Shown in pieces: positions 1 through 37,413 of a DNA stretch of 37,413 nt. Position 1 is the stretch's first letter, and every line of letters starts with the position of its first letter. The translations under genes were made by a program, and so were the position numbers. Origin of the DNA: an uncultured Monoglobus sp. (lineage in GTDB: Bacteria; Bacillota; Clostridia; Monoglobales; Monoglobaceae); NCBI GenBank assembly GCA_947624495.1, contig CANQKP010000004.1:1-37413 (forward strand), given 5' to 3'. The notes beneath the pieces are model-generated. The model was not told where the DNA came from, made no database searches, and was given only the letters and a program-made list of their open reading frames with translations.

Positions 1-1209
1 GCCCGACACCTGAATATTCCAGCCGGTATCGGCGTTTTGTGTAACGCCTCTGACCGCGCCCTTTTCGGTCACGATATGTATCGGCGTGTTGTCGTTTTCT
101 CTCCAATCGCCGAACCACGCTCTGAAAAACGGAGATTTAACACCCATTTCGCGATAGTATTTTTCCGCAAGCACCGAGGTTTTTTCTCTGTCTTCGGCAG
201 TAAAGGCATTTATGCTTTTCCTGCCTATCGACTGCAAGTTCTCCACATCATTTTGGTCTATGCTCGATCCCGCCGAATACCTTTCTCCTCCCGCGTCGGC
301 GCTTTCGGTGTAATCCGCCGCGCTGTACGCGTTCTCGGCAGCCTCGTTTGTCTCATTCCAGAAACCATCGGCAACGTTCGAAAACCTCTCGGAATATTCG
401 CTCATGCCCGCCAGAACATCGCATACAAATTCTTCAAATATATAGTCCTCGTTGCCGTCCGCGATTTCGTGATAGTCACTGTACAGCTCATTCACGATCC
501 GCCGCTGCTCCGCGACCGACAAGCTGTTTCTTATGATATTTGCCGCTCTGTCATACTTCGCACTGCCTGCCCTCATATGCGCCAGCTCGTGGTTTACGAT
601 CTGCTCCGGCGTATATTTCGCGCTGTCGTATCTCACTGCAATAGTGCCGTCACTTAACTTAAAGCCATTTACTCGTTTAAGCTTGCCGTGCATCCATACC
701 TGCGCGTCTCCAATGTAGAATACAACGCGTTTTGCGCCGCGCGATACGGCTCGCTTCGCCAAAGCCCGCATATCGTCATTATACGCATCTTCTGAAATAA
801 CCTCGGCTCGTATGCCGCTTATTACCTGCCGTTTGGTTTGTCCGCTTTTCCGAACAGTCTCCGCGTAAACTCTGCGGGAGCCTGCGGCTTCTCGCCTTGC
901 CTGATCTTCTCTTGACCCCTCTCCCACTCCGAGAGTTTCGACAGCGGTACCCTCACGGTTCGCCCGCTCGCCGCCTCGGTCAGTATATATGTCTCGCTGC
1001 CGCTTACCATTATTTCTCACTCCTTCAAAATTTGTATCATTTCCCGAATTTTCGCGTATATTACTGTTGACAACATCGCTGTTTTGTGGTATATTGTCAG
1101 TATTATAAGCGGTTTCAGCAGAAGCGTTTCGGACGACCTGGGCAGGGGCTTGTACATCTGCCGTCTGTTGAGCCGCATTTCCTGATAACTCAAACGCCGG
1201 GAAAATTCA
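1..1209 (-). pseudogene. Polyvalent mobile-element protein, C-terminal block (metallopeptidase-like and WFGDW domains), cut by left edge
   Basis: An open minus-strand frame runs from just after a TGA at 1209-1207 to the left edge, about 400 codons, with no start codon that fits. In order it shows a linker rich in Asn and Gln, a charged linker with the string TDRGGERA, a zinc-peptidase-like segment with HELAH (about 572-586) followed by EEFVCD as a possible third-ligand Glu, and a block with SPFFRAWFGDW and GWNIQVSG at the edge. Such strings are typical of the very large multi-domain proteins of Clostridia prophages and conjugative elements (LPD-type polyvalent domains). Peptidase activity is inferred from the motif alone. 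The frame has no initiation site and is out of frame with the block upstream, so as it stands the gene is broken or needs recoding. The rest lies outside the window. Confidence 0.7.
822..1010 (-). CDS. Small ORF nested out of frame in the polyvalent gene
   Basis: This 62-codon ORF begins with ATG at 1010, preceded by a strong AAGGAG Shine-Dalgarno at nine-base spacing, and ends with TAA followed by another TAA. The product begins MVSGSETYILTEAASGRTV, then VPLSKLSEWERGQEKI, and has a basic end; it has no membrane segment. It lies entirely inside the open frame of the C-terminal polyvalent block but in a different frame, the same frame as the middle block, whose stop at 1017 falls seven bases before its ATG. 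It may be a genuine small phage-type protein or a fortunate open frame. The RBS and sensible composition favour a real gene. The function is unknown. Confidence 0.5.
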   Translation of the reverse strand: MVSGSETYILTEAASGRTVRVPLSKLSEWERGQEKIRQGEKPQAPAEFTRRLFGKADKPNGR

Positions 1210-2019
1210 TCGCGAATCAATCCGGCGTTTGTGCTTGTTGTGTTATTGTCAGAATTTTCACCTATATTATTCTTGACACCGTTTCTGTTTTGTGGTATAG
1301 TGTTAATATTGAAGTTGATGGTTCCGTGCGAGCCCCTCCCGTTTCGGGTTGAGGGCACGACGCCGGCATCGACTTCTTTTATATTTGAAATTGAATAAAG
1401 TATTCTTCTGCCATTTTTTGCGTTTGCTATATTAAGCGTCGCTTCATATATTTTGCCTTTTTTGTCTTGAACGTATGTTTTTCTGTATTCCCAACCATTT
1501 TCATCAAGCCACTGGTGGCTGTGCTCCGAATTGCTGCTCTCGTATTTTGCGGTCTGCAAAAGCTCATCAATATGTACAGTCGAAAGAGTTTGAATATTTC
1601 CTCTGTTTCTCGCAAGTTTATCAATTACTTTATGACTGTTTTTAGTGTCATCCTTATATACCCTTTCGTTCTTTTTCGCAAAAGAGATTATTTCTTCTTT
1701 TCCGTTCCGGTCATAAGTGATAATATCCTTACCGGCAAGATTATCATAAACATATCTTGTAAGGATTTTATTCCAATTACGCGGTTTAACATTATCAAAT
1801 ATATTTGTGTCAAGGTACACGCCAACACCGTAATCGCCATTTTTGCCTTCTATGTTCTCAATAGAAAACTTAATATCATCATATCTCGCGGCGGTTTCGG
1901 GTATCTTCCCGCTCTCGTAGTAATCTCAGTCTGGCGTTTCCGCTTGTTGTGTCATTATCGAAACCCCGCGCCGATTGACTGTTGACATTGTCTCTTGTTT
2001 GTGATATATTAATATTATC
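1030..2019 (-). repeat. Three degenerate copies of a linker repeat (1030-1110, 1236-1310, 1941-2019)
   Basis: Each domain block of the polyvalent remnant carries a related Asn-rich linker of about 75-80 bases. Copy 1 (1941-2019) encodes NINISQTRDNVNSQ and then DNDTTSGNA. Copy 2 (1236-1310, running on to about 1219) encodes NTIPQNRNGVKNN and then DNNTTSTNA. Copy 3 (1030-1110) encodes DNIPQNSDVVNSN and then ENSGNDTNFEG. At DNA level copies 1 and 2 share ACACAACAAGC and AAACGCC in the same phase, and copies 2 and 3 share ATACCACAAAAC. Both frame changes of the gene fall immediately downstream of a copy, which suggests that recombination or slippage at the repeats shuffled modules. Confidence 0.65.
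1210..1925 (-). pseudogene. Polyvalent mobile-element protein, middle domain block (other reading frame)
   Basis: This block is open from just after a TGA at 1928-1926 and remains open to a stop at 1017, but family-like sequence ends near 1207. It contains DYYESGKIPETAARYDD, then KFSIEN, GVGVYLDTNIFD, KNSHKVIDKLARNRG and SEHSHQWLDENGW, ending in LYSISNIKEVD and a linker with NTIPQN. I recognise these as a domain common in Clostridia phage/ICE polyvalent proteins. Its biochemical role is not known to me. An ATG-initiated version would start at 1820, inside the domain, with no convincing ribosome-binding site. It is shifted by one base from the blocks on both sides, so it can only be one protein with them through frameshifting or decay. 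Confidence 0.65.
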
Positions 2020-2328
2020 AGAGGCTGTTCCTGTGCCACGTCCTAGGGTGTCCGCCGTTTGGCGGTCCTTATGTGGGTGAGGAACAGCCTCTTTTAAATT
2101 TGCAAGGTCATAAAATAACCTGTTTCCGTCATTTTTTCTGCCGAGTAATACATCCGCAGTGAACATTTTGTTTCCGATCTTGATATTCACGTTACCTCTG
2201 TCAAACCCGACAATATCGTCCCGCCGTTCATGTGAGTGGATTTCTGTTCGGGTATTTGTCTGAGTATTAACTATTTCATCAAGATTGTTTGCCATACGGA
2301 ATTTATCACTTCGCTCTTGTTCCGTCAT
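1926..2328 (-). pseudogene. Polyvalent mobile-element protein, N-proximal fragment (truncated)
   Basis: The first ATG of this frame is at 2328 (MTEQERSDKFRMANN), but it has no Shine-Dalgarno sequence, and the frame is open only as far as a TGA near 2361. It contains FDRGNVNIKIGNKMFTADV and NDGNRLFYDLANLKEA, a beta-rich module resembling the small nuclease/toxin-like modules of phage polyvalent proteins, with the end pattern LFYDLANLKE echoing LYSISNIKE of the next block. The fragment runs on to a stop at 1879, but linker homology suggests the ancestral frame leaves it near 1926. It is probably the truncated remnant of a much longer gene whose 5' part was lost. The chromosomal symporter terminator begins only about 70 bases upstream, marking the remnant's edge. 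Confidence 0.6.
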
Positions 2329-2397
2329 ACTGCGAGTTTCATCTTGCGATGTTTTCTGTCAAAAGGTCTACACTGTTATTGTCAGTGGGTAAAAAGG

Positions 2398-2432
2398 AAA
2401 ACGGATAGAGATCAAATTTCTCTATCCGTTTT
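2398..2432 (-). terminator. Rho-independent terminator after the symporter gene
   Basis: A perfect 14-bp inverted repeat (AAAACGGATAGAGA against TCTCTATCCGTTTT, seven-base loop) is followed on the minus strand by TTTTCCTTTTT. It lies 133 bases beyond the symporter stop and separates it from the mobile-element remnant. The intervening 2433-2564 holds nothing else I can identify. Confidence 0.85.
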
Positions 2433-2564
2433 GAATTTAATCATACGAAGCAGAATCCCTCTCCGCCTGCTTTGCAAGTATCTCTCACCAAGTAAGCACT
2501 GAGAAGCATTTTGAAATACTGTCTTAATGGATACCGCCGCAGCAAGATTTTCTGCTTTAAGCTC

Positions 2565-4112
2565 TTATTTGCCAAGCGACTCCTTAGCGGAGACAACGAC
2601 CTCTTTGTTATAGCAGCTGAACATATCGTCAACGGCTTTAAGATCCTTGGGCTTGCCGGTAAGAAGGCTTACCACCGGAACGATGACAAGTCCCGCCAGC
2701 ATCGCGATAACGCCGCAGTTTATCGGCGACTTAAGAATTGCAGGGAAGATGCCGGGCGTCAGAATATTTAAAATCATAATGCCCGCGCCGAAAATAAAGC
2801 TTGCCCAAACCGATATCTTGTTTGTTCTCTTCCAGTAGAGTCCGTACATAAACGGAGCGAGGAACGCGCCTGCGAGAGCGCCCCATGAAATACCCATCAT
2901 CTGAGCTATAGCGCTGAGCTTATCTTTATTCAGAGCAATGATCGCCGAAATCGCAATAAACACAACGATAAGTATTCTCATAATAAGAACCTGCTTCTTT
3001 TCGTCCATGTTCTTAACAACGTGACCCTTAAGAAGGTCAAGCGTGAGCGTTGAACTCGAAGCCAGAACCAGAGATGAAAGCGTTGACATGGAAGCGGAAA
3101 GCACCAGAACGATAACGACCGCGATCAGGATATCCGGAAGTCCGGAAAGCATAGTGGGAACGATTGCGTCAAATCCGCCCTCTATCGAACCGTCCGCCAA
3201 GAATGTCAATTTGTCGGTAAACAATCTGCCAAATCCGCCCAGGAAGTAACAGCCGCCCGCTACTACCAACGCGAAGAACGTGGAAATGATCGTTCCCTTT
3301 TGGATGTCATTCTCACTCTTTATGGCGTAAAATTTCTGAACCATCTGCGGCAGTCCCCATGTTCCCAGAGAAGTCAGCAGCACAACAAACAACAGTCCGA
3401 GCGGGTCGGGACCGAAGAACGAGTTAAACGCACCCGGAGCGTTGCCGGGCGCCTCTATCGCCGCAAGTCCGTTAAGAGCCTCAATAAATCCGCCGTTCTG
3501 AGCCAGCACCGCGGCAATTACAGCCACAATGCCGAACAGCATGATAATTCCCTGAATAAAGTCGTTTACCGCGGTCGCCATATAGCCGCCGGCAATTACG
3601 TAGACGCCTGTAAGTACCGCCATTACAATAACACATACCGAGTAATCAATTCTCGGAAACGCCATTGAAAAAAGCCTTGACAATCCGTTATAAAGCGACG
3701 CGGTGTAAGGGATCAGGAAGATGAACACAATAACCGAGGCGGCAATTTTAAGCGCCGTACTCTGATATCTTTTGCCAAAATATTCAGGCATGGTGGCGCT
3801 GTGCAAATGCTGGGTCATAAGTCTTGTACGGCGACCGAGAATTATCCATGCGAGAAGTGAGCCAATGACCGCATTTCCGATACCGATCCAAGAGGAAGCT
3901 ATACCGTACTTCCATCCAAACTGACCCGCATATCCGACGAAAATAACCGCCGAAAAATATGATGTGCCGTACGCGAACGCGGTGAGCCAAGGACCGACAG
4001 AACGTCCGCCAAGTACAAATCCGCTTACATCAGTCGAATGTTTTCTGCAATACAGTCCGACAGAGACCATGACCGCAAAGAAAACGATCAACAATCCGAT
4101 TTTTAAAACCAT
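2565..4112 (-). CDS. Sodium:solute symporter (SSS family), probable tyrosine/aromatic amino acid importer
   Basis: This is a 515-residue integral membrane protein with about 13 hydrophobic segments, the usual SSS size. Family marks include VLGGRSVGPW after the first helix, AYGTSYFSAVIFVGYAG in the next, GGYMATAVNDFIQG in the middle and LSASMSTLSSLVLASSS in the region that binds sodium in this family. The start is the ATG at 4112, which has AAGGA about ten bases upstream. A TTG at 4142 would extend the frame into the leader terminator and is rejected. The gene stands alone behind a T-box leader whose specifier reads as a tyrosine codon, so tyrosine (or a precursor) is the predicted substrate. 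That is inference from regulation, not from the protein sequence. Confidence 0.85.
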   Translation of the reverse strand: MVLKIGLLIVFFAVMVSVGLYCRKHSTDVSGFVLGGRSVGPWLTAFAYGTSYFSAVIFVGYAGQFGWKYGIASSWIGIGNAVIGSLLAWIILGRRTRLMTQHLHSATMPEYFGKRYQSTALKIAASVIVFIFLIPYTASLYNGLSRLFSMAFPRIDYSVCVIVMAVLTGVYVIAGGYMATAVNDFIQGIIMLFGIVAVIAAVLAQNGGFIEALNGLAAIEAPGNAPGAFNSFFGPDPLGLLFVVLLTSLGTWGLPQMVQKFYAIKSENDIQKGTIISTFFALVVAGGCYFLGGFGRLFTDKLTFLADGSIEGGFDAIVPTMLSGLPDILIAVVIVLVLSASMSTLSSLVLASSSTLTLDLLKGHVVKNMDEKKQVLIMRILIVVFIAISAIIALNKDKLSAIAQMMGISWGALAGAFLAPFMYGLYWKRTNKISVWASFIFGAGIMILNILTPGIFPAILKSPINCGVIAMLAGLVIVPVVSLLTGKPKDLKAVDDMFSCYNKEVVVSAKESLGK

Positions 4113-4145
4113 TTTAAACCATCCTTTCTCTTTTGCGGGCAAAAC

Positions 4146-4396
4146 AAAAAACCCGCTCTCTTTTTTAGCAGAGGACGAGCTTTACCCGTGGTACCACCTC
4201 AATTCATCATGACCTCGCGATCATGACCTTAGAAGGTATCCGAAATACCTATGTTCTGTGACGGGAACTCCCGTTGCAGCCTACTTGGGAGGCTCAACCC
4301 CTTTCGGTGCACTGCTCGCAAAATGTATTCGGCTGCGCTTCCGTCATTGCCTCGCAGCGACCGGCAACTCTCTCAAGGCTTTCACGCACCTACTTG
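4146..4396 (-). promoter_or_regulatory. T-box leader, tyrosine (UAC) specifier
   Basis: On the minus strand the leader runs from AGTAGGTGC (about 4394) through AGAGAG, a distal stem TTGCC...GGCAA around GGTCGCTGCGA, and GAA-TAC-A (specifier TAC at 4327-4325). The lower stem closes with GCACC (4310-4306). It then reaches the T-box sequence GAGGTGGTACCACGGG (4200-4185). A terminator follows (4180-4146), CTCGTCCTCT against AGAGAGCGGG, then TTTTTT. The codon is placed by the usual pattern GAA-codon-A before a GAG. Uncharged tRNA-Tyr would stabilise the antiterminator and switch on the downstream symporter. Confidence 0.88.
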
Positions 4397-4427
4397 TTTC
4401 TGCTCAAACGCATTTATATGTACATTT

Positions 4428-4456
4428 ATACTAACATAAATATCCAATTTATGCAA
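4428..4456 (-). promoter_or_regulatory. Promoter of the T-box/symporter transcript
   Basis: On the minus strand TTGCAT (4456-4451) and TAGTAT (4433-4428) are separated by 17 bases. Transcription would start about 25-30 bases before the first T-box element. It is divergent from the tRNA promoter about 40 bases away. Confidence 0.6.
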
Positions 4457-4496
4457 GATAAATTTTATAAAAATCCAAAAAATTTTCAAAAAACTC

Positions 4497-4525
4497 TTGA
4501 CAAATTTTAAAAAAGGTATTATACT
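4497..4525 (+). promoter_or_regulatory. Strong sigma-A promoter for the tRNA genes
   Basis: TTGACA (4497-4502) and TATACT (4520-4525) with exactly 17 bases between them, in an AT-rich stretch. The first tRNA begins about 30 bases downstream. Confidence 0.85.
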
Positions 4526-4555
4526 GTTAGAGTTGTTTGGTAAAAACAGTGACTT

Positions 4556-4639
4556 GCGAGCATGCTGGAACCGGCAGACAGGCACGTTTGAGGGGCGTGT
4601 GCTTATGGCGTGTGGGTTCAAGTCCCACTGCTCGCACCA
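4556..4639 (+). tRNA. tRNA-Leu (anticodon GAG)
   Basis: The acceptor strands GCGAGCA (4556-4562) and TGCTCGC (4629-4635) pair fully, and ACCA is encoded. The anticodon stem CACGT/GCGTG encloses the loop TTGAGGG, giving anticodon GAG, which reads CUC and CUU. There is a long variable arm, as expected for tRNA-Leu, and a T arm with GGTTCAAGTCC. Confidence 0.93.
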
Positions 4640-4644
4640 TTTAT

Positions 4645-4718
4645 TGCCTGATTGTGTAAGGGTAGCACGAGTGACTCTGACTCACTTTGTCTGGGTTCGA
4701 ATCCTAGTCAGGCAGCCA
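4645..4718 (+). tRNA. tRNA-Gln (anticodon CTG)
   Basis: The acceptor TGCCTGA (4645-4651) pairs with TCAGGCA (4708-4714), followed by GCCA. The anticodon stem AGTGA/TCACT encloses CTCTGAC, giving CTG, which reads CAG. The U1-A72 first pair is characteristic of bacterial tRNA-Gln. It lies five bases after tRNA-Leu and shares its promoter. Confidence 0.93.
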
Positions 4719-4721
4719 CAG

Positions 4722-4754
4722 GCGTCCGGCATCTGCCGGACGCTTTTATTTTTC
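4722..4754 (+). terminator. Terminator of the tRNA operon
   Basis: GCGTCCGGC (4722-4730), loop ATCT, GCCGGACGC (4735-4743), then TTTTATTTTT. It lies just after the tRNA-Gln CCA end. Leakage would supply transcripts for the CLC gene 50 bases further on, which has no clear promoter of its own. Confidence 0.9.
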
Positions 4755-4802
4755 GAAAACGCAAACAGATCCGTTTTTATACTGATAAATCGGGGTGACT
4801 AT

Positions 4803-6074
4803 ATGCTGAAAAAGCTTAAACAAAAGACGTTGTCGGCAAACGATTATGTTTATGTATTTATAAAGTGGCTGATCTTCGCCACTATCACCGGCAGCCTGAG
4901 CGGCGCGGTGATCTCGCTGCTCAGAATATGCATATCATATGCCACCGAGTTCAGAACGGCGCACAGCATAATCATTCTGCTGCTGCCCTTCGCGGGACTT
5001 TTGATCGTGTTTATATACAAAATCTGCAAAATGGAGAACAACTCAGGGACCAATAACGTTATACGCTCGGCGAGAAATGAGGAGACAGTACCTTTCAGGC
5101 TCGCGCCTTTGATTTTCTTTGCGACAGTCCTGACGCATCTGTTCGGCGGAAGCGTGGGCAGGACCGGAGCCGCGCTGCAGATCGGCGGCAGCATAGGCGA
5201 GCTTTCCAAAAAAATATTCAAACTTGAAAAAGAGGATGCGAACATAATCATCATGTGCAGCATGAGCGCTGTGTTTTCCGCCTTGTTCGGAACACCGCTG
5301 ACCGCCACATTTTTTGCCCTTGAGGTAATCGCTGTGGGCGTTATTCAGTACTCGGCGTTCATACCGTGTCTGCTGGCGTCTGTGCTGGCGTATAAAATAA
5401 CGCTTCTGTTTGGGATCGACCCCGGCGTTTATGCTTTGGCGTCAGTGCCGCAGCTTCACCTGATCAGCTTTTTTAAAACAATAGCCGTCGCAATTATTTG
5501 CGCGGCGGTAAGCATAGTATTCTGCGTCGGGATTTTCGGAACCGAAAAAACAATGAAAAAATATTTTAAAAATCCTTACATACGGGTTTTTGTGGGCGGC
5601 ACCGTAATCGCCGCTCTGACATTCGCGCTGGGAACAACCGATTATAACGGCACCGGCGCGGAAGTTATAAATGCCGCAGTAGAAGGCGGAAAGGCTGTTC
5701 CGTACGCATTTGCGCTGAAGATCCTATTCACCGTAATAACAATCGGAGCCGGATTTAAAGGCGGAGAGATCCTGCCCGCGCTGTTTATCGGTGCCACCCT
5801 CGGCTGCACCTTAGGCGGGGTCTTTCACCTGGATACAGGATTTGCCGCGGCTCTCGGCATGGTTTCAATGTTCTGCGGGGTGGTCAACTGTCCGATAGCA
5901 GCCGTGTTTTTCAGCGTTGAATTGTTCGGCTCGGACGGCATTGTGCTGTTTGCCACCGCCGCGGCGGTGAGCTACCTTATGTCCGGATACTACGGCTTGT
6001 ACAGCAGTCAGAAAATCGAGTACTCAAAGCTCGGCACCGATTATGTTGACGTGTATACAAAACGCAAATATTGA
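4803..6074 (+). CDS. CLC family chloride/fluoride channel or antiporter, gating Glu replaced by Thr
   Basis: This is a 423-residue membrane protein of normal length for bacterial CLCs without CBS domains. The helix-N/filter region is HLFGGSVGRTGAALQIGG and the C-terminal filter strand is GFKGGEILPALFIGATLG. The start ATG at 4803 follows GGGGTGA. An open frame further upstream runs through the two tRNA genes and is not coding. In CLC proteins the first motif is normally GREG, and its Glu is the gate and the proton-coupling residue. Here the codon at 5163-5165 is ACC (Thr, residue 121). In the family, loss of this Glu uncouples transport and gives a passive leak. The local sequence resembles the CLC-F-like branch of Clostridia, so the ion (Cl- or F-) is uncertain. 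It is convergent with prmA, with one base between stops. Confidence 0.88.
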   Translation: MLKKLKQKTLSANDYVYVFIKWLIFATITGSLSGAVISLLRICISYATEFRTAHSIIILLLPFAGLLIVFIYKICKMENNSGTNNVIRSARNEETVPFRLAPLIFFATVLTHLFGGSVGRTGAALQIGGSIGELSKKIFKLEKEDANIIIMCSMSAVFSALFGTPLTATFFALEVIAVGVIQYSAFIPCLLASVLAYKITLLFGIDPGVYALASVPQLHLISFFKTIAVAIICAAVSIVFCVGIFGTEKTMKKYFKNPYIRVFVGGTVIAALTFALGTTDYNGTGAEVINAAVEGGKAVPYAFALKILFTVITIGAGFKGGEILPALFIGATLGCTLGGVFHLDTGFAAALGMVSMFCGVVNCPIAAVFFSVELFGSDGIVLFATAAAVSYLMSGYYGLYSSQKIEYSKLGTDYVDVYTKRKY

Positions 6075-6075
6075 T

Positions 6076-7035
6076 TTATTTTAAGGTATACGCCGTCCAC
6101 TCTTGAGACTGCTTTGTGTTTATTAAGCTAAGCCCCGCTTCGGTCAGAGCAATCTTTACTTCATCCGCTCTCTCGTTGATTATTCCGGAACACACGAACA
6201 CAGCCCCCGGCTTCATAAAACCGCGGACATACGGCGAGAGAGCTATGATCACGTCAGCCACGATATTTGCCGCCACAAGGTCGTAGGTCCCGAATCTTTC
6301 CCGAACATGAGGGTTTGCGATTATATCGCCCGAAGTCACGGTATAGCGTCTCTTGTCAACACCGTTCAGTGCCAGATTTGAATACGCCACATCCACAGCG
6401 GCAGGGTCGATATCGACCGCATCGCAGTGCGCGGCGCCGAGAAGCAGCGCTATTATCGAAAGAATTCCGCTGCCGCAGCCCAAGTCCAGCATGGTGTCTC
6501 CGGGATTGATATATTTTTCGATTTCCTCAATACAAAATCTTGTGCTGTCATGCGAACCGGTCCCGAACGTCATGCCCGGATTAACCTTAAACACCGTCCG
6601 GTCCGTCCCGCCCTCAAGAGGCTGCCATTCGGGCTGAATAAGCACTTTTTCGCCGATCTCAAGAGGCTTAAAATATTGCTTCCAGTTCTCGGACCAGTCC
6701 TCGTCCTTGACGCGCGCCGTCATTATTTTAAGCGCTCCGAAAGCGCCGGGAACATCCGACGCCTTAAGTTCCGCCACAGCCGCTTCGATTTTTCCAAGCA
6801 GCTCAAAACCGCCCTCGTCATCACTGACATAGGCGGTTATGCGCGTGTCCGCGGTCTTGAGCTTTTCAAGCTCCTCGTCCACATAGTCCCAGTATTTTCG
6901 ATTATTTTCAAGAAAATCGATAAAATCGTCCTTATCCGAGATCTCGACCCCGTCTATGCCTATATCGCTCAGCGCGGCGCACACGGGATCGATCCCCCGA
7001 TTTGTGGTTATAATATTGATCTTTATCCAATCCAT
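6076..7035 (-). CDS. prmA: Ribosomal protein L11 methyltransferase
   Basis: This 319-residue SAM-dependent enzyme trimethylates ribosomal protein L11. The N-terminal substrate-recognition domain begins MDWIKINIITT. The SAM-binding core has MTFGTGSHDSTRFC, then the glycine loop LDLGCGSGILS, the acidic ligand VDIDP and the NIVADV motif. Length and domain order are normal for the family. The start ATG at 7035 has only a distant GGAT, and there is no promoter nearby, so it is probably translated from the alaS-HIT transcript after a hairpin-rich spacer. The first codons contain one copy of a 15-base direct repeat shared with the leader. Confidence 0.95.
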   Translation of the reverse strand: MDWIKINIITTNRGIDPVCAALSDIGIDGVEISDKDDFIDFLENNRKYWDYVDEELEKLKTADTRITAYVSDDEGGFELLGKIEAAVAELKASDVPGAFGALKIMTARVKDEDWSENWKQYFKPLEIGEKVLIQPEWQPLEGGTDRTVFKVNPGMTFGTGSHDSTRFCIEEIEKYINPGDTMLDLGCGSGILSIIALLLGAAHCDAVDIDPAAVDVAYSNLALNGVDKRRYTVTSGDIIANPHVRERFGTYDLVAANIVADVIIALSPYVRGFMKPGAVFVCSGIINERADEVKIALTEAGLSLINTKQSQEWTAYTLK

Positions 7036-7051
7036 AGTTATAATATTGATC
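7007..7051 (-). repeat. 15-base direct repeat flanking the prmA start
   Basis: GTTATAATATTGATC occurs at 7007-7021 (inside the prmA coding sequence) and 7037-7051 (just upstream of its ATG), 30 bases apart and identical. It may be a short local duplication. The upstream copy places an AT-rich TATAAT-like string next to the start codon. Confidence 0.7.
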
Positions 7052-7089
7052 CTTTTAAGAATTATCTCATATCAAAGGGATTTCATCAC

Positions 7090-7210
7090 CGCAAAGCGGT
7101 AGGGCTCCCGAAAAGTCCTGTGGACTTTTTGGGAAAGCGGCGGAAACCCGAAGCGGTATAGCTTTCACGCCTCGCGTGAAAGCGGGTAAGCGGAGGGATT
7201 TCCGCCGCTT
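7090..7210. repeat. Nested inverted-repeat element between the HIT gene and prmA
   Basis: The spacer is almost all hairpins: ACCGCaaaGCGGT (about 7088-7100), AAAAGTCC against GGACTTTT within TCCCG...TGGGA (about 7107-7134), and GCTTTCACGC against GCGTGAAAGC (7161-7183). An outer perfect 12-bp pair joins AAGCGGCGGAAA (7135-7146) to TTTCCGCCGCTT (7199-7210). The outer arm overlaps the stop of the HIT gene. It looks like one of the dispersed palindromic intergenic elements of gut Clostridia. It could act as a processing or attenuation site within the operon. Confidence 0.65.
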
Positions 7211-7553
7211 AACCCGGAGGCCACTGAAGGTTTCTGCCCGCCAGCAGGTGGAAGTGCAGATGACCCACGGTCTGTCCTCCGTCCTCGCCGCAATTATTGA
7301 CAATTCTGTAGCCCTTTTCGGCAAATCCGCGCTCCTTGGCAACCTTTGCAGCCGCCTCAAATATCTTTCCGACCACCGCCGAGTTCTCGGCAGTGATCTC
7401 GTTAGCGGAGCCGATGTGGGTTTTGGGTACGAAAACAATATGCTCCGGCGCCTGAGGCGCGATATCTAAAAAAGCATAAACGCTGTCGTCCTCATAAACC
7501 TTTGTTGACGGCACCTCACCTGCGATTATTTTACAAAACAAGCAATCTGACAT
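7209..7553 (-). CDS. HIT family nucleotide-binding hydrolase
   Basis: This 114-residue protein is of the HINT/PKCI type. It has a CLFCKI zinc-ligand-like N-terminus, then HIVFVPKTHI and the histidine triad HLHFHLLAG near the end. These enzymes hydrolyse nucleoside phosphoramidates, including aminoacyl-adenylates. Co-transcription with alanyl-tRNA synthetase fits that chemistry, although the cellular role is generally unclear. The start ATG at 7553 follows AAGGAGGAG; a longer frame would start inside alaS. It lies 13 bases downstream of the alaS stop. Confidence 0.93.
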   Translation of the reverse strand: MSDCLFCKIIAGEVPSTKVYEDDSVYAFLDIAPQAPEHIVFVPKTHIGSANEITAENSAVVGKIFEAAAKVAKERGFAEKGYRIVNNCGEDGGQTVGHLHFHLLAGRNLQWPPG

Positions 7554-7566
7554 TCCGACTCCTCCT

Positions 7567-10203
7567 TTACTTCTTAAGCAGTTTTTCAAGTATTCCTTTA
7601 ACGCTCTTCATAGCTTCCTCCGCCTTTTCGGGGATCTTGCCGCCCGCCTGAGCACTGTCCGGCTTACCGCCGCCGCCGCCGCCGAGCTGCTTGGCGACCT
7701 CCGAAACGACCTTGCCCGCGTGCGCACCCTTATCTATCGCTTCCTTTGAAGTCATAGAAATAAGGTTGACCTTTTCGCCCGCCTTGGACGCCAGCACGAT
7801 CAGTGATTTTGGAAGCTTTGCCTTTATGCTGTCGCCAATTTCGCGCATTGTGTTCATATCAACATTGTCATCCAGGACCTTGGTAACAACTTTGATGCCG
7901 TCCACTTCCTCGGCCCCCTCCATAACGTCGTCAAGGCTGTTTCTGGCAAGTTTGCTCTTTAGTCTGTCTATCTCGCGGCGCAGCTCGCGGTTCTCGGTCA
8001 TAACGCCCTCGGCGCGGCTGAGCAGATCAGCCTGACCGGTTTTCAGCGCCGACGCAACATCATAGAGCAGAAGCGACTGATTGCGGCACAACTCAATCAC
8101 GTTGTGACCGGTTGTACCCTCAATACGTCTTACGCCGGCAGAAACTCCGGTTTCGCTGAGAATTCTCATACAGCCCAGCTTTCCGGTATTGTTCACGTGT
8201 GTGCCGCCGCAAAGCTCAATGCTGAAATCGCCCATTCTTACCACACGCACACGATTGCCGTACTTTTCGCTGAACAGAGCCATAGCGCCCATTGTTTTGG
8301 CTGTGGCAATATCCTCCTCAAAGCACTCAACATTGATAGTTTCCATTATTTTGTCGTTGACGATTGTTCCGACTTCGAGCTGCTCGTCCACAGTCATAGC
8401 CTGAAAATGTGAGAAGTCAAATCTGAACCGGTGTTCGTCCACATACGAGCCTGCCTGAGCCACGTGCTTGCCCAGCACCTTGCGCAGCGCCGCCTGCAGC
8501 AGATGAACCGCCGAATGGTTGCGCATGATCGCCTTGCGCCGCTCGGCGTCGATTGCACACGTGACAGTCTCTCCGACGCTGATCTCACCGTTCTGGACAA
8601 CGCAGGCGTGATAAAACTTTCCGTTTTTCTTGGTGGTATCATTTACCCGAACCGAAGCAGCGTCCGTTTGAATATATCCGGTGTCGCCCACCTGACCGCC
8701 GCTTTCGGCGTAGAATACCGAGCGGTCAAGCACCACTATCACCTCATCGCCCTGCTCCGCCTTGTCAACTCTCACATTGTCCTTGGCGATCGCCAGAACC
8801 TTGGACTTTCCTGTAAACTTTTGGTAGCCCTCAAAAACGGTAGCGTCCTTTATGTCGATGAAGATATCATCCTCCCATGCAGTCTCATCATTGTTGCCGC
8901 GGGCGTTTTTCGACTGGGTGCGCTGCTTGTTGAGCAGATCCTGAAACAACTTCTCGGCAACCACAAATCCGTTCTCGCCCATTATTTCCTTAGTGAGGTC
9001 TATCGGAAAACCGTAGGTGTCATAAAGCTTAAAGGCTCTCTCGCCGTCAAGCTCGTTTATTCCGCTCTCCTTCATTTCGCGTATATAGTTTTTAAGAATA
9101 AGTATACCCTGATCTATCGTACTGTTGAAACGCTCCTCCTCGCTCTTTATAACGCTTTCGATATACTCAAAGTTAGAGTCAAGCTCCGGATATGCGCTCA
9201 TTGACTCGTCTGCAACGACTCTCGCCAGCTTATAAAGGAACGTCCCCTTAATACCCAAAAGTCTGCCGTGGCGGGCTGCCCTGCGGAGCAGTCTGCGCAG
9301 CACGTAGCCTCTGCCCTCGTTGGACGGAAGCACGCCGTCCGCAGTCATGAAAACGGTGCTGCGGATGTGATCGGTGATTACCCTGAGCGATGTGTCGATA
9401 TGCTGATCCTTGCCGTATTTCACGCCGGCGATCTCCGCTGCAGCGTCAAGCACACGTCTGATCGTGTCAACCTCAAAAATCGACGTTGTACCCTGCATAA
9501 TGCAGGCAATTCTCTCAAGACCCATACCGGTGTCGATATTGGGATGAGCCAGCTTGTTGTAAGTGCCGTTCTCGTCTCTGTCAAACTGAGTGAATACCAA
9601 ATTCCAGAACTCAACATATCTGTCGCAGTCGCAGCCCACGGCGCAGTCCGGACTGCCGCAGCCGTATTCCTCGCCGCGGTCATAGTAGATCTCGGAGCAG
9701 GGACCGCATGGACCCGTGCCGATCTCCCAGAAATTGTCCTCCTTGCCCAGATGTACGATCCTGTCCTTTGACACGCCCACATGGTTTACCCAGATATCCT
9801 CCGCCTCGTAATCATCCTCATACACGCTGACCCAAAGGCGGTCAACGGGGATCTCAAGAACCTCGGTGATAAACTCCCACGCCCACTTGGTTGCGTCCAT
9901 CTTGAAATAATCACCGAACGAGAAGTTGCCGAGCATCTCAAAGAATGTACCGTGGCGGGCGGTAAGTCCCACCTGCTCAATATCCGGCGTTCTGATACAC
10001 TTCTGGCAGGTGGTGACGCGCTTCGCGGGCGGTACCTCCTTGCCGGTAAAGTAAGGCTTAAGCGGCGCCATGCCCGCGTTGATCAGCAGCAGACTGGCGT
10101 CGTTCTGTGGAACCAGCGGAAACGAGGGCAGGCGCAAGTGCTGCTTGCTCTCAAAAAACGACAAAAACTTTTCGCGTATTTCATTTAAACCTAATTTTTC
10201 CAT
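7567..10203 (-). CDS. alaS: Alanyl-tRNA synthetase
   Basis: This 878-residue cytoplasmic class II synthetase charges tRNA-Ala and has the full family length. The catalytic core opens with IREKFLSFFESKQH and includes RHGTFFEMLGNFSFGDYFK. The editing domain has HSAVHLLQAALRKVLG and CGGTHVNNTGKLG, the zinc and deacylation residues. A short coiled segment leads to the C-Ala domain with LGGGGGGKPDSAQAGG. It starts at ATG 10203 behind GAGGTAG, with its own strong promoter at 10240-10268. No T-box is present in the 36-base leader, unlike many synthetases in related bacteria. Confidence 0.98.
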   Translation of the reverse strand: MEKLGLNEIREKFLSFFESKQHLRLPSFPLVPQNDASLLLINAGMAPLKPYFTGKEVPPAKRVTTCQKCIRTPDIEQVGLTARHGTFFEMLGNFSFGDYFKMDATKWAWEFITEVLEIPVDRLWVSVYEDDYEAEDIWVNHVGVSKDRIVHLGKEDNFWEIGTGPCGPCSEIYYDRGEEYGCGSPDCAVGCDCDRYVEFWNLVFTQFDRDENGTYNKLAHPNIDTGMGLERIACIMQGTTSIFEVDTIRRVLDAAAEIAGVKYGKDQHIDTSLRVITDHIRSTVFMTADGVLPSNEGRGYVLRRLLRRAARHGRLLGIKGTFLYKLARVVADESMSAYPELDSNFEYIESVIKSEEERFNSTIDQGILILKNYIREMKESGINELDGERAFKLYDTYGFPIDLTKEIMGENGFVVAEKLFQDLLNKQRTQSKNARGNNDETAWEDDIFIDIKDATVFEGYQKFTGKSKVLAIAKDNVRVDKAEQGDEVIVVLDRSVFYAESGGQVGDTGYIQTDAASVRVNDTTKKNGKFYHACVVQNGEISVGETVTCAIDAERRKAIMRNHSAVHLLQAALRKVLGKHVAQAGSYVDEHRFRFDFSHFQAMTVDEQLEVGTIVNDKIMETINVECFEEDIATAKTMGAMALFSEKYGNRVRVVRMGDFSIELCGGTHVNNTGKLGCMRILSETGVSAGVRRIEGTTGHNVIELCRNQSLLLYDVASALKTGQADLLSRAEGVMTENRELRREIDRLKSKLARNSLDDVMEGAEEVDGIKVVTKVLDDNVDMNTMREIGDSIKAKLPKSLIVLASKAGEKVNLISMTSKEAIDKGAHAGKVVSEVAKQLGGGGGGKPDSAQAGGKIPEKAEEAMKSVKGILEKLLKK

Positions 10204-10239
10204 ATTATCTACCTCGTTTTATATTTTCACTAAATAATA

Positions 10240-10268
10240 ATTATACCAATTTTACTCGCTTTCGTCAA
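10240..10268 (-). promoter_or_regulatory. Promoter of alaS
   Basis: TTGACG (10268-10263) and TATAAT (10245-10240) with 17 bases between them on the minus strand. The -35 box lies inside the last codons of the upstream DUF4364 gene, which ends at 10252. Confidence 0.8.
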
Positions 10269-10779
10269 GGGTTTTGCATATATACTTGTATATTTCCCCC
10301 GCTTTTCGCTTAAGAGCGTCTTTTGTCCGGCTTGCCTCGTATTTGTAACCCGCATCGATCTTAAGCTCCAGCATGGGCGAACCCGCGTCAAGCATAGTCA
10401 CCGCCGCCATATACCGTCCTCCGCCGATCGGGATGATCTCGCTTACAATTCCGTTCGGATTGGTCTTTTCATCAAATTCCTCGCTCTCGGCAGCCGCCTT
10501 GATTTTTCTGCGTATGCTGCCGGGAACTCTTCCGCGGAAGAACTCATCGGTATCAACGCCTTTGCCGGTCAGGCGGACACATTCCTCGTTTCTGTAGTAT
10601 ACACGCTCTGTAAACCCGTCCTCGATAAGCTCGCTGAGCATTATCGTCAGGTCAAAATAGCTCATCACATTCTCGTCCCATGTCAGCAGTCCGGTCAGCC
10701 TCTCCAGCGAGACCGGGTACTTGTACTGCTTGAGAGTATAAAGAATGGCAAACTTCATCTCATCTTTTTCCAAAAACAT
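10252..10779 (-). CDS. DUF4364 family protein (winged-helix-like)
   Basis: This 175-residue soluble protein matches the Clostridia DUF4364 family in length and pattern. The N-terminus MKFAILYTLKQYKYPVSLER followed by DLTIMLSELIEDGFTERVYY resembles a winged helix. The line VRLTGKGVDTDEFF leads to a C-terminal region with a repeated beta pattern. A regulatory role is suspected from the fold, but no function is established. The start at 10779 has GGAG nine bases upstream. It follows degV by 16 bases and is probably co-transcribed with it. Confidence 0.85.
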   Translation of the reverse strand: MFLEKDEMKFAILYTLKQYKYPVSLERLTGLLTWDENVMSYFDLTIMLSELIEDGFTERVYYRNEECVRLTGKGVDTDEFFRGRVPGSIRRKIKAAAESEEFDEKTNPNGIVSEIIPIGGGRYMAAVTMLDAGSPMLELKIDAGYKYEASRTKDALKRKAGEIYKYICKTLDESE

Positions 10780-10795
10780 AAATTATTCTCCAATA

Positions 10796-11665
10796 TTACT
10801 TTTCATAATCTGTGTAGGGCTTTTTGTGCTTAAAATAAATTCCCACAAGCCCCATGCCCGCGTGCGCGGTGATAACCGGTCCTATCTTGTAGTAAGTTAT
10901 CTTTTTGGGTTTTACCCGCTCGCGGATAAGCGCCTCAACAATTTCAACTTTGTCCGGCGCGTCGGTATCCAGTATTATTATCTCGTTTTCTTCCGGGTCT
11001 TCCATACGCTCCTCGGCGTAGCCCACAAGGACCGACATCGCTTTCTTGAGTCCGCGCACTTTTTTGTACGCCTCGACAAGACCGTCGCATATCATAAGTA
11101 TCGGCTTAATATCAAGCAGCGCGCTGATCGCCATTGTGGTCGCCTTGATCCTGCCTCCCTTTTTGAGAAACGTCAGATCGTCCACCACAAAATACGCGGT
11201 GTCGTGCTTGTAGGCGTGTTCAAGGTAATCCACCACCTCCTGCTTGGAAGCGCCGCGCTCTGCCATTTCCGCCGCGGCGATCACCGGCATACCTATCGCC
11301 ATGGTGTACATCTCGGAGTCGATTATTGTTATGTCAAACCCTTCGTCCTCAATAAGCTTCTGCGCGACCAAGTGGGCGGTGTTGTTGATCCCGCTGCCGT
11401 TTGACGAAATAGAGATGTAGATTATCTGATTATCCTTGCCTATTTCTCTGAACATCGCCTCAACATCGTTCGGTGACATCTGGCTTGTGGTGGGGACGTT
11501 TTCGCTGCCGCGCACCATTTTGTAAAATTCTTCCGCGTCAAAATCGCGGTCCGCGATAATGCTTTTGCCGTCTAAATTCACCGTGAAAGGCAGCACACTG
11601 ATGTCATGCTCCTTAGCAATATCTGACGGTATATCCGCCCCTCTGTCTACCATAAACTTGATCAT
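10796..11665 (-). CDS. DegV family fatty-acid-binding protein
   Basis: This 289-residue protein has the DegV two-domain layout: VDRGADIPSDIAKEHDISVLP at the start, VPTTSQMSP and ISISSNGSG in the lipid-head-binding region, and FVVDDLTFLKKGGRI in the middle. The GPVITAHAGMGLVGI motif lies near the end. Members bind single fatty acids and, as FakB, present them to the kinase FakA for phosphorylation and phospholipid synthesis. No fakA lies in this window. The start ATG at 11665 follows AAAAGGAG. Its upstream region is the repeat-rich spacer to trmL. Confidence 0.93.
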   Translation of the reverse strand: MIKFMVDRGADIPSDIAKEHDISVLPFTVNLDGKSIIADRDFDAEEFYKMVRGSENVPTTSQMSPNDVEAMFREIGKDNQIIYISISSNGSGINNTAHLVAQKLIEDEGFDITIIDSEMYTMAIGMPVIAAAEMAERGASKQEVVDYLEHAYKHDTAYFVVDDLTFLKKGGRIKATTMAISALLDIKPILMICDGLVEAYKKVRGLKKAMSVLVGYAEERMEDPEENEIIILDTDAPDKVEIVEALIRERVKPKKITYYKIGPVITAHAGMGLVGIYFKHKKPYTDYEK

Positions 11666-11739
11666 TGTGTTGTCTCCTTTTGTATTTTTTGATTATTGAT
11701 AATATCAGCTGAATGATGTTTCCGCCGTTCATATGGGAC

Positions 11740-12060
11740 GGCGCCCTCGACGTCACAGGGAGAGGCTTTTCTCTTATGGCTCCCCTTCATTTATGAGGGG
11801 GAGCTGTCACCGAAGGTGACTGAGGGGGTGAAAACACTACCCTTTCCACCGCTATCGTAGTCCCCTTCTAATGAAGCGCTTGGTCAAAATCGCAAGCGAT
11901 TTTGAAAGGTCGCTTTGAGCCCGCACGCTACGCGCGCTAATTATCCCCTCCGTAAACGTAAGGAGAGGCTTTTGTGGGAAGAGGAGCAACCGCCGATAAT
12001 GGCGAAGCTTCCAAAGCCTGCGAGGAAGCAAGTAAAAAGGCGGATTGTGACGACCGTGTA
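11740..12060. repeat. Intergenic mosaic of palindromic repeat elements
   Basis: The degV-trmL spacer (11666-12085) has no gene. It holds several hairpins: GGCTCCCC and TCAT against ATGA and GGGGGAGC (11779-11803), GTCACCgaaGGTGAC (11806-11820), and CAAAATCGC against GCGATTTTG (11885-11904). A further pair, CCTCC against GGAGAGG, lies near 11947-11968. These strings, ending in TGAGGGGGTG, resemble dispersed intergenic repeats of gut Clostridia. They look like several partial copies joined end to end. A 74-codon plus-strand frame at 11974-12198 runs from here into trmL antisense and is not credible. Confidence 0.7.
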
Positions 12061-12088
12061 GTCGCTAGTTCCTATTCCCTAGTCCCTA
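12061..12088 (+). repeat. Four-unit heptanucleotide tandem repeat
   Basis: Units are GTCGCTA, GTTCCTA, TTCCCTA and GTCCCTA, consensus GTCCCTA. The last unit supplies the TAG stop codon of trmL on the minus strand, so the repeat array abuts and enters the coding sequence. Confidence 0.75.
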
Positions 12089-12589
12089 CGTTGTTAAATT
12101 CCCCTCGGTCTGCATTCCCTCAAAATCATGACGGCGCAAAACCTCGTACAGGATTATCGCGACCGCGTTTGATAAATTCAGCGAGCGCATATCGCTAAGC
12201 ATCGGTATCCTTACGCAGCTTTCGTAATTCCTGCGCAGCAGATCCTCAGGCAGACCCTTGGTTTCCTTACCGAACACAAGAAAAATCTCCCGACCCTCGT
12301 CCGACACGCTCCTGTAATCTATGTCCGAGTAGGTCTTCTTCGCCTTTGTCGAACAGTAGAAAAATCTGCCGTTCGGGTACTTTTCCAAAACCTCGCCAAA
12401 CGAGCCGTATTCATAAAGCTCAAGCTCCGACCAGTAATCCAGACCCGCGCGGCGCACCTGCTTCTCGCTTATGTCAAACCCAAGCGGATGCACCAGATGC
12501 AGCGCGGCTCCCGTCACACTGCAGGTCCTTGAAATGTTGCCGGTATTTGAGGGGATTTCCGGCTCAACCAAAACTATGTTTATTTTCAA
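12086..12589 (-). CDS. trmL: tRNA (cytidine/uridine-34 2'-O) methyltransferase TrmL
   Basis: This 167-residue SPOUT enzyme methylates the wobble ribose of tRNA-Leu species. It begins with KINIVLVEPEIPSNTGNISR and has LVFGKETKGLP and RIPMLSDMRSLNLSNAVAII, the knotted SAM site. Length is normal. The start is TTG at 12589, eight bases after GGAGG; no ATG is better placed. It lies 15 bases after the yifB stop and is the last gene of the rsuA-pdxK-yifB-trmL run. A tRNA-Leu gene is also in this window, but the link is only coincidental. Confidence 0.93.
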   Translation of the reverse strand: MKINIVLVEPEIPSNTGNISRTCSVTGAALHLVHPLGFDISEKQVRRAGLDYWSELELYEYGSFGEVLEKYPNGRFFYCSTKAKKTYSDIDYRSVSDEGREIFLVFGKETKGLPEDLLRRNYESCVRIPMLSDMRSLNLSNAVAIILYEVLRRHDFEGMQTEGNLTT

Positions 12590-12604
12590 ACCGCACCCCT
12601 CCGA

Positions 12605-14137
12605 TCACGCCCAGAATTTTCGGTCAAGTGACCGGTACTGGATAGCCTCGGCAATATGCTGCTGTTCTATATTCTCGCTCTCGTCAAGATCGGCTATCGT
12701 CCGCGCCACCTTGACAATACGGTTGTATGCTCTTCCGCTCATGCCCATACGGTTAAACGCCGTTTTAAGCATCTCGTTTGCGGCAGAACTTAAGCGGCAA
12801 TACTCATCCATAAGCGCCGGAGTCAGCATACTGTTGGAATGAATTCTCTGACCCTTATATCTCTCGTTCTGTATCTTTCTCGCCTTGTCGACACGTTTCT
12901 TGATATCGGCTGACGATTCGGGTTTTGTATTGCTTTCAAGATCCTCATAATCGACAGCCGGGACCTCGATATGAAGATCGATACGGTCAAGCAGCGGACC
13001 GCTGATCTTTCCGAGATACGAGGCGATCTTTTTCGGAGTGCAGGTGCAGTCGTGCTTTCTGTCTCCGTAATATCCGCAGGGGCAAGGGTTCATTGACGCC
13101 ACAAGCATTACGTTGCACGGATATGAGCATGAACCCTGGACTCTGGTTATAGTGACGGTTCCGTCCTCCAGCGGCTGGCGCAGAACCTCCAGCGCGTCCT
13201 TGCGGAACTCCGGAAGCTCGTCCAAAAACAGCACACCGTTATGTGACAGGCTTATCTCGCCGGGCTTCGGATTTGCCCCGCCGCCGGACAGTCCCACCGC
13301 CGAGACAGTATGATGCGGGTTCCTGAACGGACGCGTCATTATCATAGGCAGCCCGCCGGGCATTTTCCCCGCTATGCTGTAAATCTTTGTCGCCTCAAGC
13401 GCCTCATCGAATGTCAGATCCGGAAGTATCGTGGGAAGTCTCCGTGCAAGCATTGTCTTGCCCGAACCCGGAGGTCCGATGAGCAGCACATTATGTCCGC
13501 CCGCCGCCGCGACCTCCATGGCGCGCTTGACATTCTCCTGACCCTTGACCTCCGAAAAATCACAGGAGTATTTCGCCGCCTTGCCGAACACCTCGTTTAT
13601 GTCTATCTTAGTCGAATTAATCAGCTTGCGTCCCGAAAGATGATCCACAAGCTCGGACAAAGTTCCGACGCCGTATACATTGACGCCGCTCACGACCGCA
13701 GCTTCCTTAGCATTCTCAACAGGCACGAACACACTTTTTATTCCCGACTGATACGCCTTTATGACCATGGGCAGCACACCGTTGATCCGTCTGACCTTAC
13801 CGTCCAGAGAAAGCTCGCCCATAAACGCGCAGCCGCCGAGGTCGCCGCAGAAAACCTGCTCCGACGCGGTGAGCAAGCCGACCGCTATCGGCAGATCAAG
13901 GTAAGCGCCCTCCTTCTTAACGTCAGCCGGAGCTAAGTTTATAACGATTTTCTTGCCCGGTACCACAAAGCCCGCATTATAAAGCGCGCTTCTGATGCGT
14001 TCCTTGGACTCTCTCACTGACGCATCCGGCAGACCGACTATCTCCCATGCGGGGAAACCGCCGCTCACGCCGGTCTCAACGCTGATTATGTAGCCGTCAA
14101 TGCCCTGAAGTCCGCAGCTGTTAATTTTTGTAATCAT
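12605..14137 (-). CDS. YifB/ComM family Mg-chelatase-like AAA+ ATPase
   Basis: This 510-residue protein has an N-terminal Lon-protease-like fold (GLQGIDGYIISVETGVSGGFP, then IVGLPDASVRESKERIRSA). An AAA+ core follows with Walker A GPPGSGKTMLARRLP, Walker B NGVLFLDELPEF and the MNPCPCGYYGD zinc-like loop. The C-terminal part has ISGPLLDRIDLH and SGRAYNRIVKVARTIADL. ComM in competent bacteria is a branch-migration helicase for incoming DNA. The role in Clostridia is less clear. The start ATG at 14137 follows AGAAGGAAG. Confidence 0.95.
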   Translation of the reverse strand: MITKINSCGLQGIDGYIISVETGVSGGFPAWEIVGLPDASVRESKERIRSALYNAGFVVPGKKIVINLAPADVKKEGAYLDLPIAVGLLTASEQVFCGDLGGCAFMGELSLDGKVRRINGVLPMVIKAYQSGIKSVFVPVENAKEAAVVSGVNVYGVGTLSELVDHLSGRKLINSTKIDINEVFGKAAKYSCDFSEVKGQENVKRAMEVAAAGGHNVLLIGPPGSGKTMLARRLPTILPDLTFDEALEATKIYSIAGKMPGGLPMIMTRPFRNPHHTVSAVGLSGGGANPKPGEISLSHNGVLFLDELPEFRKDALEVLRQPLEDGTVTITRVQGSCSYPCNVMLVASMNPCPCGYYGDRKHDCTCTPKKIASYLGKISGPLLDRIDLHIEVPAVDYEDLESNTKPESSADIKKRVDKARKIQNERYKGQRIHSNSMLTPALMDEYCRLSSAANEMLKTAFNRMGMSGRAYNRIVKVARTIADLDESENIEQQHIAEAIQYRSLDRKFWA

Positions 14138-14155
14138 TTTGCATCTTCCTTCTGC

Positions 14156-15052
14156 TTATATCTCCACATATCTTTTATCATACTCGCTTTTGCTGAAGTA
14201 GGTTGAAAGTATCGGTTCAAACAGCACGCCCTCCCGGACCCGTATTTCCGGATGCCTTATGGTCGCCTGTATTGCCTTGTACACAAACCCGGCTGCCAAA
14301 TTCGCCGCCTCGGTTATCGGCTCGCCCTTAAGCAAAGCCCCTGTCAGCACTGAGGTGTAAACGTCGCCTGTACCGTGGAACAGCCGGTTCACATAGCCGC
14401 AGTCAACCTTGTAATACTTTCCCGTATCGCCGTCATACACAGCCACACACATAGAATTTTCGGAGTCCATAACGCTGGTGATCGCCACGTACTTCGCGCC
14501 GAGCCGCGAAAGTTTTTTGAGATACTTTTTTATAGTCGCGTTGTTCACCGGATGGTCGGGACACTCCTCATCGATCAGCAGACACGCCTCGGTCAGATTG
14601 GGAGTAATAACGTCCGCTATACCGCAAAGCCCCTTCATTCCGTCAACCATTTTCCTGATTTTCGGCGTGTAAAACCCTCCGTTTACCAACGAGCTGTCGC
14701 CCATAACCGGGTCAACCACAATAAGCGCGCCGTCCGCCTTGGCGTCTGTCATAAATCTTTTGATTATCTCAAGCTGCTCGGAGCTGCCCATATATCCGCT
14801 GTACACCGCGTCAAACCTAAGTCCGAGCTTCTTCCAGTGATCGATTATTCCCTGCATCTGATCCGTCAGATCCATAAACGTATAGCCCTTAAACTCATAT
14901 GTATGAGTCGAAAGCACCGCCGTGGGCAGAGGGCAGACCTCAATTCCCATAGCGGACATAATCGGTATGACCTCGGTCAGCGACACTTTGCCAAACCCCG
15001 ATATATCCTGGACCGCGCAGGCGCGCGGTATAACATTGTGTATCTTATTCAT
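14156..15052 (-). CDS. pdxY: Pyridoxal/pyridoxamine kinase
   Basis: This 298-residue ribokinase-superfamily enzyme salvages vitamin B6 by phosphorylation. It has ACAVQDISGFGKVSLTEVIP at the N-terminus, PTAVLSTHTYEF, and AVYSGYMGSSEQ. ALIVVDPVMGDSS (Mg site), VITPNLTEACLL and FHGTGDVYTSVLTGALL (anion hole and catalytic Asp) follow. The start is taken as ATG 15052, which follows GAGGTGG and overlaps the upstream synthase stop by eight bases, implying translational coupling. An in-frame ATG at 15085 lies inside that gene and is less likely. The gene symbol is by family; pdxK is possible. Confidence 0.9.
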   Translation of the reverse strand: MNKIHNVIPRACAVQDISGFGKVSLTEVIPIMSAMGIEVCPLPTAVLSTHTYEFKGYTFMDLTDQMQGIIDHWKKLGLRFDAVYSGYMGSSEQLEIIKRFMTDAKADGALIVVDPVMGDSSLVNGGFYTPKIRKMVDGMKGLCGIADVITPNLTEACLLIDEECPDHPVNNATIKKYLKKLSRLGAKYVAITSVMDSENSMCVAVYDGDTGKYYKVDCGYVNRLFHGTGDVYTSVLTGALLKGEPITEAANLAAGFVYKAIQATIRHPEIRVREGVLFEPILSTYFSKSEYDKRYVEI

Positions 15053-15767
15053 CTGCGCCACCTCGTTTATCATCAAGCTGCTCAAGCTCTGTCTCGGTCA
15101 GTTCGCGTATCTCTCCGGGTCCTAAATTCCCGTCAAGGCAAAGCCGGTTCATTTTTATCCGCCTGAGCGCCAGTACGTTTTTGCCGACCGCCGAAAACAT
15201 CCGCTTGACCTGATGAAATTTCCCTTCATATATCACAACTTTCGCTGTATTTACGCCGTATATCTCAAGCTCTGACGGTTTGCATTTAAACCCGTCCTCA
15301 AGAATGAGTCCGGCTTTGAATTTTTCAATATCTTCCGTCGTTATCTGCGCGTCAAGCTCCGCTATATAGGTCTTAGGCACATGACTTTTGGGACTCAGCA
15401 GCCGATGAGCCATCCTGCCGTCGTTGGTCAGGACGCACAGCCCCTCGGTGTCGATATCCAGCCTGCCCACCGGGAACAAATTCATATGCTTAAACTCCTG
15501 CGGAACATAATCGCACACAGTCGGGAGTTTCGCATCCTCCGTTGCGGAAACACAGCCCTTCGGCTTGTTCAGCATAAGATACGCAAACTCGCGGTACCTG
15601 GCTTGCGCACCGTCAATATAAACCTTGTCGCAGTATGGGTCAACAGCAGTCTCAGGTCTTATGCCGGTCATGCCGTCGATCTTCACGCGCCCGCTTTTTA
15701 TCATTTTTTTAACATCAGTCCTGGAGCCGAGTCCCAGACCGCTCGCGAGATATTTATCAAGTCTCAT
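15045..15767 (-). CDS. RsuA/RluB family rRNA pseudouridine synthase
   Basis: This 240-residue enzyme has an N-terminal S4 RNA-binding domain (MRLDKYLASGLGLGSRTDVK) and a catalytic domain with the signature VGRLDIDTEGLCVLTNDG, whose second Asp is the nucleophile. FHQVKRMFSAVG lies near the end. The lack of a long tail and the ordering fit RsuA (16S U516) better than RluB, but the site is not provable from sequence. It is the first gene of the run and is divergent from the DUF4830 gene, with an 80-base shared spacer. Confidence 0.92.
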   Translation of the reverse strand: MRLDKYLASGLGLGSRTDVKKMIKSGRVKIDGMTGIRPETAVDPYCDKVYIDGAQARYREFAYLMLNKPKGCVSATEDAKLPTVCDYVPQEFKHMNLFPVGRLDIDTEGLCVLTNDGRMAHRLLSPKSHVPKTYIAELDAQITTEDIEKFKAGLILEDGFKCKPSELEIYGVNTAKVVIYEGKFHQVKRMFSAVGKNVLALRRIKMNRLCLDGNLGPGEIRELTETELEQLDDKRGGADE

Positions 15768-15847
15768 TTATATTCCTTGCCTTACTCATAAAAATCCGGA
15801 TTTAACAATATACTTAATATATACGGCATAGCATAAGGAGCGTATCC

Positions 15848-16291
15848 ATGAAAAAAGCAGTTAAAAAATATAAGTATAAAATTATCTTTGTAATCGCCGC
15901 CGCGCTTATGATCGCGGTGATTTTTGCTCTGTTTTCCGTGGACGGAGCCGCGAACCAAAAGAATATCGATTTCATAAACTCTTTCGGCTGGTCGGTCAAG
16001 GACGCTCCGTCGGACATTTCGCATATCACCGTACCCGAAAACTTGAGCGATATTTACCTAATACATTCCCAGATTTCGGGGATCGAAGGCTCGTCGATCA
16101 CCGACTTTCGCGGCAAAAGCATAACCCGGTACTCCTACACCGTACTCAACCACCAAAACTCCGAAAGCGGCAAAATACGCGCCGATGTGTTTGTGTATAA
16201 AACCGACATAATCGCAGCGGACATCGCAGACATTTCACCCGGCGGACGCATAAGCCCGATTTCGGATTTATCGGAAATGACGCCCGATTAA
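15848..16291 (+). CDS. DUF4830 domain membrane-anchored protein
   Basis: This 147-residue protein has a basic N-terminus (MKKAVKKYKYK), one hydrophobic segment at about residues 12-30 and no lipobox, so it is a single-pass or secreted protein. The remainder matches DUF4830: NIDFINSFGWSVKDAP, ITVPENLSDIY and SYTVLNHQ. Clostridia carry these small proteins in many contexts and their function is unknown. The start ATG at 15848 has TAAGGAG seven bases upstream. Confidence 0.85.
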   Translation: MKKAVKKYKYKIIFVIAAALMIAVIFALFSVDGAANQKNIDFINSFGWSVKDAPSDISHITVPENLSDIYLIHSQISGIEGSSITDFRGKSITRYSYTVLNHQNSESGKIRADVFVYKTDIIAADIADISPGGRISPISDLSEMTPD

Positions 16292-16371
16292 AATAATTAT
16301 ATCACAATGTAACGGCTGTTGCAACAAAAATCAAATTTTTTAAAAAATTTAAAAAATTTTCTATTTTTCTA

Positions 16372-16400
16372 TTGCTATTTGGTAAAAAATATTATATAAT
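16372..16400 (+). promoter_or_regulatory. Promoter of hpf
   Basis: TTGCTA (16372-16377) and TATAAT (16395-16400) with 17 bases between them. The leader to the hpf ATG is about 60 bases. The upstream spacer 16292-16371 is AT-rich and otherwise empty. Confidence 0.75.
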
Positions 16401-16469
16401 GTGAACATAAGATAAGCTTTGCAAGAATGCTTATTAGTTTAATTTATACAATCAACTGGAGGTAGTATT

Positions 16470-17006
16470 ATGACGTACAATATCATCACAAAGAAGTTCA
16501 GCCTATCCGACACGAGTAAGGATAAAATTTTGAACAAGGTAAAACGGCTGGACAAGTTTTTTGACGACAATACAAACGAATGTAAAATTGTCGTATCTGA
16601 GTTTAAGGACGATATCATCGTTGAGATCACTTTCCGCTACAAAGGATTTATAATCCGGGCGGAGGATAAGAACCGTGATCTGCTCACTGCCGTTGATAAT
16701 TGCCTCAGTGCCATTGACAGACAAATCCGCAAGAACAAGACAAAGCTCTCAAAACGTCTCCGGGGCGGCGGCTTTGACCAATACGTTGCCATTACTCCCG
16801 AACCGGAGCAGGTCGAGGAAGAGACCGAGTTCAAAATCATCAAGAAAAAGACGATCTCCGCGAAACCTATGATGGCTGAGGAAGCGATCTTGCAGATGAA
16901 TATGCTGGGTCATTCGTTCTTCATCTTTAACAATCCGGACACTATGCAGCCCAATATTGTTTATAAGAGAAAAGACGGAAACTACGCTTTAATCGAGCTT
17001 GACTGA
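16470..17006 (+). CDS. hpf: Ribosome hibernation promoting factor, long form
   Basis: This 178-residue protein has an N-terminal S30AE domain (about 1-95, with KDKILNKVKRLDKFF and IIVEITFRYKGFIIRAEDK), a charged linker, and the C-terminal dimerisation domain (about 120-178, MMAEEAILQMNMLGHSFFIF and NIVYKRKDGNYALIE). Long HPF pairs 70S ribosomes into inactive 100S dimers in slow growth. The start ATG follows TGGAGG. It is monocistronic, with its own promoter and a strong terminator. Confidence 0.97.
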   Translation: MTYNIITKKFSLSDTSKDKILNKVKRLDKFFDDNTNECKIVVSEFKDDIIVEITFRYKGFIIRAEDKNRDLLTAVDNCLSAIDRQIRKNKTKLSKRLRGGGFDQYVAITPEPEQVEEETEFKIIKKKTISAKPMMAEEAILQMNMLGHSFFIFNNPDTMQPNIVYKRKDGNYALIELD

Positions 17007-17016
17007 TAAGAATTTA

Positions 17017-17055
17017 AAACAGCTCCGCCGAAAATCGGCGGAGCTGTTTGGTTTT
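17017..17055 (+). terminator. Terminator of hpf
   Basis: AAACAGCTCCGCCGA (17017-17031), a three-base loop, then TCGGCGGAGCTGTTT (17035-17049) and GGTTTTATTT. The stem is perfect over 15 bp and reaches within five bases of the convergent AlkD-like gene, so it can serve both strands. Confidence 0.92.
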
Positions 17056-17794
17056 ATTTATTAAGCAATCCTGCCGCCCAGGTTTTATCCCCGTCCGATA
17101 CCCGATACGAGTCCCTGAGCTTTCGCACTGTCATTTTAAGCACGCTTTCACCGAGGTCAAACTCATCTTCAAGCCAACTTTTGGTGAGATCCCGATGCTT
17201 GGCAAACGCGGTAGCGATAAGCCATGCCTGCGCCATGTTCACATAGTACTCACTGCTCTTTACGCTGTTCACTTGACTTAAGGCGTAAGCGGCGCTGTTT
17301 TCGTCACTCAGATAGTGATCCAGCAGAATTATTATTCCCACCCGCTGTTCCCACGGGTTTTCGCTCTTTAAAAATCTGTATATTTCTATTTTATATTCCT
17401 CAATATAGTTTTTTATCCCCTTAAACGAGCTTACCGGCACGTCGCAGCACGCCCAGTTCTTAACCATAGCTGCGTATGTTCGTATCCTCTGGCAAAGCTC
17501 GCCGAACGGCAGCTTCATCGCCCCGACCGTCAGACCGGTTATGATTATTTCCTCCTGAGTCAATGCTTCCTTGTGCTCATATGTAACATAGTCAAGAAAC
17601 CCCCGACCGTCGGATCTTGCAATTTCCTTCGCGATGCGGCGCAGCTCAGGCACTCTTATCCCGATTATCGCACAGCCTGAATCAGGCGTAATTTTATTGT
17701 TGAACTCTCGGTATTTTTCATCAGCGAGAGACTTTAAATACCCGACATATTCCGCATAGCTTTTTTTATTCCAGTTGACCGCGCTTAAGTTCAT
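17054..17794 (-). CDS. AlkD-like DNA alkylation repair protein (HEAT-like repeats)
   Basis: This 246-residue helical-repeat protein is of the size of AlkD family DNA glycosylases, which remove N3- and N7-alkylated purines. Visible marks are GIRVPELRRIAKEIA near the N-terminus, VKNWACCDVPVSSFKGI in the active-site region (the Asp is kept) and NPWEQRVGIIILLDHYL (the Arg is kept). The start ATG at 17794 has GGAGG six bases upstream and lies inside the upstream SLOG gene, a 29-base overlap. A longer frame lacks an RBS. Activity is inferred by family; some members bind DNA without catalysis. Confidence 0.88.
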   Translation of the reverse strand: MNLSAVNWNKKSYAEYVGYLKSLADEKYREFNNKITPDSGCAIIGIRVPELRRIAKEIARSDGRGFLDYVTYEHKEALTQEEIIITGLTVGAMKLPFGELCQRIRTYAAMVKNWACCDVPVSSFKGIKNYIEEYKIEIYRFLKSENPWEQRVGIIILLDHYLSDENSAAYALSQVNSVKSSEYYVNMAQAWLIATAFAKHRDLTKSWLEDEFDLGESVLKMTVRKLRDSYRVSDGDKTWAAGLLNK

Positions 17795-18311
17795 CCGTAT
17801 CCTCCGTTTCCGCCGCATCCAGCACATTGATAACTTTAACACCGCTGTCTAAAGCATAGCTCACGGTGTACGCCGTTCCTCCGCGGGGTCTCTTAATGTA
17901 AGCCAAAACAACACGGCTGTTGTCGACCATGAACCGGTTGCGCTTTCGCATACAGTATGAGTTGTATGCACGCGACACAAATATAATCTCATCCGCCGCG
18001 TCCAGAACGCCTCGGTAACGCTTTTTCTGGACAGCGGTCCATGATTTGTCCTGCTTCTCGCATGGCAGCGCCATTATCAGACGTATATCCGGCTTTCTGC
18101 TTCTTGCCGATATGACTGCCTCTGCCGCCTCAATGTCAAACCCTATGGCGCCGCCTGAGATGAAGCAGCGTATTCCATCCCCGTAAAGCGCGTCTATCGC
18201 GCTGCTCAGACCGCGGCGCACAGCCTCAATATCGCCGCCGGATATAATCCTGTGTCCTGTAAAGCAGCAGGCGGTATCTCTGTCAAGCCTTGCGGCATTA
18301 TTTTCCGTCAA
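17766..18311 (-). CDS. SLOG-family (DUF1273/YspA-like) nucleotide-ligand-binding protein
   Basis: This 181-residue Rossmann-like protein has CCFTGHRI at the N-terminus, FISGGAIGFDIEAAEAVI, PCEKQDKSW and DNSRVVLAYIKRPRGGTAYTV, all hallmarks of the SLOG/DprA-like superfamily. These proteins are proposed to sense or process nucleotide-derived ligands. The start is taken as TTG at 18311, preceded by GGTGA. The frame stays open upstream to 18347, but that part contains the -10 box of a near-perfect promoter. It overlaps and precedes the AlkD-like gene, so the two form an operon. Confidence 0.85.
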   Translation of the reverse strand: MTENNAARLDRDTACCFTGHRIISGGDIEAVRRGLSSAIDALYGDGIRCFISGGAIGFDIEAAEAVISARSRKPDIRLIMALPCEKQDKSWTAVQKKRYRGVLDAADEIIFVSRAYNSYCMRKRNRFMVDNSRVVLAYIKRPRGGTAYTVSYALDSGVKVINVLDAAETEDTDELKRGQLE

Positions 18312-18327
18312 ATTAATCACCGCAGCA

Positions 18328-18356
18328 ATTATATCACACTTTTCCAAGGTTTACAA
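18328..18356 (-). promoter_or_regulatory. Promoter of the SLOG-AlkD operon
   Basis: TTGTAA (18356-18351) and TATAAT (18333-18328) with 17 bases between them on the minus strand. The predicted transcript begins only about ten bases before the TTG start, so the leader is very short. Confidence 0.75.
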
Positions 18357-18364
18357 GCATTTTG

Positions 18365-18664
18365 TTACAGCGGCGCGATCATTCTGATCAACATAACAAC
18401 CGAGAGTACCACAACTCCTGCCGACAGCAGCCACAGCAGTCCCTGCACCGCGACCTTCTGACGCAGCGACGGCTTTTGCGCATCTCTTGACGGATACATA
18501 AATCCGTTTATGATTCGATGCGCCTCTATCAGCAAATCGCTTTCATAACCCTTGTCATAAGGATTTTTGTCGCCCTTGTCTCTTAAAATCAATATCGCCT
18601 GTTCAATTTTGTCGGAACGTATATCGTTAATAATTACTACCTGACGTTTGTTTTTTAAAATCAT
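18365..18664 (-). CDS. Small hypothetical protein with C-terminal membrane anchor
   Basis: This 99-residue protein is not recognised. It begins MILKNKRQVVIINDIRSDKI, has a polar middle with YESDLLIEAHRIINGFM, and ends with a hydrophobic helix (about residues 73-97, VQGLLWLLSAGVVVLSVVML), so it is probably tail-anchored with the N-terminus in the cytoplasm. The start ATG at 18664 follows AAGGA; an in-frame ATG upstream at 18739 has no RBS. A palindrome lies 36 bases upstream. The N-terminal beta-alpha pattern may be a small ligand-binding fold, but no function can be given. Confidence 0.65.
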   Translation of the reverse strand: MILKNKRQVVIINDIRSDKIEQAILILRDKGDKNPYDKGYESDLLIEAHRIINGFMYPSRDAQKPSLRQKVAVQGLLWLLSAGVVVLSVVMLIRMIAPL

Positions 18665-18699
18665 AATATCATTCCTTATCGCTCTGCTTTTAATGTTAA

Positions 18700-18713
18700 T
18701 GATATTATTATCA
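18700..18713. promoter_or_regulatory. Palindrome upstream of the small membrane protein (possible operator)
   Basis: TGATATTATTATCA has dyad arms TGATA/TATCA and resembles half sites of Fur/PerR-type boxes without matching either consensus. A TTGCCT about ten bases further upstream could be part of a promoter. Confidence 0.3.
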
Positions 18714-18766
18714 TCAGGCAAGGCAAATATACCCAGCAAACAAAACTTTTACATCATAATGAATAA

Positions 18767-18795
18767 CCGCGGCAGCGCGTTATGCACTGCCGCGG
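18767..18795 (-). terminator. Hairpin terminator of the asd-dapA-dapB-ACT operon
   Basis: CCGCGGCAG (18767-18775) pairs perfectly with CTGCCGCGG (18787-18795). The hairpin begins 11 bases after the ACT gene stop. The T tract on the minus strand is weak (TTATTC), so termination is likely but not certain. Confidence 0.6.
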
Positions 18796-18805
18796 TGACC
18801 CGAAT

Positions 18806-19261
18806 TTATTTCTCCAATATTTTTTTCGCGGTCTGAGCGTCCTTAATGTCAATCAGGCATGATATTTCTGTCTCCGCCGTGGTTATCAGCTTAACCCGTA
18901 TATCCTCCTGTGCAAGAAGCGCAAACAGCTCCGCCGCGACGCCTGCCTCATAGCGCATTCCATCGCCGCTGAGCAGGATCTTTGTGTTGTTGCCGTTTAT
19001 GTCCGCCGTGATCTGCGGCGAAAGCGACCTGAACTTGCCGGTCAACCCTATGACGGCAGCAAGATCGTCCTCCGACAGGGTAAATGACAGATTTATGCTG
19101 TTCTTATACGGCGCCGTCTGACTTATCATGTCAATGCTTATATCGTTGTCGGAGATAATCCCCAATATCCGAGCAACGCTGCTTGGGTCGTTTGGGATAT
19201 TATTCAGCGTGACGATCGCTATCCCCGAAAAAAACTGTACATTCGTTATTGTCTTTATCAT
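18806..19261 (-). CDS. Stand-alone tandem ACT domain protein (aspartokinase regulatory type)
   Basis: This 151-residue protein carries two ACT domains like the C-terminal half of aspartokinase, without the kinase domain. The first has NIPNDPSSVARILGIISDND and DMISQTAPYKNSINLSFTL. The second has GDGMRYEAGVAAELFALLAQ and VKLITTAETEISCLID. Such domains bind Lys or Thr and control lysC feedback. It is the last gene of the lysine-branch operon, so it probably supplies a separate regulatory subunit or lysine sensor. No kinase domain is in the window. The start ATG at 19261 follows AAGGAGG. Confidence 0.88.
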   Translation of the reverse strand: MIKTITNVQFFSGIAIVTLNNIPNDPSSVARILGIISDNDISIDMISQTAPYKNSINLSFTLSEDDLAAVIGLTGKFRSLSPQITADINGNNTKILLSGDGMRYEAGVAAELFALLAQEDIRVKLITTAETEISCLIDIKDAQTAKKILEK

Positions 19262-19274
19262 AATGCGGCCTCCT

Positions 19275-20036
19275 TTATTTAGAGTTTTCTATAAGGTCCT
19301 TCATATTATACATTCCGGCGCTCTTTCCGTTCATAAACGCCGCCGCCTTTACCGCGCCGACCGCGAACACCTCTTTTGAAGCGGCGGAATGTTTAAGCTC
19401 GATCACCTCGTCGGTGCCTGCAAAAATGACGTCATGCTCGCCGACAATCGTTCCGCCCCGCACCGAATGTATTCCGATCTCGGTTTTGCCGCGTTTTCTG
19501 CGAACCGAATGTCTGTCATAGGTATATTCCGGATTATAGGAAACGACCTCCGACAAAGCGTCGGCAATAGCCAGCGCGGTACCGCTGGGCGCGTCCAGCT
19601 TCCGGTTATGATGCTTCTCTACGATCTCAATGTCAAACCCGCCGTCCAGCAGCTTTGCCGCCTTGCAGGCAAGATCAATGAGCAAATTAATCCCAATCGA
19701 CATATTAGCCGAGAAGAATATGGGCGCGGTCTTAGCCGCTTCGTTCATTCTTGCTCTCTGCTCATCTGAAAGTCCGGTGGTGCAGATAACCGCCGGAGTT
19801 TTTGTCTCGGCAACATAGTCTATAATTCCGTCAAACGCGGAGGGGTGCGAAAAGTCAATTATAACGTCAAACTCCTCTTTTATGTCCGCGAAGCTTGAAT
19901 ACACCGGAAATCCGCAGTCGGACGCCGTGTTTATGTCATAACCCGCGGCGATATCAACAGCCGCGGTCTCGCGGCAGACCCTCGCCACCGCCTTGCCCAT
20001 GTGTCCGCTTGCTCCGCTAAGTAAAATCTTTGTCAT
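19275..20036 (-). CDS. dapB: 4-hydroxy-tetrahydrodipicolinate reductase
   Basis: This 253-residue NAD(P)H-dependent enzyme of the diaminopimelate/lysine pathway has the Rossmann start MTKILLSGASGHMGKAV, the DFSHPSA loop and the active-site motif EKHHNRKLDAPSGTA. Length is normal. The start at 20036 is fixed by homology; a frame extension to 20156 overlaps dapA and is spurious. The RBS is weak (GGGAT), and the gene follows dapA by 19 bases. Confidence 0.96.
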   Translation of the reverse strand: MTKILLSGASGHMGKAVARVCRETAAVDIAAGYDINTASDCGFPVYSSFADIKEEFDVIIDFSHPSAFDGIIDYVAETKTPAVICTTGLSDEQRARMNEAAKTAPIFFSANMSIGINLLIDLACKAAKLLDGGFDIEIVEKHHNRKLDAPSGTALAIADALSEVVSYNPEYTYDRHSVRRKRGKTEIGIHSVRGGTIVGEHDVIFAGTDEVIELKHSAASKEVFAVGAVKAAAFMNGKSAGMYNMKDLIENSK

Positions 20037-20055
20037 TTGTATCCCAGCTTTCAAA

Positions 20056-20946
20056 TTAAAGTTTGCATTGTACGCCGTGCTTTTTAAGCTCGGCTTTAAG
20101 TACATTAAGATTGCTCTCTTCCATATCGCAGAGAGGCATTCTGAGCGGCCCCGCACCGTAACCCAGCTCGTTCATAGCCGTCTTTATCGGAATGGGATTG
20201 ACCTCGATAAACAGAGCGTTGATCAGCGAAAGCTGTTTTAAGAACAGCTCTCTTGAGCGCTCAAGCTCGCCGCTTTCGAACAGCGCGCAAATCTCGTGGG
20301 TCTCAGCCGGCAGAATATTGGAAAGCACGGATATAACACCGCTGCCGCCCAGCGACATTACCGGAACGATAATGTCGTCGTTGCCGGCGTATATAACAAG
20401 GTCGGTCTCCGCCGCGATCTTGGCGACAAACGCCAAGTCTCCGGTCGCCTCTTTTATTGCGTTGATGTTCGGTATCTCGGAAAGCTTCTTTAGCGTGTCG
20501 ATAGAAAACGACAGTCCTCCGGTCCTTCCGGGTATATTATAAAGTATTATCGGGATCTTAACGCTGTCCGCAACAGCCTTTATGTGAGCGTAAAGTCCCT
20601 TTTGTGTCGTTTTGTTGTAATACGGCGCCACGATCAGCAGTCCGTCCGCTCCGACGCTTTCGGCATAGCGGCTCAGCTCCACCGCGTGCTTGGTGTCATT
20701 GCTGCCCGTGCCGGCTATCACGGGTATTCTGCCTGCGGTCTTTGAAACCGTGAACCTGATAACCTCTTTATGCTCCTCATCAGGCATAGTCGCGGACTCT
20801 CCCGTGGTGCCGCACACGATAATAGCATCGGTGCCGTATTTTACGTGCATTTCGATCAGCTCTTCAAGCTTATCATAATTAACTCCGTTTTCGGTAAACG
20901 GCGTGATGATCGCCACACCGCTTCCGGTAAAAATAGGCTTTTTCAT
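20056..20946 (-). CDS. dapA: 4-hydroxy-tetrahydrodipicolinate synthase
   Basis: This 296-residue TIM-barrel aldolase condenses pyruvate with aspartate semialdehyde. It shows GVAIITPFTENGVNYDKLEEL, VCGTTGESATMPDEEH, VAPYYNKTTQKG, ILYNIPGRTG (the Tyr) and NINAIKEATGD (Schiff-base Lys). Length is normal. The start ATG at 20946 follows AAAGGAT. It lies between asd and dapB in an operon that carries three consecutive lysine-branch steps. Confidence 0.97.
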   Translation of the reverse strand: MKKPIFTGSGVAIITPFTENGVNYDKLEELIEMHVKYGTDAIIVCGTTGESATMPDEEHKEVIRFTVSKTAGRIPVIAGTGSNDTKHAVELSRYAESVGADGLLIVAPYYNKTTQKGLYAHIKAVADSVKIPIILYNIPGRTGGLSFSIDTLKKLSEIPNINAIKEATGDLAFVAKIAAETDLVIYAGNDDIIVPVMSLGGSGVISVLSNILPAETHEICALFESGELERSRELFLKQLSLINALFIEVNPIPIKTAMNELGYGAGPLRMPLCDMEESNLNVLKAELKKHGVQCKL

Positions 20947-20972
20947 ATCGGAAAATCCTTTCTTGAATTTGT

Positions 20973-22073
20973 TTAGTCAAAATATCCCTTTGCAGCCAAA
21001 AGCTCCGCCATAAGCACCGCTCCGCCGGCGGCTCCGCGAAGAGTGTTGTGGCTCATTGAAACCATTTTGTAATCATACTGAGACGACTCGCGCAGTCTGC
21101 CGCAGGAAATTGCCATTCCGCCGTCTATCTCCCTTGCCTCTTTGATCTGAGGCTTGTCGGGCTGCTCAGCCTCGGTGTAAACATATATGAATTGTTTAGG
21201 CGCATGGGGCAGACCAAGCTCCTGAGGCTCACCCTTAAACTCTCTCCACATATCCTCGATCTCGCTTATCGTCGGCTTGTTGTTCCGATCCTTAAAGCTG
21301 AAGAATATAGCGGCGGTGTGTCCGTCAGATACCGGGACCCTGTACGTCTGACACTCAATGCTGAGCGCGGTTGACGGCACGATCTCCTCTCCCTTGATCT
21401 CGCCCAGGATCTTGTTCGGCTCAACCTCGGACTTCATTTCCTCGCCGCCGATATACGGAATAAGATTATCGACCATCTCAGGCCAGGTCTCAAACGTCTT
21501 TCCCGCTCCGGATATTGCCTGGTAGGTCGTAACCAGCGCCTTGTCGATCGGATATTTTTGATTTATGACTGCCAAAGCCGGCAGGTACGACTGGAGCGAG
21601 CAGTTAGACTTAACCGCAATAAATCCGCGCTTTGTGCCGAGCCGCTTGCGCTGCGCGTTTATGATCTCCGCGTGCCGGGGATTGATTTCCGGAATGATCA
21701 TAGGCACATCCGGAGTATGGCGATGAGCCGAGTTGTTGGAGACGACCGGACACTCTGCCTTGGCATATCTCTCCTCAAGCGCCTTGATCTCGTCCTTTTT
21801 CATATCGACCGCGCAAAAGACAAAATCCACAAGACCCGCGATTTTCTCCACATCGGCGGTCGCGTCATAAACAACCATATCCTTAACCGAGTCGGGAATT
21901 TCCTGAGTCATAGCCCAGCGCTTTCCCACAGCCTCAGTATACTTCCTGCCCGCGCTTCTGGGAGAAGCGGCAAGCAGCTTTATATTAAACCACGGATGAT
22001 CGTGAAGCAGCGTTATGAAGCGCTGACCAACCATACCTGTGGCGCCGATAATTCCAACATCATACTGTTTCAA
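20973..22073 (-). CDS. asd: Aspartate-semialdehyde dehydrogenase (archaeal/fungal-like type)
   Basis: This 366-residue enzyme reduces aspartyl phosphate to the semialdehyde. It has YDVGIIGATGMVGQRF (NADP site), VKSNCSLQSYLPAL with the catalytic Cys, TYQAISGAGK, and CQTYRVPVSDGHTA. The sequence pattern is of the archaeal/fungal branch rather than the E. coli branch. The start is TTG at 22073, eight bases after a perfect AAGGAGG; an in-frame ATG at 22097 lies upstream of that RBS and is rejected. It is the first gene of the operon, directly behind a consensus promoter. Confidence 0.95.
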   Translation of the reverse strand: MKQYDVGIIGATGMVGQRFITLLHDHPWFNIKLLAASPRSAGRKYTEAVGKRWAMTQEIPDSVKDMVVYDATADVEKIAGLVDFVFCAVDMKKDEIKALEERYAKAECPVVSNNSAHRHTPDVPMIIPEINPRHAEIINAQRKRLGTKRGFIAVKSNCSLQSYLPALAVINQKYPIDKALVTTYQAISGAGKTFETWPEMVDNLIPYIGGEEMKSEVEPNKILGEIKGEEIVPSTALSIECQTYRVPVSDGHTAAIFFSFKDRNNKPTISEIEDMWREFKGEPQELGLPHAPKQFIYVYTEAEQPDKPQIKEAREIDGGMAISCGRLRESSQYDYKMVSMSHNTLRGAAGGAVLMAELLAAKGYFD

Positions 22074-22108
22074 AACTATAATCCTCCTTGAATTCATTCG
22101 TATATATA

Positions 22109-22137
22109 ATTATATGACAATATCCTTATTATGTCAA
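22109..22137 (-). promoter_or_regulatory. Promoter of the asd-dapA-dapB-ACT operon
   Basis: TTGACA (22137-22132) and TATAAT (22114-22109) with a 17-base spacer, a perfect consensus. The leader is only about 30 bases, so no lysine riboswitch can be present; feedback control probably acts on enzymes. Confidence 0.88.
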
Positions 22138-22257
22138 ATGCTTTTTTCGCTTTCGGCGTAAATTTTTAACCGCCGCGCAGCGGGGTTTTTATACATTATA
22201 CTGCAAAACCCAAACCAGGCGCCCGCAAAAATTATTACAAAAATTTCAAAAAAACTC

Positions 22258-22286
22258 TTGCATTCTGAAAAATAAAGTGTTATAAT
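22258..22286 (+). promoter_or_regulatory. Promoter of rpsT
   Basis: TTGCAT (22258-22263) and TATAAT (22281-22286) with 17 bases between them, about 50 bases before the rpsT start and divergent from the asd promoter. Confidence 0.8.
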
Positions 22287-22335
22287 ATCTGTTACTGATG
22301 TAAAAATCAAATAGTATTTGTCTGGAGGTGAAATT

Positions 22336-22596
22336 ATGCCTAATATTAAATCAGCTAAAAAGAGAGTAAAGGTCATCGCAAACAAAACTCTCCGTAATAA
22401 GATGAACAAATCACAGCTCAAGACTGCCGTTAAGAAGTTTGAGGAGTCTTTAAAGCAGGGCAAAGACGCTGCCTCCGACGCTTACAAGGTTGTTGTGAAA
22501 AAGACTGACCAGGCTGTGGCAAAGGGTATTCTTCACAAGAACACCGCTGCACGCAGAAAGAGCCAGTATGCTAACATGATGAACAAGCTTTCCTAA
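22336..22596 (+). CDS. rpsT: 30S ribosomal protein S20
   Basis: This 86-residue basic helical protein binds 16S rRNA early in assembly. It starts MPNIKSAKKRVKVIANKTLR and has KGILHKNTAARRKSQYA near the end, both typical. The start ATG at 22336 follows TGGAGGTGAAATT; an upstream in-frame alternative at 22318 would include the RBS. It is monocistronic. Confidence 0.98.
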   Translation: MPNIKSAKKRVKVIANKTLRNKMNKSQLKTAVKKFEESLKQGKDAASDAYKVVVKKTDQAVAKGILHKNTAARRKSQYANMMNKLS

Positions 22597-22690
22597 GCTG
22601 TTCTCAGCGCGGAAACGCGCAGTTAAAATTGATTGCAATGATTGCATTCGCAGTCTGACACTTAAAGTCAATAAAATTCTACGAACTTCT

Positions 22691-22716
22691 GAGCCGCGGC
22701 GCGGCTCTTTTGTTTT
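22691..22716 (+). terminator. Terminator of rpsT
   Basis: GAGCCGC (22691-22697), loop GGC, GCGGCTC (22701-22707), then TTTTGTTTT. It lies about 95 bases beyond the rpsT stop. Confidence 0.85.
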
Positions 22717-22756
22717 GCGCATTTTTGGAATAAATTACATTAATTTCATAAACTGC

Positions 22757-22785
22757 TTGAAACTTCGGTCTATATATGATATAAT
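22757..22785 (+). promoter_or_regulatory. Promoter of the nitroreductase gene
   Basis: TTGAAA (22757-22762) and TATAAT (22780-22785), 17 bases apart, about 32 bases before the TTG start codon. Confidence 0.8.
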
Positions 22786-22817
22786 GACTATATATTATTG
22801 AAACGGAGTGATATGAT

Positions 22818-23339
22818 TTGAACGAAACGATTAAGACAATTATAAGCCGCCGAAGTATTCGCAAGTTTAAACCCGACCCTGTGGAAAAGGATAAGCTTGA
22901 CGCGATACTTGAGGCGGGAACATACGCCCCGACCGCTATGGGCAGACAGGCTCCGGTCATGGTTGTGGTGACCGACCCCGAAATGATTGACAGACTTGAA
23001 GAGATCAACGCGCGCTTTACCGCGAACGAGCATCCGTTTTACGGCGCAAAGACCGTTGTGATAGTGTTTGCGGACACTGAGCTTTCGGGGAACAACTCGA
23101 TGCAGGACGGCAGCCTTGTTATGGGCAATCTGATGCTCGCGGCTCACTCGCTTGGCGTTGACTCGTGCTGGATAAACCGCGCGACCGAGAGCTTCAAGAC
23201 TCCCGAAGGACTTGAAATTATGAAAAAGTGGGGGCTTGGAGAAAACTTCGTGGGCGTGGGCAACTGTATTCTCGGCTACCGCGACTGCGAATACCCCGAA
23301 CCCAAACCGCGCAAAGAAAATTATATAATCTGGGATTAA
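22818..23339 (+). CDS. Nitroreductase family FMN-dependent oxidoreductase
   Basis: This 173-residue protein is of the short NfsB/FMN family. It has ISRRSIRKFKPDPVEKDKL (FMN phosphate contact), EAGTYAPTAMGRQ, DGSLVMGNLMLAAHSLGVDSCW and a C-terminal LGYRDCEYPEPKPRKEN. Such proteins reduce quinones, nitro compounds or flavins; the substrate is unknown. The start is TTG at 22818 after GGAGTGATAT; no ATG is available in frame nearby. It may be co-transcribed with the following lipoprotein (19-base gap). Confidence 0.93.
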   Translation: MNETIKTIISRRSIRKFKPDPVEKDKLDAILEAGTYAPTAMGRQAPVMVVVTDPEMIDRLEEINARFTANEHPFYGAKTVVIVFADTELSGNNSMQDGSLVMGNLMLAAHSLGVDSCWINRATESFKTPEGLEIMKKWGLGENFVGVGNCILGYRDCEYPEPKPRKENYIIWD

Positions 23340-23358
23340 ATCAGAGGGAGTGATCAGT

Positions 23359-24174
23359 ATGAAACAAAAGAAAAAATTTAAGACGGGAGTCAGGATATCG
23401 GCTCTTCTTATCTCGCTTACCGTTGCGGCAGGCTGTCTTGCAGGCTGCGGCGTTTCCGAGTCCGACTACAAGAGCCTTGAACGCCGCGTTTCGGCTCTTG
23501 AAGAGATGTACGGCTCAGACAGCGGCTCATCCAAAAAGTCAAGTTCAAACGCCTCATCCGACTCGACTCCAAATCCGAAATCAACAGCCCGTCCGAGCAG
23601 CGGCAGCAATAACGACTCAGCCTCCGGAAGCAGTGGTTTTGACCCGGAAACCGTTGGTCAGGATATTGATGTTGACGAGTATGATTATGTAGACGACAAC
23701 GGCAGCAAGTTCGCATTCTTTGTGTTTGACAATAAGTCCGAATTTAACGTTAATGTTCAGGTTGACATCGAATGTAAGGATGAGAGCGGAAAGAGCCTGA
23801 AGACCGATGATGAGATGATCCGCGGTCTTGAAAAAGGTAAACGCTCATACGTCGGCTTTGAACTCGACAAAAATACCGACACCATAGTCCGCACACTGAA
23901 TTACACCGAGTTCAGCGGCAGAACAAGCGTAATTTCGGATGTTACGGCAAGAGCGTCAAAGGCGCAGGGCGGCGCCAACCTGACCATAATAAATAACGGC
24001 AGCAACGGAACAGATGACCTGAAATACCTGACGCTGTTCTTTAAGGGCAGCGACCTTGCGGGCTTTGACTCAGGAGAAGTCCCCAATATCAGTCCCAACA
24101 CCAACAGCACAATACCGTCGGTATTCTACGGCGACTATGACACGGTTGACGTCTTGATTGCAGAAGATAAATAA
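23359..24174 (+). CDS. Secreted lipoprotein with coiled coil, Ser-rich linker and beta domain
   Basis: This protein of about 271 residues begins MKQKKKFKTGVR, followed by a hydrophobic segment ending in a lipobox LAGC (Cys near residue 30), so it is a lipid-anchored surface protein. After the Cys comes a short coiled coil (SESDYKSLERRVSALEEMY), a Ser/Asn/Pro-rich linker (about 50-95) and a predicted beta-sandwich with FAFFVFDNKSEFNVNVQVDI and VGFELDKNTDTIVRTLNY. The beta part resembles FxLYD-type extracellular modules, but I do not assign a family. The start ATG at 23359 fits GGGAG; a GTG at 23350 is worse. The function is unknown. Confidence 0.8.
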   Translation: MKQKKKFKTGVRISALLISLTVAAGCLAGCGVSESDYKSLERRVSALEEMYGSDSGSSKKSSSNASSDSTPNPKSTARPSSGSNNDSASGSSGFDPETVGQDIDVDEYDYVDDNGSKFAFFVFDNKSEFNVNVQVDIECKDESGKSLKTDDEMIRGLEKGKRSYVGFELDKNTDTIVRTLNYTEFSGRTSVISDVTARASKAQGGANLTIINNGSNGTDDLKYLTLFFKGSDLAGFDSGEVPNISPNTNSTIPSVFYGDYDTVDVLIAEDK

Positions 24175-24182
24175 AAATACAC

Positions 24183-24222
24183 ATCAAAATCCCCGCACAT
24201 TCAAATGCGGGGATTTTTGATG
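24183..24222. terminator. Bidirectional terminator between lipoprotein and AEC transporter genes
   Basis: ATCAAAATCCCCGCA pairs with TGCGGGGATTTTTGAT across an eight-base loop, with T runs on both strands. It is flanked by two convergent stops (24174 and 24231). Confidence 0.9.
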
Positions 24223-24230
24223 ATTTTAAA

Positions 24231-25148
24231 TTAAAGCATCGACGCCGCGGCAACGATAAGCGGCATGGTAACTATAGAAATAATAGTGGTGAGCGACACA
24301 CAGGCGGCGGACAGAGTTGTGTCTCCGCCGAATTTTTCCGCAAACATTGTGGTCGCCGCCGCGCAAGGAGCCGATGCCGCGATTACACAGGCAACTAAAA
24401 TAGTCCCGCGGACTCCGCATAAGTAAAGTCCCGTAAGCATAATGACCGGCGATATGATCAGCCTGAAAAACATTGAGATGTATGTTGCCGCACCTTTTAT
24501 ATTGAACTTTGCCGACGCCAAGTGATAACCTATAACGATCATAGGCAGCGGTGTGTTAAGAGCGGATATGTACTCGATTGGCTCGGCAATGATTTGAGGC
24601 AGCTTGACCGACAGCAAAAATACCAAAAATCCTGCCGCGGTACCGATAATTCCGGGATTAATAAATACTTTTTTAATCGAAATGCTCTTTATCCCGCCAT
24701 CCATCAGAAACACCCCGTACGTCCACATTACTATGTTGAACACGGCAATATAAGTCGCGCCGTAGAAAACTCCGTCAGCGCCCAAAAGCGCGTTTTGCAG
24801 CGGCAGCGACATATATCCGCAGTTTGAAAACACCGCGCCGAACCGCAGTACGTTTTCACGTCGCTTGTCTTTATCATGCACGATCAGATGCACGATTGCG
24901 ATGTTCACGGCATGGGACAAAAACGATGCCGCAAGAGTTATTCCCAAACCTTTCAGCATTGCCGGGTCAAACTCACGTCTATAGGAGTTGACTATTACGC
25001 ATGGAGTCACTATGTACAGCATGAAATTAATTATGCCCTTAACGGCGCCGTCATTTAAAATTTTAGTCTTGCTGCATCCGAAACCCACGGCGATAAGCAC
25101 AAAAAGTATCGCCACCTGAGTTCCCACTATCATTATGTTTTCTGTCAC
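24231..25148 (-). CDS. AEC family transporter (auxin-efflux-carrier type permease)
   Basis: This 305-residue protein has about ten hydrophobic helices in the two-halved AEC pattern, with GVIVNSYRREF-type and FSNCGYMSLPLQNALLG motifs (Asn/Gly-rich crossover) and ASAPCAAATTMFAEKFGGD in the second half. Members export or exchange small carboxylates such as malate; the substrate here is unknown. It starts at GTG 25148, seven bases after GAGGAG. The gene is monocistronic or follows the patatin gene by 45 bases. Confidence 0.9.
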   Translation of the reverse strand: MTENIMIVGTQVAILFVLIAVGFGCSKTKILNDGAVKGIINFMLYIVTPCVIVNSYRREFDPAMLKGLGITLAASFLSHAVNIAIVHLIVHDKDKRRENVLRFGAVFSNCGYMSLPLQNALLGADGVFYGATYIAVFNIVMWTYGVFLMDGGIKSISIKKVFINPGIIGTAAGFLVFLLSVKLPQIIAEPIEYISALNTPLPMIVIGYHLASAKFNIKGAATYISMFFRLIISPVIMLTGLYLCGVRGTILVACVIAASAPCAAATTMFAEKFGGDTTLSAACVSLTTIISIVTMPLIVAAASML

Positions 25149-25193
25149 TCGCTTCTCCTCTCTGATTTCAAAACCCGCTCGGTCTGAATTCGT

Positions 25194-26036
25194 TTAAGAC
25201 ATCAAGCCCCTGATTTTGTCAGCGTTCTCAATTGTCAGATCATGACCGAATTTATAAATCCTCCTGATCTTATCCATATCCTTTTCAAATGAGTCGATCC
25301 GCACCTCATCATTCGGACGGAGGATCACTGCCCTGCCCTGCCTCTCAAGTTCCGCGCAGTATTCAAGCTGTTCGTTATAAACCTCGTGCCGATTTAGCAG
25401 CGGTCCTGTTAAGTTCGGATACCTTTTGCGAAGGACCCTTGCCGCTAACTTATTGGCTTTCGACGGTGTTTTTCGGTAGCTTTCCGGTCTTGTCAGCACG
25501 ATAAGCAGCTTATCGCAGCCTTCTTTTTCCGCCTGCCGCACCGGTATCGGGTCGCATATCCCGCCGTCATAGTAATCCTTGCCGTTAAGCTTGATCGCCG
25601 GAAACGCCAGCGGCAAAGCACAGGTCGCCTTGAGCATCGTGCATTTTTCGTCGATCTTTTTGCCGTCAAGGTACTCCGGCTTTCCGGTTTTTGCGTCCGT
25701 CACTCCCACTCTGACCTTTGCCGGATTTGAAAAATACGTATCATAATCAAACGGGATAAGCTCATTCGGTATAGTTTCGTATATAAATTTAAGCCCGAAC
25801 ATACTGCGCTCCGTCAGGTAGTTCCGCATTCCCAAATACCGCTTGTCATGTCGGTAGTTCGTTATAATTTCAAGATTGCGCCCCTTTTGCTTTGACACAT
25901 ATGACACACCGTCGGCAATTCCCGCCGAAACTCCGATAACATACGGAAAACAAATGTCCAGCTCCAGCAGCGCATCCATAACTCCGCACGAAAATATCGG
26001 ACGAAACGTTCCGCCCTCCAAAACCAAACCCTGCAT
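25194..26036 (-). CDS. Patatin-like phospholipase
   Basis: This 280-residue lipid hydrolase of the patatin superfamily has the N-terminal oxyanion loop LVLEGGTFRPIFSCGVMD, the nucleophile elbow GVSAG (Ser near residue 37) and the DGG motif YYDGGICDPIPV with the catalytic Asp. It resembles the YjjU-type cytoplasmic proteins. There is no signal peptide or membrane helix. The start ATG at 26036 follows GAGGA. Spacer 26037-26190 (154 bases) holds no gene I can support. Confidence 0.92.
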   Translation of the reverse strand: MQGLVLEGGTFRPIFSCGVMDALLELDICFPYVIGVSAGIADGVSYVSKQKGRNLEIITNYRHDKRYLGMRNYLTERSMFGLKFIYETIPNELIPFDYDTYFSNPAKVRVGVTDAKTGKPEYLDGKKIDEKCTMLKATCALPLAFPAIKLNGKDYYDGGICDPIPVRQAEKEGCDKLLIVLTRPESYRKTPSKANKLAARVLRKRYPNLTGPLLNRHEVYNEQLEYCAELERQGRAVILRPNDEVRIDSFEKDMDKIRRIYKFGHDLTIENADKIRGLMS

Positions 26037-26190
26037 AATATTCCTCTTTTCCCGATTTGTAGACTAACATATATAGAATAACATATTTGATAAAAAATGG
26101 CAACAGATTTTTATTTGAAAGTTTTGTAAACGCAGAACGCCGGTCATAACACAAGAGGCATTATCAAAGAAAACGCCGCAATTTCCTATA

Positions 26191-26577
26191 TTAATTATAC
26201 CGCTCCAAAAAATCCGATACCGTGATAATAAAAGGCTTTTTCGGGAAATGCTTAATGTTTTCGGTCACCAGAACCGCGCCACAGAATTTGGCGACCTCAT
26301 AAAACTTTTTATCGCTTTCGTCAATAAACTCATCGTTCGCTTTTTCGGCGACGACCGAGCTGCCGTATGCTTCAATAAAATCAAGAACCGAATTGATCTC
26401 CCACTTGCTAAAACCAAATTTGGGTCTGCTCAAAACTTCGCGGTACTCCGCCATTATCCTGTGGTCATAGCAAATCGTGTGCCGTCCGCTTAAAACCATA
26501 CCCAAAACCTCAGCCGGTTTTCCGTCGCGGGACCAAAACGCGGGAACAATGACATTTGTGTCAACCACAATATTCAT
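26191..26577 (-). CDS. PIN domain RNase toxin
   Basis: This 128-residue protein is of the TIGR00305-like PIN family. The N-terminal acidic residue is in VVDTNVIVPAFWS, the second acidic in MAEYREVL, the third in ESDKKFYEVA and the last in VTENIKHF. These form the Mg site of PIN ribonucleases that cleave tRNA or mRNA. Its ATG overlaps the antitoxin stop by four bases (ATGA), the usual coupled arrangement. Confidence 0.92.
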   Translation of the reverse strand: MNIVVDTNVIVPAFWSRDGKPAEVLGMVLSGRHTICYDHRIMAEYREVLSRPKFGFSKWEINSVLDFIEAYGSSVVAEKANDEFIDESDKKFYEVAKFCGAVLVTENIKHFPKKPFIITVSDFLERYN

Positions 26578-26855
26578 TCCCGTCCACCTCTGCGAGCGGC
26601 GCTGATCTCAGCCTCGATCTCCTCATCGGACATATATCCACGTTCCGCAGCTTTGGCGCGCATGGAATTAAAGGCTATCATAGCTCTCGCCTGACGAACC
26701 GCCCTCAAGGTTTCCTCAAACGAGCCGTCCGTAATATCCAGCATCAGCGCGGTCGGCTTGCCATTGTTGGTGATAACCACCTCGCCGTCCGCAGATAAGT
26801 TTTCCCAAACGCTTTTCGGGGTCGTTCTCAAATCTCTTACGGAATAAAAATTCAT
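26574..26855 (-). CDS. Phd/YefM family antitoxin
   Basis: This 93-residue protein has the Phd/YefM DNA-binding head (FYSVRDLRTTPKSVWENL, VVITNNGKPTALMLDI) and a flexible charged tail (AERGYMSDEEIEAEISAARRG) that would wrap the PIN toxin. It starts at ATG 26855 after GAGGTGA and precedes the toxin gene in the same transcript. It is expected to repress its own promoter. Confidence 0.92.
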   Translation of the reverse strand: MNFYSVRDLRTTPKSVWENLSADGEVVITNNGKPTALMLDITDGSFEETLRAVRQARAMIAFNSMRAKAAERGYMSDEEIEAEISAARRGGRE

Positions 26856-26856
26856 A

Positions 26857-26901
26857 CTATCACCTCAATGATATTATGCCATATTGCGTCACGATTGTCA
26901 A
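26857..26901 (-). promoter_or_regulatory. Toxin-antitoxin promoter with candidate operator
   Basis: TTGACA (26901-26896) and CATAAT (26878-26873) have a 17-base spacer. An inverted repeat TATCA-six bases-TGATA (26858-26873) overlaps the -10 edge and the RBS and is a candidate autorepression site for the antitoxin. Confidence 0.65.
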
Positions 26902-26930
26902 CAAATAATGTATACAATTATTATATAAAA

Positions 26931-26968
26931 TAAAAAGGGCGTACGCAAAACTGTATTTTGCGTACGCC
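26931..26968 (-). terminator. Terminator of the pectin catabolic operon
   Basis: GGCGTACGCAAAA (26938-26950), five-base loop, TTTTGCGTACGCC (26956-26968), perfect over 13 bp, followed on the minus strand by CTTTTTATTTT. It lies 11 bases after the GH43 stop. Confidence 0.92.
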
Positions 26969-26978
26969 AAAAAATTAA

Positions 26979-28514
26979 TTATACAACCAAAAAATCCTCA
27001 AAATCGGCATAGCCGCCCTTTTCGCCAACGCAGGCGATACAGGTCTTGGCTCCGACCCATCTGCCCTGAACGATCTCAAACTCGCCCAAAGTGATAAAGT
27101 CGCTGCCGTCGACGCTGTAGGACACTCTGCCCTTCGCTTCCTTGCTGTTGGTGTGGGAGATGATCTCGCATCTCAGATATGCCTCGGTCGTCCCCGCGCA
27201 CTTGTCAACCACAAGCTTTTCGCACTTCGGGCCCTTAAAGTCGCCGGTGCGGAACTCTATCGTTCCCTCGTCGGTAAGCGCGACGTACCCGTACTTATAT
27301 CCGATAACGCCGAGTACCGCCTTGTTCTTTCCGACGCCCTTGGGAAGCGAAACCTTGGTCGTAACGACCATTGACGGAGCCTGCCAAAGCTGCGTCAAAA
27401 GGTTTGGCACGTTCCAGAGGTATTTGTCCTCTTCCGTCTTTAAATCCTCACTGAACAGTCTCAGCTTGCCCTTGTTCTCCAGGGAGTACCACTCATCTCT
27501 GGGGTTGCACTGCCACTGCCACTGAAGACCCAGCTTATCACCTTTAAAATCATCGGATGTCGGAATTGTGCTGATCGGGTAAGTTTTGCCAACGTTCGGC
27601 TTCTTGCAGCGCATTACCGGCTGACCGCAAAGCCCGCTGTCGATATTTTCACCCATAACCGGCCAACCGTCGATCCACTGTACCGGCTGCAGATGAGTAA
27701 TTCTGCCGATAACTTCCAGATCCTGGAAGTGCATGAACCAGCACTCACCGTTTTCAAGCTCGATCAGACCGCCCTGATGAGGTCCGTTGATATCGGTCTT
27801 GCCCTGACGCAGAACTATATGGTCCTCATACGGACCGTAAACGTTCTTGCTGCGCAGAGCGACCTGCCAGCCGGTGGGAACTCCGCCCGCCGGAGAGAGA
27901 ACATAGTACATTCCGTCTCTCTTATAAAATTTCGGACCCTCAATAACGGGCTGGCTTACAGTACCGTTAAATATGATCTTGTCCTCGCCGATCACCTTGG
28001 TGCCGTCCCATGTCATCTCGCATACTGCCAAATGGCTCTTTATTCCGCAGCGGCTGTTGGCGTAACCGTGAACGATATACGCCTTGCCGTCGTCATCCCA
28101 GAGCGGGCAGGTGTCGATCAAGCCGACGCCCTCCTTGACCAAAATCAGATCCGACCATTCGCCGTAAGGATCCTCAGTCCATGTCATGAATATTCCCAGA
28201 TCCGGGTCGCCGTAGTAAATGTAGAACTTGCCGTCGTTGTAGCGTATTGCCGGCGCCCAGACTCCGCAGCCGTGAACCGGCTTGTTATAGCGGTCGGGCT
28301 GCTTTTTAACGGCGTAGTTTATGATCTCCCAGTTGATCAAGTCCTTGGAATGCAGCACCGGCAAGCCCGGCGTGTATGTAAAGCTGGACGCGGTCATGTA
28401 AAAATCCTCACCGACTCTGATAACGTCCGGGTCGGAATAGTCGGCGTACAGTATCGGATTTTTAAAAGTACCGTCGCCCAAGTCCGCGATCCATTTTCCT
28501 TCAACTCTGTTCAT
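26979..28514 (-). CDS. GH43 family beta-xylosidase/alpha-L-arabinofuranosidase (XynB-like)
   Basis: This 511-residue enzyme has a five-bladed propeller catalytic domain (about 1-300) and a C-terminal beta-sandwich (about 330-511). Catalytic residues fit GH43: the base Asp in ADYSDPDVIR, the pKa-modulating Asp in GLIDTCPLWDDDG and the acid Glu in VIEGPKFYKRDG. There is no signal peptide. The start at 28514 follows AGGAGG; a longer frame to 28610 overlaps uxaA. In this locus it probably removes arabinose or xylose side groups from imported pectic oligosaccharides inside the cell. The exact specificity cannot be read from the sequence. Confidence 0.92.
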   Translation of the reverse strand: MNRVEGKWIADLGDGTFKNPILYADYSDPDVIRVGEDFYMTASSFTYTPGLPVLHSKDLINWEIINYAVKKQPDRYNKPVHGCGVWAPAIRYNDGKFYIYYGDPDLGIFMTWTEDPYGEWSDLILVKEGVGLIDTCPLWDDDGKAYIVHGYANSRCGIKSHLAVCEMTWDGTKVIGEDKIIFNGTVSQPVIEGPKFYKRDGMYYVLSPAGGVPTGWQVALRSKNVYGPYEDHIVLRQGKTDINGPHQGGLIELENGECWFMHFQDLEVIGRITHLQPVQWIDGWPVMGENIDSGLCGQPVMRCKKPNVGKTYPISTIPTSDDFKGDKLGLQWQWQCNPRDEWYSLENKGKLRLFSEDLKTEEDKYLWNVPNLLTQLWQAPSMVVTTKVSLPKGVGKNKAVLGVIGYKYGYVALTDEGTIEFRTGDFKGPKCEKLVVDKCAGTTEAYLRCEIISHTNSKEAKGRVSYSVDGSDFITLGEFEIVQGRWVGAKTCIACVGEKGGYADFEDFLVV

Positions 28515-28527
28515 AATATCCTCCTGT

Positions 28528-29943
28528 TTAAAGTACCACTCCGTCTTTAAATATCGAAATCTCGCGATAGCCGTTCTTTTCGTTGTTGGTCCGGTTCCCG
28601 TTCGCAACATCGATCACAAAATCAAGCAATTCCTGTGTCAGGACCTCGCCTTCGACTATCGGACCTGCATTAAAGTCGATCCAATGCGGCTTGCGCTTTG
28701 CGAGACCGGAGTTAGACGAAATTTTGATCGTGGGAACCGGAGCGCCCACGGGAGTTCCCCGTCCGGTAGTAAACAGCACCATATGACAGCCGGAAGCCGT
28801 CAGGTTTGTAACGGCAACGATGTCGTTACCGGGACCGGTCAGCAGGTTAAGTCCCTGCTTCTTCACGTGTTCGCCGATCTGAATAACATCCACGACCTCG
28901 CTTGTGCCGCTCTTCTGTACGCAGCCCAGCGACTTGTCCTCCAGGGTCGTTATTCCGCCCTTCTTGTTGCCGGGCGAGGGGTTTTCATAAACCACCTGAT
29001 TGTGGCGCATAAAATACTCCTTGAAGTTATTGATAAGATCAACAACCTTGTGGAAGGTCTCCTCATCGCGGCATCTGTTCATCAAAAGCGTCTCGGCTCC
29101 AAACATTTCGGGGACCTCGGTAAGGATCGTGCTGCCGCCGTGGGCTATGAGCAGATCCGAGAACTGACCGACCAGCGGATTGGCGGTAAGACCCGAAAAG
29201 CCGTCGCTTCCGCCGCACTTGAGTCCAACGACCAGTTTTGAAATGTCACAGGGAGTTCTCTTAAACTTCTGAGCGTACTCGACCAGCTCGCCAATGAGCT
29301 TGACGCCCTGTTCAAGTTCATCGTCATATTCCTGGGTCGACATGAACTTAACTCTGTCTGGGTTGTACTCGCCCAAAACCTCTTTAAATACCGGAATATT
29401 GTTGTTCTCGCAGCCAAGACCCAAGACAAGCACGCCCGCAGCGTTGGGATGGTTGACCATGCCCTTCAGAATCGCCTGGGTGGTTTTCTGGTCGTCGCCG
29501 AGCTGTGAGCATCCGAATGGATGCACAAAATTGAACACGCCGTCGGTTTTGCCCGCGAACTTTTCGTTTGCGAGCTTTGCCAGCTTTTCGGATGTCTTGT
29601 TTATACAGCCGACCGTGTTTACTATCCATATCTCGTTGCGGATGCCGACGCTGCCGTCGCCACGGACATAACCGTTAAAGGTGAGCTTCTCGTCAGCCTT
29701 TTTAACGGCGCAGTCCACCGGCTCGTACTTATACTCAAGTATGCCGCTTAAGTTTGTCTTAATATTGTGGGTATGTACGTGTTCGCCTGCCTTGATATCC
29801 TCAACAGCGTGACCGATCGGATAACCGTACTTTATAATATTTTCGCCCTTCTTGATGTCGCGGATAGCGGTTTTATGACCGTCATACTCGCCGCCGACGT
29901 TTACCTCCACATTATCAAGAGGACTTATCTTAATCTTTGCCAT
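28528..29943 (-). CDS. uxaA: Altronate dehydratase
   Basis: This 471-residue protein is the single-chain UxaA with an N-terminal SAF-like domain (about 1-85, with GHAVEDIKAGEHVHTHN) and the large dehydratase domain (GIRNEIWIVNTVGC, VHPFGCSQLGDD, GLKCGGSDGFSGLTANP). It converts D-altronate to 2-keto-3-deoxygluconate, the third step of galacturonate breakdown. It lies 14 bases after uxaB. The start ATG at 29943 follows GGAGG. The next enzymes, KDG kinase and aldolase, are not in this window. Confidence 0.96.
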   Translation of the reverse strand: MAKIKISPLDNVEVNVGGEYDGHKTAIRDIKKGENIIKYGYPIGHAVEDIKAGEHVHTHNIKTNLSGILEYKYEPVDCAVKKADEKLTFNGYVRGDGSVGIRNEIWIVNTVGCINKTSEKLAKLANEKFAGKTDGVFNFVHPFGCSQLGDDQKTTQAILKGMVNHPNAAGVLVLGLGCENNNIPVFKEVLGEYNPDRVKFMSTQEYDDELEQGVKLIGELVEYAQKFKRTPCDISKLVVGLKCGGSDGFSGLTANPLVGQFSDLLIAHGGSTILTEVPEMFGAETLLMNRCRDEETFHKVVDLINNFKEYFMRHNQVVYENPSPGNKKGGITTLEDKSLGCVQKSGTSEVVDVIQIGEHVKKQGLNLLTGPGNDIVAVTNLTASGCHMVLFTTGRGTPVGAPVPTIKISSNSGLAKRKPHWIDFNAGPIVEGEVLTQELLDFVIDVANGNRTNNEKNGYREISIFKDGVVL

Positions 29944-29957
29944 TTCAGGTACCTCCG

Positions 29958-31331
29958 TTACGCGTTAACTACTTCTTCCATAGCGGCTCTGATACCCTTC
30001 TCGTCAATAGCCTTGAGATACTTATCGATCGACGGCTTCAGGAAGCTCAGATCCTGACCCCAATACTCGGACTTAGCCAAGATATCGTCAACCGATGCAT
30101 CCTTCATAAACGCCATTACATCCGGATTGTCGTTTGCGGCGTCTGTTCTGTAGAACGCGATAAGCGCCGCGAGAGAGAATACCAGACAGTCGGGTTCCTT
30201 GTTGTTAGCCTTGATGTACTCAAGCACTGACGGCAGAACTCTTACCTGATACTTGGAAACAGAGTTCAGCGCGATGCTGAGCAGATAATGCTTGATAAAG
30301 GGGTTCTTAAAGCGCTCGATAACATCGTTTGCGAACTGAGTCAGCTCGTCCTTCGGCAAGTCAAGCGTTGGTATTATCTCCTCAAACAGACCCTTGTGCA
30401 TGAAGTTATAGATAAGCTCGTCATCCATAGCCTCCTTAACGGTCTCGATACCCGCAAGGTGCGCGGCAAGAACCATCATTGTGTGCGCGCCGTTTAATAT
30501 TCTGACCTTTCTCTTCTTGTAAGGCGTAACATCGTCTGTCCAAAGCACGTTCATGCCAAGCTTGTCAAACGGCAGTTCCTCGGCGTATTTCTTATCGCCC
30601 TGGATAACCCAAAGGTGGAAGATCTCCGCTGTGTCGATAACATTATCAAGGTATCCGTACTCCTTCTCCATCTCAGCCGCTGTATCGCGGGGATAGCCTG
30701 TAACAATTCTGTCAACCAAAGTATTGGTGAAGTAGTTCTCCTCGTCTACCCACTTAATGAAGTCATCGCCGTAACCGAAGTCGGCGGCGTGCTTCTTGAT
30801 GCATTTCTTAAGCTCGTCGCCATTCTTGTCGATAAGCTCGCAGGGCAGCAGCAAAAAGCCGGGCAGACCCGCGTCATATCTCTTCTTCATAAATGTCGTA
30901 AGTTTTCCGGGGAATGTGAGCGCCTCAAAATCAGCGGGATCCTGATTTGGCTTATACTCAATACCCGCCTCTGTGGTGTTTGAGATTATGTAGCGAAGGT
31001 CGGGATTTTCGGCACAGGCATAGAAAGCCTCGGTATCCTCAAAAGGATTGATGCCGCGTGTGATACACTCGACAACTCTTGTCTCCTCTACCTTCTCGCC
31101 GTTCAAAAGTCCGCGCAGATACAGAGTGTAAAGACCGTCCTGCTCGTTAAGCATTTTAATAACGGGACCCACATTAACGGGCTGAACCACAACCACGCCG
31201 CCGTCATAGCCGTTCTCTTTGTTAAGGCGGTCGATCATCCAGTCAACAAAGCCGCGAAGGAAGTTACCCTCACCGAACTGTAAAAACCGCTCTTTCAGCT
31301 GACATTGTTCTTTTCTTTTTAACCTTTCCAT
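29958..31331 (-). CDS. uxaB: Tagaturonate reductase
   Basis: This 457-residue NAD-dependent enzyme of the mannitol dehydrogenase family reduces D-tagaturonate to D-altronate. It has RFLQFGEGNFLRGFVDWM at the start (nucleotide site region) and VRILNGAHTMMVLAAH, the family active-site motif. The start ATG at 31331 follows TAGGAGGG; a longer frame to 31358 overlaps the GH28 gene. The isomerase uxaC is not in the window. Confidence 0.95.
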   Translation of the reverse strand: MERLKRKEQCQLKERFLQFGEGNFLRGFVDWMIDRLNKENGYDGGVVVVQPVNVGPVIKMLNEQDGLYTLYLRGLLNGEKVEETRVVECITRGINPFEDTEAFYACAENPDLRYIISNTTEAGIEYKPNQDPADFEALTFPGKLTTFMKKRYDAGLPGFLLLPCELIDKNGDELKKCIKKHAADFGYGDDFIKWVDEENYFTNTLVDRIVTGYPRDTAAEMEKEYGYLDNVIDTAEIFHLWVIQGDKKYAEELPFDKLGMNVLWTDDVTPYKKRKVRILNGAHTMMVLAAHLAGIETVKEAMDDELIYNFMHKGLFEEIIPTLDLPKDELTQFANDVIERFKNPFIKHYLLSIALNSVSKYQVRVLPSVLEYIKANNKEPDCLVFSLAALIAFYRTDAANDNPDVMAFMKDASVDDILAKSEYWGQDLSFLKPSIDKYLKAIDEKGIRAAMEEVVNA

Positions 31332-31350
31332 TTTAAACCCTCCTATATTA

Positions 31351-32832
31351 TTAATCAATAATTGTCATTACTGTCTGATTTTCCTTGTCACTGACGGCAA
31401 CTCCGTTGATTGAAAGAGACTTTTCGGACTCCTTGTCAACCTCAAGGAATGTCTTGGCAGTCGGCGAGATAAGCGAGTTGCTGAGCAAAATGTCGTTAGA
31501 CTTTCTGATGCGGACCGCCGTATTGTCGCCGGGAGACGTCATGCCGCTGATCTTTACCGAGTCTGATTGCTCGATAATGATTGAGGGCGACTGCTCCGCC
31601 GTGATATGAATGTTGTTGAAGCATACGTCCTTCATGTTGGCGCAGTAGAAACCATAGTGGCTTACCGGTTTAACGTGCCATGCCATGATAGGCTCACTTG
31701 CAACATTATGCTCACCCTTTGTCATGGTGCATACGAAGTTGTCGATATGCAGACCCTTAACGGGCATTTCGGGCAGACCGTAGATATATCCTGCCGCGCA
31801 CTTAACTTCACGGGCTGTGATGTTGCTTATGTAAATGTTCTTGAATACCGGCGTGTTATCCTCAACAGGTCTCTGCTTAAGGCTGAAAAGCTCCTCATCG
31901 TTGGGGTCTGTGCCGCCGCACTGATAATATCCGTTGATCGTCAGCGGTGAGAACACATCATACATGATGATATTGTCAATTCTTACGTCCTTGACAAATC
32001 CGCCTCTCTTGCGGCGGGTCTTAATTCTGATGCCGCGGTCCGTGCCGTTGAATACGCAGTTGGAAATAGTAACGTTTCTCACTCCGCCGGACATCTCGCT
32101 GCCGATAACAACACCGCCGTGACCGTCGTTCATTGTGCAGTTTGTGATAGTGATATTTTCGCAGGCGTGCTGCTTCTGGAGATCGTCATCCTCTGTACCC
32201 GACTTAAGCGTAACGCAGTCGTCGCCGACTGTGATGCTGCAGTTTGAGATACGAACATTGCGGCAGCTTTCGGGATTGATGCCGTCTGTGTTGGGCGAGT
32301 CAGCGGGGTTTCTTACCGAAATACCGTCAATAACAACATTAAGGCAGCAAATGGGGTGAACCGTCCACATTGCCGAGTTCTTGATGGTTATGCCCTCAAG
32401 ACGGACGTTATTGCACAGGATCGGCTGAAAAGCTCTGGGTCTGTGCTGGTTTTCGGGATCGTCCCACCAGTAGTATCCTCTGCCGTCGATTATTCCGCGG
32501 CCGGTAACAGTAACGCGCTTCGCCTTAACGGCACACACGAGACCGGCATGACCGCCTCTGTTATATCCCTCGATCTCTTTGTTTGTAAGCATGGGATAAT
32601 CATCGGGATTTTCGCTGCCCAGGATTATAGCGCCGCCTTCAAGATAAAGCGTCATATTGTCGCCAAGCATTATCGAACCCGTAACATACTCGCCGGGAGG
32701 GAAATAAAGCGTGCCGCCGCCTATCTCCTTGAGCTTAGCGATAACCTCGGCAATCTTTTTGGTATTGTTAGTTTTGCCGTCCCCGATAACTCCATAATTT
32801 GTAACATCGAGAACAGATGATAAAGTACTCAT
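31351..32832 (-). CDS. GH28 polygalacturonase, probably intracellular
   Basis: This 493-residue right-handed beta-helix enzyme has all GH28 motifs: NTDGINPES, VGDDCVTLKSG, DGHGGVVIGSEMSG and RIKTRRKRGG. The N-terminal DVTNYGVIGDGKTNNT is typical, and there is no signal peptide, so it should act in the cytoplasm on imported galacturonate oligomers, perhaps as an exo-acting enzyme. The start ATG at 32832 follows CGGAGG; an upstream ATG at 32877 lies near the -10 box. It is the first gene of the GH28-uxaB-uxaA-GH43 operon. Confidence 0.95.
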   Translation of the reverse strand: MSTLSSVLDVTNYGVIGDGKTNNTKKIAEVIAKLKEIGGGTLYFPPGEYVTGSIMLGDNMTLYLEGGAIILGSENPDDYPMLTNKEIEGYNRGGHAGLVCAVKAKRVTVTGRGIIDGRGYYWWDDPENQHRPRAFQPILCNNVRLEGITIKNSAMWTVHPICCLNVVIDGISVRNPADSPNTDGINPESCRNVRISNCSITVGDDCVTLKSGTEDDDLQKQHACENITITNCTMNDGHGGVVIGSEMSGGVRNVTISNCVFNGTDRGIRIKTRRKRGGFVKDVRIDNIIMYDVFSPLTINGYYQCGGTDPNDEELFSLKQRPVEDNTPVFKNIYISNITAREVKCAAGYIYGLPEMPVKGLHIDNFVCTMTKGEHNVASEPIMAWHVKPVSHYGFYCANMKDVCFNNIHITAEQSPSIIIEQSDSVKISGMTSPGDNTAVRIRKSNDILLSNSLISPTAKTFLEVDKESEKSLSINGVAVSDKENQTVMTIID

Positions 32833-32881
32833 AATAAACCTCCGTTTTATCACTTTGTTATAAAATTTATCATTCAAATTT

Positions 32882-32910
32882 ATTATAAGGCTTTAGCCAA
32901 ATAAAGTCAA
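32882..32910 (-). promoter_or_regulatory. Promoter of the GH28-uxaB-uxaA-GH43 operon
   Basis: TTGACT (32910-32905) and TATAAT (32887-32882), 17 bases apart, about 50 bases upstream of the GH28 ATG. Confidence 0.85.
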
Positions 32911-32923
32911 TCCCTAATCAGGA

Positions 32924-32940
32924 AATATTGTCACAATATT
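32924..32940. promoter_or_regulatory. Perfect 17-bp palindrome upstream of the GH28 promoter (candidate operator)
   Basis: AATATTGTCACAATATT is a perfect dyad (two eight-base arms, single central base). It sits 13 bases upstream of the -35 box and seven bases after the pectinesterase stop, a place suited to an activator or repressor of the pectin genes. There is no T tract, so it is not a terminator. The binding protein is unknown. Confidence 0.6.
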
Positions 32941-32947
32941 CATTGTT

Positions 32948-33889
32948 TCAGGCATCATGATTATGGGCATGATGCTCATGGTCATTTTCGTCCGGATATT
33001 TGGCGCACTTGCCTATGTATACCATAAGCGCCTCCGCCTCGCCCCTTCCGAGCTGCCTGCTCCAGGGAACTCTGCCGCCGACCCCGGCGGGACCGCCGCA
33101 GGAGTCCGTGTTGCCGTATTCAAAATATCTGGTATTTTCACTCTCGGTCCCCGGCTCAAGGTGCCACGGCAGCCAGCCTTCGGATGCAATATCGCAGGCG
33201 TACGCACATTCTATGAACGCTGTCGCCGAATTTACACCCTCACGCTCGGCGCGCCACGGTCTGCCTAAATAAATATTTCCGCAGCCCTGACAGGCGCTTA
33301 TGCAGCAATGGTAGAAAACAAATCCCGCGCGGCTTCCGACCGGCGTGTCCGCAGCGGAAATATATGACTTTTCGCGCACGCAGTTTATGTCGCAGTCCTC
33401 GAACAGAACCTCGGCATCGCCGAAAATAAAGTCAACACTTCCTTCAATATAGCAGTCAAGGAAGAACTGCCGACCACCTCCGGTCAGATACAGCGTGTCC
33501 TGCCAACCCAGTATATTGCAGTTGTAAAATGCCGCGCCGTCCGCACCGCAGCTTAACGCCGCCGCCTGAGTCACCTTTCTTTCGGCGCCGGCGCGGTTGT
33601 ATGAATTTTCAAAGGTTATATTGTCCGCCTTAAAATCCGCTGCGGCTTCGGTCACTGTGACAGTCGCAGAAGTGAACGTGTCATACGTTCCGCCGCCGGG
33701 ACAGGGTTCACCGTTTGCCGCATCATAGGTAACGGTCACATGACCGTCGCCGATAAATTCAATATTCGGTTTTTCAATATATAATTTCTCTCTGTATACG
33801 CCCGACGGGATTATTATTCTGTCGCCGGGGTCCGCGGCGGCGAGCGCCTCCGCTATTGTTTTAAAATGTTTTCTTACTATAATATCCAT
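32948..33889 (-). CDS. Pectinesterase (CE8), probably intracellular, with His-rich tail
   Basis: This 313-residue beta-helix enzyme removes methyl esters from homogalacturonan. It has TQAAALSCGADGAAFYNCN, GWQDTLYLTGG (first catalytic Asp), GSVDFIFGDAEVLFEDC (second) and IYLGRPWR (Arg). It begins MDIIVRKHFKTIAEALAAA with no signal peptide. The extreme C-terminus is HEHHAHNHDA, a likely metal-binding tail not expected for the family. It has its own leader between the ABC-operon terminator and the start, and lies upstream of the GH28 promoter. Confidence 0.93.
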   Translation of the reverse strand: MDIIVRKHFKTIAEALAAADPGDRIIIPSGVYREKLYIEKPNIEFIGDGHVTVTYDAANGEPCPGGGTYDTFTSATVTVTEAAADFKADNITFENSYNRAGAERKVTQAAALSCGADGAAFYNCNILGWQDTLYLTGGGRQFFLDCYIEGSVDFIFGDAEVLFEDCDINCVREKSYISAADTPVGSRAGFVFYHCCISACQGCGNIYLGRPWRAEREGVNSATAFIECAYACDIASEGWLPWHLEPGTESENTRYFEYGNTDSCGGPAGVGGRVPWSRQLGRGEAEALMVYIGKCAKYPDENDHEHHAHNHDA

Positions 33890-33919
33890 AACTCACTCTC
33901 GAATATTCATAACTTACTC
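33881..33919 (-). repeat. Duplicated start region of the pectinesterase gene, with five-codon mini-ORF
   Basis: Two near-identical 18-base units, AATATCCATAACTCACTC (33881-33898) and AATATTCATAACTTACTC (33902-33919), differ at three bases. Read on the minus strand each gives GAGTRAGTTATGRATATT, so the RBS and ATG are duplicated. The upstream copy opens MNIRE-stop (33910-33893), whose TGA falls three bases before the real ATG at 33889, so initiation could be coupled. The upstream unit has the better RBS (GGGAG). Confidence 0.6.
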
Positions 33920-33942
33920 CCGCTGCCGTATATGAACCAAAA

Positions 33943-33975
33943 AAGACAACTGCCAAACAAATTGGCAGTTGTCTT
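33943..33975 (-). terminator. Terminator of the pectin ABC transporter operon
   Basis: AAGACAACTGCCAA (33943-33956), five-base loop, TTGGCAGTTGTCTT (33962-33975), perfect over 14 bp, with TTTTTT on the minus strand. The spacer 33976-34088 between it and the binding-protein stop holds nothing else I can identify. Confidence 0.92.
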
Positions 33976-34088
33976 AATTTTTTGATTTGGTCGATCAATC
34001 CGCGCAGACAGATTTCGGTAAGACTATGTGCCAAAACACGTCTTCTGCTGCCTCAGATTGTCTGACACTGTAACCTGAAGGCTAAAGA

Positions 34089-35855
34089 TTACTCAGCTAC
34101 CGGTGCTTCTTCAGCCGCCGCGGGAGCTTCGCCGTCCGCCTCGGCCTCTGCCTCGGCAAGTTCTGCCTCTTCTTTCTCGATTGCAGCCTTGGTTCTCTCA
34201 TAAACGGTCTTCTGCAGCTCAATGAACTCCTGCAGACCAACCTTGTTCATGTCGCTTATATACTGGTTCCAGTCAGCATCGCTGTTAGGATCAACATCGC
34301 CGGTGAAAAATCTCTGGATGTACTCGTCTCTCTTAGCGTTAAGAGCGATCTCCAAATCAGCAAATCTCTGCTCTTCGTCCTCATCATATCTCATAGGAAT
34401 CTGGTCGAAGTAGTAGTAGTTGGGCTGTGCCTGGAATGCGTTGTAGAGAGCTTCTACCTCTCTGCCGCGGATATTGTCGAACATATGCTGCTCTTTCTTG
34501 AACTGCGAACCCATTGAACCGTACTCAACAGTCAGGAGCTTATCCTCATCCTTATCGGTTTCGGGATTACTCTCATCATACCAGCCGGGATTGAACTGCG
34601 GCTCACCGTTGACCATTGAATAACTGTAGTTATCCTCAGCAACGCCAGCTTTGATCTCATCGGGATCGTCAGCCTTTACGCCGTATGTGTTGTAGAGCTG
34701 ACCTTCCTCGGTCGCAAACCAGTTGAACATCGTAAGCAGAGCATTGTATCTGTCCATATCCTCCTCGATGCCCTCGCTGAACGCGGGACCCCAGTTTGAA
34801 TACAGCGGGTCTCTCTTATAGATCGTACCCTTTTCGGGGAACGCTGTTACCATGTTGGCTGTCCAAGCCCACTCAGCGTTCTTGTCGGCGTTTGTACCCT
34901 TGGTCTTCTTTGTAAAGTCTTCAATGTTGTAAACGTAGTTATAAGTGATGAAGCAGTTATCCTGAGCAAGCCTTGAAGAGAACGTATCCTTATCGATTGA
35001 GAAGATTTCCTTGTCGATAAAGCCTGCGTCATTAAATCTCTTTAAAGCCTTGAACATCTCTCTTGCATTGTCCGTTGTTAAAGCGTACGGAACATACTCT
35101 TCGGTTACGGGATCAACATACGAGTGCTGAGTCAAAATAAGCTCAGGGATCCAGTAAGCCTGGAAGAAGCCTGTGATAGCCGAACCGGGAGATGTTGTAC
35201 CCATACCGTTACAAGAAATGATGATCTTGTCGGGATAAGCCGCCTTCAGCTTTGCGCATACATCATAAAGCTCGTCAATAGTCTTGGGGAACTCCTTTAT
35301 GCCCAGCTGATCAAATACATCTTTTCTGTAATCCCAGCACATCTGAGCCTTTTCCTGTCTCAGTGTGGGAAGATAATACAGCTGACCGTCGGAACTCTTA
35401 GCCAGAGCCAAAACGTCTTTAAAATCTTCTTCGCTCCACAGCGCTTTCCAATCCTTTAAGATACAGTCATCGCCTGTGTAAGCTTCTTCGGGAATGGGAG
35501 CCAGATAATCTTCCGTAGCCCACTTCTTGTACTGAGGCTCCTTACCGCCTGTGGTAACATCAGCCTCGTTGCCAACCGCGTATGACAGGTTTGTCTTGGT
35601 CTCCCAGTCGCCTCTGGGAATTCTGTCATACTCAAGCTGAACGTTGAACTTTTCTCTGATAAGCTGAGCAAAGTTCGCGTCCTGACCTTCAGCATAGCCT
35701 TTGCTATCCTGAGTATACATATTGAGATAATATGTATATATAGTTCTGCCGTCCTGCTCAATGTGACCCTGTGTCGAACTATTGGCACAGGAAGCCAGAA
35801 GCGAAACCGTCATAACGGCAGAAGTTGCGAGCGCAACAATCTTCTTTAATTTCAT
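34089..35855 (-). CDS. Extracellular solute-binding lipoprotein (LplA/YtcQ type) of the pectin ABC importer
   Basis: This 588-residue protein has a signal peptide (MKLKKIVALATSAVMTVSLL) with lipobox LASC, so it is anchored outside the membrane. The body is a large binding protein of the LplA/YtcQ size class, with DGQLYYLPTLRQEKAQMCWD, QLGIKEFPKTIDELYDVC and FNWFATEEGQLYNTYG. The last 25 residues are an acidic Ala/Glu repeat (about AEAEAEADGEAPAAAEE). Two permeases follow upstream on the same strand. Pectic oligosaccharides are the inferred cargo from the adjacent degradation genes. The start ATG at 35855 follows AAGGAGG. Confidence 0.92.
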   Translation of the reverse strand: MKLKKIVALATSAVMTVSLLASCANSSTQGHIEQDGRTIYTYYLNMYTQDSKGYAEGQDANFAQLIREKFNVQLEYDRIPRGDWETKTNLSYAVGNEADVTTGGKEPQYKKWATEDYLAPIPEEAYTGDDCILKDWKALWSEEDFKDVLALAKSSDGQLYYLPTLRQEKAQMCWDYRKDVFDQLGIKEFPKTIDELYDVCAKLKAAYPDKIIISCNGMGTTSPGSAITGFFQAYWIPELILTQHSYVDPVTEEYVPYALTTDNAREMFKALKRFNDAGFIDKEIFSIDKDTFSSRLAQDNCFITYNYVYNIEDFTKKTKGTNADKNAEWAWTANMVTAFPEKGTIYKRDPLYSNWGPAFSEGIEEDMDRYNALLTMFNWFATEEGQLYNTYGVKADDPDEIKAGVAEDNYSYSMVNGEPQFNPGWYDESNPETDKDEDKLLTVEYGSMGSQFKKEQHMFDNIRGREVEALYNAFQAQPNYYYFDQIPMRYDEDEEQRFADLEIALNAKRDEYIQRFFTGDVDPNSDADWNQYISDMNKVGLQEFIELQKTVYERTKAAIEKEEAELAEAEAEADGEAPAAAEEAPVAE

Positions 35856-35901
35856 GTAAATGCCTCCTTAATTATTATAGATGGTTTATGCTTAAAAGGA
35901 A

Positions 35902-36795
35902 TTAACCCTTTACAGAACCTACCATAACACCCTTAACGAAGTACTTCTGAATGAACGGATATACGAGCAGCATCGGTACGATAGAGATGAACAGCGTTGC
36001 ATACTTAAGCGATGCAGTGCTTACCTGGACCGTATTAAGCTCGCCGGCAGCAGCAGCTTCGGCAGCAAGCTGGTTCTCCATAACTATCTGTCTGATGATA
36101 TACTGCAGCGGATAGAGGTTCTTAACACGATCACTGAGATACAGCATTGCGCTGAACCACTGGTTCCACATATAAACGCCGTAGAACAGACCAACTGTAG
36201 CAAGCGCAGCCTTTGACAGCGGGAGTATTATCTTATAGAAGATAGTAAGCTCATTCGCGCCGTCAATAAACGCAGCCTCCTCAAGCTCAACCGGAACGCT
36301 CTCAAAGAACGAACGCATTACAACCAAGTTGTAGGTCGATATAACCGCCGGCAGGATAAGCGCCCATCTTGTGTTGAGAAGATGCATCTTCTGAACGATC
36401 AAGTATACAGGGATCATACCTGCTGAGAAGAACATCGTGAAAACGACCAGCTTTGTGATAAGACCGTGGAACGGAACTCTGTCTTTTGATCTCGAAAGCG
36501 GATAAGCCAGCGTTGTCGTAAACGCCAGTGACAATACCGTGTAAAGAATAGTATTGATAACCGCCTGAAGGAACGACATGGGAACCGTCTTACCTGTAAC
36601 GATTTCTTTATATGCATCAAGGTTAGGCTGAACGGGCCACAGCCAAACTTCACCTGCGTCAAACGCCGCGGAGCTGGACAGCGAAACCGAGAAGATGTAT
36701 ATAATCGGATACAGGATAACAATCATGAGTAAAATCAGGAATATGTATATTACTATATCCAGAATGATTGATGACAATGAATTATCTTTTACCAT
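35902..36795 (-). CDS. Carbohydrate ABC transporter permease (LplC/YtcP type)
   Basis: This 297-residue protein has about six membrane helices and the EAA loop EEAAFIDGANELTIFYKIILPLS that contacts the ATPase. The N-terminal helix follows a short cytoplasmic part (MVKDNSLSSI). The start ATG at 36795 follows GGGGGA, 18 bases from the partner permease stop. LplB/LplC-type importers usually use a shared ATPase of the MsmX kind, and none is in view. Confidence 0.95.
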   Translation of the reverse strand: MVKDNSLSSIILDIVIYIFLILLMIVILYPIIYIFSVSLSSSAAFDAGEVWLWPVQPNLDAYKEIVTGKTVPMSFLQAVINTILYTVLSLAFTTTLAYPLSRSKDRVPFHGLITKLVVFTMFFSAGMIPVYLIVQKMHLLNTRWALILPAVISTYNLVVMRSFFESVPVELEEAAFIDGANELTIFYKIILPLSKAALATVGLFYGVYMWNQWFSAMLYLSDRVKNLYPLQYIIRQIVMENQLAAEAAAAGELNTVQVSTASLKYATLFISIVPMLLVYPFIQKYFVKGVMVGSVKG

Positions 36796-36813
36796 TTATA
36801 TTATCCCCCTCTC

Positions 36814-37413
36814 TTACCATAATCCGGTGTCGGTAAGCTTATTCGAGATGAAGTTTGCTATAACAACGAGGATAATGTTGATTATCGAGTTAAACAAACC
36901 AACCGCAGTCGAGAACGACAGCTCACCTTGCGTAAGACCCTGATTGTAAATGTATGTACTCAGGATCTGTGACTTTGTATATGTCGCGGGACGCTGCAGA
37001 AGCAATGCTTTATCTGCGCCCAGGGACATGATCTTACCGATCTGCATAACCAGAAGAATAACGATTGTGGGTCTGATCAGCTGAACAGAAATGTGCCACA
37101 TTTTCTGAACTCTGCTCGCGCCGTCGATAGTAGCAGCCTCGTAGAGTTCCTGGTCAACAGCGGACAGAGCGGCAATGTAAACGATAGCGCTCCAGCCTAT
37201 GCTCTGCCAAACATCGGAAGCAATGTAAACCGTTCTGAACCAATTGGCTCTGTCAAGGAACGGGATACCCTGTTTTATAAGACCGAGTTTCAGCAGCATC
37301 ATGTTGATGATACCCTCGTTTGCATAACTGCCCGCATCGGCGGAAGTTTGCTGTGAGGATAAGAACAGTGTCAGCATACCGCAGACAGCGGCAACCGATA
37401 CGAAGTGAGGCAG
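36814..37413 (-). CDS. ABC transporter permease (LplB/YteP type), N-terminus cut by right edge
   Basis: About 200 residues are visible, open to the window edge (LPHFVSVAAVCGMLTLFLSS at the edge). The EAA loop is ELYEAATIDGASRVQKMWHISVQ-like, with the core EAATIDGASR, followed by two helices and a short C-terminus ending NKLTDTGLW, the typical LplB/YteP ending. It pairs with the permease downstream and the binding protein as one importer. The upstream start and promoter lie outside the window. Confidence 0.93.
   Translation of the reverse strand: MPHFVSVAAVCGMLTLFLSSQQTSADAGSYANEGIINMMLLKLGLIKQGIPFLDRANWFRTVYIASDVWQSIGWSAIVYIAALSAVDQELYEAATIDGASRVQKMWHISVQLIRPTIVILLVMQIGKIMSLGADKALLLQRPATYTKSQILSTYIYNQGLTQGELSFSTAVGLFNSIINIILVVIANFISNKLTDTGLW

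Follow-up and report, generated by a model that had tools for sequence, protein, structure and literature searches.

Organization of the locus

The window, a contig stretch of 37,413 nucleotides from an uncultured Monoglobus sp., carries a gene of the CLC superfamily immediately downstream of a tRNA-Leu/tRNA-Gln pair (Table 1). The reading frame is intact, its ATG is preceded by the purine-rich GGGGTGA, and the product matches the Pfam Voltage_CLC domain (PF00654) with an E-value of 5.6e-64, which places it in the CLC superfamily. A promoter-like site lies ahead of the tRNA pair and a terminator-like hairpin separates tRNA-Gln from the CLC gene. The hairpin repeat and its T-run can be seen by eye in an alignment with five relatives carrying threonine (Thr) at the gate position and two carrying glutamate (Glu-type), and in the same alignment a few tens of bases separate the hairpin from the CLC start codon. 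Transcription that starts at the tRNA promoter may read through into the CLC gene and account for its expression.

Table 1. Features of the CLC locus and its surroundings, with positions in the window unless stated otherwise.
Feature	Position	Strand	Remarks
Sodium:solute symporter gene	2565-4142	-	downstream of the T-box leader
T-box leader	4168-4417	-	106 bits
Promoter-like site ahead of the tRNA pair	4497..4525	+	11 of 12 matches
tRNA-Leu (gag)	4556..4639	+	order tRNA-Leu, tRNA-Gln, CLC conserved
tRNA-Gln (ctg)	4645..4718	+	order tRNA-Leu, tRNA-Gln, CLC conserved
Terminator-like hairpin between tRNA-Gln and the CLC gene	4720..4745	+	
CLC gene, 423 aa, gating Glu replaced by Thr	4803..6074	+	ORF, Pfam, match to structure relatives
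I37	4911..4913	+	Gly in 76/78 Glu-type members
GTNNVI, residues 82-87	5046..5063	+	replaces GSGIP (Cl- CLCs) and GNNLI/GMGLI (CLC-F)
GRTGA, G119-R120-T121-G122-A123	5157..5171	+	replaces GREG; T121 codon ACC at 5163-5165
S153	5259..5261	+	Gly in 78/78 Glu-type members
GGEILP, residues 320-325	5760..5777	+	retained pore glutamate E322 (5766-5768); L324 (5772-5774)
F370	5910..5912	+	Leu in 71/78 Glu-type members
Y400, conserved tyrosine close to the C-terminus	6000..6002	+	alignment
Second, distant CLC (other genomes)	L027 (G006), L028 (G013), L029 (G011), L030 (G012), L031 (G007); also places in G008, G009, G010		

On the opposite strand, a T-box leader stands ahead of a sodium:solute symporter gene. 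In its specifier region the triplet following GAA reads UAC which, taken as the specifier, suggests that the symporter is a tyrosine-responsive transporter.

The threonine gate defines a single clade

The initial annotation had described a CLC protein with GRTG in place of GREG, encoded by an ACC codon at least two base changes from either Glu codon and not attributable to a simple read error. The motif is indeed read in frame as GRTGA, and ACC matches neither GAA nor GAG at any of its three positions. In the CLC-F fluoride/proton antiporter, the residue aligned with T121 is E118; the window protein thus lacks the external gating glutamate that is a feature of CLC anion/H+ antiporters, an absence that is a feature of passive CLC channels with a ClC-K-like mechanism.

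Relatives were collected by a family-wide search (matches in 25 of 38 genomes), from 291 genomes of the class (68 matched at 1e-30), from 398 genomes of the phylum (25 matched at 1e-45) and from 32 loci of named contigs. After removal of one short fragment and 15 duplicates, 132 distinct CLC sequences were left, the Enterococcus CLC-F stretch being counted with the 131 taken from loci. The gate residue is Glu in 121 of them, Thr in nine, Gln in one and Ala in one. Within the genus, a CLC of the window type was present in 11 of the 12 genomes, the exception (G004) being 74% complete; nine of these 11 read GRTG (the window's own genome and G006 to G013) and two read GREG (G005 and G014). The tRNA-Leu(gag)/tRNA-Gln(ctg)/CLC order is common to the window, to all eight Thr relatives read, to both Glu-type lineages of the genus and to L013, a locus from another genus of the same family. 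Thr and Glu-type copies are therefore vertically inherited orthologues, and the common tRNA locus speaks against horizontal transfer into the genus, which had also been considered.

A maximum-likelihood tree (quick search, SH-aLRT support) was built on 126 rows, six very distant CLCs being left out. The nine Thr sequences form one clade with a support of 100, so that a single gate loss explains the data. A Glu-type pair (L011/L012) joins them in a group of 11 (support 99), and L013 is the next to join (support 92). The gate is Glu in this sister pair and in all 78 Glu-type members of the subfamily. The stem of the Thr clade measures 0.27 changes per column, that of the sister pair 0.18.

Thr is thus conserved in a clade, as the homologue alignment proposed in the initial annotation was meant to reveal: all nine distinct sequences, from separate genomes, carry it, four with ACC and five with ACG, which bears out the view that it is not a read error. 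The replacement took place on the stem of one Monoglobus-like clade and probably went through an Ala or Lys codon, GAG to ACG requiring two base changes via GCG or AAG. Comparing sequences across the three deep Thr lineages gave Nei-Gojobori dN/dS values of 0.085-0.115 at a dS of 1.1-1.9, and comparisons inside a lineage gave 0.020-0.082, indicating that purifying selection persisted after the gate was lost; between the Thr clade and the Glu-type sister pair, synonymous sites were saturated and no ratio was obtained. The Thr gate is one old, maintained loss, neither an error nor the mark of a decaying gene.

Two further natural gate losses, Gln in L122 and Ala in L127 (the latter on a very long branch), were seen in another CLC subfamily, which lacks the extra pore glutamate.

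All eight other genomes of the Thr clade possess a further CLC, a distant one (about 22-23% identity over the aligned part), in five copies of which (L027-L031) GGAIGPEAG was read. The window's own genome (88% complete) and the Glu-type G005 yielded no such second gene, and G014 gave a weak partial match. The second CLC may have freed the first one to change.

Fold and residue changes in the threonine clade

An AlphaFold2 model built on a 113-row alignment reached a mean pLDDT of 95.0 and a pTM of 0.93. In structural comparison it comes closest to 6d0j, 6d0n and 6d0k (Z 58.6, with an rmsd of 1.9 over 394 residues), followed by CLC-ec1 (1ots, Z 42.2); 1ott and 1otu which, like 6d0k, are gate-mutant structures are also among the fold matches. 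By sequence as well, the closest solved structures are those of CLC-F (E-values of 3e-56 to 3e-55), the E. coli ClcA structures coming after them at 1e-12 and weaker. The predicted model is a complete and confident CLC fold, and bears on the fold, not on conduction.

The rest of the protein had been described as intact. This holds for the frame, which is whole, but not for every conserved position. Among 87 columns conserved at 90% or more in the 78 Glu-type subfamily members, six, including the gate, are off-consensus in all nine Thr rows: G37I, E121T, G153S/C, V324L, G342H/K/R and L370F. G342 was already changed in the Glu-type sister pair, which leaves five columns; the stem that acquired E121T also acquired V324L, G153S/C, G37I and L370F. 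Comparable counts in 11 other clades, hand-picked and of unmatched depth, were 0-5, against six in the Thr clade. At six (five without G342), the number of stem changes is at the edge of the ordinary, and we discarded it as proof of a refitted pore. The changed columns could reflect a shift of function or a partial relaxation.

E322, the counterpart of E318 in CLC-F, is present in all 87 subfamily rows, the Thr rows included. Two residues further on, L324 occupies nine of nine Thr rows, most others having V324; the Glu-type protein L110 also reads GGEILP, so that L324 is found outside the gate-less clade too. T121 and L324 stand at the starts of model helices 121-139 and 323-340, which we take to be the F and N helices of CLC proteins, flanking the anion path.

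A glutamate supplied by a neighbouring residue would have told against a gate-less protein, and a substitute was looked for among positions acidic in at least eight of the nine Thr rows and in fewer than 30% of 76 Glu-type rows. This screen returned positions 52, 78, 133, 406 and 411, none of which lies beside 121 in sequence; along the chain, no acidic residue has been gained next to the gate. Positions 52 and 411 are Thr and Gly in the window protein, the Glu-type sister pair shares E133 and an acidic residue at 78, and E406 is new in the Thr clade but falls within the C-terminal tail. On these sequence grounds, all five were rejected as substitutes for the gate.

A subfamily beside CLC-F

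In a review, GNNLI/GMGLI, GREGT/V and GEVTP are given as the signatures of CLC-F proteins (PMC11139923). All three are absent from the window protein, which has GTNNVI, GRTGA and GEILP instead; its Glu-type relatives mostly show a GTN-type motif, GREGA and GEIVP. In the tree, 87 rows make up the window subfamily, a clade of its own (support 100). It stands away from the Eca and GNNLI groups, the branching order among the three resting on forks with supports of 85-90 in this quick search. By its sequences, the subfamily branches beside the CLC-F antiporters but is not CLC-F.

A fluoride riboswitch upstream is a common but not an obligatory trait of CLC-Fs, about 30% of which are controlled by one (PMC11139923). 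Covariance-model scans detected no fluoride riboswitch at any of 70 subfamily loci, the window included; two of these (L014 and L056) encode the same protein and one (L089) has only about 140 bases upstream. The riboswitch was found at six of seven scanned CLC-F-type loci (L109, L112, L114, L115, L116 and L121, but not L119). Two genomes, G103 and G177, hold both kinds of CLC, and there the riboswitch adjoins the CLC-F-type copy only.

A CLC-F-like group (L108, L111, L113, L117 and L133) has GEVIP or GEAIP in place of GEVTP, and no fluoride riboswitch was found on scanning L108, L111, L113 and L117. This group possibly has another ion specificity.

A putative uncoupled anion pathway

Taken together, we favour the view that the Thr protein is a folded CLC under selection, distinct from CLC-F, which through the replacement of its gate Glu by Thr probably forms an uncoupled, passive anion pathway, most likely for Cl-. 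Precedents are at hand for such a role. In the structural study of CLC-F, E118Q/A reportedly abolishes F- and H+ transport and gives rapid uncoupled Cl- flux. E148A of CLC-ec1 conducts passively (PMC4188032), in an H+-uncoupled manner at about 974 ions/s (PMC7274781), and ClC-K, with Val at the gate, conducts Cl- passively (PMC4188032); the claim of the initial annotation that known CLCs deprived of this residue do so is in keeping with the last two cases. By analogy with these three precedents, the Thr protein most likely provides anions with an uncoupled pathway. No carboxylate would be left to swing into the anion sites or to carry a proton, and anions would pass without proton coupling. 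The membrane potential and the gradient of the anion would drive this passage, through a protein acting as a passive channel or uniporter. We infer the uncoupled flux, the identity of the ion and a physiological role in charge or volume balance. The literature searched returned neither a transport measurement for the subfamily nor an experiment with Thr at the gate position.

Chloride is more likely than fluoride. The position of Ser107 in Cl- CLCs corresponds to Met79 in CLC-F (PMC12035849), and to T83 in the window protein. Thr is the subfamily residue there and, because it offers a hydroxyl as Ser does in the Cl- CLCs whereas the Enterococcus CLC-F has Met, Cl- appears the likeliest ion.

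More tentatively, and with some doubt on our part, the clade may have converted an H+-coupled exchanger into a dedicated channel with a refitted pore (E121T, V324L, G153S/C, G37I and L370F), perhaps gated by E322. The retained E322 could gate, block or couple. Its takeover of the lost function, as a new gate or proton carrier in a protein that is still gated or coupled, is the strongest rival to an uncoupled pathway, albeit not a very likely one. The conservation of E322 throughout the subfamily and the V324 to Leu change beside it in every Thr row are consistent with such a takeover, and simulations of CLC-F take the matching E318 as its inner glutamate (PMC12035849). However, L324 is shared with the Glu-type L110, and E322 is equally kept in Glu-type members, so that its retention indicates no new role. 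Moreover, CLC-F E118Q/A is said to keep E318 and yet to be uncoupled.

It is unlikely that transport has been lost altogether, the protein being kept for another role or slowly decaying. Several conserved residues beyond the gate changed on the stem, and a second CLC is present in eight of the nine Thr genomes; but the frame is intact in all nine genomes with dN/dS about 0.1 or lower, one or more of the Thr rows keep the consensus residue at 81 of the 87 conserved columns, and the model is that of a confident CLC fold.

The reading of the initial annotation as a natural passive anion (Cl- or F-) channel thus stands in so far as the clade has lost its gate Glu to a fixed Thr, with purifying selection on the gene and no acidic residue adjacent in sequence, and is unsupported in its fluoride part. 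It is very doubtful that the protein is a passive fluoride channel doing the work of Fluc (crcB) in the Thr species. CLC-F is its closest solved relative, riboswitch control extends to only about 30% of CLC-Fs, and the Thr genomes seem to be without any known fluoride exporter: a crcB search was negative in all nine and no CLC-F-signature gene was seen among their CLCs, whereas such an exporter is present in over 85% of the strains surveyed (PMC11139923). The three CLC-F signatures nevertheless fail, the tree sets the subfamily apart, and the fluoride riboswitch was found in none of the 12 genus genomes, as at none of the 70 subfamily loci scanned. CLC-F gate mutants, too, reportedly lose F- transport. 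Across the class, crcB itself turned up in only 53 of 291 genomes, and it is not avoided by genomes that have a Glu-type member (9 of 45, versus 44 of 239 in which the subfamily is absent; Fisher p 0.84); being equally frequent with and without the subfamily, it seems not to be replaced by it. A fluoride role for the Thr protein is unlikely.

Finally, although the genomes appear to have been assembled from metagenomes (the titles of the named matches say MAG), a sequencing, assembly or alignment artefact can be dismissed, since a common, codon-varying Thr is read in nine genomes of a monophyletic clade, with two codons, in an ungapped and unambiguous motif.

Comparison with known systems

How exchangers and channels interconvert in the CLC family is an old question, usually approached through engineered gate mutants or distant eukaryotic channels. 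Gate-less CLCs are already known in eukaryotes, namely ClC-K, plant CLC-G and TbVCL2; among the listed titles and abstract beginnings of the literature searched, we found no earlier description of the window subfamily or of any bacterial CLC clade that is naturally gate-less. The present work delimits a Clostridia-rich subfamily beside CLC-F, devoid of the CLC-F signatures, whose ion was not found in the literature searched. Here the Thr protein and its gated orthologue occur in one genus and at one locus, with 65-68% identity and few stem changes at conserved sites. If our reading is true, these Glu orthologues provide a natural before-and-after pair for the passage from transporter to channel, and swapping a handful of residues between Thr and Glu orthologues makes the exchanger/channel question testable.

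The nearest known system is CLC-F of Enterococcus casseliflavus (6d0j), which is the best match in both sequence (32% identity) and fold and has in common the extra pore glutamate (GGE). The window protein differs by the lack of the gating Glu, of the CLC-F signatures and of a detected fluoride riboswitch, and by its place in a separate clade. The kidney channels ClC-Ka/ClC-Kb resemble it in that their gating Glu is replaced, there by Val, and in their passive Cl- conduction (PMC4188032); unlike the window protein, with its Thr and retained GGE glutamate, they are eukaryotic and associated with barttin. The plant CLC-G subfamily (PMC7733266) and Trypanosoma brucei TbVCL2 (PMC5731698) are likewise described as natural CLCs without the gating glutamate, but they are eukaryotic and presumably belong to other branches of the family, the likeness being drawn from their descriptions. 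The laboratory mutants E148A/E148Q of CLC-ec1 and E118Q of CLC-F have lost the same residue; theirs is an engineered change, whereas that of the window protein is natural, clade-wide and maintained.
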